Of a stretch of DNA of 64,000 nt, positions 1 to 64,000 are shown piece by piece. Where the stretch lies: NCBI GenBank assembly GCA_902560445.1, contig CACELO010000002.1, forward strand, positions 1-64,000, in the 5' to 3' direction. Position numbers and translations under genes: made by a program. The stretch comes from an uncultured Candidatus Poseidoniales archaeon (GTDB lineage: Archaea > Thermoplasmatota > Poseidoniia > Poseidoniales > Thalassarchaeaceae). The stretch's first letter is position 1. Each line of letters starts with the position of its first letter. Below the pieces are notes generated by a model. That model was not told where the DNA came from. It saw only the letters and a program-made list of their open reading frames with translations, and did not search any database.

Positions 1-427
1 TCATACCTTTGCTGTACTTGCCAATTTCTTTATTTTGAACATCAGAAAGCCCAACGAAATCGAGAACATGTGACGCTCTGTCGCTAGCCTCTTCTCGAGT
101 CATACCATGTAGACGGGCTAAAGTAGAAACGAAATCATGTCCGGTCATCCAATCATACAACTTTTCAGTCTCGGCAACATAACCAACTCTGCGATAAGGA
201 GAGGTACTAACCCAAGGGTCTACGCCAAATAGACGAACATTTCCGCTACTGGGTTTTAACCGCCCCATTAGTAGTTTGAAGAGAGTAGATTTTCCTGCAC
301 CGTTTGGCCCTAGAATACCTGTAACTCCTCCATCTATTGCTAGAGAGACATCATTGATTCCGATGACTTGGCCATACCATTTTGAGCATTTTTCCAGTAA
401 CACTGCTGGAGTGGCTTTGGTACTCAT
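1..427 (-). CDS. ABC transporter ATP-binding protein (partial, runs off the left edge)
   Basis: Reverse strand encodes a Walker A-type LGPNGAGKSTLFKLLMGRLKPSSG...YVAETEKLYDWMTG; ATG complement at 425-427 overlaps the stop region of the neighbouring permease. Confidence 0.85.
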   Translation of the reverse strand, partial: MSTKATPAVLLEKCSKWYGQVIGINDVSLAIDGGVTGILGPNGAGKSTLFKLLMGRLKPSSGNVRLFGVDPWVSTSPYRRVGYVAETEKLYDWMTGHDFVSTLARLHGMTREEASDRASHVLDFVGLSDVQNKEIGKYSKGM

Positions 428-1503
428 TCTCGAGTCACCTCCAGTGAACGAACTCTAGTTACAAGCAAACCAATTGAGGCGGCGTTGTAAAGTAAAATCG
501 AGATAATCGACAGCGCCAGTGAATGCTCATAATTTGCAGGAATTCCCACAAGCCATTGGCCTAAGTGTGCAAGGGAATCGTACGGGCTCAAAATATAGAA
601 TACAGTGGTTCCAAAGATTAGTTCAATCATTAGAGCGACTACTTTAGTTCCAAAAATAATGGCTAGGAAGCCGATCGCGGCAAAGAAGCGACTCTGGCTA
701 ACGCTTGATAGAGCCATGCCGATTGAAGTGTAAGTAATGACCAATAGAATACCTGCGAGTAATCCCCCTAAGAATATTGGAAGGGTATCGATTAGGTAGG
801 CCCAACCCTCTCCATTGAAAACAATTGCAGAAGTGTAGTATAGCATGTACGAAAATACTATTACAAATCCAAGAACAACTGCAGATGATAGATATTTCAT
901 TGCGGTATAATCTGCTCTAGTTACAGGGCGTGAAAAGTAAATCGCGCTAGTTCCATTCTTTCTGTCATCAGAGATCATTCCACCGACCACTAATGCAGTT
1001 AGTAATGGCCACATACAGAGATTTCTAGGGAAGTAACCCAAAACCTGCCCCCACAGGTTGTATCGATTTACTCCCCACATACGATTTAGCCAATCAGACC
1101 CTTCCCCTCCGGAAATTGTAACTGAAAGGAAAATCATTGCAATCGGAGTTAGAGAGGTTAGGAAAATTACTAAGATTGAAAGTCGAACAAATGGATTGTA
1201 GTGGCGATGACCTTTACCCCTGAATATACCGTATACATGATGTCTAAATATAGCGTAATTTCGAACCCAACGTGGACCTAGTTCTCCATTCCAAGGGCGA
1301 TAAATCTGCTCGTAAAGAACACCCATCGATGCTTTACGAGCAACTATTGCCTTCGCATCATCATCTCCATCACCAGCCCCGTAAGCGACTTCCATACGAG
1401 TCTGGCCTAACTCGGTAACGGCTGGTGTTGGATTTGAGTTTTCCAGAAGTTCCTGATCTGGTAAGTTATCTGTGTTGGATTCTTCTGCAGTCACCTTACT
1501 CAC
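424..1503 (-). CDS. ABC transporter permease (ABC-2 type multi-TM protein)
   Basis: 359 aa ORF with several hydrophobic segments, sandwiched between two ABC ATPases. Confidence 0.8.
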   Translation of the reverse strand: MSKVTAEESNTDNLPDQELLENSNPTPAVTELGQTRMEVAYGAGDGDDDAKAIVARKASMGVLYEQIYRPWNGELGPRWVRNYAIFRHHVYGIFRGKGHRHYNPFVRLSILVIFLTSLTPIAMIFLSVTISGGEGSDWLNRMWGVNRYNLWGQVLGYFPRNLCMWPLLTALVVGGMISDDRKNGTSAIYFSRPVTRADYTAMKYLSSAVVLGFVIVFSYMLYYTSAIVFNGEGWAYLIDTLPIFLGGLLAGILLVITYTSIGMALSSVSQSRFFAAIGFLAIIFGTKVVALMIELIFGTTVFYILSPYDSLAHLGQWLVGIPANYEHSLALSIISILLYNAASIGLLVTRVRSLEVTRE

Positions 1504-2475
1504 CTCCAGTATGTTCTGACGTCATCAGTTCCGATGTACCCTTCACTCTAGCTCCTAATTTGTCCATAATCAAGAGGAAAATATCTTCTAAATCTGGCTC
1601 ATATTCACTTAATTCTCTGATTTGGACTTCCGATTTAGCAGCAGTAGAGATGATTCTATCAATAGTATCCTCATCCTCAATAGTTACCCTCATGACTCTG
1701 CCCATTCGTCTAACTTTCAGACCGTTCGAAATCAAGGCTTCCTCCATTTTTGAGGCGCCTCCCCAAATTACTGCCTCTACCTCTTTCTCAATCTGATCTG
1801 CAAGGTCGGTTATCGGCCTATTGACGACAATTTGGCCCTTGTGAATCAAAACCACTCTGTCGCATACCTCCTGAACATCATCCATTACGTGACTCGACAT
1901 CAGAACGGTGCCGCCCCCCTCGTCAACAGTTCTCCTAAGGGTATTCAGCATGAACTCTCTCGAGCGTTGATCGAGACCGTTGGTTGGTTCATCACAGATT
2001 AGAATTTCTGGATCATGAACAATTGCACAAGCCAGTTTTGTCGCTTGTTTCATTCCGGTACTGAACGATTCAATCTTCCGATATCTTTGGTCTCTAAGTC
2101 CTACGTATTCTAATACCTCATGGGCTCTCTGCATCGCTGCAGCAGGATTCATTCCGAGAAGTTCTCCAGCATATCTAACCTGATCAATTGCGTTCAAATC
2201 CGGATCTAGTGAGTCATATTCTGGCATATAGCCAATACTTGAACGAATAATGTCACCTTGAGTTTTGATATCATAGCCGAGAACTTTACCTTCTCCAGAT
2301 GTTGTAGTAATCAATCCTAGAATGCACTTGAAAAAAGTCGACTTGCCTGCACCATTTGGACCTAAGATTCCAATTGCCCCCCCCGTGGAATTTGAACATC
2401 GACATCATCTAGGGCTAGGTGTGGACCATACATCTTGCGTAAATTACGTGTCTCGATGACAAATCCTTCACTCAA
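1496..2475 (-). CDS. ABC transporter ATP-binding protein, apparently frameshifted at a G8/C8 tract (2377-2384)
   Basis: ORF 1496-2314 has the ABC signature region and Walker B (EILICDEPTNGLD). Walker A (GILGPNGAGKST) continues upstream in the same frame to the C8 tract. Beyond it the N-terminus (FVIETRNLRKMYGPHLALDDVDVQIPRG) is in a different frame; a TTG at 2475 is a candidate start. Confidence 0.75.
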
Positions 2476-2580
2476 GAAATCATCTCCAACTGAACGACTC
2501 CCTAGGGGAGTCGCCTTGATGTGAGGGCCTGAATCACTTGAATTAATCCCCGTCGCAATTGTAATTGTATCATAGAATTA

Positions 2581-4743
2581 CTACAATGCTCCATCTCGAA
2601 CCTTTACTGCAATGCCCTTGTCAAAGAAGGCCATATCATCGGCTGTTGCATTCGCTACTCCATGGGCTACCAATTCACCTTTTGTACTAACAACCAAGCA
2701 TGGTTGACCGACAATTAGGTGAGGATCGGCACCAAGAACGAAACCATGGATAACATTACGCCCTTTTCCAACAAATGGAATCGCATCATCCATCAACAAA
2801 ACACGGGGCATCCCTGGGTGATCTAACTCGCTCGGAATTATCCCCTGCTCAAATGTGTTCGGTGGTTTTGGATTTAATTTATGGAGTTTTTTTGCACCGG
2901 CCAAGGTTAGGGAAAGAGCGCCGTCTGATAAACGGGGAGATAGACAATGTACTCCTGCAAAGTTGACATTGACCATGCGATCTGTACGAGACCGACGCGA
3001 GGTCATTTCATCAGATAATTTACAAACTTCTGAAGGTGAAATTCCACATAATAATGATAATTTGTCGACAATGGTACAACGGTCAATCCAGTCACGTATT
3101 TTTCTTCGATTTTCACCACCCGCCTCATCTTCTGGATCGGGTTGACAGACATGGATATCCAGAGGTAAATCTGCGACTCCAAGGTCTTCCAACCAAGTAT
3201 CGATTTCAGATTCATCGAGAACCAAATTCCATAGTTCATCAGGACACTGGATATGACACCATGGAGAAACATCCTCGAGAGTGAATGGAATTAGGCCAAT
3301 CGGGGTTGAAATTAGTACGATTGAACGGGGTTCTTCTTCCAACGCACTTATTGCAGAACCTAATGCAGAATCGCGCCACGGCGGCTCTGCCCCTGATAAT
3401 ATTACAACCCGTTCTACCTTATCATCTGAGCCATCCCACCAAGATCCAGGACGGCGCCATCTCATAGCCAATAAGGCATTCAAATGAAGAAGATGTGGCC
3501 GACTATAAATGTCGTCGGAAAATTGCTCAGCCGAACCCCTAATCGGGTCACTTGAGGCGATGGTTCTCAGAACGCTTTCTGCGACTGGGCCTTCGTCAGT
3601 TTCTTCCAATTGCTCTAGTACCCATTCGAAGGCTTCACGAAGTTTTGCATTAGCATGACTTCTCTGCTCAGCCAATTGCCAAATAGTTCCGTTTCTCACA
3701 GCCTCCCTACATCTCGCAAGCTCTGCCTGAGTAACCTCGAGATTGTGGTGGGCCAAGAGAGTTGAACGCTCATCCTTTTCCATCTCACGAACCTCATTAG
3801 GTGTGTAAGCAAATAGGGCTGATGAAGAATATGGCCATTCTGTTAAATCTCCTAATTTGACAGTTCCAGTGGGAGTCAGTAATCTGTCGTCGCGGGCGAA
3901 TAAGGCGTAAGCGGCTGAATCGAATAGGTCAGCACCTAGAGCAATACACATTGGGAATAAAATCGGATGCCCGCATCCAAACATGTGTATTGGTCGATTT
4001 GGTGGAATCGTAGAACGAGAGGAAAGAAGAATACGAAATAATTCCAGGTATCTTTGTTTTTCCATTAGTGGCACTATACCTCCAATTGGATGTACTGCAA
4101 AGCCTCGATGTTCTCCTGAAACTTCTCCCATCAAAGCGCCAGCTTTAGCTCTGAGATCATCGTGAAGACCCCCTTGCACTGGCCCATTCAGGAGCATTTC
4201 AGCCCCGGCTGTGTTCAATGATATCAATGCACGATTAGCAGTTTCCTGTACCGCATGTTCAATTTCTTCTCGCGACATATCAGGTCGACCAAAGACATCG
4301 AGCATGGTGCCTATGTCCACTCCGATTTCCCTTTGAAATTCGACTATTTCTTCGATTCCTACCTCTACATCACCATAGACATAGGATTGGAAAGTTCCAG
4401 AATCTGTTACAATTACACCTGGAAAATCAATCAAGGAATGTATTCCATCTTTGAGTGCGGGTTGACGTAATTTTTCATGTTTCCATGTGACGTAGGAGTT
4501 TGTGATTAGACCATTAACTCGATACTTATCCCACATCTCTCTGGGTTCAATAGTGCGAATATTTGGGTTAATCACAGGGAGTAACATTGGAGTTTCTAAA
4601 ATCCCGTGTCTTGTGAATAACTTACCTAACCTGGCGGCTCCATCCCTTACAGTAACCTCGAACTTACCAAGGTCCTGATCGCGACAGGGTTCTGGATATG
4701 GCCGCTTACTCACAACCCTTCTGCGAAGCGCTTTGGTCATCAA
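2581..4743 (-). CDS. tgtA: Archaeosine tRNA-guanine(15) transglycosylase with long C-terminal region including a PUA-like domain
   Basis: TGT motifs (LITNSYVTWK, VTDSGTFQSYVYGDVEV, HMFGCGHPILFPMCIALGADLFDSAAYALFARDDRLLT) and PUA-like C-terminus (VLLMDDAIPFVGKGRNVIHGFVLGADPHLIVGQPCLVV). Confidence 0.92.
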   Translation of the reverse strand: MMTKALRRRVVSKRPYPEPCRDQDLGKFEVTVRDGAARLGKLFTRHGILETPMLLPVINPNIRTIEPREMWDKYRVNGLITNSYVTWKHEKLRQPALKDGIHSLIDFPGVIVTDSGTFQSYVYGDVEVGIEEIVEFQREIGVDIGTMLDVFGRPDMSREEIEHAVQETANRALISLNTAGAEMLLNGPVQGGLHDDLRAKAGALMGEVSGEHRGFAVHPIGGIVPLMEKQRYLELFRILLSSRSTIPPNRPIHMFGCGHPILFPMCIALGADLFDSAAYALFARDDRLLTPTGTVKLGDLTEWPYSSSALFAYTPNEVREMEKDERSTLLAHHNLEVTQAELARCREAVRNGTIWQLAEQRSHANAKLREAFEWVLEQLEETDEGPVAESVLRTIASSDPIRGSAEQFSDDIYSRPHLLHLNALLAMRWRRPGSWWDGSDDKVERVVILSGAEPPWRDSALGSAISALEEEPRSIVLISTPIGLIPFTLEDVSPWCHIQCPDELWNLVLDESEIDTWLEDLGVADLPLDIHVCQPDPEDEAGGENRRKIRDWIDRCTIVDKLSLLCGISPSEVCKLSDEMTSRRSRTDRMVNVNFAGVHCLSPRLSDGALSLTLAGAKKLHKLNPKPPNTFEQGIIPSELDHPGMPRVLLMDDAIPFVGKGRNVIHGFVLGADPHLIVGQPCLVVSTKGELVAHGVANATADDMAFFDKGIAVKVRDGAL

Positions 4744-6515
4744 TCCTCGCTCGCGCGAGTGATAACCGTAAGTTGCACTTGACCATCCTCAAGACTCATT
4801 TCAACGGAGTCACCGTCATTGATTTCTAGGGTAGGATCTGTGTCAAATCCGTGGGCATACGGAAGTGCCAACAGGCTAGCTGCCGGAAGAGTAAGTGGAC
4901 AAACGTCTCGATTGATTATCCCCTTCGGACCTTTACCGGTGTAAATCAAACCCATTAGAACGAAAGGAGCAACCGTAGATCCGGACCCTTTCGGATAAAT
5001 TAGGATTGTATCTTCAATTGGCACGCCATCTAGTGGGTGTCCTGGCTCTTCGATCACACCTGAATCTCTATTCACGTATCCAAGGTAGGTTATGGGAACA
5101 TCAGTAACCATTGCCTTACCAGTAATTTTCCAATTTGATTGACTGGGCAAACCGTTTCCATAGAGATTTGCAGAGCCAGATTGATGAGTTTTATTCGAGA
5201 CAAGAGGCTTTGTCTTCTTTCCACCCAACACAGGCCTAGGGCCCTCAGAAAGACTGGAGTCAAATGCGTGGGCAACACATTCATCGATTGGTGCTACACT
5301 TGTTGGTAAACGATTGAGACCACTTTTCAGATAATGTTCTGCTTTCAGAGAATTTGTCAGAATGTGATTGTACTTTGAGCGATTGTAAGGAGTCACCTCG
5401 GGGCAGGTGTCTTTCAGAACTAATGCACCGGCTTCTTCTAGCAAATCAACAGTCCCATCAGCTTGCAATAATTCGTAATTATAGCCGCTTGTGAAAACCC
5501 AAAGGCGGCTATCAGGTATTTTCTGTCCCAATTCCATTCGTCCTCGAACCGCCGCAGCAGTTGCTCGAGCTTCTCCAACACTTGCTTGAGGGCAACCAAT
5601 TACCACTAGGTCAACCGTCCCTGAAGGCGCCAAATCTGTGTATCTCTGAGCGAGGTCGCCCTCAGAAAAAATTAGTTCACCCTCGAAGTGAGGAACATCC
5701 GGTGCATCGACGGTTAGCCCGTCTGCCCATAGCATAGGGCAGCCGTAATTTGCAGCCGCTGCTGTCAGGGCTTTACGCATCTCAAAATTCGCATCAGAAG
5801 GCAGTCCGACTATACGAGGCATCATTCCCCACGGAATATTCCATTCTGGCTTTATTTGCATTCCAATCCAGTCCCCCAATACTGACCAATCTGCAAGATT
5901 TTCCAATGAGGCTTCTACCTTCACAAGGATATTTGGGATTCGATTTTTCTCGATATGAAGGCCCCAAAATGGGGCCCATCCTGTTAGTGCTGTGGCTAGA
6001 GCAGATAGTCCAGATTCACGATTTGTCATCAGAGAGGTGTAGGAATTTGAATAACAAACAGCATTCGATTCGGCCCAAGAACCGATGCCAGATTCCATTT
6101 CAATTCCGCGATCATAAGGTGTACAAGAAAGAGTGGCCTCGATGCCCAATTCAGAGTAGGCGTGGATAATTTCAAATTGATATTCTAGGAAATTTTCGTA
6201 ATCTATACCCATTTCTTCAATCTGTTCTCGATCGCAACCTGCTGAATTCAATGTGGTTGGAATGGACACCATGCCTTCTGGGTCACCGGAGATATCAGAA
6301 AGGAAGCGTCTCAAACCATGCCCTCCAGTAATTACGCTGACACCGGATACGTGAGCATGGGCGCATCGTGTGAATTCGGAAGCACCCGCAGATGCGGCCA
6401 AATCTACAACTAATCTAGCGGCCTTCTGCTTAGTAGGGCCATGCTCTGCGTCGAGCATCGATTGTAGTTCGGGAGGTATCTCCACACTTATGCCGCGGTG
6501 GCAATACTCCTTCAA
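4740..6515 (-). CDS. Aconitase X family protein with fused large and swivel (small) domains; candidate phosphomevalonate dehydratase
   Basis: HAHVSGVSVITGGHG, VVIGCPQASVGE and TSGYNYELL motifs of AcnX, followed by a swivel-type domain (ITGKAMVTDVPITYLGYVN...YPKGSGSTVAPFVLMGL). Overlaps tgtA start by 4 bp. Confidence 0.85.
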   Translation of the reverse strand: MKEYCHRGISVEIPPELQSMLDAEHGPTKQKAARLVVDLAASAGASEFTRCAHAHVSGVSVITGGHGLRRFLSDISGDPEGMVSIPTTLNSAGCDREQIEEMGIDYENFLEYQFEIIHAYSELGIEATLSCTPYDRGIEMESGIGSWAESNAVCYSNSYTSLMTNRESGLSALATALTGWAPFWGLHIEKNRIPNILVKVEASLENLADWSVLGDWIGMQIKPEWNIPWGMMPRIVGLPSDANFEMRKALTAAAANYGCPMLWADGLTVDAPDVPHFEGELIFSEGDLAQRYTDLAPSGTVDLVVIGCPQASVGEARATAAAVRGRMELGQKIPDSRLWVFTSGYNYELLQADGTVDLLEEAGALVLKDTCPEVTPYNRSKYNHILTNSLKAEHYLKSGLNRLPTSVAPIDECVAHAFDSSLSEGPRPVLGGKKTKPLVSNKTHQSGSANLYGNGLPSQSNWKITGKAMVTDVPITYLGYVNRDSGVIEEPGHPLDGVPIEDTILIYPKGSGSTVAPFVLMGLIYTGKGPKGIINRDVCPLTLPAASLLALPYAHGFDTDPTLEINDGDSVEMSLEDGQVQLTVITRASED

Positions 6516-6670
6516 TTCGTTGGAATCAATGATTGGAAGTTCGCAAAATTTGGTCTTTTTGACATAATAATTTGAATGTAAATTTTCGACTAATAAATCC
6601 GTAATACGAGGTTATCAGTTTTGATTAAATAGCCAATAATACTAGCAAGTATTGTGATTGAGGGGTGTCA

Positions 6671-7855
6671 ATGAGTAGCGGACGAAAAGATACACGGATT
6701 CCAGTAACAGTATTGACCGGATTTTTGGGATCGGGGAAGACCACCCTCCTGAATCATATTTTGTCAAGTACAGAGCACAACATGAAATTCGCAGTGATTG
6801 AAAATGAATTCGGTGATATCGGAATTGACGAGAATATTCTCGTTGAGAGTTCGGAAGAAAGCATTATCGAGGTTATGAATGGATGTATATGCTGTACAGT
6901 TAGAGGTGACCTAACAGAATTATTGGATGAAATGTATGACAGGATCAAGGATTTTGATGGAGTCCTAATTGAGACTACAGGTCTGGCTGATCCTGCTCCT
7001 GTTGCTCAGACATTCTTCGTTGACGAGCGGGTGACCAATCGATACAAATTAGATGGAATAATTACCGTAGTTGATGCAAAACACATCATTCCAAGAATCG
7101 AAGAAGAAAAACCAGAGGGTGTAGAAAATGAGGCGGTTGAACAACTAGCCTTTGCAGATAGAATTTTGTTGAATAAGATAGATCTGGTATCGGAAGAGGA
7201 GATTAAAGAAGTAGAAACTAAAATCAAATCAATCAATGGTTCCGCTCCAATCTTACACACTGAAAATAGTCTAATTGACCCAAAGAAATTAATCGATATA
7301 GGATCTTTCGATTTACAAAGAACTCTTGAGATGGACCCGGAATTCCTAGATACAGATGCGGAACATGAGCATGACCAAAGAGTAACTTCAATGAGTTCCA
7401 AGTTTGAAGGCGAATTGAATGTAAAAAAACTTGAGAGATGGGTCGGGAATTTGATGAAAACTAAGGCGGAAGATCTATTCCGTTACAAAGGCGTTCTTGC
7501 CGTCAAGGGAATGGACAAGAAATTTGTTTTCCAAGGCGTCCACATGCTCTTCGGTGGCTCTTTCAGCGAAGAAATTGGCCTTTGGAAAGAAGGAGAAAAA
7601 AGAGAGTGTAGATTTGTTTTTATTGGCCGAAACTTAGACCATGAGGCACTCGAAAAAGGTTTGATGGATTGCAAGGCTGAAGAACTACGATTTAGAGAAG
7701 GAGATATTGTATATGCAAATATTGGACATTACGCCAAGGGTGTAATTCTCAAATGCTGGGATGAAGGGAATCCATATAGAGTTGAGATACAAGACGAGGA
7801 AAAAACCAATGTTTGGGTTCCAATAGACATTAATGACTTTGTTATGTCAGCATGA
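6671..7855 (+). CDS. COG0523/CobW-family GTPase (metal chaperone-like)
   Basis: TVLTGFLGSGKTTLLNHIL Walker A, metal-binding motif GCICC, LNKIDLV guanine-specificity motif. ORF track starts at GTG 6665; ATG at 6671. Confidence 0.93.
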   Translation: MSSGRKDTRIPVTVLTGFLGSGKTTLLNHILSSTEHNMKFAVIENEFGDIGIDENILVESSEESIIEVMNGCICCTVRGDLTELLDEMYDRIKDFDGVLIETTGLADPAPVAQTFFVDERVTNRYKLDGIITVVDAKHIIPRIEEEKPEGVENEAVEQLAFADRILLNKIDLVSEEEIKEVETKIKSINGSAPILHTENSLIDPKKLIDIGSFDLQRTLEMDPEFLDTDAEHEHDQRVTSMSSKFEGELNVKKLERWVGNLMKTKAEDLFRYKGVLAVKGMDKKFVFQGVHMLFGGSFSEEIGLWKEGEKRECRFVFIGRNLDHEALEKGLMDCKAEELRFREGDIVYANIGHYAKGVILKCWDEGNPYRVEIQDEEKTNVWVPIDINDFVMSA

Positions 7856-7880
7856 TTGAAAGTCATTCATGATCTTATAG

Positions 7881-8255
7881 GTGAATAGTATGACTACAAG
7901 TGTAATTGTTTGCAGTGGTTGTTGTTGTGGTAATTTGGAAAAAGGACATGACAAAGTACCATTTGAGTTACTAGAATATGAGTGGGAAAAGCATGGATTA
8001 AATAAAAATATACCGCTAAAATTTTCTGGTTGCTTAGGTCCGTGTAGTATGCGCAATGTCGTGATATTGGATACTGTAGAAGGGCCTATATGGTTAGGCG
8101 GATTAAGCAGTGATGAACATTACAGAGGTATTATTCAATGGGCTCAAGATTATGCCGCTAATGGACCCAAATCTAGCCTTTCGGAAATATTACAACAATT
8201 AATTTTCGAGCGCACAGAGAGTTTTAAAATTCGCGAGCCTCGAAGAAATTTCTGA
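7881..8255 (+). CDS. (2Fe-2S) thioredoxin-like ferredoxin domain protein
   Basis: VCSGCCCGNLEKGHDKVP...GCLGPCSMRNVVIL...GPIWLGGLSSDEHY: conserved Cys pattern of COG3411-like proteins often found near CobW genes. Confidence 0.75.
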   Translation: MNSMTTSVIVCSGCCCGNLEKGHDKVPFELLEYEWEKHGLNKNIPLKFSGCLGPCSMRNVVILDTVEGPIWLGGLSSDEHYRGIIQWAQDYAANGPKSSLSEILQQLIFERTESFKIREPRRNF

Positions 8256-8260
8256 TTGAT

Positions 8261-8686
8261 TTAGCAGCAGCCAGATTCTCTAAGTGGGGCTATGATAAAT
8301 TCGACTTTATCGACGTCACTTATATTTCTCAGTTGAGTTATCATTCGTTTGATAGCACCAGCTTCTCCACTTACCTGCATGGTATCTACACATGAGTGAC
8401 TTGTGGTCAGGCAATTATGATGATAGGATGTAATTTGAAATTGTTCTGAATGCCTTAACTCTGCGATTTTATGCTCCACATGGTGTTGAAAATATACCAC
8501 TGCAGTGCCTTCTACATGTCTACTTTCATCAATAGATTCTATATCTCCCCTAATCGATACATCTGCAAAGTGAATACTAGCATCACGCAAAAACAAACTT
8601 CGATTATTGTAACCCGTCTGTTGAATAAATCCATCTAGCCGTCGTGCGAATTCTTTGTCAACGCTGAAGGTGATGATTTGACTCAT
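8261..8686 (-). CDS. NikR-like ribbon-helix-helix metal-responsive regulator
   Basis: RHH N-terminus (IITFSVDKEFARRLDGFIQQTGYNNRSLFLRDA) followed by an ACT-like NikR C-domain with HHVEHK and SYHHNCL..SHSCVDTMQVSG. Confidence 0.8.
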   Translation of the reverse strand: MSQIITFSVDKEFARRLDGFIQQTGYNNRSLFLRDASIHFADVSIRGDIESIDESRHVEGTAVVYFQHHVEHKIAELRHSEQFQITSYHHNCLTTSHSCVDTMQVSGEAGAIKRMITQLRNISDVDKVEFIIAPLRESGCC

Positions 8687-8714
8687 GTATAGCCGAGACG
8701 TCAGTCGTTAATAA

Positions 8715-8759
8715 TAATAACTTAATACCTATTTATTAGTTCTGATTATATAGTTATTA
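8715..8759. promoter_or_regulatory. Candidate NikR-like operator: perfect 8-bp inverted repeat TAATAACT-N29-AGTTATTA overlapping the znuA TATA box (TTATATAG, 8746-8753)
   Basis: Arms 8715-8722 and 8752-8759 in the divergent intergenic region; TATA centre lies ~26-27 bp before ATG 8776. Confidence 0.45.
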
Positions 8760-8775
8760 GCGGGCGCGGGTGACA

Positions 8776-11202
8776 ATGAATAGCACCGCCTACAGAGCCG
8801 CTTTGATGAGTTTAGTACTAGTTTTGTCCAGCCTAGCTGGATGTATCTCTGAAGATGAAGAAGATCCCACAATCATGGTATCAACCTATCACGTCGCAGA
8901 ATTAGTATCTGCAGTGGCAGGAGACACGCTAAATGTCGAGATAATCAGTCCTTCGAATGTTCCAGTTCACGACTATGAACCCTCGGCCGCTGACATCGTA
9001 AGACTACAGAATTCGGATATGTTCTTCTATCACGGCCTAAACTTAGAACCGTGGGTCGAATCGACACTGGCCTCTCTCGGGGAAGATGCTCCGATTTCAG
9101 CAATGACACACGTCATGCCTTCCGGGGAGGTTGCTCTAGACTACGAGTCAATGCTTGTTGCAAACCTCTGTGAAGCACTGACGGAAGGACCATTTGAGAG
9201 TACTACTTTGGGCACCATGTCCGATGACCACGATGATCACGACGATCATGATGATCACGATGACCACTCAGATGAGGAAGGCGACCATGATGATGATCAT
9301 GATGAACACGCAGATGAGGAAGGCGACCATGATGATGATCACGATGACCACTCAGATGAGGAAGGCGACCATGATGATCACGATGATCATGAAGGACACG
9401 AACATGCAGAAGCAGAGGAGACTATCCAGAATCCAGCAGATTGTCCAGCTGACACAGTAATCTCAATCTTCCACATGGAAGAGGGAGAATACGTTCTTGA
9501 ATTCGAATCAGAGCATGATGAGGACTTCAACATGGCTGCTTTGAAGATGCCAGGTGGACACGCACACCACCACCATGGTCATGGCTCAGGTCCATTCGAG
9601 TGGGCGGGAATTTTCAGTATCACTGATGTATCTCATACATGGACAATGGAGAAAGTCGACGGTTCCTATGCCGACCCAAGCATGCGCGTGGTCCTAATTC
9701 CAACCGACACACCTACCGAAGAAACAATGCACAGTTTGGAAGATGGCGTAGAGGCGCTTATCGAAGGCGACACATGTACAATCATAGAAGATGGAGAATC
9801 CATGACACCTGTTGAAGGTGGATCATGCTTCGAATGGCACGTTGGTACTGGAGATATCTCTACATTTACTATTGATACAACTGGAATAAGTGGATTTGCC
9901 GCCTACACAGCACACAGTCCGTATGAATTCGAAGCTACTCAACACTACCTCAAAGACTCAGCTGGTAACGATGTCGAACACGTTGCCGAAGAAGGCGGTG
10001 GTGGCCACGGTGACCATGGTGACCATGGTGATGAACACGGAGATGAGCATGGAGACGAGCATGGAGATGAGATGTGTCACAACACTGAGACACATGAGAA
10101 CTATGAATCCACTGAGGAGGAGTGTGAGGCCGCAGGACATGTCTGGAATGAAGATGGTCATGGTGATCATGACGGCGTCTGCCATGATGCCTCTACGCAC
10201 GAGAATCACAATGAGTACGAAACAGAAGAGGAGTGTGAGGCTGCAGGTCACATGTGGATGGAAGAAGAGAGTCATAACCTTCCCGAAATCCATGCAGATT
10301 TCGTTGCTCACACTCTATCTTTCCCACACGATGGCCATGATGATGATCACGATGACCACTCAGATGAGGAAGGCGACCATGATGATGACCACGATGACCA
10401 CTCAGATGAGGAAGGTGACCATGATGATGATCATGGTGATCACTCAGATGAGGAAGAGCATCACGAATTCGGATACGTTGTCATTCACATTGAGGAAGAG
10501 GGAGATTACGGATTCGCTCTACCTAATGAGGTAGAATTCTTCGTTCTCATGGATGAAGGAGACCATGGACATGACGATCATGATGATCACGATGACCACT
10601 CAGATGAGGAAGATGATCACTCAGATGAGGAAGATGATCACGATGACCACTCAGATGAGGAGATTGAGTTTGACCCACACAGCTGGCTATCGCCACTTGC
10701 ATTCAAAGCACAAGTAGATGTCGTCAAGGATGTCTTGGTTGCAAACTTCCCCGAACATGAAGCAACATTCAACGAGAATGCTGATGCTTTCAAGGGTCAA
10801 TTAGACAACTTGCACATCAAGTTTGACGGCCTAAAAGATGAGTGTGACCAGAGAACTGTGGTTGCTAATCACAACGCTTACTCTTACCTGGGCAACAAAT
10901 ACGACATACGCTTCGTCACTGTGCACGGACTAGATCCAGAAGGAGAGCCGACTGCAGCAGACGTTGCAGAAGTAGTCGAGCAAATTGAAGAAGATAGTTT
11001 GACGGTGTTGTTTGTAGAGGAATATACAGATGAAAGTGCTGTTAGTGGAATAGTTGAGCAGACTACTTCAGACACAATGCCTCAAGGAATCAGTATTCAA
11101 ATATTGTACACAATGGAACTACCGCCGAAAGATTCTGCAGACACATACCTGACATTGATGGATAAGAACTACGAAAATCTGAAGTCCGGAATGGGCTGTT
11201 GA
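8776..11202 (+). CDS. znuA: ZnuA-like metal-binding lipoprotein (cluster A-I SBP) with very long His/Asp-rich insertions
   Basis: Lipobox LSSLAGC; VSTYHVAELVSAVAGDTLNVEIISPSNVPVHDYEPSAADIVRLQNSDMFFYHGLNLEPW; C-terminal half FDPHSWLSPLAFKAQVDVVKDVL...VANHNAYSYLGNKYDIRFVTVHGLDPEGEPTAADVAEVVEQI. Hundreds of residues, including HDDHDD/HSDEEGDHDD repeats, are inserted between the two. Confidence 0.93.
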   Translation: MNSTAYRAALMSLVLVLSSLAGCISEDEEDPTIMVSTYHVAELVSAVAGDTLNVEIISPSNVPVHDYEPSAADIVRLQNSDMFFYHGLNLEPWVESTLASLGEDAPISAMTHVMPSGEVALDYESMLVANLCEALTEGPFESTTLGTMSDDHDDHDDHDDHDDHSDEEGDHDDDHDEHADEEGDHDDDHDDHSDEEGDHDDHDDHEGHEHAEAEETIQNPADCPADTVISIFHMEEGEYVLEFESEHDEDFNMAALKMPGGHAHHHHGHGSGPFEWAGIFSITDVSHTWTMEKVDGSYADPSMRVVLIPTDTPTEETMHSLEDGVEALIEGDTCTIIEDGESMTPVEGGSCFEWHVGTGDISTFTIDTTGISGFAAYTAHSPYEFEATQHYLKDSAGNDVEHVAEEGGGGHGDHGDHGDEHGDEHGDEHGDEMCHNTETHENYESTEEECEAAGHVWNEDGHGDHDGVCHDASTHENHNEYETEEECEAAGHMWMEEESHNLPEIHADFVAHTLSFPHDGHDDDHDDHSDEEGDHDDDHDDHSDEEGDHDDDHGDHSDEEEHHEFGYVVIHIEEEGDYGFALPNEVEFFVLMDEGDHGHDDHDDHDDHSDEEDDHSDEEDDHDDHSDEEIEFDPHSWLSPLAFKAQVDVVKDVLVANFPEHEATFNENADAFKGQLDNLHIKFDGLKDECDQRTVVANHNAYSYLGNKYDIRFVTVHGLDPEGEPTAADVAEVVEQIEEDSLTVLFVEEYTDESAVSGIVEQTTSDTMPQGISIQILYTMELPPKDSADTYLTLMDKNYENLKSGMGC
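9221..9410 (+). repeat. In-frame tandem repeat block encoding DDHDDHSDEEGDHDDDH units
   Basis: Repeated GATGACCACTCAGATGAGGAAGGCGACCATGATGATGATCAC-like units. Confidence 0.9.
10072..10272 (+). repeat. Duplicated Cys/His module within znuA
   Basis: CHNTETHENYESTEEECEAAGHVW and CHDASTHENHNEYETEEECEAAGHMW are paralogous adjacent copies. Confidence 0.85.
10330..10465 (+). repeat. Second His/Asp-rich tandem repeat block in znuA
   Basis: Same 45-bp-like unit (GATGATGATCACGATGACCACTCAGATGAGGAAGGCGACCAT) as 9221-9410. Confidence 0.9.
10555..10665 (+). repeat. Third His/Asp-rich tandem repeat block in znuA
   Basis: GATGATCACGATGACCACTCAGATGAGGAAGATGATCAC units, immediately before the DPHSWLSP half. 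Confidence 0.9.
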
Positions 11203-11324
11203 TTTAACTAACGCTCCTGTAATGAACGCTGTCAATTGACCAATGCTCACGTTAATGTGAGGAGTGGTTGATAAACTCAACAGGATATGAATGAATATCT
11301 CCTTGAGGACATGGTGGTGCAGTT

Positions 11325-12158
11325 ATGGATAGTGGTCCGCTTGCTGTTGGTATCAAACCTAAAGAAAAAGACGCTGGTAACGCTGCTTGTATAGTCGACG
11401 TAGATCAATTATCTGTAATTAGAGGAAATAAATTAATTCTCAAAGATATAGACTTTAAGATACAAAAGGGAGAATTTATTGGTATAGTTGGCCCAAATGG
11501 AGGAGGTAAAACAACACTTCTTCTGTCAATCCTAGGCATCCTAAAACCAAGTAAAGGAAAAATCAAGCTCTTTGGAAATAAACCGATGTCAAAAAATCTC
11601 GATGGGAAAATATCTTGGGTTTCTCAAGCAGCCTCCAACATACCAAATGATTTGCGTGTGACAGTCCGAGAATTAGTCGCGTTAGGGACCATAAATAGAA
11701 AAAACATGTTCTGGGGATGGAGGGATAACAAGAAAGTCGAGCAAGTAATTGATATGGTGGGTTTGAGAGATGTGTCAAAAATTGACATTGGAAGATTATC
11801 CGGCGGTCAAAGACAGAGGGCTGTAATCGGCCGTGCCTTGGCTTCAGATGCAGAAATAATCATTCTCGATGAGCCACTAGTAGGGATTGATCGTGAAGCA
11901 AAAAATGCTCTTCTAAAATTACTTGATGACCTTTGCCATACAGAAGAAAAAACAATCATCATGGTATCTCATGACTTAGCAGCAGTACGTCATACTACAC
12001 ATCGAATGGTATACCTTGAGGGATCCATAAGATTTGATGGCATACCGCCAGATTTCCCTACACTTGAGGAATTAGCGCTACTTAGAGGTATCAAAGATGT
12101 TCATGGGGGTCATCACTACGATCACTCCGAAGAGGATTGCGATGGAGAGCATGATTAA
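11325..12158 (+). CDS. znuC: Zinc/manganese ABC transporter ATP-binding protein with His/Asp-rich C-terminal tail
   Basis: GPNGGGKTTLLLSILGIL, LSGGQRQRAVIGRALA, IIILDEPLVGID; tail HGGHHYDHSEEDCDGEHD. Confidence 0.92.
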   Translation: MDSGPLAVGIKPKEKDAGNAACIVDVDQLSVIRGNKLILKDIDFKIQKGEFIGIVGPNGGGKTTLLLSILGILKPSKGKIKLFGNKPMSKNLDGKISWVSQAASNIPNDLRVTVRELVALGTINRKNMFWGWRDNKKVEQVIDMVGLRDVSKIDIGRLSGGQRQRAVIGRALASDAEIIILDEPLVGIDREAKNALLKLLDDLCHTEEKTIIMVSHDLAAVRHTTHRMVYLEGSIRFDGIPPDFPTLEELALLRGIKDVHGGHHYDHSEEDCDGEHD

Positions 12159-12175
12159 TCGAAGGAGGTAGTGTA

Positions 12176-13135
12176 ATGGGAATTGGTGAAATACTGTTGA
12201 ATGGATATGGTCGCTATTTTGATGGAATTGGGGTTGAAATGGAACGTATTGCCCCCTATGTTCCGGGTGATACTTTTCCATATTTTTTCACCATGGAAAT
12301 ATTTCAGAGAGCCCTAGTATCATCAATTCTAGTGACAGTAATTGCCGGCCTTTTAGGGTCTTATCTCTTGATTCGAAATCTTGCTCTGATTGGTGATGGA
12401 TTAGCTCACGTGTCATTTGGAGCGATTGCGATTGGATTGGTTGCACCTTTAGCAATTGGACCATATTGGTATGCTTTGTTTTTCAGTATTTTTGCAGCTC
12501 TATGCATTTACGAATTGCAATGGCGTGAAATCCTACGAGGAGATGCATCGATTGCTATTTTTCTAACCGGAAGTCTGGCTCTTGGTTTAGTATCATTGCG
12601 TATATGGGGTGCTGGAATAACTTCAGATATACACAGCTACCTATTTGGGAATATTCTCCTAATAGAGTGGTCCGAATTTGATGTGATAATATGGATTTTC
12701 ATTTTGGTATTGGTTACTTTATTTTTCATTCATCCAATTCTTTTAGCCTCAACAATTGACCCTCTGGCAGCACGCGTACAGGGGTTACCAGTAAGGTATG
12801 TTGGCTGGTTATTTAGCGCGCTAACGGCGGCAGTGGTTGTTAGTATGGTTCAAGTCGTGGGAACGCTATTAGTCACTGCACTACTGGTTACGCCGGCTGC
12901 AACTGCTCAATTTATTGGCAAAAGTTTCCGATCTTGCATGATTTGGACCCAATTTTTCGGGCTATCATCAGTATTGCTGGGGGTATATCTTTCAGCAGAA
13001 TACGACACAGGGAGTGGTTCAATGATTGCTTTGGTGGCTACCTGTATTTTTGCCTTCGTTGCTGTATTACATACAGTTAGTTTAGCAAAATATTCGAAGT
13101 TATCGATATTATCCGGATTCCCGATTCGGAAATAA
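12176..13135 (+). CDS. znuB: Zinc/manganese ABC transporter permease
   Basis: ABC-3 family membrane protein: FFTMEIFQRALVSSILVTVIAGLLGSYLLIRNLALIGDGLAHVSFGAIAIG; GGAGG ribosome-binding motif upstream. Confidence 0.92.
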   Translation: MGIGEILLNGYGRYFDGIGVEMERIAPYVPGDTFPYFFTMEIFQRALVSSILVTVIAGLLGSYLLIRNLALIGDGLAHVSFGAIAIGLVAPLAIGPYWYALFFSIFAALCIYELQWREILRGDASIAIFLTGSLALGLVSLRIWGAGITSDIHSYLFGNILLIEWSEFDVIIWIFILVLVTLFFIHPILLASTIDPLAARVQGLPVRYVGWLFSALTAAVVVSMVQVVGTLLVTALLVTPAATAQFIGKSFRSCMIWTQFFGLSSVLLGVYLSAEYDTGSGSMIALVATCIFAFVAVLHTVSLAKYSKLSILSGFPIRK

Positions 13136-13158
13136 TTACTAAGAATAAATCTTCACAA

Positions 13159-13887
13159 TTACCCAGAACGTTGCCTTTGCGCCTCGATAGCCACGGCTGA
13201 AAGAGGCGCTTGAAGATTGAATGAAGGTACAAATCCAGTCATTGGGATCTTGATAATCTCATCAGATGCGGCCAAAACTTCCTCGCTTATTCCATACCTT
13301 TCCCCGCCAACTATCAGAATCACGTTTCCAGTAAGATCCGTTTCCCAAGGGTTATCGCCTCCAATGTCCTCTACTGAAATTATTCTGAAACCAGCCTGTT
13401 TAGCTGAATTTATGGATTCAATCGCGTTACGCCAGAAGACTGGTATGAATCTATGCGCTTTCATGGATGCACGTTTTGCTGCACTTCTCTCTTGGTTATT
13501 CAATTGACCATCAATTATCACTGCATCTGCCCCTGAAACTTCCGCAGTCCGTATACAAAAACCAATGTTGACTGGGTATTTTGCCCCATCAAGCATCCAA
13601 ATTAGACCACCGGACTGTAGAATTTCTTCGAAGCTAGCTGAGGGATTTCTTCCAACCAAAGCAAGAATTTCCGGCGGGTCATCAGAATTGTTCCTTGCCA
13701 TTCTCCACAAATCATTCTCTGAGCCTTCAATCACGCGGATTTTGGATTTTCCTGCCAGGGAAATGATCTCATCTACCTCCTGATTATCATGAGCTCTTTT
13801 TACTAAAATTAATGATATGGGGTATCCTTTTTCAATAGCATCTCGAACCTCGTCGGTTCCACAGAGTTGCATCGACATCAGCATCAC
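13159..13887 (-). CDS. SpoU/TrmH-family RNA 2'-O-methyltransferase
   Basis: NIGFCIRTAEVSGADAVIIDGQ, LIVGGERYGISEEVLAASDEIIKIPMTGFVPSFNLQAPLSAVAIEAQRQR motifs. Confidence 0.88.
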   Translation of the reverse strand: MMLMSMQLCGTDEVRDAIEKGYPISLILVKRAHDNQEVDEIISLAGKSKIRVIEGSENDLWRMARNNSDDPPEILALVGRNPSASFEEILQSGGLIWMLDGAKYPVNIGFCIRTAEVSGADAVIIDGQLNNQERSAAKRASMKAHRFIPVFWRNAIESINSAKQAGFRIISVEDIGGDNPWETDLTGNVILIVGGERYGISEEVLAASDEIIKIPMTGFVPSFNLQAPLSAVAIEAQRQRSG

Positions 13888-14664
13888 TCATTGACGATTT
13901 TTCATCTCAAAAATCGGAATTGGATTCATCTTGTGTGAATTGGCTTTGTTGAATCCCCTATATATTTCGAGAACCAAATGTTGTCGTTCAGTCATATCCT
14001 CTTCTGAGGGATTATTTTCGTGAGCCATTGCCCACTCTAATTCTGTGTATGTAGCTCCGATTTGTTCCTCATCAGTTCTACCATCATTCCACAATCCATC
14101 CGTAGGCGCTGCCTGTTGGATTTCATCTATGATGTCCAGAGCCTTGGCAACCTCATAGACTTCTGATTTCATTAGGTCTGCGATCGGTGAAATATCGACT
14201 CCACCATCACCGTATTTTGTGAAAAAGCCAACTCCAAAGTCTTCAACTTTATTTCCAGTTCCAACTACTATACCACCTGTTGAACCTGCAATCGCGTAGA
14301 GAGTTGTCATTCGTAACCGTGCACGAGAATTAGCTAGTGCAAGGGGCGATAAATCGTTATCATTCATTTCTTGAGTGAATCTATCATATGTGCCTGTCAA
14401 ATCTACTAATCTGCCTTCTACATTATCAAAATTAGATTCTAGCCAAGAAATATGCTTGTTCGATAACTCGTTTTGCTTTCGGTCTTGGTGGATTGGCATG
14501 TTGAGAACAATTGTAGTTAGACCTGTTTTAGCCGAGAGGGTTGAAGATACGGCAGAATCGATGCCACCAGAAACTCCAATGACTAGAGTGGATATGCCAT
14601 TACTTTCGGCATAATCTGCTATCCAAGCAGTAATTTCGTCCGCTAATTCACTCCAATCAATCAC
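13888..14664 (-). CDS. nadE: NAD(+) synthase
   Basis: LVIGVSGGIDSAVSSTL PP-loop, GTGNKVEDFGVGFFTKYGDGGVDISPIADLMKSEVYEVAKAL. Confidence 0.93.
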   Translation of the reverse strand: MIDWSELADEITAWIADYAESNGISTLVIGVSGGIDSAVSSTLSAKTGLTTIVLNMPIHQDRKQNELSNKHISWLESNFDNVEGRLVDLTGTYDRFTQEMNDNDLSPLALANSRARLRMTTLYAIAGSTGGIVVGTGNKVEDFGVGFFTKYGDGGVDISPIADLMKSEVYEVAKALDIIDEIQQAAPTDGLWNDGRTDEEQIGATYTELEWAMAHENNPSEEDMTERQHLVLEIYRGFNKANSHKMNPIPIFEMKNRQ

Positions 14665-14676
14665 ATTCTCACCGTT

Positions 14677-15366
14677 TCAATGACATGCAAAGCCGTATTT
14701 CTTTAGACGCCAATAGTTGTATGGCCATGGAGTCAAGAATCCAACAATCAACATTGGAATCACAGCCATGGGATCCAGTCCAAGTTGACCCCCAGTGTAA
14801 ATTAGGTCAGTTGTCTCCATGGCGATTTCCATCATTAGCATGGAGATAAATGACATACCAAATGCAGTTGAAAGTGCATTTCTAAAATCCATTTGGCCAC
14901 GAACTAAAATTGCAGTTTCCAACATAACACTCGTTGCGAGTCCGTTGATCAATGGTAGCAAGAACAAGAAGATGATGTACAAATCGAAGCTACTAGAACC
15001 CGGGGTAATCAAGTCCCAATTGAGATGATGGTGGACCCCATAGTATTGGTATGCTGCTAGAGTGCCGAACTCCCCAATAGAGCATCCAATCAAGCACCAT
15101 TTCGTATTGTTGGCAGATTGCCGCCAAACGCTTCCGTCGCGCCAATGAAAATTCTCGCCCTGACCATCTACCGTGTAGCCAATCGCACGTACTGCTCCGG
15201 TCATCAAATCTCTAGATATCCCTGAGTGCGAGACAATAGCTAAGCCTGATTCATGAGAGACCTCGGCCGAGGACACTCCAGATACGCCTTCGAGTGCATT
15301 TCGCACCCTTCCGGCACATCCATCGCAAGTCATCCCCCCGACTTCGAGCGTGATGGTATCTGACAT
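14677..15366 (-). CDS. HMA heavy-metal-binding domain fused to a DUF4396-like membrane domain
   Basis: N-terminal VGGMTCDGCAGRVRNALEGVSGV; C-terminal multi-TM WCLIGCSIGEFGTLAAYQYYG...ATSVMLETAILVRGQMDFRNALSTAFGMSFISMLMMEIAMETTDL. Confidence 0.75.
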   Translation of the reverse strand: MSDTITLEVGGMTCDGCAGRVRNALEGVSGVSSAEVSHESGLAIVSHSGISRDLMTGAVRAIGYTVDGQGENFHWRDGSVWRQSANNTKWCLIGCSIGEFGTLAAYQYYGVHHHLNWDLITPGSSSFDLYIIFLFLLPLINGLATSVMLETAILVRGQMDFRNALSTAFGMSFISMLMMEIAMETTDLIYTGGQLGLDPMAVIPMLIVGFLTPWPYNYWRLKKYGFACH

Positions 15367-15416
15367 GTATACAACCCCGCTGAATTAGCCTTTGAACCCT
15401 TGCAATTAGCCATAAG

Positions 15417-15429
15417 CGCCCTTTGGGCG
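15417..15429. other. GC-rich triloop hairpin CGCCC-TTT-GGGCG upstream of ileS
   Basis: 5-bp perfect inverted repeat 43 nt before the likely ileS ATG. Confidence 0.4.
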
Positions 15430-15471
15430 ACCCCCTCAAGTTCAAGACGACATCTCAGTTCGGGTGCTCCG

Positions 15472-18400
15472 ATGGTAGTGCCCACGCAAGCAGGTGATCT
15501 TGATCCGGTCGCCCTAGAGACTGCCTTAATGCAAACCTGGAGCGATGAGAAGACATTCGCCCAGAGCATTGAGGAGCGCCGCCAAGGTGCATCTCCTTTC
15601 ACCTTCCTAGAAGGTCCGCCTACTGCTAACGGAAAACCTGGTATTCATCACGTTATTTCTCGTCTATTCAAGGACTTAGTTTGTCGATGGAAGACTATGG
15701 AAGGGCACATCGTGGAAAGAAAGGCTGGCTGGGATACTCACGGACTTCCTGTTGAAATCGAAGTTCAAAAACAACTGGATTTGATGAGTAATGAAGCGAT
15801 TGAGGCCTACGGTATGGAAGCATTCAATCAGAAATGCAAGGAGAGTGTTTGGACTTACGAACAAGCATGGCGAGAAATGACCGAAAGAATGGGATTCTGG
15901 GTCGACATGGATGACCCGTATGTCACCTTGCACGACGAATTCATTGAATCTGCTTGGTGGTCTTTGAAGCAAATGTTCGACAAAGGACTGTTGTTCAGAG
16001 GACATAAGGTCCTACCTTATTGCCCCCAAACAGGAACCAGTTATTCTAGTCATGAAGTTGCTCTTGGATACAAGGAAGTTTCAGAACCTGCGGTTTTTGT
16101 TAAGTTCAAATTGTTAGATGATGATGCTTCTGTCTTGGCTTGGACAACCACTCCTTGGACGCTCCCTGGAAATGTTGGACTCGCAGTTGGGCCAGATGTG
16201 ACTTATGTTCGAGTCAAGATTACAGCTCCGCCATCAGACTCATGGGAGGGGCGTGGAGGATCTCCAATAGAGGAAGAATTGATTCTTGCCAAGGACCTAA
16301 TGAGTACAGTTTTGAGACATCAAGTGGAAGTTATTGACGAATTTCCAGGCTCAAATTTAGTCGGTATGTCATACCAACCTCTGTTTGAAGGTGCAATTGA
16401 TGGATCGAATCATCCCGCTGCGTGGACAATCGTAGGTGCTGACTTCGTTACCACTACTGACGGTACAGGTGTTGTGCACACAGCGGTAATGTATGGTGAA
16501 GACGATTACAATCTCGGAATGAAGGAAGGTTTTCCTGCACAACATACCGTTGGAATGGATGGAAGATTTGTTGAAGGAACTCATATGCAACTTGACGGAA
16601 GATACGTCAAGGATTGTGATTCCGATATTATTGACCTACTCGCAGAGCAAAATTCACTCTACAGAGAGCACACATATACTCACGATTACCCACATTGTTG
16701 GCGAACAGATCATCCTCTGTTGTACTATGCAATGGACAGTTGGTTCGTTCGAATGACTGCGGTCAAGGAACAAATCCTGCAATACAATTCCGAAGTAGAG
16801 TGGGCTCCTTCGTGGACTGGTGAAAAGCGCATGGGTGAATGGCTTTCCAACATCAAAGATTGGGCGATTAGTCGAGAAAGGTATTGGGGAACTCCAATCC
16901 CAGTTTGGATTTGCCAAGAATGTGGTAAGGAACACTGCATAGGAAGTATCGATGAAATGGAGGAAATGAAAACCGCTGATTCCTCAATACCTCCAGAATT
17001 ACACAGACCCTACGTTGACGATGTAAAATTGCGCTGCCCATCGGATGGATGTTCTGGAGAAATGATTCGAGAGCCCTATGTCATGGATTGTTGGTTCGAT
17101 TCCGGATGTGCTTCTTTCGCCCAATGGCATTATCCATTTGAGAATCATGATAAATTCGACGGTTCATTCCCTGTGGACTACATTTGCGAGGCTGTCGACC
17201 AAACTCGTGGTTGGTTCTATTCGCTCATGGCAGTATCTACTACGGTATTCGATAGCATATGCTACAGAAGATGTCTCTCATTGGGTCATATTCTGGATAA
17301 AGATGGTAAGAAAATGTCGAAATCAAGAGGGAATGTTGTCAATCCCTGGGACCATTTCAACAAGGAAGGTTCAGATTCAATTCGCTGGTATATGATGACA
17401 CAAAGTGCCCCTTGGTCACCGACTAATTTCGACCCTAACGGAGTTCGCGATTCATATGCTAAGATGTTCCTGACTCTTTGGAATGTTCATCGATTCCATG
17501 CAGACTATGCCGCACTTGATGGATTTGACCCAGATGAGGAGGAAGGATTTGTTGAGGTATCTGAAAGAAGTCCACTCGACCGTTGGATCCTCTCAAGATT
17601 ACATACGGTTTCCAATGCTTACCACGACCAATTCGTTGCTTGGGATTTCCATAAAGCAGGTAGGGATTTGGAATCATTCGTTGTTAATGACTTGTCCAAT
17701 TGGTATGTGCGCAGAAGTCGGCGACGACTTTGGGATGAGGCTGATTCAAGCGATAAGCGAGCCTGTCAGCACACCCTTCACGAGGTACTTCTCACAGTTT
17801 GCCGCCTGATGGCACCGGTGGCTCCATTCATGCCAGATCAGATTCACCGAGACCTGACTGGAGTATCCGTACATCTTGCTGATTGGCCGGTTGGCTCGAA
17901 ATTAGTAGATTCAACCCTACCACCTCAGGACTGGGCATTGGAGCAGGAGATGGCCTTGGTTCGAACGTTGGCAGAAACCGGACGTCGAATTCGGGTTGAA
18001 GCGGATCGTAGACAGCGACTACCATGCAAGTCTGGATGGATAGTTGGTGGCCCGGACATTTCACAATTCCATGATTTATTATCTGAAGAGTTGAATGTTG
18101 AATCACTGACTACGGAAGATGACCTCGAGCGCTTCCAAAGAATCGTTATCGAACCGAATAGAAAGTCACTTGGTGCAAAGTGCCGTCAAGATTTGCCCGC
18201 GGTTCTAGCATTACTCACAGAAGCAGATCCTGAGAACCTACTACTCGAAATTGACGCAGGAATCTGTATCCTTGAAGGATATGACATAACAATGGAAGAC
18301 ATAGAAATTCGGAGAGTCGAACAAGAAGGTTATGCTGCAGCAACAATCTCTGACGAGGAAATAGGAGATGTCTCTTTAGTACTCGACATGGTTTTGGACC

Positions 18401-18654
18401 AAGACTTGCTATCCAAAGGTCTAGCTCGTGATATTATTCGTAGGGTACAATCAAAGCGTAAGGACCTCGATCTTGATGTTGAAGCCACAATTAATCTGTC
18501 CGTCTGGATTGATGGACTTGACTTGTCGGACTCCGACTGGGATCACCTTCAATCTGAAGTCAGAGCGGGTTCAGCAAGCCTGAACCAAGGCATTGCAAAG
18601 GGAGACAACTTCGAAGTGGATGGTGTCTCGGTGACCTTTGATGTAGAATCTTAG
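15472..18654 (+). CDS. ileS: Isoleucyl-tRNA synthetase
   Basis: FLEGPPTANGKPGIHHV, AWTTTPWTLPGNVGLAV, DQTRGWFYSLM, KDGKKMSKSRGNVVNPWD. ORF track starts 15400; ATG 15472 is the more plausible start. Confidence 0.95.
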   Translation: MVVPTQAGDLDPVALETALMQTWSDEKTFAQSIEERRQGASPFTFLEGPPTANGKPGIHHVISRLFKDLVCRWKTMEGHIVERKAGWDTHGLPVEIEVQKQLDLMSNEAIEAYGMEAFNQKCKESVWTYEQAWREMTERMGFWVDMDDPYVTLHDEFIESAWWSLKQMFDKGLLFRGHKVLPYCPQTGTSYSSHEVALGYKEVSEPAVFVKFKLLDDDASVLAWTTTPWTLPGNVGLAVGPDVTYVRVKITAPPSDSWEGRGGSPIEEELILAKDLMSTVLRHQVEVIDEFPGSNLVGMSYQPLFEGAIDGSNHPAAWTIVGADFVTTTDGTGVVHTAVMYGEDDYNLGMKEGFPAQHTVGMDGRFVEGTHMQLDGRYVKDCDSDIIDLLAEQNSLYREHTYTHDYPHCWRTDHPLLYYAMDSWFVRMTAVKEQILQYNSEVEWAPSWTGEKRMGEWLSNIKDWAISRERYWGTPIPVWICQECGKEHCIGSIDEMEEMKTADSSIPPELHRPYVDDVKLRCPSDGCSGEMIREPYVMDCWFDSGCASFAQWHYPFENHDKFDGSFPVDYICEAVDQTRGWFYSLMAVSTTVFDSICYRRCLSLGHILDKDGKKMSKSRGNVVNPWDHFNKEGSDSIRWYMMTQSAPWSPTNFDPNGVRDSYAKMFLTLWNVHRFHADYAALDGFDPDEEEGFVEVSERSPLDRWILSRLHTVSNAYHDQFVAWDFHKAGRDLESFVVNDLSNWYVRRSRRRLWDEADSSDKRACQHTLHEVLLTVCRLMAPVAPFMPDQIHRDLTGVSVHLADWPVGSKLVDSTLPPQDWALEQEMALVRTLAETGRRIRVEADRRQRLPCKSGWIVGGPDISQFHDLLSEELNVESLTTEDDLERFQRIVIEPNRKSLGAKCRQDLPAVLALLTEADPENLLLEIDAGICILEGYDITMEDIEIRRVEQEGYAAATISDEEIGDVSLVLDMVLDQDLLSKGLARDIIRRVQSKRKDLDLDVEATINLSVWIDGLDLSDSDWDHLQSEVRAGSASLNQGIAKGDNFEVDGVSVTFDVES

Positions 18655-18656
18655 AT

Positions 18657-20102
18657 TCAAATCGCTATTGAAGGGCCATATTTAGCTGGCAAAAGTAACT
18701 CTAGGCCGAACAATGGGTCGGGGTCTGTTGAATCATGATAAGCGATAAATGAACCACCATCTGGCAGAATCCCCATACTCGCAAAGTCAAACCGAATGTC
18801 ATTTCCTGCACCAGATGTTGAATCTAGGTCGCCTTGACCAAGATAGGTCATTGAATCGGGTTCAAGAGATTCCGAGAAGCCTCTAACATGCCAGGCAACA
18901 TCAACATCTGGGCCTTCTGCACTCTGGTATCTGATATTTACAACCATTAAATCGTGAACTCCACTTGAATGCCATTCCCATTCTTCAATTTCAGTAGCGA
19001 CTCCGCTTATGTTGTAATTCTGCAAATCCCAAGTTTCTCCACCATCCCAGGACATGTAGTGTGTAATCCCAACACCGTCTGACAACCCGCCAAAGCAATG
19101 TAGAGCCGATGAAGAATCAAAAGCACAGTACTGAGTAGGAAGTGATGAACCATTCAGTGTTGTAGCAGACCACCAATTTAGAGAAGTGTCGACGAATGCG
19201 TCGGTTCCATCGGTGAAGTAGTCGGGAAAATATAACCCGCCTGAAGGCACGGGAAAAGCTCGCATCTCTTTATGCGGTTTTGTGAAATCCCATTCGGGAC
19301 CCAATCCTTCCGCAGTTAAATCCACCTCGATTGAATCGAGGTTAGCGTCTCTATCGGGGAAATCAAAGTAATCATAATTCAATCCATCAGTGGAAATCTG
19401 ACCGCCGAGATTTGCAACTTGATGCCAGAAATTTGAGATTACCAAAGTTGCATATTCACCATTACCATAGATTCCACCATTAATTGGGCCTACGATCTCA
19501 ACCTGCCAAGAGCGATCATAGAATGGTTCGGGAGTGCGATTGAAACACCAACTCCATTCCTCGTCATCTGCATCGTACAGAAAAGCATAGAATTGGTCGG
19601 CCCCACTACTACTTGGATATGGGAACCAACCCATGGAAATCAAATCTCCATTCGTAGCCTGAACGATACTACCTTCGCCAAGACCTTCTTGCCCCGGAAC
19701 TGTTGGCTTCGGTTCCCTACATCCTATCTGAGATAGTACACTTGGGCGATATTCCTGCCAAGTGTGCCCTCTATCTTCTGACCAGGTTGGATACTCGCCA
19801 CCAAAATTGAGAATCCAGCCTTCTTTGGTAGCCGCAAGATAGTGTTCACAGCAATTACCCCCTTCTTCATTTCCGAAGACCGCCCAACTAGAATTACCCC
19901 AAGACTGATTACTAAATGGTGAGCTTACTTCGAAGTATCTAGAATCCGAATGACCCATTGGATCATCGACGTAAATCATGTCTTTATCCCAGTCTGGGAT
20001 TGAATCACTAGGGCTAGAAGAAGACCCACTGGAAAGACATCCGGCGAAGGACATGGTGATGACCATTAGGGCCGCACAGGCCACTCTTCCGCTACCCTGC
20101 AT
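18657..20102 (-). CDS. Secreted lipoprotein, possibly sialidase/BNR-like beta-propeller
   Basis: Lipobox SFAGC; repeated SxDxGxTW-like motifs (WSEDRGHTWQEY, MSWDGGETWDLQ). Confidence 0.55.
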   Translation of the reverse strand: MQGSGRVACAALMVITMSFAGCLSSGSSSSPSDSIPDWDKDMIYVDDPMGHSDSRYFEVSSPFSNQSWGNSSWAVFGNEEGGNCCEHYLAATKEGWILNFGGEYPTWSEDRGHTWQEYRPSVLSQIGCREPKPTVPGQEGLGEGSIVQATNGDLISMGWFPYPSSSGADQFYAFLYDADDEEWSWCFNRTPEPFYDRSWQVEIVGPINGGIYGNGEYATLVISNFWHQVANLGGQISTDGLNYDYFDFPDRDANLDSIEVDLTAEGLGPEWDFTKPHKEMRAFPVPSGGLYFPDYFTDGTDAFVDTSLNWWSATTLNGSSLPTQYCAFDSSSALHCFGGLSDGVGITHYMSWDGGETWDLQNYNISGVATEIEEWEWHSSGVHDLMVVNIRYQSAEGPDVDVAWHVRGFSESLEPDSMTYLGQGDLDSTSGAGNDIRFDFASMGILPDGGSFIAYHDSTDPDPLFGLELLLPAKYGPSIAI

Positions 20103-20234
20103 GACTAACGCTAGTACTTTGCACTCGGTCAGTATTTCGGTGCTTCGCTTTCTCGATATGAAAGATTCTGATATAAAATTGGCAAATCAAATGCTTGAAC
20201 TAATCGGGGTTGGATTGAAGGGGAGTATTGACTC

Positions 20235-22802
20235 GTGTACTATTCGATGCGTAGAGCACTAGCCTTGGCCCTGCTGATGTTAATGATGACGATTACACCG
20301 ATGCCTGCTTCGGCACAGGGCACTGGAAATTCAATTGTAATCAATGAAATTCTAGTATCTGTTAACAATGCAAACTACGGAGGAACTGACTGGAATGGGG
20401 ATGGTTCGATGGGTTCGTACAGCGATCAGTATGTTGAGTTGTACAACCCAACATCAGAAGCAATAGATATTGGCGGATGGTACCTAGACGATATTGCAGA
20501 TGGAGGTTCACCTGCTTGCAGTATCAAGTGGAATACAATTCTTGAACCGGGCGGCTATATCACATTCTTTCGATCTTGGACACAAATTGAATTCGACTAT
20601 TGGGATGGAGACACAATTAGAATACTCGATGGTAATATGAATGAAATCGATGCTGTGAGTTACCAAGGAGAAGACTCCGATTGGGATATCCCGTACGGAT
20701 ACGATTCAACTGGGAATTGGACGAAACTTTCGGATGGTGCTCCAACTCCGGGAGGACTTAATGATCAGGAATGGGTAGGTGTAGCAAACGTAGTTCAAGG
20801 TAACTGCTACCCTCCTCAAGATCATATCCATAGAGGCGAATATATCCTAGAAGGTCGAGTTGTTACAATGGAATCGCAAGATTCTGTCATCGATGATGGT
20901 CGTATTCTCGTAATCGATGGAATGATTGAGGCTGTTTGGAGTGCCTCTGAGTCAACTCCATCGGCTGCAGAGGGAGTTGTATCAATTCCTACCAGTGGAA
21001 CAATATATCCGGGTTTCATCGACCCACATAATCATGCGAAATACAACATAATTCCACTATGGGATCACGGAACAGATGGCTGGGATAATCGCTACCAATG
21101 GCAGGCTGAGGATTCATACAGAGATGCGAAGGAAGTTGGTTGCTCCCTAACCGACCCTACTGCACAAAGATTTGCGGAATTAAGGGCAATCGCGGGGGGA
21201 AATACTGCACTACAGGGAAGTTCTACATCCTATACTGACACATTCGAAACAATGCTTGCAAGAAATATAGAACTCTACAATTTTGGCAAGGATTACATAC
21301 ACACAAAGGTCTCAGAATTATCTTCTGATTATCAAGGAAATCATATCAAAGACGGAAACGCATCCGGTGAATTAGATGCTTGGTTCTTACACCTAGCAGA
21401 AGGAATTGATGAATCCAGTAGAGCAGAATTCGATATCTTGGTGCAAAATGATTTACTCGTTGGAGAATTGGTTGTGATTCATGGAACTGGATTAACCCAA
21501 GCAGAATTCGACGCACTCGGAAATGTAGGAGGAAGTCTCGCTTGGTCGCCTACTTCTAACCTAATTCTTTACGGAGAAACTACGGATATTGCAACTGCTA
21601 AAGCTGAAGGTGTGAACATAATGATTGGACCCGATTGGGCCCCTTCAGGTTCGAAGAGTTCGATGCACGAATTGAAGACTGCAGATTGGTGGAATCAGAA
21701 CGTACTTGGAGATATTTTCACCGATTATGAATTGGTTCAAACGATTACTACCAATATTGTAGATGCGATTGGTTGGGCTGATTTTACGGGTCGAATTCAA
21801 CCAGGCCTTGCCGCTGATCTTGTTGTCCTCGATACTTTTCATGCCGACCCTTACCGTAATGTAGTAGAGGCAATCGATCCTGATGTACGTCTTGTCGTAG
21901 TAGGAGGACTAGCCGTATTCGGTGATGTCGACATAATGCAAGCCATGGACGATGAAATTCAGATTATCCAAGGAGAGGGATTCACCAAGGCCGCTGACAT
22001 AACCTACGATGGAGTTCCTGAGGCAACACAAACTGTGGATGAGCTAATGGCTTTCTTAGCAAATTGTAACCAAGGTGCACAAGTCCCCCTAGAGTATCTA
22101 TTCACTCTCGGAGATGAGAGATACTTCGATGTCCTGAACCGTTCACAGACTTTCCAAAATGGAAGAAGCATTGACCTATGGTCTGAATATTATGATATTG
22201 ATTTAGATGAAGATGGTCACAGAGTAGGAGGTACTGTTGGAGGGGCAAATCCCATCAACACAACAATCGAATCGAATAACGGCGGTAATGGAAATAACGG
22301 AGGTGCGACTGTTCCAGAACCTGATTTGCCAAACATGTTCGCAACATATGGGCCTAGAGGCGCGACTCTTTCTCATCCTACGACTATAGATGAAGGAATA
22401 CATCTCGAAAGTTGTATCTCTGATAACGGACAAACAACGCCCGAGGACAAAGAATTACTCTGCGGTTCGATTTTAGTCGTTATGCAACCTACCGATGATT
22501 GTATTGAATTGGAAGGATGGTACTGTCAATTAGAGGTAGGGGATGCTTTTGCAGTACCTAGTAAGCTGTGTGAAGACACTGGCTCTTTGCCTACTGATGT
22601 GACTTGCAGGGATGCTTGGTCATACTTGGATATAGAGGAGGAGACTGAACCTGAACCAGAGCCAGACTTACCAGAAAGCGAAGAAGACTCACTATTGGAA
22701 GGGCCATTGTATTGGGTCGCAGTGATTTCATTGATTGGGCTTCTAGTCGCTTCGATTGTGACTATCAATCAGAACCTTCGAAGTTCAGATGAAGATGAAT
22801 GA
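20235..22802 (+). CDS. Secreted, membrane-anchored protein: lamin-tail-like domain + amidohydrolase domain
   Basis: Signal peptide; LTD-like IVINEILVSVNNANYGGTDWNGDG..DQYVELYNPTSEAIDIGGWYLDDI; amidohydrolase GTIYPGFIDPHNHAKY and QPGLAADLVVLD; EPEPEP linker and C-terminal TM. Confidence 0.8.
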   Translation: MYYSMRRALALALLMLMMTITPMPASAQGTGNSIVINEILVSVNNANYGGTDWNGDGSMGSYSDQYVELYNPTSEAIDIGGWYLDDIADGGSPACSIKWNTILEPGGYITFFRSWTQIEFDYWDGDTIRILDGNMNEIDAVSYQGEDSDWDIPYGYDSTGNWTKLSDGAPTPGGLNDQEWVGVANVVQGNCYPPQDHIHRGEYILEGRVVTMESQDSVIDDGRILVIDGMIEAVWSASESTPSAAEGVVSIPTSGTIYPGFIDPHNHAKYNIIPLWDHGTDGWDNRYQWQAEDSYRDAKEVGCSLTDPTAQRFAELRAIAGGNTALQGSSTSYTDTFETMLARNIELYNFGKDYIHTKVSELSSDYQGNHIKDGNASGELDAWFLHLAEGIDESSRAEFDILVQNDLLVGELVVIHGTGLTQAEFDALGNVGGSLAWSPTSNLILYGETTDIATAKAEGVNIMIGPDWAPSGSKSSMHELKTADWWNQNVLGDIFTDYELVQTITTNIVDAIGWADFTGRIQPGLAADLVVLDTFHADPYRNVVEAIDPDVRLVVVGGLAVFGDVDIMQAMDDEIQIIQGEGFTKAADITYDGVPEATQTVDELMAFLANCNQGAQVPLEYLFTLGDERYFDVLNRSQTFQNGRSIDLWSEYYDIDLDEDGHRVGGTVGGANPINTTIESNNGGNGNNGGATVPEPDLPNMFATYGPRGATLSHPTTIDEGIHLESCISDNGQTTPEDKELLCGSILVVMQPTDDCIELEGWYCQLEVGDAFAVPSKLCEDTGSLPTDVTCRDAWSYLDIEEETEPEPEPDLPESEEDSLLEGPLYWVAVISLIGLLVASIVTINQNLRSSDEDE

Positions 22803-24191
22803 TTAAGCTAATCGCCAAGTTGGCCCATCAGGGCCATCTTCGACAATAACATCCATCGAAGTGAGTTCGTCACGAATCTCATCTGCGCGATTCCAGTCCT
22901 TTGATTGTCTGGCAATTTCCCTTTCGTTCAGTAGAGCCTCTACTTTATCGGTAACCTTGGCTCTAGCAGAGTCTGCCCTAGCTCGTCCTGCTAACATCTC
23001 TTCTGAACTTGGTAGAAGTCCCAAAACTTCACCTGCATAATACTCTAACCAAGTTGCAATATCTCTGCCTGAATATTGAGAAACAACCTCTTGAATCGCA
23101 ATAATAGCAGCTCTAGAATTGAAGTCGTCATTCATTGCATCCGTGATACGTTGACTGGCTTCAGATAGGTCTGTACCTGAATCTGAATCTGAAGAAAGAG
23201 ATACGCCGTATGCTTCAATCAACCTCTCGTAATTCATTCTGGCATCCTCTAAGAATTCTGGAGATAAGTCAATTGGATTTCGATATGGGATACTCAGTAA
23301 TGCATAGCGAAGAGCAAGTGGAGTGTAGTTCTCGAAGGCTTCTCTAACCGTCCAAAAGTTACCCAAACTCTTACTCATCTTTTCACCATCGACATTTACA
23401 AAGCCGTTATGCATCCAATATCCTACAACCGGCTCACATCCTGTACAACACTCGGATTGGAAAATCTCAGCCTCGTGATGAGGGAATCTAAGGTCATGTC
23501 CACCACCATGTATGTCGAATTGTTCTCCAAAGTGATTGAGGGACATGGCTGAACACTCAATGTGCCAACCAGGTCTACCATCTCCCCATGGGCTCTCCCA
23601 AAATGGTTCACCTGGCTTTGCTAGCTTCCAAAGGGCGAAGTCACGATGATCTCTCTTACCTGAGCCGGTGTCTGTAACCCTACCTCCTGCACCTGCTCTG
23701 ACCATCTCTAGGGTTTGACCAGTTAATTGTCCATATTTTTCGGGTGCTGTGTCTATCTCAAAGTATACGCCATCGCCGCCAACATAGGCGTGTCCCTTTT
23801 CTTGTAACTTAGAAATCATATCGATGATTTCTGATATGGTCTCAGTCACTCTGGGGTAGTGGTCAGCCCTAAGGACGTTCATCGCATCCATTACTTCGAA
23901 ATAATCATCGATATTTCTATTAGAAACCACAGAAAAATCAACACCCTCTGATTCGGAAATATTGAGTATCTTATCATCTATATCTGTGAAGTTCTGAACA
24001 TAATCAACCTCGTAGCCACTGGCTTCTAGCCAACGGTGCACTAGGTCGAAGGCCAAGTAGCAGCGAGCATGCCCTAGATGACTAGGAGAGTATGGTGTAA
24101 TCCCACAGACATACATGCTAACTCTACCCTCGTTAAGGGGCGAGAATTCTCTCTTCTCGCGAGTACGTGTGTCATAGACCCTGAGAGTCAT
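22803..24191 (-). CDS. cysS: Cysteinyl-tRNA synthetase
   Basis: [64 protein letters not shown]. Start at 24191 (MTLRVYDTR) preferred over 24302. Confidence 0.95.
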
Positions 24192-24217
24192 TCTGATTGC
24201 TCTGCGTGGCTTATCGG

Positions 24218-24964
24218 TCAAGAACCTCGCGCCGCTTCCACAAGCGCGCGATACAATCCGATATGTCCAATGCGCTCTGGGTGCCATTGAACTCCTATGC
24301 AAAATGTCTTGTCAGTTCGCTCTACACCCTCAATCAATTTATCATGTACTGAATAGGCACTGATTTGCAAACTTCCTGGATCAGATATTCCTTGATGATG
24401 AGTAGAGTTTACAATAACTTCGTCACCTATTATTGCATTTAGACGACTGCCGCCAATAATCGACACCCCATGTTCAGTCACCTCTCCATCCCAGCCCCCA
24501 TGCTCCTCAAATCCAAGGGTTTCGGGCAGATGTTGGTGCATTGAACCACCGTGGATTACACACATCAATTGCATCCCTCTACAAATCCCTAGAAGTGGTA
24601 TGTCTCTTTCTATTGCGGCTCTGATTAACGATGCCTCAGAATCGTCTTGGTCGGGATGGGCGAGGTAAATGTGTTCCCCAGGTTCCTGCCCATACAAGGA
24701 AGGATGAATGTCAGGACCTCCCGCTACGACTAATCCATCAAGAAAATCTAGGTTTGAAGTGCAACAACCAGGTGGTAAAAGAATTGGTTGTCCGCCTGCT
24801 TCTTCGATAGCGTTAGTGTATGTTGAGGGAAGGATTACAGCTTCGATATTCCAAGGGCCGAAAGTAGAGTCTCTTTTACAGGCAGTAACCCCGATTATAG
24901 GAGATGGCAAACTATCACTCCGCTTCTCTAGCAAGACGAGCAGCGCGGAATGACATAATGCCAC
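24218..24964 (-). CDS. Class I glutamine amidotransferase-like protein (PuuD-like gamma-glutamyl hydrolase family)
   Basis: IIGVTACKRD, AGGQPILLPP, LGICRGMQLMCVIHGGSMHQHL, CIGVQWHPE. Exact start uncertain. Confidence 0.8.
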   Translation of the reverse strand: MALCHSALLVLLEKRSDSLPSPIIGVTACKRDSTFGPWNIEAVILPSTYTNAIEEAGGQPILLPPGCCTSNLDFLDGLVVAGGPDIHPSLYGQEPGEHIYLAHPDQDDSEASLIRAAIERDIPLLGICRGMQLMCVIHGGSMHQHLPETLGFEEHGGWDGEVTEHGVSIIGGSRLNAIIGDEVIVNSTHHQGISDPGSLQISAYSVHDKLIEGVERTDKTFCIGVQWHPERIGHIGLYRALVEAARGS

Positions 24965-25304
24965 AAACCATGAATGTCACCCCAACTAAAATTAGGATAA
25001 TGTGAGAGGAAATTGCAAGATTAGACATATCTGAAAAATCAGCAAAAATTCTCGCGCCCCCAAGCACCATCAATAGTGCCAGCACCATTGATGCGTGCAT
25101 CAGGTGATGACGCATGTCTGGGATCTTTTCGGATAAGATTCCGAGAATCATCAAAGGAGCACCCATGAATGAAGGAATCATTGCTGTAATAGAGGATTGG
25201 CCCGATATTATGTATGCCGCGATACCCCACAAAACAAGTATTGCTCCTTCGTAAATTGCGATTCTTGGAATGGTCAAGCCTGAGACTGTGAACTCATCAC
25301 TCAT
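24915..25304 (-). CDS. Small multi-TM membrane protein of unknown function
   Basis: 129 aa ORF with four hydrophobic segments. Confidence 0.6.
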   Translation of the reverse strand: MSDEFTVSGLTIPRIAIYEGAILVLWGIAAYIISGQSSITAMIPSFMGAPLMILGILSEKIPDMRHHLMHASMVLALLMVLGGARIFADFSDMSNLAISSHIILILVGVTFMVCGIMSFRAARLAREAE

Positions 25305-25335
25305 GGTTACTCGTGCATTCGGTGCTATTTATGCA

Positions 25336-27342
25336 TCACTCAGGAGCATTTGCGGCAGCAGCAGCTTGAATCTCTTCGTCTCTGGCGACTATTTGTTCCC
25401 AAAGAATCTCGGCTACGTCTTTGACATCCATTTCAGCACCAACTGAATCTAATCCATCTTTGACCATGATTGAACAGAAGGGGCATCCAACAGCAACCGT
25501 ATCACAACCAGTCTCAGCAATTTCTTTCGCTCGAATTTGATTGACGCGCTTGTCGGCATCTTCCTCCATCCACATTTGAGCGCCTCCCGCTCCACAACAG
25601 AATGAGTCGGTTCCATGCCTCTCAACTTCCTTATCGACTCCACCAATAATGTCTCTAGGTTCGTCGACAATACCTCCTATTCGACCAAGGTAACAGGGGT
25701 CATGGAAAGTGACTGATTCTTCAGTTGATACATCTGGAAGTTTTCCTTCCTCTTGTAATTTAGCAAGTATTTCAGAGTGGTGGAATACCTCTAATTCGGC
25801 ACCACCATAGTCTGCGTATTCCTTCCCTAAAGTATGGAAACAATGAGGACAAGAAGCGACTATTCTCTTTACTCCTAATTCTTGGAAAGTCGTCATATTG
25901 GTCTCTGCAAGCATTTGGAATAGGTATTCATTGCCTGCTCGACGAGCAGGATCGCCGGAGCATCCTTCTTGCATTCCAAGTATTCCAACATCCAATCCGG
26001 CTTCCTTTAGCAATCCAATAGTCGCTCTAGCTACTTTCTGATTCCTCTCGTCAAAACTCGCGGCGCAACCTACGAAGTAGATGTATTCCGCCGGTTCACC
26101 GATTTTGATGTCAAGTCCTTCTGCCCAGTTGCCACGCTCGTGCATACCGAATCCGTATGGATTTGAAGCAGACTCAAGGTTACCCATTGCGACATTCAAT
26201 TCCTCTGGATATTCCATCGTCTCCATCATTGCATTTCGACGCAGATCTGTGAGTTTGGGGACGTGCTCGATGTACACAGGACAAGCATCAACACAGGCAT
26301 GACAGGTAGTACATGCCCAAACTGCGTCTGCACTCATACGGTCGAGAATACTCTCATCCGGAGTTTCGCCCTTCAGTAGAATTGGAGCGTGATCATTTGC
26401 ATAATCACGTACATCATGAACAATTTGCATTGGGTTCAATGCCTTCCCCGATTCATAGGCTGGACAAACGTCTTGGCATCGTGCACAAGTAGTACAAGCC
26501 CAACCATCAATCAACTGCCTCCATGAGAATTGTTCGTAACTCGCAACTCCAAATGCCTCAATGTCCAAGTCTTCCAAGGGAACAGCTTGGCCGCTGTCAT
26601 TCACTGCTAGCGGCTGCATCTTGGCCATTGGCTCCGTATCGTAGAAGAAGACGTTAGGGAATGCCATAACCAAGTGCATGTGCTTAGACATTGGAATTAG
26701 TACAAAGAATGTACAAATCGCTAACATATGAGCCCAATAGGCTACAACTACCTGCCCTTCTGTGACGCCTTGTTCAGCAAACCAATAACCTAATGGCTCC
26801 CAGGTCGAAGAGGGTGATTCGCCAGATTCTACGACGAAAGAAGTAGTTGTAATTGTCATGATTAGGAAGAGAATGAAGTTACCTTCCAATTGCGATTTAC
26901 CCTTTAGTTTCTCAGGAGTGAATATAACCCTGCGCGTAAGTGCTGCGACACATCCTATTAGAGCGATTGTGTAACCAAGTTCTACTATTCCATTCCAAGG
27001 CCCTACAAGGGCACTAGGTAATACTTCACCAGAGAACCAATTTGCAGTGGCCAAGTCAAACATGTCGGTTGAGAGCATCAAAAAGCCCCAAAACATCAGC
27101 ACATGCATAATTCCAATAACTCTGTCTTCGAGTACTCTTTTCTGACCCAGCCAGCCGGTGATGACTTCCATGACTCTCTTTCCCCATGAGTCAAAGCGAT
27201 CGTCGCTGGAGCCAATCATTACCAGCCGAATTGCCAATTGTACTTGGTATAGGAAGAAGCCTATGGATAGCCCTCCTATCACTAGGAGAATCATCCACCC
27301 ATCCAGTGAACCATAGGTCTGAAGAAGTGGGTGCTCCATCAT
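25336..27342 (-). CDS. Membrane-bound (Fe-S) oxidoreductase with NarI-like TM N-terminus and HdrD-like CCG domains
   Basis: N-terminal TM region; CTTCARCQDVCP and CTTCHACVDACP ferredoxin motifs; CCG-type SCPHCFHTLG and FCCGAGGAQMW. Confidence 0.85.
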   Translation of the reverse strand: MMEHPLLQTYGSLDGWMILLVIGGLSIGFFLYQVQLAIRLVMIGSSDDRFDSWGKRVMEVITGWLGQKRVLEDRVIGIMHVLMFWGFLMLSTDMFDLATANWFSGEVLPSALVGPWNGIVELGYTIALIGCVAALTRRVIFTPEKLKGKSQLEGNFILFLIMTITTTSFVVESGESPSSTWEPLGYWFAEQGVTEGQVVVAYWAHMLAICTFFVLIPMSKHMHLVMAFPNVFFYDTEPMAKMQPLAVNDSGQAVPLEDLDIEAFGVASYEQFSWRQLIDGWACTTCARCQDVCPAYESGKALNPMQIVHDVRDYANDHAPILLKGETPDESILDRMSADAVWACTTCHACVDACPVYIEHVPKLTDLRRNAMMETMEYPEELNVAMGNLESASNPYGFGMHERGNWAEGLDIKIGEPAEYIYFVGCAASFDERNQKVARATIGLLKEAGLDVGILGMQEGCSGDPARRAGNEYLFQMLAETNMTTFQELGVKRIVASCPHCFHTLGKEYADYGGAELEVFHHSEILAKLQEEGKLPDVSTEESVTFHDPCYLGRIGGIVDEPRDIIGGVDKEVERHGTDSFCCGAGGAQMWMEEDADKRVNQIRAKEIAETGCDTVAVGCPFCSIMVKDGLDSVGAEMDVKDVAEILWEQIVARDEEIQAAAAANAPE

Positions 27343-27352
27343 GAATCACCTG

Positions 27353-27367
27353 CAGGCCTTAGGCCTG
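27353..27367. other. Triloop hairpin CAGGCC-TTA-GGCCTG
   Basis: 6-bp perfect inverted repeat in the divergent spacer between the Fe-S protein and mevalonate kinase. Confidence 0.45.
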
Positions 27368-27469
27368 AATGGTACTCCCAAGTGTGGCCGGGCCTTCAAT
27401 CAACCGCTTGCTGATTACATCACGAGCCATCTCCCCAACCCTCATTTCCCGAACACCCTAGCGAAAGAC

Positions 27470-28438
27470 ATGGTGAGGGCCTTCGCACCAGGAAAGTGCA
27501 TCCTTTTCGGGGAGCACGCGGTAGTCTATGGTCATCCCGCGGTTGCTGTTGCCATCGACGCAGGAGTCGAGATAGAATTATCTGAATCAGACTCATGGAC
27601 GATTGAAGGTATGCCTTTTGAGAGTGAGAAACATCCTCACATTTCACATATCTTGAATGATGTTTTCGATTATGGTGGAAGTCCATTGAAAATTAAAATC
27701 GAAAGTGGGTTATTTTCAGCCGCTGGATTGGGATCTTCTGCTGCCCTATCGAATGCTATGGGGGCGGCTGTACTTCGAATCATGGATTCCAATGCAGAAT
27801 TGGATTCGGTAAAATTGGCTAGAATCGGGCATGCGGCCGAGGCAAAGGCTCAATCTGGTCGAGCAAGTCCTACAGATACAGCAACCAGTGCCTTGGGAGG
27901 ATGTGTTGTTGTAGCCGGCAACCAAGTCAGAGGTACAAAGCACGTATTCGATGCGTCGATGGTTACACCTGAAGGTGAGAGAAAATGGTCCGTCTGCGAG
28001 GTAGAATTACCTGTGGATTTGGATGCATGGTTGGTACTTGGATTCACAGGTATTGGTTCTCCGACAGGAGAGATGGTTGCTGGAGTTGCAAAATTGCTGG
28101 AAGAAGACTCCTCCAAGTACCAAGAAATGGATGCTATTGCAATGATAACTCAAGCAGGATTAACCGCTCTAGGTGCTGGAAATCTAGAGGCGGTAGGTAT
28201 TGCAATGGATGCTTGCCATGAGAAATTGCAAAAAATCGGTGTTAGTAGTCCTGAACTGGATTCTCTAGTGGAGGCGGTTCGCCCTCACTCTCTCGGAGCC
28301 AAATTGACGGGAGCTGGCGGAGGTGGGTGTATGGTAGCTCTTACACAGCACCCGCAGAGGGTTGCTGAAGCCATCGAAGTCGCTGGTGGTACACCATTGA
28401 TTTCACGGCTTGGTGCTGACGGCGTCAGAATATTGTGA
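27470..28438 (+). CDS. mvk: Mevalonate kinase
   Basis: GHMP kinase: APGKCILFGEHAVVYGHPAVAVAI, SAAGLGSSAALSNAMG, KLTGAGGGGCMVAL. ATG 27470 is a better start than 27341. Confidence 0.92.
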   Translation: MVRAFAPGKCILFGEHAVVYGHPAVAVAIDAGVEIELSESDSWTIEGMPFESEKHPHISHILNDVFDYGGSPLKIKIESGLFSAAGLGSSAALSNAMGAAVLRIMDSNAELDSVKLARIGHAAEAKAQSGRASPTDTATSALGGCVVVAGNQVRGTKHVFDASMVTPEGERKWSVCEVELPVDLDAWLVLGFTGIGSPTGEMVAGVAKLLEEDSSKYQEMDAIAMITQAGLTALGAGNLEAVGIAMDACHEKLQKIGVSSPELDSLVEAVRPHSLGAKLTGAGGGGCMVALTQHPQRVAEAIEVAGGTPLISRLGADGVRIL

Positions 28439-28498
28439 TAAATAGGGTCACTAAGCCTAATCATTCGGCATTATCAGGCTTCTTTATCACGACGATTC

Positions 28499-28506
28499 TT
28501 TATAAG
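28499..28506 (+). promoter_or_regulatory. TATA box TTTATAAG for the TBP gene
   Basis: Centre ~26-27 bp upstream of ATG 28529, the spacing expected for a leaderless archaeal mRNA. Confidence 0.6.
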
Positions 28507-28528
28507 GAGTTCATAAGTGCGAGCCCCT

Positions 28529-29242
28529 ATGAAGAGCGACGAAGAACGACTAACTGTCGTAAACGTGGTCGCCTCCACCCGAGTGGCGGAGGAACTTGAC
28601 CTACCTGATATTGCCATCCAACTGAACTGCGAGTATGAACCAGAACAATTTCCTGGTGTAGTCTACCGTGTTGTAGATCCAAAACTCGCCATCCTAATGT
28701 TCCGCTCCGGTCGAGCGGTTTGTACAGGTGGAAAGAACAAGGATAACATTCACACTGGAATTGAGAGAATGATTGGCGACCTAAGGGCAGCTGGTATCGA
28801 AACATGGGAATTAGATGATGTAGAAATTGAGGTGCAGAATATGGTTGCAACTTATGCTCTACATTACCCAGAGGATTACTACGGAACCGCAAGAATGGAT
28901 GATAACCACACCAAAGTCATCGACGTAGAAGGCGGAATTCGTGCTGCTACAGATGAAGAAGTAGAGGCAGAGGACCCACGAATCCGAGGAATTCGAGAAG
29001 GCGAACCACTAGCAACAATGCCACGTAGATTGAACCTCAATAATTTGACCTTCCACCTGCCTTTCGACAAGGTTGAATACGAACCAGAACAGTTCCCAGG
29101 GCTAATTTACAGACTCGATTACCCTCGAGTAGTTTGTCTGATTTTCGGTTCCGGAAAGATGGTAATTACAGGTGCTCGAGACAAGTCTGAGATTCTTGAA
29201 GCTGTACAATTCATCCAAGATGAGTTAGCAGACCTGTTGTGA
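28529..29242 (+). CDS. tbp: TATA-box-binding protein with an internal insertion
   Basis: Two TBP repeats (VVNVVASTRV...EYEPEQFPGVVYRVVDPKLAILMFRSGRAVCTGGK and VQNMVATYAL...EYEPEQFPGLIYRLDYPRVVCLIFGSGKMVITGARDK). ORF track starts at GTG 28517. Confidence 0.95.
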   Translation: MKSDEERLTVVNVVASTRVAEELDLPDIAIQLNCEYEPEQFPGVVYRVVDPKLAILMFRSGRAVCTGGKNKDNIHTGIERMIGDLRAAGIETWELDDVEIEVQNMVATYALHYPEDYYGTARMDDNHTKVIDVEGGIRAATDEEVEAEDPRIRGIREGEPLATMPRRLNLNNLTFHLPFDKVEYEPEQFPGLIYRLDYPRVVCLIFGSGKMVITGARDKSEILEAVQFIQDELADLL

Positions 29243-32200
29243 AAATAGCCAGAAATTTATCCTTTAGATTGTCTAAACGTCTTTGGGTGAGATTCATGTG
29301 CAGACTCCGTCTGCATATTTTCGTGTCTGGTATAAGATTTAGTGGATTCATCGTTGTCTTGATGTTGATTCTAGTACCTGCAATGGGTTTTATGGGAGAA
29401 GTTAAGCAAAATTCGAAACTAGGTGAAGATTTAGTAGAAAGTGACGTAAATCGAAATCCTGTAAGTCTTGTTGATGTTCCCGATTGGAGAATTGGAGATC
29501 GTTGGTATTATACTGGCTTTCTGGATGTTCGAGACTTTGTTGCAGATAGTGGTGTAGCCACTAATGTAGAGACCTTGGATGGAAATCTAGATACTCAAGT
29601 TACTGATATCTATACTACAATTATAGAGGGTGTTTCCACGCTGGTTTACAAGGTTGAATCAGAAGGTGAATATGAAGCACAAAACGTAGAATTATCCGGC
29701 TACGATGGTGACCTAATCATAGAGATAGATACTGTCGAAATAATCCGAGCCTCAGATTTGGCATCGATTGAGCAAGAGGCAACAATAGACATTGATTTTG
29801 ATTACCAAATTTGGTTTTGGACCTATACTATTCATGTGGCAGAATTAGTGGTGACTAACGAATATGACCCTGCTTTGGAGGGATATGATTTCCCAATTAG
29901 TGTTGGAGAGTATTGGCAAACCAGTTACTCACAAGATACAACCTATAGTGGAAGTAGCGATTACGTAGATATTCCATCCGATACCAGCACATCCAATACC
30001 ACATCATGGGAAGTTGTTTCACGAGGAAGTTCTGGTGTTACATATAGCGGATGTGCTCAATCTTACAATATAACAACACGTAACTCAAATGGCGATGGTA
30101 CCGGCTACAAATGGTATTGCCCCGCGATTAGTAATGATATCAAAAGTTCAACAACAGAAAGTATAGGTTTCATCGCTACCCATGAGTTAAGCTGGTACCA
30201 AAAATCTGCAAGAATCAACGAAATAGATGTTGATGTCGAATTCCAATTGTCTCCTCTAGACATGCAAATTGACGCGACTGTAACGTTGACGGATAATGCT
30301 GGGAACGCTGTATCAAACCAAAATGTAGAATTCCGTTTTGAGATAGATCAAGATATCAGGACTTTTACAACCGATTCCTATGGACAGTTTATTGTTAATT
30401 TCAACACAGGAAATAGTCCGGATCAATCCGATGGAGGAAGTGAACATGGATCTCACGGGGTGATTGCTTGGATTGATGGTAATTTCCCTCAAGTTGGAAC
30501 TACTACGGTAATTATCGATCAGAATGTCCACCCTGTGGATTTGATAGCAAATGCTGCAGGAGTGACCATAGAGAGAACTAGGGGGGACAGAACAGTTAGC
30601 CTAAATCCAGCAATCGGATTTAATGCAGTTCCCGAAGATCTACTAACTTTTAGTGTGCCAGTAGTGAACAGAGGTATACTAACTTCTCCAGAAACTGATC
30701 TAAGAGTAATTGGTCCAGATGGAGTCTCGTCCACAAGCTATGTTCCTGCATTGGGGAGTTTGGAAGAACAGCGTGTAGAATTGGATTGGGAAGTACCCGC
30801 TGGTCAACCTATAGGTAATTCGTTGTTAGAATTCATAGTCGATGAATCAGAAGCGATAACAAATGATGGGAATCGAAGCAATAATTTAGGTTTATTTAGC
30901 CTCTATATTGGAAGATTACCAGTTGCAGAATTATCGATAAATTCCCCTCTGCAGACGTATGAAACTGCTACCCTTGATGCAATGAATTCAATCGACCCCG
31001 ATGGTGGAATCGTCGAATGTGTATTTGAGATAGAATCAACTTCTGGAAATATGGAAATTATACAAGATGATGATTGTATTCATGATTTTGTCTGGGAAGA
31101 TGATGGAGAATATATGGTACGCTTGACGATTACAGATGGGGAGAGCGATACAGATACAATTGAGCAGAACTTTACCATTCTAAATCGCCCACCTGAAATT
31201 ATTGTAGAGGCTTCAGCATATTCTATTCCAGTTCTTTCCTCTGTGACATTCGAAGTCACCCATCGTGAAGATATGGATACGAATAATCCAATCTCCCCTG
31301 TCGATATATCCTGGCAGACCTCTTGTGAGGAAGGTAGTACAGTTAGCGCCAGATGCACAGTAACTCCAACTCAAGAAGGAAATTATACAATCGAGGTTAT
31401 TGCATTGGATGATGATGGGGCTACTGTTACCGAAGAATTAACGGTAGAAGTTACGAATATTGCCCCGTCAGAGTTAGAGGCAGAGATTTGGCTTTCAAGT
31501 ACTAGATTAACTCCAGACTCCAGAGGAGTTTACACAATTAACGAAGGTGATGTGATTGAGATTAGAGGCTCTGCATCGGACTCACCAAATGATATTCAAG
31601 ATTTATTCCACCTATGGTCACCAGACGCTGAACACCATCCCGAGATAAAGTTGGAAAGTATTGGACAAAATTCGATCATTGAGCATACATATACCACCTC
31701 AGGATTACATCTAGCGACACTCGAAGTGACTGACGATGACGGTGCTAGTTCTGAAACTTTAGTTGTAGCAATTGAGGTTGTTAATATCGCTCCAAAGATA
31801 GACCCTATTAGTACCCCACTACCAGCTCCAGAAGATGGAGAAATCACCATCACTGCCAGTGTCTGGGACACATTAGGAGATATAGAAACTCTAGTCAATT
31901 GTTTCGATCTTAATCCAGAAGAGAATAGCGATGAAATAGGAGGTTCAACCGATGATTGTGATTTCGAGGGAAATCGATTTATTGGTTCTTGGCCAGATGC
32001 ACAACAGGCACCATCGACGATAATTTTCCACACCACTGATGATGATGGAGAAACCGCATTTGTAGAGATTCCAATAAGTGTCAATAATGTAAAGCCGGAT
32101 GCATATGCTATGGTGAGCAACCAAAATCCAACAATAGGAGATTTTGTAGTTCTAAGTGCTAACCTGACAACCGACTCAAGCTATGACCTTGAAACTCTGA

Positions 32201-32826
32201 GATATGTATGGGATTTGGATGTAACAACCGACAGTGACGGAAATGGCAATCCCTCAGATGATGAGGATTACGTAGGACAGTGGTTTGCGTGGGAATCTGA
32301 TAAATATGGAACAATATCTGTGAAACTAACCGTGACAGATGAGGAACTCTCTGATTCAATGCTAATTACCTTGAATATCGAAGAAGCACCTTTCAGCTTT
32401 GGAGACTTAGTTTCTTCACCAATTGTGATTATTTTAATTCTGCTAATTTTGGCCGGCGGTGGAGGCTTTGCATATGTGCAGATGCGTAAACCCGACGATT
32501 TAGTACAAGCACCTGCAGAGGTAAAGCGAGGTCGTAAAGTGTCTATGGATGATGCCTTTGACGACCCTGAATTTGATCCCTTCAGTGAGGACAAGGCCAA
32601 GAGGCGAGTGCAAGAACAAAAAAGAAATGAGGAGGGCAAATTGATTGAATCAAAAGAGAAGACGGAACCTAAAGTTCCTGAGTCAATTGTATCCGAAGAA
32701 GTACCCGTGATTCAGATGAGTGAGCTCGACGAAGAGTACGAACAAGCAAGGTCTTCAGAAGTGGTTAATGATGAGGTGTTCAATGACTTGTTGGATGACT
32801 CTGAGTCTTCTAGCGAAGAAGAGTGA
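29239..32826 (+). CDS. Large secreted protein with PKD-like domains and C-terminal TM anchor
   Basis: N-terminal hydrophobic signal; repeated FEIESTSGNMEIIQDDDCIHDFVWEDDGEYMVRLTITDGES and HTYTTSGLHLATLEVTDDDGAS PKD-type motifs; TM IVIILILLILAGGGGFAYV. Confidence 0.8.
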   Translation: MKIARNLSFRLSKRLWVRFMCRLRLHIFVSGIRFSGFIVVLMLILVPAMGFMGEVKQNSKLGEDLVESDVNRNPVSLVDVPDWRIGDRWYYTGFLDVRDFVADSGVATNVETLDGNLDTQVTDIYTTIIEGVSTLVYKVESEGEYEAQNVELSGYDGDLIIEIDTVEIIRASDLASIEQEATIDIDFDYQIWFWTYTIHVAELVVTNEYDPALEGYDFPISVGEYWQTSYSQDTTYSGSSDYVDIPSDTSTSNTTSWEVVSRGSSGVTYSGCAQSYNITTRNSNGDGTGYKWYCPAISNDIKSSTTESIGFIATHELSWYQKSARINEIDVDVEFQLSPLDMQIDATVTLTDNAGNAVSNQNVEFRFEIDQDIRTFTTDSYGQFIVNFNTGNSPDQSDGGSEHGSHGVIAWIDGNFPQVGTTTVIIDQNVHPVDLIANAAGVTIERTRGDRTVSLNPAIGFNAVPEDLLTFSVPVVNRGILTSPETDLRVIGPDGVSSTSYVPALGSLEEQRVELDWEVPAGQPIGNSLLEFIVDESEAITNDGNRSNNLGLFSLYIGRLPVAELSINSPLQTYETATLDAMNSIDPDGGIVECVFEIESTSGNMEIIQDDDCIHDFVWEDDGEYMVRLTITDGESDTDTIEQNFTILNRPPEIIVEASAYSIPVLSSVTFEVTHREDMDTNNPISPVDISWQTSCEEGSTVSARCTVTPTQEGNYTIEVIALDDDGATVTEELTVEVTNIAPSELEAEIWLSSTRLTPDSRGVYTINEGDVIEIRGSASDSPNDIQDLFHLWSPDAEHHPEIKLESIGQNSIIEHTYTTSGLHLATLEVTDDDGASSETLVVAIEVVNIAPKIDPISTPLPAPEDGEITITASVWDTLGDIETLVNCFDLNPEENSDEIGGSTDDCDFEGNRFIGSWPDAQQAPSTIIFHTTDDDGETAFVEIPISVNNVKPDAYAMVSNQNPTIGDFVVLSANLTTDSSYDLETLRYVWDLDVTTDSDGNGNPSDDEDYVGQWFAWESDKYGTISVKLTVTDEELSDSMLITLNIEEAPFSFGDLVSSPIVIILILLILAGGGGFAYVQMRKPDDLVQAPAEVKRGRKVSMDDAFDDPEFDPFSEDKAKRRVQEQKRNEEGKLIESKEKTEPKVPESIVSEEVPVIQMSELDEEYEQARSSEVVNDEVFNDLLDDSESSSEEE

Positions 32827-32911
32827 CCGCTGTGGTCAAGACTCTCAATAACCGTTCTTTGTTGCTCTTTTTTAGCGAAGCACTCATTGAGGAAGAGGAA
32901 CTCGAATAGCC

Positions 32912-33379
32912 GTGGTTAATCTATTCAGATTACTTGGCTTACCCGACCCCTCTAAGTCGGTCGAATCGCTTAAGAGGCCGCCACGATCAGCCGATCCAGG
33001 TCCTCAAGACAACGATTCATTCCACGATTTAGGTAAGGAAATATGGTCAGATAGGACTCACAAATTGATTGGCGAAGCTGAACGTTTTGTTCACTACATT
33101 AAACCCGATGATTTGCATCGATTGAATCTAGATGGAATGGGCCATAATTTAGCGCAGGGGAATCTTGTGATTGTAGATCTTGGCTCACTTACTCATATGC
33201 CTAGTCAACAAGACGTTTGTCGAAGAAGAATTCAAGATCTTGCGCAACAAACCGGACTTCCAGTGTTTGCTCTAAACGAGGCGGATACGCTGCTGATGAT
33301 TGCCGGTCGTAATATGCGAGTCGATACGGAAAAACACAAGTTAGGTGTGGCTCAGTGGAGCCAATCATCTGATGACTAA
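32912..33379 (+). CDS. sepF: Archaeal SepF-like cell division protein (DUF552)
   Basis: Amphipathic-type N-terminus MVNLFRLLGL, linker, then GNLVIVDLGSLTHMPSQQDVCRRRIQDLAQQTGLPVFALNEADTLLMIAGRNMRVDTEKHKLG, resembling archaeal SepF cores. Confidence 0.7.
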   Translation: MVNLFRLLGLPDPSKSVESLKRPPRSADPGPQDNDSFHDLGKEIWSDRTHKLIGEAERFVHYIKPDDLHRLNLDGMGHNLAQGNLVIVDLGSLTHMPSQQDVCRRRIQDLAQQTGLPVFALNEADTLLMIAGRNMRVDTEKHKLGVAQWSQSSDD

Positions 33380-34206
33380 GCATAGTCGATTTGACTACGC
33401 CAATCCGATTCACTAGGACCTGGCCCGAGTTTGTCGAATCCTATCTGGAAAAGTTTCACCGGTATGGAATCAGAATCTACTCCTTCTGGCGCCTCGATAT
33501 CTTCCACCCTGAGTATTACTAGAGTTCCAACAGCCTCTTCCGGCAATGAATAGAAATCCACTACTCTACAATTAATTGCACATAATGCTGAATCGTAATT
33601 GGGCGGTGATTCTGGTAAGAAATCCCATTCTGATTTTTCTCTTGCTACGAGTTTGACCGTTTTATTCACGGCACTGGCTGATTCCAAATCAGCATTCAAT
33701 ACAAAAATCGAGGCTTTGGAACCTATTCCTTCTTCCTGTAAATTTACCAATGTATCTCTAGGTCTCCCCTCCCTATTTGTCGATAATGAGAGGGCAAGAA
33801 GAGGTGGGTGATTTGAAACAATACTGATTGAAGACATAGGTGCTATATTTTCTACTCCTGATTTAGATTTAGTACCTACAAGAACCACGGGTTTCGGCAT
33901 TAGTAGGGATGCAAGCCAAGCCCTCCTATCTCTGAATCCGAGGGAATTTACATCGATTTTGTATGAACCATCTCCTATCTTTGGAGGGGGTGGAGGATCG
34001 CCTTCTTCATCGGTGAGCCATGTATCTAGTGCACCCGATTCCATCTCACTAGCAGAAAATGCGGTGAACTCACGGAATGCTTGCCAACGAGAAATCTCCG
34101 AAGGATCTTCCTCTCTAGATTGTTTACGGGCAATTGATGCATCGGAGTATGTGACACAACGACGAAGGTATCGCGAAACCACTTTCCGTCGTTCGTCGAT
34201 ATCCAT
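33376..34206 (-). CDS. Flavin reductase-like (FMN-binding split barrel) protein
   Basis: MPKPVVLVGTKSKSGVENIAPMSSISIVSNHPPLLALSLS...RDTLVNLQEEG. Confidence 0.8.
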   Translation of the reverse strand: MDIDERRKVVSRYLRRCVTYSDASIARKQSREEDPSEISRWQAFREFTAFSASEMESGALDTWLTDEEGDPPPPPKIGDGSYKIDVNSLGFRDRRAWLASLLMPKPVVLVGTKSKSGVENIAPMSSISIVSNHPPLLALSLSTNREGRPRDTLVNLQEEGIGSKASIFVLNADLESASAVNKTVKLVAREKSEWDFLPESPPNYDSALCAINCRVVDFYSLPEEAVGTLVILRVEDIEAPEGVDSDSIPVKLFQIGFDKLGPGPSESDWRSQIDYA

Positions 34207-34694
34207 TAACCCTCAACCCCGAGTTCACCCATCAGCCTCTCTACATGGCCGGTAGCTCTTACATTATAGCCTACAAATTCGAAATTTCCATCCAAACCTA
34301 TGACGAAAGTTGAACGAGAAACTCCCAAGTATGTCTTTCCATAATTCATCTTCTCTCTCCATACACCGTAAAGTTGGTGTAATTCGATGTCTTGATCAAC
34401 GATTAATTCGAAGTTGAGGCTATAATTCTCAATGAAATTTATATGTGATTTTGCCGAATCCTTGGAGACACCAATAACTCGGTATCCCGCGGATTTTAAT
34501 CTGGTAAAATTGTCTCTAAAATCACAGGCTTGTTTAGTGCATCCAGGTGTAGAATCTTTAGGATAAAAGTAGAGAATTACCTTCTGCCCACCATTGAGTA
34601 TTTCGCTTAGCTTTATACCAGTGCCATCTGTTAATACTGCTTCAAAATCTGGGGCCTTTTGACCAACCTCAAAATTCACCATATCCTTGCTCAT
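34206..34694 (-). CDS. bcp: Thioredoxin-dependent peroxiredoxin (BCP type)
   Basis: GQKAPDFEAVLTDG, ILYFYPKDSTPGCTKQACDFRDN. Confidence 0.93.
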   Translation of the reverse strand: MSKDMVNFEVGQKAPDFEAVLTDGTGIKLSEILNGGQKVILYFYPKDSTPGCTKQACDFRDNFTRLKSAGYRVIGVSKDSAKSHINFIENYSLNFELIVDQDIELHQLYGVWREKMNYGKTYLGVSRSTFVIGLDGNFEFVGYNVRATGHVERLMGELGVEG

Positions 34695-34722
34695 AATCTC
34701 CCCACCTTAGGAAAGGTGATGA

Positions 34723-35055
34723 ATGCTCGTATTGGGAGGATTGAAGAATCAAGACTGGTTGATTAAGCGTATGGGTAAAGCAGGAACGTTTGGAGGGGCT
34801 CTCTCGTTAATTATCGGAGGGCTATTTCTTATCGGTTGGTTTGGAGCAGGAATGGTGGTTGATTATATCGACAATGAATTAGAAGAAAATTGCGATAGTA
34901 CAAGTGGCCAAATTGGACAAATTACCGGGTGGGATGAAGGGCAGTGTCAGGATGGAAGAGATTCTCGAGATTTCGTTTCTTCATTACAAACTCCATTGCT
35001 ACTTATTGGAGTGGTACTATCTGGCATGGGTGTCTTTATGCTAGTTAGAAGTTGA
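34723..35055 (+). CDS. Small membrane protein of unknown function
   Basis: 110 aa with two TM segments. Confidence 0.55.
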   Translation: MLVLGGLKNQDWLIKRMGKAGTFGGALSLIIGGLFLIGWFGAGMVVDYIDNELEENCDSTSGQIGQITGWDEGQCQDGRDSRDFVSSLQTPLLLIGVVLSGMGVFMLVRS

Positions 35056-35707
35056 TTTTATATCGCTTTGATTCTTCTTGAATTCGTTTTTTACTCGCCG
35101 CCCAGCCGCAAATTGGACAATCTGATAGATTGTGATTGCGTGCTGGGCAATATTCGCGTCCAAAGAAAATAATTTGCAGATGACGGCGATTCCAGGTTTC
35201 CATAGAGAAAACAGCCTTCAAATCCCGTTCTGTCTGCTCTACATTACGCGCCTTTGAGAGCCCCCAGCGACTTGCTAAACGGTGTATGTGTGTATCCACA
35301 GGAAACGCTGGAATACCGAATGCTTGCGCCATAACGACGCTAGCAGTCTTGTGCCCAACGCCTGCAAGTGATTCTAGGAATTCCCAATCGGGAATAATTT
35401 CTCCACCTCCTTGCAATATTTGTTCTGCCATTAATTTCAGATTCTTGGCTTTGGTTGGTGCTAGTCCAATTTCTCGGATTAAATTCTGAATCTCATCAAC
35501 TTCCAAAGAGGCCATCTTTTCTGGACTATCGGCTTTTGCAAATAAAGCCGGAGTGACCTGGTTTACTTTCTTGTCTGTTGTCTGTGCAGAAAGCATAACT
35601 GCGACTAACAAAGTGTATGGATCGCTATGATTCAGAGGAATTGGAGTTTCAGGGTATAATTCGTCTAACTGTGCCCCGATTTTATCAGCCTTATCGGCTC
35701 TTTTCAT
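35045..35707 (-). CDS. nth: Endonuclease III
   Basis: LLVAVMLSAQTTDKKVNQVTPALF, LAGVGHKTASVVMAQAFG, FPVDTHIHRLASRWGLS, CPARNHNLSDCPIC Fe-S loop. Confidence 0.93.
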   Translation of the reverse strand: MKRADKADKIGAQLDELYPETPIPLNHSDPYTLLVAVMLSAQTTDKKVNQVTPALFAKADSPEKMASLEVDEIQNLIREIGLAPTKAKNLKLMAEQILQGGGEIIPDWEFLESLAGVGHKTASVVMAQAFGIPAFPVDTHIHRLASRWGLSKARNVEQTERDLKAVFSMETWNRRHLQIIFFGREYCPARNHNLSDCPICGWAASKKRIQEESKRYKINF

Positions 35708-35913
35708 TGCTTAATTTCCCCCTCATCCCGAAGTCCGAGGAATAGTGAACCACCCACAATTAACCCCGGAATCAAGTAACAAGGGCCAACCAGAAAGTCT
35801 TCGTTAGTTACATTCTGAGTTTCGCCACCTAAGACAATGTATGCAAATGCACCCAACATAAATGCAGGTAGGAAAGATACCAAGGCAAACACCAGTCCCC
35901 TCATTAACTGCAT
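35704..35913 (-). CDS. Small two-TM membrane protein
   Basis: Hydrophobic MQLMRGLVFALVSFLPAFMLGAFAYIVLGG...; the upstream part of the ORF-track model overlaps the PolX gene. Confidence 0.5.
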   Translation of the reverse strand: MQLMRGLVFALVSFLPAFMLGAFAYIVLGGETQNVTNEDFLVGPCYLIPGLIVGGSLFLGLRDEGEIKQ

Positions 35914-35948
35914 GAATGTGGCTGGACTACTATAGTCATCAACCTTCG

Positions 35949-37883
35949 TCAGAGCCGAAGTAGTTGTTCCATCTCTAAACCAGTCTTTGTGTTTAGCACA
36001 TCTGCTGCTTCTAGCCAACCCTTTCGGGCAATTTGAACTCCGTACCAAATATCAGCCAAACCCTCTGTCCCATGTGCATCTGGATTGATACAAACTGGGA
36101 CGCCTTGTTGCTTGGCAAAATGACAAAGTCTCCAATCTAGATCTAGTCGATAGGGGGAGGCATTGATTTCAACCGCTTTCAATACACCTTCTGAGTTAAG
36201 TTCCCCCATCCTTCGTAATACTGCATGCATATCAACAGGGAAACCTTCTCGACCTTGTAATATTCTCCCAGTTGGATGACCAAGGATAGTGAAAGTCGGA
36301 TTTTCAATAGCTTGAATCAGGGCTTCAGTGTTCTCTATCTCGTCTCGATTTCTCCAACTTCCCAAAGCGTGTACTGAGCCTACAATGTGACTCATGGACT
36401 GGCGAGTTGCATCTGGATAATCTAAACCACCGTCAACCAGGATGTCGCACTCAGAACCATGAAAAATTCTGAAATCCTCACCTGAGTCGACCCATCCTTC
36501 GTTGAGTGCACGAATCATTTCTGCTTGTACTGGTATTCCATCTGCGGGAATACCAATTTGTCGACCACCAATATTGAGGATCTCAGAGTGGTCAGCAATG
36601 CCGAGATACTGCCAACCTAACTCCTGTGCCGCTATGGCCATTTCTTCTAAGGTGTTTACCCCGTCAGATGCCACTGTGTGGTTGTGAAGTGCTCCGCGAA
36701 TATTCTCTGGTTGAATTAGATTTGGAAGAGAAGAAGATTGAGCCGCTTCTATTTCTCCTGTATCTTCACGCATTTCAGGAGGAACCCAAGCAAGTCCGAG
36801 ATGACGATAGATATCTTCCTCATTAGCGCATTCTAGAGTGTATTTGGCCGCCTCCATACCAATTGCATCACCCGCCTCTTTATCCGAGAAGAGGCCGAAT
36901 TCATTCAATCTAAGTCCACGGTCTATGGCTAACTGACGCATTCTGATATTGTGTTCTTTGGAACCCGTGAAGTAAGCCAGAGTGAATGGAAAAGTAGCAG
37001 GTGGAACTATTCTGACCTGAGCATCGATTGTTGCATCCCCGCTTCGCTCCATCATTGACTCTGCAAGTTGTGCATCAAGAGTTCCTGTAGTACCAGAACC
37101 GGATAACATATCTTGTTCTAAAATTAGGCTAACCTTTGACTCACCAGAACCCTTTACCTCAGCAATTCCGGGAAGAGAGAGTATAGCCTTCACTACAGAA
37201 TCATGATCCTCGGGTTCTGCCGCAGCGACGATATCTAGGTCTCCAATAGTTTCTCTACGCCGCCGTGCACTACCTGCAAGTTGCGCACGAGAAACTCCAG
37301 GAATCGAAGCAACCCTAGCCTCCAAAGCCCGACCAAACATCAAACCTACATCCATTCTAGAACGGCCTTGGTATCTCCGGAGTAACTCAATTCCTTCGAG
37401 ATATTTTCGTTGACTTTTTTCACCAAAACCCGAGAGAGGCGCAACATGACCCAATTCACATGCTATCTTTAGAGAGTCAACCGAATCTACTCCGAGTTCC
37501 TCATACATCAAGCGGGCGCGTTTTGGCCCTAATCCAGGTATTCCTACTATCTCGATTAGACCCGGTGGGATTTTCCCATAAAGTTCATTCAAATCCCCCC
37601 AAGTACCCTCCATTACAGCCTCGGTAACTAAGCCGCTGATACCTTTGCCAATTCCTTTGACCTCAACCAGCCTTCCTTCTTTTACGACACTGAGCAAATC
37701 TTCCTCCATGGATGCGAGGGCTCGGCTAGCATTTTGGTATGCTCTGACCCTAAACACATTGGCTCCATCTAGTTCCAGAAGTACTCCTACTTGTTCCATT
37801 ACAGCAACCACGGAAGACTTAGTTTGGAAAGGAGGGCCTGTGCTTCGAGGTTTGGGTAAACTCCAACCCTTGACCTTCACCAT
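35949..37883 (-). CDS. polX: PolX-type DNA polymerase beta / PHP domain protein
   Basis: VFRVRAYQNASRAL, VKGIGKGISGLVTEAV, AGSARRRRETIGDLDIV nucleotidyltransferase motif, PHP domain ALHNHTVASDGVNTLEEMA, YLGIADHS. Confidence 0.92.
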   Translation of the reverse strand: MVKVKGWSLPKPRSTGPPFQTKSSVVAVMEQVGVLLELDGANVFRVRAYQNASRALASMEEDLLSVVKEGRLVEVKGIGKGISGLVTEAVMEGTWGDLNELYGKIPPGLIEIVGIPGLGPKRARLMYEELGVDSVDSLKIACELGHVAPLSGFGEKSQRKYLEGIELLRRYQGRSRMDVGLMFGRALEARVASIPGVSRAQLAGSARRRRETIGDLDIVAAAEPEDHDSVVKAILSLPGIAEVKGSGESKVSLILEQDMLSGSGTTGTLDAQLAESMMERSGDATIDAQVRIVPPATFPFTLAYFTGSKEHNIRMRQLAIDRGLRLNEFGLFSDKEAGDAIGMEAAKYTLECANEEDIYRHLGLAWVPPEMREDTGEIEAAQSSSLPNLIQPENIRGALHNHTVASDGVNTLEEMAIAAQELGWQYLGIADHSEILNIGGRQIGIPADGIPVQAEMIRALNEGWVDSGEDFRIFHGSECDILVDGGLDYPDATRQSMSHIVGSVHALGSWRNRDEIENTEALIQAIENPTFTILGHPTGRILQGREGFPVDMHAVLRRMGELNSEGVLKAVEINASPYRLDLDWRLCHFAKQQGVPVCINPDAHGTEGLADIWYGVQIARKGWLEAADVLNTKTGLEMEQLLRL

Positions 37884-37907
37884 GCACTGAACGAGGCTTC
37901 TCGGCCC

Positions 37908-38312
37908 TTGAGGCTGTCCATCAGCACTGTTGGACCCAAGACTCACAAATGCACACCTAATCGCAAGGGTGTGGAGTTACTTGCGACCCTCGAAACAGCC
38001 TCGATTACCCTCTGTGGTATCGCTATGTTGCTCTGGATGAGTATTGGCACCTTTACTCGAGCGGAATGGGGAGAAGTATTCGCTCAGAAAACAATCTTTG
38101 TCATGTGTGTGACCTCTGCATTTTTGTTAGTTCTTCTACATCATTTGGGAGGAGAATTATGGGGTTCTCGTAATGTTGCATTGCCATTTGCTTTGACTGC
38201 TCTAATTGTTGCTGCTGCAGGATCTCTAAACATCAAAGGCCAAGATGTGCAAGGTGAAATTAACCCTCACGAAATAATGAGGATGAGAAAGCGTGAAAGA
38301 GATGAAGACTGA
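37908..38312 (+). CDS. Small multi-TM membrane protein
   Basis: 134 aa with hydrophobic segments; start uncertain (GTG near 37969 possible). Confidence 0.5.
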   Translation: MRLSISTVGPKTHKCTPNRKGVELLATLETASITLCGIAMLLWMSIGTFTRAEWGEVFAQKTIFVMCVTSAFLLVLLHHLGGELWGSRNVALPFALTALIVAAAGSLNIKGQDVQGEINPHEIMRMRKRERDED

Positions 38313-38314
38313 AT

Positions 38315-38608
38315 CTATTCTTCAGTCCTTTCAACGCCCAATTTGTCATCGATAAAGGCGCGCATGTAAGCGGGGAGTTCGCCATTAACAAAGATTACAT
38401 CGTTTACTTGATCGAGTTTCATCAATGAATAATAAATCTGCATGGCAGTCATTGGAGTTGAACTACATCCTGTACAACCCCCCTCAAGTGAAATCATGAT
38501 TATTCCATCTGTGGTGTCGACTACATTGACGATACCATCATGGGCGTCCAAAATTGCTTGGACTGGACCGACGGATTGCAAAATTAACTGCTTATCCACC
38601 TCTGCCAT
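38315..38608 (-). CDS. NifU-like (NFU) Fe-S scaffold domain protein
   Basis: ISLEGGCTGCSSTPMTAMQ CxxC motif. Confidence 0.8.
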   Translation of the reverse strand: MAEVDKQLILQSVGPVQAILDAHDGIVNVVDTTDGIIMISLEGGCTGCSSTPMTAMQIYYSLMKLDQVNDVIFVNGELPAYMRAFIDDKLGVERTEE

Positions 38609-38672
38609 GTCAATTCCTCCTAACCCCCTACCGGGCGAGGTGCTTTGAACCATTGGTGGGCTGACCGCCAAT

Positions 38673-39572
38673 GTGGCAGACATGGTGAGGGTTCTGATGG
38701 TCGACCTGCTGGTCGAGCGCGAGACTTTCGGGCATGGAGGAAATCAAGAGGTTGTGAGGCCATTTGCAGCTCGTGGAGATGTAGAGTTGCTTCTTGTAAC
38801 ACCTCAAATGCAATCATTTGAGGCTGGAAAAAAGGCCGAATCAGGAGAAGTGCCGCTTTCTGAAGAAGATGTTCCTCATTGGGATGATGATTTTCCTTTC
38901 TGGCAATCAACCACCGTTGAATTAGAAGGCAGAACGGTTTCTTTCCGCAGAATCGTAATGCCGATGATTGAAAATGACACCGAGATGTCAAATTGGCTAG
39001 ATTCGATTGCTGTCGATGCAGTAGTTTGTAGTGGCTCCCGTCGCAATGTTAGCATGTGGGAGGATTGGATGGCTCCTGCAGCGTCCTTGGTTCGATCCTC
39101 TGCAAATGCTGGAAAGCCAACATTAGGAATTTGCTTTGGTCACCAATTACTCTGTCACGCTCTAGGTGCCACTATCGAACGTGCTGAATCACTATCAAGC
39201 GGAATTTGGGACTTGGATTTGACAGACGATGGAGGAGATGATGAATTGCTTACCTCGCACGTCTCGGATGATTCAATTGTAGCAGGATTATTCACCCACC
39301 AAGATCATGTTATGACGGTGCCAGAGTCCTGTTCTCTTCTATGCTCGACCAATCATAACGGAGTTACTGCAGTGCGAGTTCTTTCCGAAAATGGCGAGCC
39401 TTTACCTGCTTGGGGAATACAATTCCATCCAGAGGCTGCAAGAGCGAGAATTGAGCGAGCTCATGAATGGGGTCACATAACCGATGAAGAATTAGCATCT
39501 TTCAAGGGCGAGCATGACGGATCTAGCATATTGTCTTCATTCTCCACTGTCGTATATCGCTATCAAGCATAA
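38673..39572 (+). CDS. Class I glutamine amidotransferase (GMP synthase GATase-like)
   Basis: TLGICFGHQLLCHALG, AWGIQFHPEA. Confidence 0.8.
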   Translation: MADMVRVLMVDLLVERETFGHGGNQEVVRPFAARGDVELLLVTPQMQSFEAGKKAESGEVPLSEEDVPHWDDDFPFWQSTTVELEGRTVSFRRIVMPMIENDTEMSNWLDSIAVDAVVCSGSRRNVSMWEDWMAPAASLVRSSANAGKPTLGICFGHQLLCHALGATIERAESLSSGIWDLDLTDDGGDDELLTSHVSDDSIVAGLFTHQDHVMTVPESCSLLCSTNHNGVTAVRVLSENGEPLPAWGIQFHPEAARARIERAHEWGHITDEELASFKGEHDGSSILSSFSTVVYRYQA

Positions 39573-39576
39573 TCTC

Positions 39577-39591
39577 CGCCCCAAAGGGGCG
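39577..39591. terminator. Triloop hairpin CGCCCC-AAA-GGGGCG downstream of GATase
   Basis: Perfect 6-bp stem just after the stop codon. Confidence 0.4.
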
Positions 39592-39654
39592 ATTATTGTG
39601 GATTCGGATTAAATAGGGACCCTAGGTCGGCGTCTCAACCTAATTGGTGATATT

Positions 39655-41733
39655 ATGGACGGAGAACAAATTGGAATGATGGGAATGGGAGCAGGAATAC
39701 TAGGTCTGCTCATTGCTTTCATGTTATATCGAAAGGTAGATGCAATAGAAATTGAAAACAAAACTGTAGCAACTATCACAGGAAGAATTCAGGATGGCGC
39801 AATGGCTTTCCTGATGGCAGAATATCGAATGTTGGCGATTTTCATCGTTATTGTCGCTGCGCTATTATTCGTCGGCGGTGAGGATAATGGCCTTGGTATG
39901 GAAACCATGGTCGCTTTCATCATCGGTGCTCTTTGTAGTGTAGCCGCTGGATTTAGTGGAATGCAGTCCGCTACTAGTGCCAATGGTCGCACAGCGCAAG
40001 CAGCGGCAAACGGTGGCCAAGCTGCGGCTCTCACAACATCGTACAATGGTGGAGCGGTAATGGGACTTGCAGTAGGCGGACTCGGTCTATTCGGAATCTC
40101 CCTGATGTATTACATGACGGACCCAGTTGGGGGAGACGGATTCCTTTCTGTTGAGAACGTCGCTGGATTCGGAATGGGTGCTTCTTCAATCGCACTATTC
40201 GCTCGTGTTGGTGGAGGAATTTATACCAAGGCTGCGGATGTAGGAGCTGACCTTGTTGGTAAGGTAGAAGCGGGTATTCCTGAGGATGACCCACGTAACC
40301 CTGGTGTAATCGCTGATAACGTTGGAGACAATGTTGGTGACGTAGCTGGAATGGGTGCTGATATTTTCGAGTCGTTCGTAGGTTCAATCATTGCTGCTAT
40401 GGTCATCGCTCAAGCCAGTGAAGATTTGGGCGCAGATTACCTCATGATTCCAATCGCTCTGGCTGTTGTAGGATATATTTCATCCATTATTGGGGTTTTC
40501 TCAATTGCTGGAATGAAAAACATGCACCCTGGTGCTGCGCTACGTAACACCACATTCATCGGGGCTGCTCTATTCATCGGTGGAGGATACTTCGCTCTAG
40601 ATTATCTGGAATTGGACACAACCGTAATTCAGGCAGTCGCAATTGGATCACTAGTAGGTATTCTAATCGGACTAGTCACTGAATACTACACAGGAATTGA
40701 ACCTGTATTCGGAATCAAGGTACAAGCTATTCCATACATCGGAGAGGCTTCAAAGACCGGAAGTGCAACCAATGCGATTGCAGGTCTTGCTGTAGGTATG
40801 CAATCTGTATTCCTCCCTGTTCTTCTAATGGCCGGTGGAATTTACTTTGCTAACGATGTAATGGGCGGCGGAGATGCTGGGCTTTACGGAATAGCAATGG
40901 CCGCTATGGGAATGCTAGGAACTGTTGGTGTTACCATGACAGTCGACGCTTACGGACCTGTAGCAGATAATGCTGGTGGAATTGCGGAGATGTCAGGACT
41001 AGGAAAAGAAGTGAGAGAAATCACAGATGGCCTAGACTCAATCGGAAACTCAACTGCTGCAATCGGAAAAGGATTCGCAATAGGTAGTGCTGCACTAACT
41101 GCTTTGGCATTATTCGCCGCATACAAGACTAGGGCTGAAGAAGCCTTGGGGGCAGGTGAAACTCTAGATCTTTCCTTAACCAATCCAGATGTTGTAATCG
41201 GTCTACTAATCGGTGGTGCGCTTCCATTCCTAGTCGCTGCTATGACAATGAAGTCTGTGGGACGAGCAGCTGAAGATATGATTACAGAAATTCGCAGACA
41301 ATTCAGAGAAATTGACGGATTATTGGAAGGTCGTGAAGGTGTCGAACCAGACAGCGCAACTTGTGTCGATATTTCGACACAAGCGGCTCTCCGCGAGATG
41401 ATTATGCCAGGAATAGTAGCAGTAGCAAGCCCTGTTGTAATTGGACTAGTACTAGGGCCTGAGGCCCTCGGAGGAACTTTGGCTGGTGCTACCGCTACTG
41501 GTGTACTGATGGCTCTATTCATGGCAAACGCCGGAGGAGCATGGGACAATGCAAAGAAAGCTATCGAGCAAGGAGAGATTCCTGGTGCAGAAAAGGGTGA
41601 CGATGCTCACTCTGCTGCTGTAGTCGGAGACACCATTGGTGACCCATTCAAGGACACCAGTGGACCTTCACTAAACATCCTGATCAAGCTGATGTCAATC
41701 GTATCGGTTGTTATCGCCAGTCTAATCGCATAA
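39655..41733 (+). CDS. hppA: Membrane-bound ion-translocating pyrophosphatase
   Basis: Multi-TM with [55 protein letters not shown] and [27 protein letters not shown]. Confidence 0.97.
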
Positions 41734-41751
41734 TTTGCCCAAACAGGTTTG

Positions 41752-41782
41752 GACGCTGAAGCGTCAGACTCTTGAGAGTCTG
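41752..41782. terminator. Tandem hairpins GACGCT-GA-AGCGTC and CAGACTC-TTGA-GAGTCTG downstream of hppA
   Basis: Two adjacent perfect inverted repeats between the hppA stop and the likely ATG (41798) of the next gene. Confidence 0.45.
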
Positions 41783-41797
41783 GCTCTAGGGTCGACC

Positions 41798-42772
41798 ATG
41801 CGGAGCGGTGCCATTGGTCTGACCATGCTATTGATTATGGCAGGTATAACTGGCTGTACTGGTCTTACTGGTTCGGGAGGAGATGGAGGTTCAGATAACA
41901 CAATTGAGGTGCCAACTTGGCACATCGGAGATTGGTGGCTATACACATTCTCAACACCAGAATATACCGACGATACAGCCCGACTAGTAGTAGCCTCGGA
42001 TAGTGAAGAAGAAGGAACTGCGTACATGCTAGCAATCTCGTCTACAGGAGAGGCAAGAAGGCACGCCGTTCTCAACCACAACCCGTTCCTTGGAAGAATT
42101 ACTCATGAAAATCTCAGTGCATATGAGAATGGCATCCCTCAACCTGTTCTGACCTTCCCAATTTCAGAAGGAGACTCTTGGACATTTTCACTATTTACCA
42201 ATGATTGGACGACTATAGCCCTAGATGTAGGTAGCAAACATGCAACAATGTCCGCACAAGCAGCCGATGGTGCTAGACTTGACTACACCTTCAACACAGA
42301 TATTGGCTTCTTCTCATCATTCATCTGGACAGACGCTGAAGGGATAGAGCAATTACGAATGATGCTGGCAACGAATGGACACACAGAAGATGGAGAGGGT
42401 CATAATGGCGAAGTCTTCTTCATTCGCGGTGGCGACCTCTATTCAGATACTTGGGAAAACGCGGGAACTGATTTTGAGATACGAGATACATTCCTCGTCA
42501 GTGATCACCCTAGCGATGGAGAGTGGGACGAGATGGTGTACTACCTAGACGCTGCCTGTGGAAGTGGAGGTTCAAGCATTAGCCTCACTCTTCGAGACCA
42601 CACCTCGGTATCGGCTCTACAACGTACGTGGGGACCTGGAGCAGAGGAATACGGAACTCTCGGAACCATTCCCTACCCGAGTGAAGAATACACACTAACT
42701 CTGACCTTTACTGGCGATTCAGATCTTCGACTAATAATCGCCGGTGCAATTACCTATTCTTGGACACTCTGA
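41798..42772 (+). CDS. Secreted lipoprotein of unknown function
   Basis: Signal and lipobox MRSGAIGLTMLLIMAGITGC; no recognised domain. ORF track starts 41735. Confidence 0.6.
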   Translation: MRSGAIGLTMLLIMAGITGCTGLTGSGGDGGSDNTIEVPTWHIGDWWLYTFSTPEYTDDTARLVVASDSEEEGTAYMLAISSTGEARRHAVLNHNPFLGRITHENLSAYENGIPQPVLTFPISEGDSWTFSLFTNDWTTIALDVGSKHATMSAQAADGARLDYTFNTDIGFFSSFIWTDAEGIEQLRMMLATNGHTEDGEGHNGEVFFIRGGDLYSDTWENAGTDFEIRDTFLVSDHPSDGEWDEMVYYLDAACGSGGSSISLTLRDHTSVSALQRTWGPGAEEYGTLGTIPYPSEEYTLTLTFTGDSDLRLIIAGAITYSWTL

Positions 42773-42781
42773 GGTGTCGAA

Positions 42782-43393
42782 ATGACCTCTGGAACTCTCG
42801 TCATGCTACACGGTATGACCGGGACTAGGGAGAAAATGCAACCACTTGCCAAGAGATTAGCACCTCATGGTTGGAATGTGCTCTGCCCACAAGCAATAAT
42901 CGAACACCCAACAAGGGGTGGATTTGCTTGGTGGTTACGCGCTGAAGACCCAACTTTACCATTGGACTCAGAATCTCAAATACAAGTCGAAGAGTCGATG
43001 CAGAGGGTGATTGAACAGATTTCAGATGGGCCCGTGATTATCGGGGGATTTTCTCAAGGTGGGGCGATTGCTTCTGCACTTTTGGAAACTGATTTGCAGG
43101 AAAGAATCGTTGGTCTTGTTCTCATTGGAACAAAAACTGTTAGGCCTGATTCATTAATCGAATCACTCCCCTTCCTGAAGCCGCGAGAAGTTGTTTGGAT
43201 GCATGGATTAAGGGATCATCTTGTTCCTCTGGAGGTAGCGATAGAACACGCCGAAATCTTCGAATCAGCAGGATGGCCGGTAACTCGCCTTGAACATGAG
43301 AAAGGCCATATGGTCAACTTGAACCAAATAGACCAAATGAAAAACTCAATTCAAAGAATGGCTGATTCGGTTAAATCGAATCAGGAAAGGTAA
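42782..43393 (+). CDS. Alpha/beta hydrolase (carboxylesterase/phospholipase type)
   Basis: LVMLHGMTGTREKMQPLAKRLAPHGWNVLCPQA, IIGGFSQGGAIASALLE. Confidence 0.85.
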   Translation: MTSGTLVMLHGMTGTREKMQPLAKRLAPHGWNVLCPQAIIEHPTRGGFAWWLRAEDPTLPLDSESQIQVEESMQRVIEQISDGPVIIGGFSQGGAIASALLETDLQERIVGLVLIGTKTVRPDSLIESLPFLKPREVVWMHGLRDHLVPLEVAIEHAEIFESAGWPVTRLEHEKGHMVNLNQIDQMKNSIQRMADSVKSNQER

Positions 43394-43641
43394 TCCATCA
43401 AATGATCGGAGCCACCAATGAATATTGGTTGTTCTCCCCTAATGTCGAAGCATACAGGAACCGTACGATGACCTGTTGCATCGACTACTTCCCATCGAAG
43501 GTCTCCCTCATGGTCGAAGTTTACCTCTGTGTATGTTAGCCCTTTTCCCTCTAGAACATTTTTTGCTCGAGTGCAGTAATAGCACACAGTTTGTGAAAAA
43601 ATTAGGAAATCGGTCTCACAATTATCAAGCCACTGTTGCAT
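43381..43641 (-). CDS. Glutaredoxin
   Basis: LIFSQTVCYYCTRAKNVLEGKGLTYTEVNFD, HRTVPVCFDIRGEQPIFIGGSDHL; start MQQWL at 43641 preferred. Confidence 0.85.
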   Translation of the reverse strand: MQQWLDNCETDFLIFSQTVCYYCTRAKNVLEGKGLTYTEVNFDHEGDLRWEVVDATGHRTVPVCFDIRGEQPIFIGGSDHLMDYLS

Positions 43642-46279
43642 GTTCGCCAAGCTCTGCACCCTCCATTGATTCGCCCTCTTCTGTCCACCACTCATCTTCG
43701 TCTTCATCGTCATCACCCAATCGGCCTTCTAAGACTCGGTCTGTTTCATCCTCATCAATGAAAATCAACATTATTGCTGAAATCATTGTTAATGTGGCAC
43801 CAACATAAATTGCAGATGAATAATCGAATATCTCAATCATTCTCTCCGTTAGCAAGTAAGCGGTTACTCCGGACAAATTAAACAGAGACATGTAAGCAGT
43901 AAATTGGGTTCCACCAACCTTGCTCCAAGTTAGCCTCATTGCAAGTGAAATGATACAAATCCAAGCAATTCCTGCCACGAATGCTTGAACAATCAAGAAT
44001 ATTGTCATTACAGTAGTGTTCGTCCAAAGGGGTTCTAACATTGCAAGTGCTGCATTAGCCAACGAAAGTAAAAGGAATCCAACCATAGCAACTCTTCTTG
44101 TTCCGAACTTGTCTCCTAGAAGTCCGCCGAAGATTTGACCAAACATCGCTCCAAATACTACTACTCCACCAACAATAGCATTGTACTTGGCCTGTGACCA
44201 ACCAGCTTCGTTGATGAAAATATCAATGACAATCGGTCCCACGAAGTAATACAATTCTGATAACAAACAGAGGAAAATCAGTAAGAATGCGGACCTAACT
44301 GAAAAGGCTTTAACAAGATAAAATGAAGTTCTTGCAACAGTAGTTCTAGTGCCTGTTGGTAATAGCAAGAATGGATTTGGCACCCTAGGTAATTCTTTTG
44401 CATCCTCTATTTGTTTCATTAATTTTGAAATTACTAATGTTGCTATTCCGAGCACGATGAACAGGTATGAAGCTGGGTTTGTGAATTCTCGAAGATCCCC
44501 TCCGAGGCTCCAATCAATAGTGAATACATCAATTGCAAAGCCAACAAACCAAAGTGTGAGACCAACGATTGCAAACAACGCGGGTATTGAGATTCTGCTT
44601 TCGGATACCGCATAACCTACTGTTTTCGCTACTCGGAAGTCGACTTCATCTACCCATGGAGTCTCTTCATCGTCAACATCCTCTACTTCTTCTGTTTCTG
44701 AACCAACGATTTCAGCTTGAATAACTCCCACCTTCTTTGACCATGGGAACAATTGCACTCCAGGCTTTTCGATCATGGTTAATGGGAACCACGCGACCAT
44801 CAGTAGAAGTACCATAGACGCTACTATTACTCCTTGAATTTCAATTATAGTGACAAGGACCCCTAGTGCAGCACCACCGATAATAATTCCAAGTCTCTTT
44901 GCAGCGAACATGAAACCATTGACCTTTGCAACTTCATCTGGTTGAAGAATTTCAACCGCTAGAGCGTCAGTAGCCACATCTTGAAGAGAAGCGAATATGT
45001 TGTGAATGAACAATACTCTCGTCACCAAATCAATTTCAGTATTCAAATCACCAATTGTCTTGTCAATAACCAACAAACCACCCAGACTCACAGCCATACC
45101 GGTTTGAGCGAACAATACCCATTGTCGACGTGGGCCAAATCTCTCGATAAATACAGCGTCAACAACAGGACCCCATATCCACTTGAATGTCCAAGGTAAT
45201 GCTACAGTCGCGAATAGAATTGCAATATCCTTCACTTCTGTGCCGTTCTCCACAAGATAAGCTGCAAAGGCGACGCTGGCGAATCCCCATGGCAATCCCT
45301 GAGCGAAGTAAAGAATACAAAGAGTAATTATTCTCCGGGTTTTATTCTCAGTAAGAGGCCCACCTTCTATCCATTCAGAAAATCCTGTTATTGTGGATGA
45401 TATTGCATTTGAAGGCATTGATTTGTAACGTTCTACATCAAAGGCACTTGAATAAAACGGCTCTTCCGATTCTGACTTCCAACCTTCTCTCACAGCAACT
45501 ACACCGAGAAGAGCAGTGATTGCTAGGAATGGTATGAAGAATGCAATAGGTCCAACCGAGGTCTTTCCTATGTTATTACTAGCATCCGTCAAGGACACAT
45601 AAATTGGGAACTCTGTATAAACATCTCCTGGACTTCCGCCTTCATTGGAGTAGTACATCCTGAAACTACCTGAGCAATCTGACCCGGGTACTGGAAATGG
45701 GCCTGGGACTGCGCATTGGGGTCCGCTTTCTGCAGGAGTTTCGTATTGTACCCGAATTGTGATTTGGGTATCCTTAGCCCAATTTCTGAGTGAATCATTG
45801 ACTAAAATATCCCATTGAGTTGTGAAATCATTACCATTATTTACTGCGTTTGCTGATTGAATGTGTTGAGAAATTTCCTCTTGACCCCTAGTCATTGTTA
45901 GAGTTAGATCTGTACAATCTCCACCACAATTTCCAGATTCGATTGCGAATTTCATTCTGACTGAGATAGTTTCGTTAATTTCTAGGAGGAAATCGTCAGA
46001 AAAACCCATTTGCATGTTACAGGAAAAGTCCACGCTTACATCCTGTCCTTCGGGGAATTCGATCTCTCCATAACCAGTACTGGATGAACCTGCAGATGCG
46101 TTGGAATCGAAATTATTCCAACATTCGAATAAATCCTCCTCACCCCAGAAGTACATGTAGGGTTGTTCTTCTGTTGGGTGATTATTTTCTCCATCTTGCG
46201 CCGCAACAAATACAGAGAGGATACTTACGGAGAAAAGTAAGACTACTGCTAAAGAAAGCCCTCTACTTGCATAACGCAT
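43625..46279 (-). CDS. MFS (AmpG/PAT-like) transporter with an N-terminal extracytoplasmic domain
   Basis: Signal peptide plus ~250 aa Cys-containing region, one TM, then a 12-TM-like region starting ITLCILYFAQGLPWGFASVAFAAYLVENG. Confidence 0.8.
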   Translation of the reverse strand: MRYASRGLSLAVVLLFSVSILSVFVAAQDGENNHPTEEQPYMYFWGEEDLFECWNNFDSNASAGSSSTGYGEIEFPEGQDVSVDFSCNMQMGFSDDFLLEINETISVRMKFAIESGNCGGDCTDLTLTMTRGQEEISQHIQSANAVNNGNDFTTQWDILVNDSLRNWAKDTQITIRVQYETPAESGPQCAVPGPFPVPGSDCSGSFRMYYSNEGGSPGDVYTEFPIYVSLTDASNNIGKTSVGPIAFFIPFLAITALLGVVAVREGWKSESEEPFYSSAFDVERYKSMPSNAISSTITGFSEWIEGGPLTENKTRRIITLCILYFAQGLPWGFASVAFAAYLVENGTEVKDIAILFATVALPWTFKWIWGPVVDAVFIERFGPRRQWVLFAQTGMAVSLGGLLVIDKTIGDLNTEIDLVTRVLFIHNIFASLQDVATDALAVEILQPDEVAKVNGFMFAAKRLGIIIGGAALGVLVTIIEIQGVIVASMVLLLMVAWFPLTMIEKPGVQLFPWSKKVGVIQAEIVGSETEEVEDVDDEETPWVDEVDFRVAKTVGYAVSESRISIPALFAIVGLTLWFVGFAIDVFTIDWSLGGDLREFTNPASYLFIVLGIATLVISKLMKQIEDAKELPRVPNPFLLLPTGTRTTVARTSFYLVKAFSVRSAFLLIFLCLLSELYYFVGPIVIDIFINEAGWSQAKYNAIVGGVVVFGAMFGQIFGGLLGDKFGTRRVAMVGFLLLSLANAALAMLEPLWTNTTVMTIFLIVQAFVAGIAWICIISLAMRLTWSKVGGTQFTAYMSLFNLSGVTAYLLTERMIEIFDYSSAIYVGATLTMISAIMLIFIDEDETDRVLEGRLGDDDEDEDEWWTEEGESMEGAELGEHATVA

Positions 46280-46330
46280 GGGATTGGGGGCAGAAAGTAG
46301 CGTTTGAGGCTTCCCTAAACAAGGTTCGGT

Positions 46331-47182
46331 TCAAATTGCTACCAAGCCGGAATTATCATACTTCCAATCGATTATTTGCCAGTCTTGCTCAGACAATCTT
46401 GAACGGACAAATTTTACCGCCATTGGGTTGCAAAGAAGAGCTGCGCAGCCACCACCCCCTGCACCCAGTGCTTTCCAAGCCATCACCGAACCATCAGTAA
46501 TCATTGGATCGATTGTCGAACGAAATGGTTGATGTATTGAAGGATCCAGTGAATTGACTCCCTCGCAGATTTCATTCAAGGCATCTACAACTAACTGCCG
46601 TTGATCTCTTTGGAGGGCATCAGCCATCTTTTTAGTAGCCAAGCGAATAGTGTGCAGGCCATTAATTACGGCTCGATCCCCTGCATTATATCGAGACCAA
46701 ACTAATTCTTGCATATCTCCCGATTTATGCTGTATACCGCTATGGGCAATAATCAGATGCTTGTGTAGCCATTTCCTAGCAGATGGAGCTGGTTCAAATG
46801 GTAGATGTTCAACTCCATCTCCTATGAATAAAAAACGATTGAATCCACCGTATGCAGATGCCCATTGGTCTTGACGGCCACAACGATTCCCTTCCTTATT
46901 TTCTATCTCAAAGGCCGATTCTGCAATTGTATCTAGGTCAGTTAAATCATCAACTCCTAGGGCGGCAATTTTTGCTACATTCAAAGCACCGCTAGTCCCA
47001 AGTCCTGAACCTGCAGCAACATCAAATTGAAAATCGACATTTCCATCTCCAGCGGGAGTTGCTGTAACCCACTTGTCTATTGTGAAGTTGACCACTTCAC
47101 CTCCATGATCGTGAGTGTATGGTGCTAAGTCGGTCCAACCACCCGCAAGGTCGACCCTTAGCGGGGCTCGATATCCACCCAT
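46331..47182 (-). CDS. GHMP-family sugar kinase (HddA/fucokinase-like)
   Basis: YRAPLRVDLAGGWTDLAPYTHDHGGEVVNFTI, GSGLGTSGALNVAKIAA, ALGAGGGGCAALLC. Confidence 0.82.
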   Translation of the reverse strand: MGGYRAPLRVDLAGGWTDLAPYTHDHGGEVVNFTIDKWVTATPAGDGNVDFQFDVAAGSGLGTSGALNVAKIAALGVDDLTDLDTIAESAFEIENKEGNRCGRQDQWASAYGGFNRFLFIGDGVEHLPFEPAPSARKWLHKHLIIAHSGIQHKSGDMQELVWSRYNAGDRAVINGLHTIRLATKKMADALQRDQRQLVVDALNEICEGVNSLDPSIHQPFRSTIDPMITDGSVMAWKALGAGGGGCAALLCNPMAVKFVRSRLSEQDWQIIDWKYDNSGLVAI

Positions 47183-47269
47183 GAATAGCCTGATGACTTG
47201 GTGATGATAACTCTACGGTGAGAACAAAGGACCAAAAATAACGGGTATTAACACCGGGTCGGAAGAAAC

Positions 47270-47983
47270 ATGCAGTCGAATGTTGAAAATGCAATCCAAG
47301 CCTTCTCGCAGGGCCAGCCAGTGATGGTTTTCGACTCTGATTTCAGAGAATGCGAAACCGACCTTCTATGGCCTGCAACAGCAGCCAGTCCAGCGGTTAT
47401 GCGAAGATTGAGACAGGACTGTGGAGGGCTTCTATTCTTGGCAGTCGGTGATGAAATAGGCAGCCTATTCGGTCTTCCTTGGTTACAGGATATTCATACC
47501 CATCCGGCACTCGTAGCTGAAAACCCAGTTCTTGGTAGACTAATCACTGACGACTTACAATATGATTCGCGCTCCGCCTTCACGCTTTCTTTGAATCATA
47601 GAGAAACCTACACCGGAATTACCGACAGAGATCGTGCCCTAACCACACGAAGGTTTGGGGAATTAGCAGGTGAAATGATGGTGGCAAATGCATCTGAGGA
47701 AAAAGCACAGGAAGCACTCGGTATTGAGTTCAGAACCCCTGGCCATATTCCAGTCTGCAGGGAATCACCAGGTGGACTGGAAACTAGACAGGGGCACACC
47801 GAATTAGCTGTTGCAATAGCAAGACTTTCTGGACATGTTCCAGCCACTATAGGAGCAGAGATGTTACAACCAGATGGAGATAAAGCTCTGAGTGTTGAGG
47901 CAGCAAGACAGTACGCAGAATTGCACGATATACCAATGATAACGGGTGCTGATTTATTGAACGCACTAGGGATTGAAGATTGA
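47270..47983 (+). CDS. ribB: 3,4-dihydroxy-2-butanone 4-phosphate synthase
   Basis: VMVFDSDFRECETDLLWPA, MRRLRQDCGGLL, RTPGHIPVCRESPGGLETRQGHTELAVAIARLSG. Confidence 0.92.
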   Translation: MQSNVENAIQAFSQGQPVMVFDSDFRECETDLLWPATAASPAVMRRLRQDCGGLLFLAVGDEIGSLFGLPWLQDIHTHPALVAENPVLGRLITDDLQYDSRSAFTLSLNHRETYTGITDRDRALTTRRFGELAGEMMVANASEEKAQEALGIEFRTPGHIPVCRESPGGLETRQGHTELAVAIARLSGHVPATIGAEMLQPDGDKALSVEAARQYAELHDIPMITGADLLNALGIED

Positions 47984-48021
47984 CCGAAGCATTGAGGGTA
48001 TTTGACCGAGAGGAGATATTG

Positions 48022-48480
48022 ATGGTTAGGGTCATGGCAGTCGGAGTTTTCGACCTACTGCACGCAGGTCACCTGCATTATGTCGAGCAGGCAAAGACCC
48101 TAGGTGATGAGTTGATTGTAGTAGTCGCCCACGACGATACTGTGAGAAAACAAAAACACGAACCAGTGACTAATCAGGACTTACGCAGGCGTATGGTACT
48201 AGGTTTGAAGCCTGTAGATGATGCTATAATTGGCAATCCTCCGACGGTTCCAATTTTCGAGATTCTAGAAGTAGTGAAACCTGATGTAATCGCTTTAGGT
48301 TACGACCAGAAGCACTCACGCGACTCTATCAAGAAAGGATTGGAAGATAACGGGTGGGGAAATGTCGAGGTACAAAGGGTCGAAGGATTAGCTGACGACC
48401 TCGACGGTACAAGGAAAATCATCGCTCGGATTATCGAACTCTGGTCTGGTGAAACTGGTGGCCCTTACGAGGAGGATTGA
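48022..48480 (+). CDS. ribL: RibL-like FAD synthetase (cytidylyltransferase fold)
   Basis: VGVFDLLHAGHLHYVEQAKTLGDELIVVVAHD, VIALGYDQKHS. ORF track starts at TTG 47980; ATG 48022 preferred. Confidence 0.85.
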   Translation: MVRVMAVGVFDLLHAGHLHYVEQAKTLGDELIVVVAHDDTVRKQKHEPVTNQDLRRRMVLGLKPVDDAIIGNPPTVPIFEILEVVKPDVIALGYDQKHSRDSIKKGLEDNGWGNVEVQRVEGLADDLDGTRKIIARIIELWSGETGGPYEED

Positions 48481-48482
48481 GA

Positions 48483-49085
48483 ATGTTCACCGGGATTGTA
48501 GCCGCAGCTTGCGAGGTTGTGGCAACAGAGCAAGGAGAAGAAGTACGTTCCATTCTTGTAAACCTCAGCGGCCATGACGAAGACCTAGAAATAGGCGCTA
48601 GCGTGGCGGTAGATGGCGTTTGTATGACCGTCGTGTCTTCACAAGATGGACGAGTTAAATTTGAGGCGATTCCTGAGACCTTGGAGCGTACTACTATTGG
48701 CTTTATTCAGCAGGGAAGTAGAGTCAATATTGAGAGATCTCTAAGGATGGGTGATGAATTGGGAGGTCACATTCTCTCCGGTCATGTTATGTCGACTGCT
48801 AGGATTCTACAAAGGACTGAGAAAGGCGAAGGAATCGACCTATTGATTGAACATCAAGAAGATACCAAACCATACATTCTGGAGAAAGGATATGTCGCAG
48901 TTGATGGTATGTCCTTGACGGTTGGAGAAGTGCATTCGGAGGGTTTCAATCTACATATCATTCCAGAAACTCTGAGGATTACCACCATCGGAGAAAAGTC
49001 TGAAGGCGACTTTGTGAATATTGAAGTAGATTCACGAACCCAAGCGGTTGTAGACACAATTCGAAGTATGGAGGTAGAAAAATGA
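48483..49085 (+). CDS. ribE: Riboflavin synthase, bacterial/eukaryotic alpha-chain type with two lumazine-binding repeats
   Basis: MFTGIVAA...VDGVCMTVV...ETLERTTIG...RSLRMGDELGGHILSGHV and second repeat VDGMSLTVGEV...IPETLRITTIG. Confidence 0.93.
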   Translation: MFTGIVAAACEVVATEQGEEVRSILVNLSGHDEDLEIGASVAVDGVCMTVVSSQDGRVKFEAIPETLERTTIGFIQQGSRVNIERSLRMGDELGGHILSGHVMSTARILQRTEKGEGIDLLIEHQEDTKPYILEKGYVAVDGMSLTVGEVHSEGFNLHIIPETLRITTIGEKSEGDFVNIEVDSRTQAVVDTIRSMEVEK

Positions 49086-49477
49086 GGATTGTTGCAGTAT
49101 GCGGTTCTTTCCATAGAGAAGAAGTCGAGAAAATGCTAGAATATGCTCGAGATGAAGCGGGCACTATGAACTCACAATTAACGGATATTGTTTGGGTTCC
49201 GGGGTCTATGGAAGTACCTCTCGCTTTGGAAAGACTACTCATCCGTGAGGATGTCGATGCTGCGATTACATTGGGGATTATCGAGCGAGGACAGACCCAG
49301 CATGGACTGGTTATGGGGCAATCTGTTACCCGTGCAATAATCGACCTACAAATCAAGCACGACAAACCAATAGGTTTGGGAATTATTGGACCGGGAGCCG
49401 AGCCGGAGCATATTGAACCGAGGCTAGAACCTCATGCTCGTGCGGCAGTGGGAGCCGTTGTTTCGATGAAAAACTGA
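49082..49477 (+). CDS. ribH: 6,7-dimethyl-8-ribityllumazine synthase
   Basis: Short lumazine synthase-type: WVPGSMEVPLALERLLIREDVDAAITLGIIERGQTQHGLVMGQSVTRAIIDLQI. Confidence 0.9.
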   Translation: MRIVAVCGSFHREEVEKMLEYARDEAGTMNSQLTDIVWVPGSMEVPLALERLLIREDVDAAITLGIIERGQTQHGLVMGQSVTRAIIDLQIKHDKPIGLGIIGPGAEPEHIEPRLEPHARAAVGAVVSMKN

Positions 49478-49514
49478 TGTTATTCGGATAAATATCAGTC
49501 AAGTTTGAGAGTCA

Positions 49515-50471
49515 ATGTTCAAAGAATGCCGGACATTGGGAGAACTCATGTCCGACGTGGTCCGCAATACAATCATCATCGGTTCAGGTCCCGCTGGATA
49601 TACCGCTGGCCTATATTCCGCTAGAGCAATGCTGGAGCCTTTGATGTTCGCTGGATATGCTTCAGGTGGTCAGCTAATGCTGACTTCTGATATCGAAAAT
49701 TTTCCCGGTTACCCACAGGGAATCGGCGGCCCTGAAATGATGGTTCAACTTAGAGAACAAGCCGAAAGATTTGGTCTTGAAGTTCATGATAAAAACGTCG
49801 AGAAGGTCGATGTCAGCAACAGGCCTTTCAAAGTCTGGGTTGAAGGAGAAGAATATCTCGCTCAGACCTTAATCATCTGTACAGGTGCAGAGGCAATTTG
49901 GTTGGGTGCAGAAGGGGAAGATGCACAGAAAGGCCGTGGAATCAGCACCTGCGCAACCTGTGATGGGGCATTTTTCCGTGATGAAGAAATTATCGTCGTA
50001 GGAGGGGGTGACTCAGCAATGGAAGAAGCTACTTTCCTGACTAGATTCGCTAGCAAGGTTACAATAATCCACAGAAGAGAGGTCTTCAGAGCCTCAAAAG
50101 TGATGTATGACCGAGCGGCAAATCATCCAAAGATTGAGATCAAGACATTTCGCTCCGTAAAAAAGTGGCTTTCTGATGAAAAAGGCCTCACTGGAGCTGT
50201 ATTGGAAGATCCTCGTGACGGTTCAACAGAAGAGATTTCATGCACTGGAGCTTTCATAGCAATTGGTCACAAACCAATTACAACCTTCCTAGAGGATCAA
50301 ATTGAAACCGATGATTCTGGTTACATAGTTCCTAAGGAGCATACAATGACTAGCATCCCTGGGGTATTCGCGGCAGGTGATGTAGTAGATACAAGATACA
50401 GGCAGGCAATCACCGCCGCAGGAATGGGTTGTCAGGCGGCAATAGATGCTGAGCGATGGTTAGAAGATTAA
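49515..50471 (+). CDS. trxB: Thioredoxin reductase
   Basis: IIIGSGPAGYTAGLYSARA, ISTCATCDGAFFRDEEIIVVGGGDSAMEEA, GVFAAGDVVDTRYRQAITAAGMGCQAAIDAE. Confidence 0.96.
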   Translation: MFKECRTLGELMSDVVRNTIIIGSGPAGYTAGLYSARAMLEPLMFAGYASGGQLMLTSDIENFPGYPQGIGGPEMMVQLREQAERFGLEVHDKNVEKVDVSNRPFKVWVEGEEYLAQTLIICTGAEAIWLGAEGEDAQKGRGISTCATCDGAFFRDEEIIVVGGGDSAMEEATFLTRFASKVTIIHRREVFRASKVMYDRAANHPKIEIKTFRSVKKWLSDEKGLTGAVLEDPRDGSTEEISCTGAFIAIGHKPITTFLEDQIETDDSGYIVPKEHTMTSIPGVFAAGDVVDTRYRQAITAAGMGCQAAIDAERWLED

Positions 50472-50486
50472 CACTGAAGTGGCGGA

Positions 50487-50900
50487 ATGGTTGAATTCGG
50501 GGTTTTCAGAAACCGAGAAAACTGGCTGGAAAGAAGTTGGCTATCACACCGGGTAGGAGATTTGTTCTATCTCTCTCACACCGCAGTCACACTTTGGTGC
50601 GCTGTACTTTGGTTAGGTCCGTATCAGTGGATGTGGTGGGGAGTTGTCATTCTGTACTCTGCCACAGAAATACTCTGGTTTTTCCGAGGTCGATTCTGTA
50701 TACTTTCAGATTTAGAAAGACACTTCAAAGGAATCCCGAGACCTGATGACCCATTAGACCAAAATTTTGTTCGAAGACTTTGGAATATATTGTTCCGAAT
50801 GGATATTTCATCCGAAACGGCACAGGTTTTGACTCGGATATGGGGCCGAATTGGTTTCACTGTTGCATTGGTCAGACTCTATTCATCTGGTGCCTTTTGA
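50487..50900 (+). CDS. Small membrane protein of unknown function
   Basis: 137 aa ORF with hydrophobic segments LFYLSHTAVTLWCAVLWLGPYQWMWWGVVILYSATEILWFF. Confidence 0.55.
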   Translation: MVEFGVFRNRENWLERSWLSHRVGDLFYLSHTAVTLWCAVLWLGPYQWMWWGVVILYSATEILWFFRGRFCILSDLERHFKGIPRPDDPLDQNFVRRLWNILFRMDISSETAQVLTRIWGRIGFTVALVRLYSSGAF

Positions 50901-50952
50901 GTCTGCCGTGCAGGCCGAAGGCAAAATGAATGAGTGGTGTACTCTCAAGAAC

Positions 50953-52103
50953 ATGGACGAGGAACTGAGCCAGGAGGAGAGGGCTAGATATGCGCGTCAT
51001 CTGATTCTTCCAGAGATGGGTGAAGAGGGCCAAAAGAAATTGAAAAAATCCTCTGTAATCGTTATTGGAGCCGGTGGATTAGGATCTCCTACTTTGCTAT
51101 ATTTGGCGGCAGCAGGTGTTGGTAAGATTGGAATAATCGACGATGATAGAGTAGACATAACTAATCTTCAAAGACAGGTTATTCATTCTACAGCGGCTGT
51201 TGGTTCGCTAAAAGTTGAGTCCGCCGCTAATCGTATTAGAGAATTAAATTCTGAAATTGAGATTGTTGAACATAACATCAGGTTAGATGTCAGTAACGCC
51301 TTGGAGTTACTTTCTGATTGGGACGTAGTAATAGATGGTACTGACAACTTCCCAACAAGATATACAATCAATGATGCATGTGAAATTCTAGGAACACCAT
51401 GGGTTTTTGGAAGCATTCATCGATTCGAAGGTCAGGTTACAGTTTTCAATTTTAACGACGGACCAAATTATCGAGATTTGTTTCCTAATGCACCCCCCCC
51501 CCTGAATTGGCTCCAAATTGCGCTGAGGCAGGAGTATTGGGGGTTTTGCCAGGAATAGTGGGTAGCGTTCAATCTGCTGAAGCAATCAAATTAATACTAG
51601 GCATTGGTGACTTGTTATCAGGTCAACTTATGGTGATTGATGCTAAATCTATGAAGACCCGTTCATTGCAATTTGACAAAATGCCTGAAAGAGAGAAAAT
51701 TACAGAAATGTCTGAACAATTGATAATGCAGGCTTGCCAAAGTCAAGAGGTTAGGGAAGAACCTCCTATTGGACATGTACTAGAGATAACTCCTGCAGAA
51801 TTTATCGAAAGGCGTTCTCAGGGTTGGAATCCTTTCCTTTTGGATGTTAGAAGGGAAAATGAGGCAGCAATCGTCAGTTTGCCCGGAACTGATTTACGGA
51901 TTGAACACATTAACGTTCCTGCAAAAGCAGAAGATTTGCCAAAGGATTGTGATTTGGTCATTTATTGTAGAAGCGGAGGTCGTTCGGATGCAGTCGCTAG
52001 ATGGTTAGGCCAGTCTGGATGGGACAGAGCTAGGGTTTGGAATATGGTTGGTGGCATTCACCTTTGGGCGGATCAGATAGATTCTGCAGTCCCAAAGTAT
52101 TGA
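50953..52103 (+). CDS. moeB: ThiF/MoeB-family adenylyltransferase with C-terminal rhodanese domain, frameshifted at a C10 tract (51493-51502)
   Basis: Frame 1: ARYARHLILPEMGEEGQKKLKKSSVIVIGAGGLGSPTLLYLAAAGVGKIGIIDDD...YRDLFPNAPPP. Frame 2 resumes PELAPNCAEAGVLGVLPGIVGSVQSAEAIKLILG... and rhodanese VIYCRSGGRSDAVA. Confidence 0.88.
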
Positions 52104-52113
52104 ATCCCCCTAT

Positions 52114-52310
52114 ATTGTGGTATAAATGCACTCTGTAAGTCGTTTAATTGTGGTATTAGAAGGAGATTTTATCGTTTTAACTAAAAACGTATGATATTTT
52201 TTTCTATTTATGGTATTTTTATTATCAGTATTGCTTTTAATTGTGGTTAATTATATTTAATTTTGACGAAAATAACGGCCTCAGAGATAGGCTCCCACTC
52301 ATATAGTGGT
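52114..52310 (+). promoter_or_regulatory. AT-rich intergenic region with five spaced TGGT-core elements (three ATTGTGGT)
   Basis: TGGT cores at 52118, 52151, 52211, 52244 and 52307 (spacings 33, 60, 33, 63). TTTAATTGTGGT occurs exactly at 52143-52154 and 52236-52247. Confidence 0.5.
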
Positions 52311-52366
52311 GTAATACTGATCCATACAGCGATTGTTTGTTGTACTAGTTGATACTAGGAGTAAGC

Positions 52367-55228
52367 GTGACAGGGCGACGAGGGATATGGCGTTGCCCTT
52401 CTTGCAACATACACCAGACCTGGAAATCGCGTGATCGAGGAACAACAAGATTAGATCGTAAGTGTACATCCTGCAACACTAGGATAAGAGTCACCCTAGA
52501 TCGTTCCGATAGTGGCAGAGGGAGGAAGCAACAAGCAGAGGTATGGGAGAGGTCATTTGACACTTCGATGCAGGAGTTACAAGATGAAGCGGATCTTCGA
52601 AATTCAGACGGAGTTGAACTAGACTCAGAGGACAAGAGCACTGGCCCTGTGAGTCAACTGGACTTACCTCCTCTTTGGGGAGGCGGGTGGAGACCGAAGC
52701 GACCTTTGGAGTTCTCCTCACCTTTACCGCAAGAAACTGCTAGAACAGAATTGATGAGATTTCTTGTTGAAAGGCACGACGGGTACACAGAGTCAGCTTT
52801 TGAATGTTGGAATTCACTCAATCCACCTGAACGATTTAATGGAAGAAGTTTTCATGAATTTAGTGAATCATTTTGTAACTCGTTTGAAAGAAGTTTAGCT
52901 GAAAGAGTATACGAACCGGGAGTGGCGACTCTTGCGAAACGAGAAATCATCCCTCGCAGAACAGGCAGTTCCTATCTAGATAGACGAGCAATACGCATGA
53001 TGAGGGATGTTGCCCTATGTCTACGTAGAATAGCACATACAGCCTCAATAAGTGTTGAAGACAGATTTCAATGGCAAAGATGGATGCACAGAACTCGTGC
53101 TTTAGATGAGCATCTGAAAGACTTGTTCATGGATGGAGTAACAACTCCTGATGGAAGTCAATTTGGGGGCAAGGGATTCCGCTCTACTTGGCAAGAAGGC
53201 GTAGTAGCATGCGCCACCTCAATGAGTAGAGCGATTGATCTCAGCGAAGATTCGATCGCTGATGCTGATGTAGTCGCCCCAATGATCAGAGATGTAGGTT
53301 TAGCACTATCGATGGGTCAGACGCCTCTAGAAATTTTCAACGCCCAAATGGGTAAGTCGAATTCCTACATGGATGGAGGAGTTGATTCAGCAGGAGGGAG
53401 GGATTTGCATGTCGGTAATTGGCACAAAAGAGTACTACCTCCTACTGCTCCACTACCAATAGCAAGTGCTACTGCTACCGGTGTTGCACTTGCGGCAAAT
53501 AGGCTTGCAAGACCTCGTTTTCACCTAGCACCGGTTGGTGAAGGTTGCAGTAGTAGCGGAGAATTTTGGGAAGCCATGAATCTAGCTGGTGCCAGAGGTC
53601 TACCAATTTCCTTTATGATTCAAAATAACCAGATCGCCCTTGATACTTTCACGACCGGGCAATCCGGCGCTGAAACCTTCGGAGACAAGGGTCATTCAAT
53701 GGGTATACCCACTTGGAGCATAGATGGTTCTGACCCCGCAGAATTTCATACATCGACCGCTGTTGCTCGTGAATTCGCCCTAGAGGGGGGTGGCCCGACT
53801 CTAATTCATGTTGAGACGATGCGAGGTTGTGGCCACGCACATCATCACGATGACCTGTACTTAGGGGCAGCAAGTGGGAACCCTCCTGGATACGTAGATA
53901 GGGAGTTGCTAACTTATTGGTCGGACAAAGACCCACTTCCTAACCATCGTGATTTATTGGTTAGATTAGGGGTAAGTGAAAGTAAACTTAGCAAAATGGA
54001 AGCAGAGGAGCAAGCATTGGTAGATGCAGCTCGAAAAGAAATGGAAGATACGGCATGGCCGGAAGGAAATTCGGTGACCAAGGGTGTGACTTCGTTTCAC
54101 GATGCCTCAACTCATTCAGAACAGTTCGACCGCTTTGGAGTGAGCCTTTCCGGAGGGGAGGGGCCAGTTCTTATCGGGGAGGTAGATATCGAATTCTCGG
54201 ATGCTGCGAACTCTTGGACATATAGCAAGGCAATACAGAATGGGATGGTAAGCCTTGCTGACAAATATGGAGATTCAATTGTCTTCATGGGAGAAGATAT
54301 GGAAGTAGCCGGAGCCTTTGGAATGAATCTGCCATTGAAAGCAAGAGGTCATTCGGACAAATTACTCGACATGCCTTTGTCTGAGGCGATTATCATACAT
54401 TCAGCAACGGGAGCAGCACTAGGTGGTATGCGACCTTTAGCAGAAATCCAGTTTGGAGGCTTTGCCGCTTTAGCGATGAATCCACTAATCAATAATGCAG
54501 CCCAACTCAGATGGAGATGGGGGGCCGAAGTTCCTCTGACTGTTCGAATACCACTAGGAGGAAAAACTCGGAGTGGGCCGTTCCATGCAAATATGATTGA
54601 ATCATGGTTTGCAAATGACCCTGGTTTGGTAATCGTATTTCCGTCTACGCCACAAGACGCTTACGACCTGTTGGTTGAGTCGCATGCCTTGAATGACCCA
54701 GTAGTATACCTTGAGCACATAGGACTCTATGGATTACGAGGAGGAAATACAGGGTGGGGACATTCAATTAACCAGATTGTTGACACTGATTCAGTTCATC
54801 AACGCCTTGCCTATGGTGAGAATAGCATAGGCAAGGCTAGAGTTGTGCGGGGCGGTAAGGATGTCACGATTGTAACTTGGGGAGCAATGGTCCATGTTGC
54901 ATTGGAAGCGGTTGAAGTGGCTGCAAAACGTGGTATTGAGGTAGAAATTGTTGATCTGCGGACAATATTGCCCTTCGACGCAAAAACCTGTATCGAGTCG
55001 GTTCGAAGAACCGGGCGTCTAATCGTTTTGCAAGAGTCTCAATACACCGGAGGGCTTGGACATACAGTTAGTAGCAGAATCCTAGAGGAGGCATTCTGGA
55101 ACCTAGAAAATGCACCAGTAGTAATCGGAGCACTAGACACTCCTGTTCCATTCTCCCCTCCGTTGGAAGACCACACTATCCCTACATCCGAGCTAGTGGT
55201 CAGACACATCAGGAGGATGTGTGAATGA
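52367..55228 (+). CDS. Zinc ribbon + fused E1 alpha/beta thiamine-dependent 2-oxoacid dehydrogenase
   Basis: N-terminal WRCPSCNIHQTW...RKCTSCNTRIRVTLDRS. E1-alpha-like RWMHRTRALDEHLKDLF...APVGEGCSSSGEFWEAMNLAGARGLPISFMIQNNQIAL; E1-beta-like FMGEDMEVAGAFG...PLSEAIIIHSATGAALGGMRPLAEIQFGGFA. ORF track begins at TTG 52349; GTG 52367 is plausible. Confidence 0.88.
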   Translation: MTGRRGIWRCPSCNIHQTWKSRDRGTTRLDRKCTSCNTRIRVTLDRSDSGRGRKQQAEVWERSFDTSMQELQDEADLRNSDGVELDSEDKSTGPVSQLDLPPLWGGGWRPKRPLEFSSPLPQETARTELMRFLVERHDGYTESAFECWNSLNPPERFNGRSFHEFSESFCNSFERSLAERVYEPGVATLAKREIIPRRTGSSYLDRRAIRMMRDVALCLRRIAHTASISVEDRFQWQRWMHRTRALDEHLKDLFMDGVTTPDGSQFGGKGFRSTWQEGVVACATSMSRAIDLSEDSIADADVVAPMIRDVGLALSMGQTPLEIFNAQMGKSNSYMDGGVDSAGGRDLHVGNWHKRVLPPTAPLPIASATATGVALAANRLARPRFHLAPVGEGCSSSGEFWEAMNLAGARGLPISFMIQNNQIALDTFTTGQSGAETFGDKGHSMGIPTWSIDGSDPAEFHTSTAVAREFALEGGGPTLIHVETMRGCGHAHHHDDLYLGAASGNPPGYVDRELLTYWSDKDPLPNHRDLLVRLGVSESKLSKMEAEEQALVDAARKEMEDTAWPEGNSVTKGVTSFHDASTHSEQFDRFGVSLSGGEGPVLIGEVDIEFSDAANSWTYSKAIQNGMVSLADKYGDSIVFMGEDMEVAGAFGMNLPLKARGHSDKLLDMPLSEAIIIHSATGAALGGMRPLAEIQFGGFAALAMNPLINNAAQLRWRWGAEVPLTVRIPLGGKTRSGPFHANMIESWFANDPGLVIVFPSTPQDAYDLLVESHALNDPVVYLEHIGLYGLRGGNTGWGHSINQIVDTDSVHQRLAYGENSIGKARVVRGGKDVTIVTWGAMVHVALEAVEVAAKRGIEVEIVDLRTILPFDAKTCIESVRRTGRLIVLQESQYTGGLGHTVSSRILEEAFWNLENAPVVIGALDTPVPFSPPLEDHTIPTSELVVRHIRRMCE

Positions 55229-55268
55229 AAAAGATTGACTCAAACATCATGAGCGGGGGCCGCTGAGC

Positions 55269-56231
55269 GTGGTAGAGATGCTAGACTCCGACCCGATTCT
55301 GGTCCTGATTGGATTCGTCTTATTGATGGCTGGCGGTGAAGGGATTGTCCAGGGAGCGGTGCAAATAGCATATCGACTACGAGTCCCTCCATTATTGGTT
55401 GGATTCACCATCGTTGCAATCGGGACATCTCTCCCTGAATTAGCCGTAGCAATTGAGGCGATTGCTCAAAATGAGCCCGATATTGCTGTTGGAGGAGTCT
55501 TAGGATCTAATGTTGCCAACGTTATGTTGGTTCTTGGTACCGCTTGCATGCTTGGATCAGGTGATGAGGCGGGGGTAGGAATACGACGAGATTCTATCGC
55601 TGTAATCTTTGCGACTCTTCTGCTAACAGCCTTCGTTTATTATGGCTCGATACCTGTTGAAGGAGGAGCATTCATGCTAATTTTACTGGTGAGTTACTAC
55701 ACCTATGCCTATCGTTCTTCTAAAGGCAAAGCCGATGCAGAGGAGCCAGAAGAAACTTGGCTTCCGGACAATATACTACTTGCTGTATTTGCAACAATCG
55801 CAGGCGGCGTAATGATTTGGCAGGGAGCTATTTTCCTTCTTGATGGAGCTACAGGTCTAGCGGATACATACGACATACCTACTGCGATTGTTGGACTTTC
55901 ATTAGTAGCCTTAGGGACTTCTTTACCAGAGTTAGCAGTAACTCTAATTGCGGCTATGAGAAATCAAGGTGGCGTCGCGGTAGGCAATGTATTGGGCTCT
56001 AATGTAATGAATATCCTTGGAATCTTAGGTACAGCTTCCGTAATAGGTGGAGGGATCGAAATTGCCTCGAAGTTTGAAGGACGAGATATATGGGTAGTTA
56101 TCCTAACATCTAGTTTAGTTGCAGCTATGTTACTCGACGATAGAGAAATTGGACCTAGAGTAGGTGCCACTATGGTAATCGGATATCTCGCCTACATGTC
56201 ATTCCTCTATTACAGCACAACACTAGGTTGA
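55269..56231 (+). CDS. Sodium/calcium exchanger family (CaCA) membrane protein
   Basis: Two inverted repeats: VGFTIVAIGTSLPELAVAIEA...VGGVLGSNVANVMLVLG and VGLSLVALGTSLPELAVTLIAAMRNQGGVAVGNVLGSNVMNILGILG. Confidence 0.93.
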   Translation: MVEMLDSDPILVLIGFVLLMAGGEGIVQGAVQIAYRLRVPPLLVGFTIVAIGTSLPELAVAIEAIAQNEPDIAVGGVLGSNVANVMLVLGTACMLGSGDEAGVGIRRDSIAVIFATLLLTAFVYYGSIPVEGGAFMLILLVSYYTYAYRSSKGKADAEEPEETWLPDNILLAVFATIAGGVMIWQGAIFLLDGATGLADTYDIPTAIVGLSLVALGTSLPELAVTLIAAMRNQGGVAVGNVLGSNVMNILGILGTASVIGGGIEIASKFEGRDIWVVILTSSLVAAMLLDDREIGPRVGATMVIGYLAYMSFLYYSTTLG

Positions 56232-56294
56232 AGGGCGGATTTTGTACGATATCCTTGCCCTAACGGCTAAGGCTGGAAGGCCTGTGGCGGCACC

Positions 56295-57443
56295 ATGGTT
56301 GAGTTCGCATTGTCCGAGGAGCAAGAGATGCTTCGTGAGTTGGCTCACGAATTTGCAAGGGATATTGTTCGGCCGAATGCAGAGCACTGGGATGATAAAT
56401 CCGAATTCCCTACTGAAGCAATTGCAGAGGCTCATGCATTAGGTCTCACCAACCTACACATCCCTGCTGAATACGGAGGGATGGGAATGGGGATTCTTGA
56501 CGAAGTATTGGTCTCTGAGGAATTTTCTTGGGGTGATCCTGGATTTGGCACAGCCGCATATTCCAATGGATTGACAGTTGGGCCAGTAATTACTGGCGGC
56601 ACTGAGGAACAGAAAGCCGAATATCTCGGACGATTGGTGAAAGAGCCATTGATAGCATCCTATTGCGTGACTGAACCCGGTGCAGGTAGTGACGTTGCAA
56701 GCATACAAACTACCGCTGTTCGAGATGGCGATCATTACATCCTAAATGGCCAGAAGATGTGGATTACAGGTGCAGGGCAAGCCGATTGGTTCTTCGTTTT
56801 GGCATACACTGACAAGTCAGCAGGATACAAAGGAATGAGTTCATTCATTGTCGAGAGTTCATGGGATGGAGTTTCCCTTGGAAAGAAAGAAACTAACATG
56901 GGACAAAGAGCTTCAGATACCAGAGCTGTAATCTTCGAAGATGTTCATGTCCCTGTTGAGAATCTAATTGGTGGAGTTGAAGGAGCGGGTTGGTTCAACG
57001 CAATGAAGGCATTTGACCTGTCACGACCTAATGTGGCAGCTCAAGCAGTTGGATGTTCTCGAGCCGCCTACGAATATGCTCTACAATATGCCGATGAACG
57101 CCAGACCTTTGGCAAGAAATTACATGAACATCAGGCAATTCAATTCATGCTGGCTGATATGAAAACAAAAATTGAGGCTGGTAGATTGTTGACTTGGCGA
57201 ACTTCATGGGAAGTTGATAATGGAATCAGAAATACAGAAAGTGCTGCTCACGCAAAGCGTTTTACTGCTGATTCATGTATGGAAATCACTACTGATGCGG
57301 TGCAAGTCTTCGGAGGCTATGGTTACTCAGAAGAGTATCCAGTAGCGCGACTAATGCGCGCCGCGAAGGTTCTACAAATTTACGAAGGAAGCAGTCAAGT
57401 TCAACGGATGATCATTGGAAGAGAAATGCTCAGAGACCTGTGA
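56295..57443 (+). CDS. Acyl-CoA dehydrogenase
   Basis: YCVTEPGAGSDVASIQTTAVRDGDHYILNGQKMWITGAGQADWFFVLAYTD, DAVQVFGGYGYSEEYPVARLMRAAKVLQIYEGSSQVQRMIIGREML. Confidence 0.96.
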   Translation: MVEFALSEEQEMLRELAHEFARDIVRPNAEHWDDKSEFPTEAIAEAHALGLTNLHIPAEYGGMGMGILDEVLVSEEFSWGDPGFGTAAYSNGLTVGPVITGGTEEQKAEYLGRLVKEPLIASYCVTEPGAGSDVASIQTTAVRDGDHYILNGQKMWITGAGQADWFFVLAYTDKSAGYKGMSSFIVESSWDGVSLGKKETNMGQRASDTRAVIFEDVHVPVENLIGGVEGAGWFNAMKAFDLSRPNVAAQAVGCSRAAYEYALQYADERQTFGKKLHEHQAIQFMLADMKTKIEAGRLLTWRTSWEVDNGIRNTESAAHAKRFTADSCMEITTDAVQVFGGYGYSEEYPVARLMRAAKVLQIYEGSSQVQRMIIGREMLRDL

Positions 57444-57444
57444 A

Positions 57445-57461
57445 TCAGCCCTAAGGGCTGA
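57445..57461. terminator. Triloop hairpin TCAGCCC-TAA-GGGCTGA downstream of acyl-CoA dehydrogenase
   Basis: 7-bp perfect stem just after the TGA stop. Confidence 0.45.
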
Positions 57462-57481
57462 ATAGTCAGCGGACCGCTTTA

Positions 57482-59521
57482 TTGAAATCATCTTCTCCGT
57501 ACCGAGGTTTGGTTCTCATGCTTGCATCTGATGAAATCCGAGGTCGATTAATTGCATTCACTGTACTCGCTATGATGCTTGTTCCCGCTCTTGCAGCTGC
57601 AGCTCCCACTGTGTCGGATCCATCTCAAATACCAACATATTCTGAGCAAATCGGTGATTGGTGGGAAAATACAAACATGGACAAAGATAGAGATTATATT
57701 CACGATGCAATCTGGATTGCTGCAAAAAATAACCACTACGAATACCTCGATGAAAATGGTCGAATTTCAGTAATTGTTGACTTTGACCATACACCAACTG
57801 AAGCCGATCAAAAGATGCTTGAAAGTGAATTAGATTTCCAGACCCAATTCAGATATTGGTTAATTGATTCGATTGCTGGCACAATTGAATTGGATAGAAT
57901 ATACGAATTGGTTGAACTACCAGGAGTTGTATTTATTGAATTAGATGGAAGATTAGAGGTTCAGATGGAGGATGTAGTTCCTACTCATGGTGTCGATTTA
58001 GTTTGGCAGGATACTGGTTACACTGGCGCTGGAGTTACCATGGCAATCATAGACACCGGAATCGATGGAAATCACACGGCCTTGGACGATCTGGATGATG
58101 ACAACACCACAAACGACCCAAAAATAGTGGCCTTCTATGATGCAATTAACAACCCTGGGGCAACTAATGGAACTGAGATATACCCCTATGATGATAATGG
58201 TCATGGCACCCATTGCGCAGGTATCACTGCTGGCACCGGAGCCCCTGCGTATCAGCACATAGGTGTGGCCCCAAAAGCAAACCTTGTGGGCGTCAAGGTT
58301 CTAGACGGAGGTGGCAGTGGGTCTTTCGCTGCAGTAATGGCGGGAATGGAATGGACCGTAGAGAAAAGGCATGAGTTCAACATAAGGGCAGCCAGCATGA
58401 GCCTCGGGGCCCTCACTGGAGCAATCGAATGGACATCCTCAGAGGAAGAGTCAGTGAACAGAATGGGAAATGAGATGATGAGGGCAGGGGTCACTCTATT
58501 CATAGCTGCTGGAAACAGCGGAGGAACCGCAACGATAGGGACGCCGGGGAGTGCTGAGGATGTCATAACCGTCGGTTCGCTGGACAAAGATACTGCAATT
58601 GCAGTCTACTCAAGCCAAGGGCCAACAGAGGAAGGCAGGGTCAAGCCCAATCTAGCGTTTGTTGGGAGCAGCGTCAACGCACCCGATGCCAACACCGGAG
58701 ACGGATACGTCGCATTGTCTGGTACTAGCATGGCAACGCCTGGAGCGGCTGGTGTTGCTGTTTTGATGTATCAGGCCAATCCCGATTTGAGTCCCTTCGA
58801 CGTTCGCAACATAATGCAAGAGACCTCAACATACAGACAATGCCACTACATGCTCGCGAACGAGCCGTGCGCAGAGGACCTCATACCGAAGAACAGGCAG
58901 AACAACGTCTATGGCCATGGTCATGTGAATGCTCAGCCAGCAGTCGAGGAAGCCGCCAATTACTTCTACGAATTGAGTATGTCATTGAACGTTACTTTGG
59001 AAAGCGAATATGGACAAGATAACCGCGTTCACATTGGACAAGGTGAATCGATTGTATTCAATTTGGAAGGAGGAGTTCAAAGAGTACAATGGCGAACTTG
59101 GGATATGAGAGACAATTGGATGGATTTGGCTGAATTTACTATTGGTGATGATCGCTTCGAGGTCACTCATGACCTACTGGTAGATCGACTTCGATTCCTT
59201 CCCAACAATACGGTAGAAGGCGAACAAGTTATTCTCGTAAGAGCAATATCTGGTGACCAAGCCTCAACCAACCTTGCCATAGGAATTGACATTATGGGTG
59301 AAGAAAAAATAACTCAAGCCGATTCTGAAAGTTCCTTCATGGGAATTGTAGTTGGAATCTTGGCTCTACTGGTTCTAGTGCTTCTCAGTGCACTAATTTT
59401 TGCTGGCTTTCAACTCCGTGACAGAGGATTCTTCGAAAAAGAAGATGGGTTTTTCCAAGATGATGAATTAGTTGGAGAAATCTTCTCTGAAGCAGAAACC
59501 TCTCAATCTGAATCCGGATAG
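57482..59521 (+). CDS. Secreted subtilisin-like (S8) serine protease, C-terminal TM anchor
   Basis: Signal peptide; MAIIDTGIDGNHTAL (Asp), GHGTHCAGITAGTG (His), LSGTSMATPGAAGVAVL (Ser); TM near the C-terminus. Confidence 0.94.
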   Translation: MKSSSPYRGLVLMLASDEIRGRLIAFTVLAMMLVPALAAAAPTVSDPSQIPTYSEQIGDWWENTNMDKDRDYIHDAIWIAAKNNHYEYLDENGRISVIVDFDHTPTEADQKMLESELDFQTQFRYWLIDSIAGTIELDRIYELVELPGVVFIELDGRLEVQMEDVVPTHGVDLVWQDTGYTGAGVTMAIIDTGIDGNHTALDDLDDDNTTNDPKIVAFYDAINNPGATNGTEIYPYDDNGHGTHCAGITAGTGAPAYQHIGVAPKANLVGVKVLDGGGSGSFAAVMAGMEWTVEKRHEFNIRAASMSLGALTGAIEWTSSEEESVNRMGNEMMRAGVTLFIAAGNSGGTATIGTPGSAEDVITVGSLDKDTAIAVYSSQGPTEEGRVKPNLAFVGSSVNAPDANTGDGYVALSGTSMATPGAAGVAVLMYQANPDLSPFDVRNIMQETSTYRQCHYMLANEPCAEDLIPKNRQNNVYGHGHVNAQPAVEEAANYFYELSMSLNVTLESEYGQDNRVHIGQGESIVFNLEGGVQRVQWRTWDMRDNWMDLAEFTIGDDRFEVTHDLLVDRLRFLPNNTVEGEQVILVRAISGDQASTNLAIGIDIMGEEKITQADSESSFMGIVVGILALLVLVLLSALIFAGFQLRDRGFFEKEDGFFQDDELVGEIFSEAETSQSESG

Positions 59522-59573
59522 TCTCAAGTCACTCCGTCCTAATGCTAAAACATGGGTGCTTATTCGACTAATT

Positions 59574-60143
59574 ATGAGTCAGCAAGGAAGTATTGACAGA
59601 GGGATTGTACTAGCCGCAGGGGCTAGTAAGCGCCTTGGTAGCCACAAGGCATTGATAGAAGTTGAAGGGCAAACTCTTGTCCAGATAGTTTGCAGTAAAT
59701 TGCAAAGTGCAGGCCTTTCTGTAACCGTAGTTACCCGTAATTCTCTAAAACAAAAAATTGAGAATTTACTTCCCAATGTTAGTACCGTAGTGAATCCAAA
59801 TCCTGAATTAGGTAGAACTGGAACTATTCAACGCGGAATTGAATCAATTGGCACTGGACCCCTGTTGATCATCCCAGTAGACCGACCTGGATTTAGCCTA
59901 GAAACCATCAATTTACTTTGTAAAACAAACACCACAACCATTCCAACCTACGAAAAAAAAGGTGGACATCCGATTGCAATAACTTCTCAGGACTGTGAGA
60001 ATATTTTGCAAGCAGAACCTGATATTCCATTACGTGAACTAATAAGTCCTGAAAGGATGCATGTAGATGACCCTCATCTACATCTAAACATAGACACTAA
60101 ACAAGATGTTAACCAATTAATCAAGGTTGCAAAGCATCTGTAA
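59574..60143 (+). CDS. MobA/MocA-like nucleotidyltransferase
   Basis: RGIVLAAGASKRLGSHKALIEVEGQTLVQIVCSKL, LLIIPVDRPGFS. ATG 59574 preferred over 59472. Confidence 0.85.
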   Translation: MSQQGSIDRGIVLAAGASKRLGSHKALIEVEGQTLVQIVCSKLQSAGLSVTVVTRNSLKQKIENLLPNVSTVVNPNPELGRTGTIQRGIESIGTGPLLIIPVDRPGFSLETINLLCKTNTTTIPTYEKKGGHPIAITSQDCENILQAEPDIPLRELISPERMHVDDPHLHLNIDTKQDVNQLIKVAKHL

Positions 60144-61365
60144 GAGAGGGATATTGACCCATCGCCCAAAGAAATACCAAACCCACAATAATTGCTGGAA
60201 GGGTGGTGTGTATTGTTGCCCAGATGGATGCAACCTTGTGCCTAACCAATAGAGGGAAAAGGGCGTCTCCATCTTGAGAAATGGCATTTGCAACTAAAGC
60301 TGGAAAGGAGATGAGCCCCTCGACATATGCAGTAATTGCGATGATTTGAGGCCCACATCCAGGGATTAGTCCAATAGTTGCCGCAACCAAAACTGCACCT
60401 ACGCCGGAACCATGTTCAGACATATCTGATTCTTCAATTCCAGACAATAACATACCGAACTCAAATACGAGGTAAGCAATCAAAACCCAAAAAGTAACGA
60501 ATGCTGTTTCCGAGGCCGCATGAACCAGAGTTTCGTCAAGTGAATTGAGTTTATCTCCAATAGTAGCCTCGGTATCATCACCAAAGAAATTCTTAGAAGA
60601 TACGTAGAGAATAATTGACAAAGAGGTCCCTATGAACCCTACCCAAGTGACTATTCCATCTCGAGTTGTTGGGTCCCAAACTAAATCAGGTGAGTATTCT
60701 GGATCTTGTGCATACCAACCGAGAAGCAAGATCGCAAGGCACAAACCCACTGCTGTTACCAACCACCAAATTCTGTAACCTTGGTGTAAGACACGATATC
60801 CCCAACCCTCTGGAACCTCCCTAGGTAGATTTTCGATTAGCGGGTCTTTATCTTCCATTGCCTTTGCATCTTCTTCACCTAATGGCTCATCAGAACCAAA
60901 CTTAGGACCAAAGCGACCTAGCGGAGTAGTTGGTGTGACCTCTATCGAATCTACACCATACCCCCATAATACACCGACAACAAAGGATGTTGCATGAACA
61001 ATAATTACCGGATTCAGGTATGAAGAGTCTTGGAAAACTGCCCCGATTAGAACGAAAGCGGCATCGCCTAGAGTTGCGATTAAAGTCGCAATAACTGTTC
61101 CATAAGTGACATACCCTCTAGCATACATAGGCATGACAATTATTGCACCACCACAGCCTGGAGTTAGCCCCATCATTGCACCAATTACAGGCTGAAGGCC
61201 CCTATTTTCACGAATCCAGACCACAAATCGACCTGCTGTGACAAATTGTAACCAACTGAAGAGTAGAATCATTGCAGCGACAAAAACTGTCACTGCAAGG
61301 AAAGCATCTCTCATTGAGATAACTAGAATTTCCAGCGCCTGAGTCGCGCTGATGTTCAATGACAT
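60121..61365 (-). CDS. Putative 10-TM metal transporter/exporter (ArsP_2-like)
   Basis: Two similar motifs GAMMGLTPGCGGAIIVMPMYARGYVTYGTVIATLIATLGDAAFVL and IGLIPGCGPQIIAITAYVEGLISFPALVANAISQDGDALFPLL. Confidence 0.72.
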   Translation of the reverse strand: MSLNISATQALEILVISMRDAFLAVTVFVAAMILLFSWLQFVTAGRFVVWIRENRGLQPVIGAMMGLTPGCGGAIIVMPMYARGYVTYGTVIATLIATLGDAAFVLIGAVFQDSSYLNPVIIVHATSFVVGVLWGYGVDSIEVTPTTPLGRFGPKFGSDEPLGEEDAKAMEDKDPLIENLPREVPEGWGYRVLHQGYRIWWLVTAVGLCLAILLLGWYAQDPEYSPDLVWDPTTRDGIVTWVGFIGTSLSIILYVSSKNFFGDDTEATIGDKLNSLDETLVHAASETAFVTFWVLIAYLVFEFGMLLSGIEESDMSEHGSGVGAVLVAATIGLIPGCGPQIIAITAYVEGLISFPALVANAISQDGDALFPLLVRHKVASIWATIHTTLPAIIVGLVFLWAMGQYPSLTDALQP

Positions 61366-61445
61366 ATGACACCCCGAAGCAGTTATTCATTTGAAAGTTA
61401 GCCCCGGCTAACTCTAGAATTTATTATGTAAATCGCTATTCTCTA

Positions 61446-62303
61446 GTGAGCAAATCCAATACCTTGGAACACTTCCGTGCATCTATGACCAGCGCCACGC
61501 TAGCGTGGGTATTGGACCGCTTAAATCAGGGCGAAAGGGTTGCCCTTGCGTCTGTGGTTGAAGCCAGTGGAAGCGTGCCAGGCAAACCTGGAGCAAGGAT
61601 GGCGCTGACTAATTTGAGAAATAGACATGGTACTATTGGAGGCGCAGGTTTAGAACTAAAAGTAGAGAAGCATCTCGGGCAGATGTTAGCCAATGGATCA
61701 AGCACTAGTAGAGTTGAGACATACGTCTTACATCGAGATGCGAAGGGCCAAGAGGCAACGACCCTTAACAGCCTATGCGGCGGTCGCGTAACCGTCTCAC
61801 TGGAGGTATTGGAACCCGTGCCACACATACTAATCGCAGGTGGGGGCCATTGTGGTCTAGCCGTTGCTGCAGCATGTGACAATCTGGGTTGGTCTCACAG
61901 TGTTTTCGATATTCGAAACGAATTCGCTGATGTGGAAGTATATCCTAATGCGGTAGAACATCATTCTAGTGATGTTGGCGCATTTATTACCAGTATCTCT
62001 GATAATGGATTTATGCGATTTTCGGACGTTCTATTGTTAGGCCATGATTGGTCGGTAGACCAAGATCTACTGATTGGTCTATTATTAACTCGGGGCGAAG
62101 GTGAAAGACCACGCATTGGAGCAATTGGTTCTAGAGCAAAATGGAAGGTTTTCAGAGAGGAAGCAATCTCTGCAGGAGTACCTGAAAATGTGATAGATTC
62201 CGTTCGTTGCCCTATAGGTATTGAAATCGGAGCGGAAACCCCTGAAGAGATTGCAATTGCTGTATGCGCGGAAATTTTAGCGATGGAAAAAGGCGTTCAG
62301 TAA
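61446..62303 (+). CDS. xdhC: XdhC/CoxI-family molybdenum hydroxylase accessory protein
   Basis: RVALASVVEASGSVPGKPGARM, LCGGRVTVSLEVLEPVPHILIAGGGHCGLAVAAACDNLGW, GAIGSRAKWKVFREEAISAGVPE. Confidence 0.9.
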   Translation: MSKSNTLEHFRASMTSATLAWVLDRLNQGERVALASVVEASGSVPGKPGARMALTNLRNRHGTIGGAGLELKVEKHLGQMLANGSSTSRVETYVLHRDAKGQEATTLNSLCGGRVTVSLEVLEPVPHILIAGGGHCGLAVAAACDNLGWSHSVFDIRNEFADVEVYPNAVEHHSSDVGAFITSISDNGFMRFSDVLLLGHDWSVDQDLLIGLLLTRGEGERPRIGAIGSRAKWKVFREEAISAGVPENVIDSVRCPIGIEIGAETPEEIAIAVCAEILAMEKGVQ

Positions 62304-62374
62304 TAATGTAGAAATTTATCTCTCCCTGAATACCAAAGCATAGGGTTGAATAGCATTACTGCGAGGTGGATTAT

Positions 62375-63022
62375 ATGCGAAAGGTTATCCTGAGATGGAA
62401 TCTCTCAACCATTCACGGCGCTAAAGAATTGGGGCGTATTCTGCAAATCTGTCAAAGGTTTGAGGTATTGGCTCATTTGGGGGTTTCTCCAGTCGGAATC
62501 GTTCAATTAGCAGAGATTGTATTACAAGATGGAAAAGATATCAATGAACTAAATAACTTGGACAGTTTTCAGGTAATGGAAATTCACGAGGAATCAGAAG
62601 ATGGAATATTGGCCAGTATCCTATGTTCTCACAGTTTGGCAAAGTCTGCTATCGAGCTATCCAATCTACACCTCCAACCACCGTATAGTTTGGATGCAGT
62701 AGCTGGAATGGAAATGCGAGTGACCGGTTTAACTGGAGCAATGCGAAGGTTTCTCGCTCTTCTTAGAATGGTTTTGCCACCAGATAAAGTTAGCGTCTTA
62801 ACTATGCGGGGAGAAATGGTTAACGGCTGGGACAAAGTACTGACAAAAAGGCAGCAAGATGTGCTATCATTTGCTGTCGGGAGAGGTTACTACCAAGAAG
62901 GTGCATCAATTAAAATTAAGGATTTGGCGGAAGAAATGGGGATTTCTCGTTCAACTTTTGGTGGGCACCTACAAGATGCAGAAAGAGCCGTGATTCACAA
63001 GGTTGGTTCAGATTTGAATTGA
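62375..63022 (+). CDS. Bat-like HTH transcriptional regulator (HTH_10 C-terminal domain)
   Basis: LTKRQQDVLSFAVGRGYYQEGASIKIKDLAEEMGISRSTFGGHLQDAERAVI. ORF track starts at GTG 62366. Confidence 0.8.
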   Translation: MRKVILRWNLSTIHGAKELGRILQICQRFEVLAHLGVSPVGIVQLAEIVLQDGKDINELNNLDSFQVMEIHEESEDGILASILCSHSLAKSAIELSNLHLQPPYSLDAVAGMEMRVTGLTGAMRRFLALLRMVLPPDKVSVLTMRGEMVNGWDKVLTKRQQDVLSFAVGRGYYQEGASIKIKDLAEEMGISRSTFGGHLQDAERAVIHKVGSDLN

Positions 63023-63036
63023 GTCCGAAGGACTCA
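63020..63036. terminator. Triloop hairpin TGAGTCC-GAA-GGACTCA overlapping the HTH gene stop
   Basis: 7-bp perfect stem overlapping/after the TGA stop. Confidence 0.45.
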
Positions 63037-63076
63037 GACCGAAGCGTAATAGGATAATCCTCAGTGGATTCTCTTC

Positions 63077-63646
63077 ATGGTGCAACACCGGCTACCGATG
63101 CTACCCTCTCCTGGAGAAGTATCCTGGGTTGCATCGATTAATGGTACAAAGAAAAAATTGAATATCGAAAATAATGCAATCTTGCTCGATGTATTGAGGG
63201 ATAAAGCAGGAAGCCTTGGTACCAAAAGGGGTTGTGACATGGGCACATGTGGCTGTTGCTCTGTATTGATTAATGGAGAGCCGAGACTCTCCTGTCTAAC
63301 TCTTGCAGCAGAAGCAGAAGATTGTGAGATTACGACAGTTGAAGGGCTTGCAAACGGGCATCATCTACACCCAATACAGGAGATGTTTGCTGAATGTGGA
63401 GGCTCTCAGTGTGGCTTTTGCACCCCTGGATTCCTTGTGGTCTCTTCGGCATTACTTGAAGAAAAACCTAGCCCGAGTGATGAAGAAATCAAAACTGCGA
63501 TCGAAGGGAATCTATGCAGATGTACAGGTTATCAACAGATTGTCGACTCGGTTCGGGCCGCATCTGCAATACTAACTTCAGGAGATTCGGTCGAAGATTC
63601 AACCTCGCCAAAGAGCGACCCGCACCCCGGATTCTCTGGAGAGTGA
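63077..63646 (+). CDS. Xanthine/CO dehydrogenase-type small (2Fe-2S) subunit
   Basis: TKRGCDMGTCGCCSVLINGEPRLSCLTLA, SQCGFCTPGFLV, EGNLCRCTGYQQIVDSV. Confidence 0.95.
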   Translation: MVQHRLPMLPSPGEVSWVASINGTKKKLNIENNAILLDVLRDKAGSLGTKRGCDMGTCGCCSVLINGEPRLSCLTLAAEAEDCEITTVEGLANGHHLHPIQEMFAECGGSQCGFCTPGFLVVSSALLEEKPSPSDEEIKTAIEGNLCRCTGYQQIVDSVRAASAILTSGDSVEDSTSPKSDPHPGFSGE

Positions 63647-63650
63647 TTCA

Positions 63651-64000
63651 ATGTCAAAAGATGATAATGAGGATGAGATGGTTGGTTACCGACAACAGCC
63701 GGGTAAGCTACCTTTTGCCAAACCAGGTTCTGGAGGGAAAGATCGATTCTCGCGCCCCACAGACCAAGAGATGATTCCGGAATCTCAAGGTGGAGAATTA
63801 GCCCAACCATGGGGTTCGCATCGTCATGACAATTTAGTAAGTGGACAAGTTATTGGTAAGGCTACCGCATTGGTAGATGGGAGATGGAAGGTAACTGGTC
63901 AGGCTCAGTATGGGGACGATATCAGATTGCCCGGAGAACTGATTGGAAGAATTATTCGCTCGCCGCACCATTATGCACGGGTACTTTCGGTCGATTTTTC
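63651..64000 (+). CDS. Molybdopterin-binding large subunit of xanthine/aldehyde dehydrogenase family (partial, runs off the right edge)
   Basis: ATG 63651; VIGKATALVDGRWKVTGQAQYGDDIRLPGELIGRIIRSPHHYARVLSVDF matches the N-terminus of the family. Confidence 0.9.
   Translation, partial: MSKDDNEDEMVGYRQQPGKLPFAKPGSGGKDRFSRPTDQEMIPESQGGELAQPWGSHRHDNLVSGQVIGKATALVDGRWKVTGQAQYGDDIRLPGELIGRIIRSPHHYARVLSVDF

Follow-up and report, generated by a model that had tools for sequence, protein, structure and literature searches.

A zinc ribbon fused to a 2-oxoacid dehydrogenase E1 in Marine Group IIb archaea, and a phased box array through which it may regulate its own gene

PutA is an example of the so-called trigger enzymes. 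The term trigger enzyme is that of Commichau and Stulke (2008), as cited in PMC3602430. A second described system of interest is the NrdR repressor, a tetramer that uses its Zn-ribbons to recognise a pair of boxes separated by about three turns of the helix and situated close to where the target gene starts (PMC9110341, PMC12051234). By analogy only, NrdR may be taken as the nearest mechanistic precedent for the locus described here, which belongs to a Marine Group IIb archaeon (Thalassarchaeaceae) and lies in a window (the whole stretch of DNA analysed) of 64,000 nt. The protein encoded at this locus joins an enzyme domain and a nucleic-acid-type domain in one chain, the binding of nucleic acid by the latter being predicted. 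Neither a zinc ribbon fused to an E1 nor an E1 in a trigger-enzyme arrangement was found in the searchable literature, outside which most subscription papers fall. The searchable genome and transcript papers on Marine Group II mention pyruvate dehydrogenase subunits and not a ribbon-fused E1.

Architecture of the fused E1

The open reading frame and limits proposed in a previous sequence-only reading of this DNA are correct. The same reading described an extension of about 200 residues ahead of the E1; such an extension exists, although it consists of three pieces: residues 1-62 are the ribbon, about 63-95 the linker, and about 96-256 a helical domain that runs on into E1-alpha. The features of the gene, in window positions, are the following:

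52367-55228, plus strand: whole open reading frame, one reading frame of 953 aa with a GTG start, in the order ribbon, linker, helical domain, E1alpha, E1beta
52367-52552, plus strand: basic four-Cys zinc ribbon, residues 1-62, net charge +10, CPxC-x19-CxxC
52553-52651, plus strand: variable linker, residues 63-95, with a predicted helix at 68-81 and a low-confidence stretch at 84-94
52652-53071, plus strand: conserved helical domain, about residues 96-235, found order-wide with or without the ribbon
53072-54166, plus strand: E1alpha-like half, with the TPP motif GEG...NN and with RDVGLAL, CGH and the HAHHHDD loop conserved
54212-55225, plus strand: E1beta-like half, with the catalytic Glu in PLSE and the His in FHANMIE conserved

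The position of the start codon (Met/Val) is identical in every close relative, ATG replacing GTG there in most of them. Pfam places E1_dh at residues 289-563, Transket_pyr at 618-786 and Transketolase_C at 822-942, all above cut-offs, and thus the C-terminal two thirds correspond to an E1 whose alpha and beta halves are fused. On its sequence, the protein is assigned as a TPP-dependent 2-oxoacid dehydrogenase E1, and catalytic activity of this type is predicted for it. Across the aligned orthologues the Glu of PL(S/C)E, the FHANMIE motif and the His of the alpha-half CGH are invariant, and the TPP motif GDG-x(22-28)-NN reads GEG...NN in every one of them. The substitution of GEG for GDG (window 53537-53545, residues 391-393) is unusual among E1 enzymes, as is the HAHHHDD sequence at window 53837-53854 (about residues 491-496), in the usual phosphorylation-loop region.

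The nearest solved structures are the E1 subunits 1w85, from the pyruvate dehydrogenase of B. stearothermophilus, and 1um9, from T. thermophilus. The fused protein shares with these alpha2beta2-type enzymes the order of domains, the catalytic Glu and His, and the NN of the TPP motif. It differs from them in that the halves are joined, the motif reads GEG instead of GDG, the HAHHHDD loop is present, a helical domain and a zinc ribbon are added, and there is no dedicated E2.

The N-terminal region was modelled with AlphaFold (mean pLDDT 84.8) as a beta ribbon, with strands at 5-9, 16-20, 28-32, 39-43 and 58-62, followed by the helix at 68-81, the low-confidence stretch at 84-94 and a confident helical domain at about 120-256. 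The full-length model, built on an alignment of 17 sequences, gave a poor E1 core and was not used for fold searches. A helical domain of about 140 residues precedes E1alpha throughout the order (window 52652-53071 and orthologues), and no relative of it was found in Pfam, in PDB sequences or among PDB folds (best Foldseek E 0.5).

The four-Cys ribbon with its basic stretch, already pointed out in the sequence-only reading, is real. Its four Cys and 21 further positions, 25 in total, are invariant in 15 relatives from several genera, and its net charge averages +10.3 across ribbon-bearing sequences. Its codons are under purifying selection (dN up to about 0.2, dS mostly saturated), and in the same pairs of sequences the linker changes much faster (dN 0.2-0.8). 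This constraint contradicts a translation start lying only inside the chain, a possibility that the earlier reading had raised against its own proposal.

The domain search advised for the N-terminal region assigned neither the ribbon nor the helical domain to a family above cut-off; what it sustains is a four-Cys ribbon with weak and mixed matches. Profile searches of Pfam, NCBIfam and PDB gave nothing above cut-off for the ribbon, and its weak matches include RNA-binding, protein-binding and DNA-binding ribbons. The NrdR ribbon models match below cut-off (PF22811, best E 0.12; TIGR00244, best E 0.36), and hhalign aligned the ribbon to NrdR at 80% over 33 columns, a figure obtained with three NrdR sequences and no control set. 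With MJ0042 and the small CPxCG prokaryotic zinc ribbons it shares the fold class and weak sequence matches, but its conserved signature, LDR..C..C..R.R.T..RS..G.GR...WER, is much longer.

Origin of the ribbon and gene neighbourhood

The full-length enzyme spans the Poseidoniales (Marine Group II: Thalassarchaeaceae and Poseidoniaceae) and is absent from the rest of the phylum sampled, where only ordinary E1 alpha and beta occur. As to the source of the long E1, its 80 best genome matches are apparently all from Poseidoniales, including a record labelled Neomarinimicrobiota, and matches on plasmids are only about 30% identical. The ribbon is present in 72 of the 194 genomes of the order, nearly all of them in a single family, the Thalassarchaeaceae, the orthologues elsewhere in the order being devoid of it. 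In the E1 tree there is one gain of the ribbon (SH-aLRT 96) and no loss, with the frameshifted ribbon gene L131 grouped with the ribbon; the ribbon was acquired once, inside the Thalassarchaeaceae.

Two sequences depart from this distribution. The single strong ribbon match in the other family (G112, L068, contig G112:C27) has a ribbon and linker nearly identical to those of a g16 genome, and it likely reflects a misplaced contig or contamination. NZWI01000049 (L107), the record labelled Neomarinimicrobiota, groups within the ribbon clade.

A standalone ribbon gene in relatives, the other finding that the sequence-only reading held would count against it, was found neither in the genomes of the order nor in a phylum-wide profile search, which yielded generic ribbons elsewhere. 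A few weak standalone candidates were rejected, as they are antisense to other genes or overlap inside them.

The lack of an E2 or E3 gene next to the fused E1, also noted in that reading, was upheld when the genome was searched. The genome itself and 18 relatives have exactly one E2 each, and in the genome itself it lies at another locus, in a canonical pdh operon (lipA-E1a-E1b-E2-E3-lipB), where it accompanies the other E1. The fused E1 must therefore share that E2 or function without one, and sharing is presumed here. Ribbon-less orthologues likewise have the same single E2.

The neighbourhood is conserved across the Poseidoniales, with riboflavin genes, TrxB and a ThiF-rhodanese gene upstream and a Na/Ca exchanger downstream. 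In several relatives an acyl-CoA dehydrogenase gene lies downstream of the E1, which may feed that enzyme. In the window, the ThiF-rhodanese gene (50851-52103) appears as two overlapping open reading frames, in relatives as one of about 380-410 aa; the split, near 51507-51558, is probably a frameshift or an assembly error.

ThiF-rhodanese precedes the E1 in every one of the 62 ribbon-fused loci examined (62/62), and the interval between them, taken up to the ribbon's Trp codon, is roughly 170-300 nt. In ribbon-less relatives this interval is much shorter, and the preceding gene is a receiver-domain gene, a TVP38-like gene or another one. The receiver-domain (response-regulator-like) or TVP38-like gene is often directly upstream of the ribbon-less E1 (as at L069 5665-7514), and the ribbon clade has neither of them at that position any longer. 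The gain of the ribbon thus coincides with the loss of a closely spaced upstream gene and with a new gap of 170-300 nt, which places the appearance of the ribbon, of the array described below and of an independent promoter region on a single branch.

The upstream box array

The gap upstream of the E1 gene contains an array of boxes at 52114-52347, outside the span considered in the sequence-only reading:

52114-52123, plus strand: box 1, ATTGTGGTAT
52147-52156, plus strand: box 2, ATTGTGGTAT, 33 nt after box 1
52240-52249, plus strand: box 3, ATTGTGGTTA, 93 nt after box 2
52304-52314, plus strand: box 4, TAGTGGTGTAA, 63 nt after box 3, core to core
52337-52347, plus strand: box 5, start-proximal, TTGTTGTACTA within GCGATTGTTTGTTGTACTAG, 33 nt after box 4

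In most ribbon genera the core of the boxes is TTGTGGTA, and the spacings found across ribbon-fused genes are 33, 60-63, 93 and 126 nt. The start-proximal box, placed about 20-30 nt before the start codon, is the most conserved. The corresponding element, TTGT[TA]GTA[CT] within 160 nt upstream, is present for 62 of the 64 ribbon-fused genes; of the 44 sequences scored as ribbon-less, a set in which the frameshifted L131 is counted, not one has it (0/44). Within 420 nt upstream, 42 dereplicated ribbon-fused genes have a mean of 4.2 boxes (0.39 in shuffled sequence), against 0.39 for 33 ribbon-less genes (0.33 shuffled). We discarded a reading of the start-proximal box as a leader peptide, since its length differs out of frame from genus to genus (judged by eye).

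Pairwise distances between boxes peak at 33, 93, 126 and 189, and the boxes are in phase with the DNA helix: the mean cosine at 10.5 bp is 0.546, compared with -0.003 +/- 0.049 for random placement, a figure that is not a strict probability because box positions are inherited among relatives, though synonymous sites are mostly saturated. A motif-free self-match test gave lags of 33 (z 9.1), 93 (z 8.1) and 126 in the ribbon clade outside g14, and no such signal in ribbon-less genes. Orientation and spacing of the boxes vary between genera. One subclade (L116, L117, L120, L125 and L127) keeps the positions but has two of the boxes in inverted orientation (TACCACA), with TTGTAGTACTT as its last box.

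It might be thought that this is an ordinary E1 with a purely structural ribbon, the array being a lineage-specific core promoter, and the distance of one box from the start, at -84, would suit an archaeal core promoter. However, a core promoter would recur at many genes, and AATTGTGGTWAA occurs once in G000, at the E1 gene, and the start-proximal 20-mer has no second copy in the 1.1-Mb assembly when up to 3 mismatches are allowed; this explanation is considered very improbable. The idea that the element acts within the E1 mRNA, as an RNA or translational control signal that the ribbon reads as RNA, finds some basis in the location and conservation of the start-proximal box and in the existence of RNA binders among ribbons. 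Against it, the boxes span about 230 nt, their spacing tracks the 10.5-bp pitch of DNA, a search of Rfam with the upstream element gave no match, and boxes are inverted at a fixed position in some genera, which favours a DNA site over RNA or a core promoter. We regard it as improbable.

The main rival to reading by the ribbon is that another regulator, gained on the same branch as the ribbon, could read the array. In its broader form, a separate transcription factor encoded elsewhere (unlinked) uses the array as its operator, and the ribbon serves for something else, for instance tethering the E1 to E2 or another protein. Protein binding is common among zinc ribbons, a fused E1 devoid of its own E2 could well use a docking device, and the E2 linker beside the lipoyl domain is acidic, the ribbon being basic. 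Nevertheless, array and ribbon are present or absent together, and ribbon-less orthologues manage with the same single E2. Moreover, scans of 12 ribbon genomes revealed no second paired array that would mark the regulon of an unlinked factor: boxes paired 32-34 nt apart lie upstream of E1 in 5 of the 12 (G000, G011, G005, G048 and G041), and the other matches are scattered, at about the level of the reversed-pattern control, and look like chance. The change in genus g14 described next also speaks against this alternative, which we judge unlikely.

Genus g14 lies inside the ribbon clade and has its most diverged ribbon, in which R4, R22, T43 and E61, all invariant in the 15-sequence alignment (read by eye), are replaced. 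Its upstream gap contains no TTGTGGTA arrays. Instead, boxes with the consensus TTATGTWAA have their ATGT cores at about -216, -183, -150, -117, -84 and -50, on a 33-nt lattice, and the motif-free test on four dereplicated sequences gave lags of 33 (z 10.4), 66, 99 and 132. Thus, where the ribbon diverged, all boxes changed in concert and the lattice was kept, as is expected if the reader changes specificity.

Proposed autoregulation and known systems

Taking these data together, the following mechanism is proposed. A DNA-binding zinc ribbon would have been added to the N-terminus of the E1 through a flexible linker. In a dimer or larger oligomer of the enzyme, the ribbons would bind boxes that share one face of the helix, upstream of and near the start of the enzyme's own gene; these boxes are TTGTGGTA in most genera and TTATGTWAA in g14. 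Binding of the array would then regulate the E1 gene, with the substrate or the state of the complex as a possible signal. The ribbon itself may well be what reads the array, and repression appears likelier than activation because the last two boxes are close to the start. We consider it likely, from comparative sequence data, that the ribbon of the fused E1 reads the phased boxes and autoregulates its own gene, most likely as a repressor. That the E1 became its own transcription factor, ribbon and phased operator arising on the same branch and later switching specificity jointly in one genus, is held with moderate confidence; it would be the first such E1. It has to be noted that, as the gains of ribbon and array and the loss of the upstream gene fall on one branch, their co-occurrence counts as one event, g14 being the sole second data point.

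The regulatory or nucleic-acid-binding role imagined from the sequence alone is therefore backed, as regards DNA, by strong but indirect evidence, namely the phased upstream operator and the joint change of ribbon and boxes; the E2 tether offered beside it found no direct support. If the proposal is true, a transition from enzyme to regulator would be placed on one branch of a tree whose sister states are still living, and ribbon and box would constitute a natural series of protein-DNA co-evolution in a highly abundant group of uncultured marine archaea. A domain of 62 residues and short DNA would suffice to put the prediction to a direct test.

Like NrdR, the fused E1 has a basic CxxC...CxxC ribbon and paired boxes about three turns apart near the gene presumably regulated, and its 33-nt box pairs match NrdR-type pairing. 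Unlike NrdR, the ribbon sits on a metabolic enzyme, the sequence of the boxes is different, no ATP-cone follows the ribbon in the Pfam domain search, and the matches to other ribbon families are equally good or better. With trigger enzymes it shares the union of a metabolic enzyme and a DNA-binding-type domain in one chain and, putatively, the control of its own gene; it differs from them in being archaeal, in carrying a zinc ribbon on a 2-oxoacid dehydrogenase E1, and in having a long phased operator.
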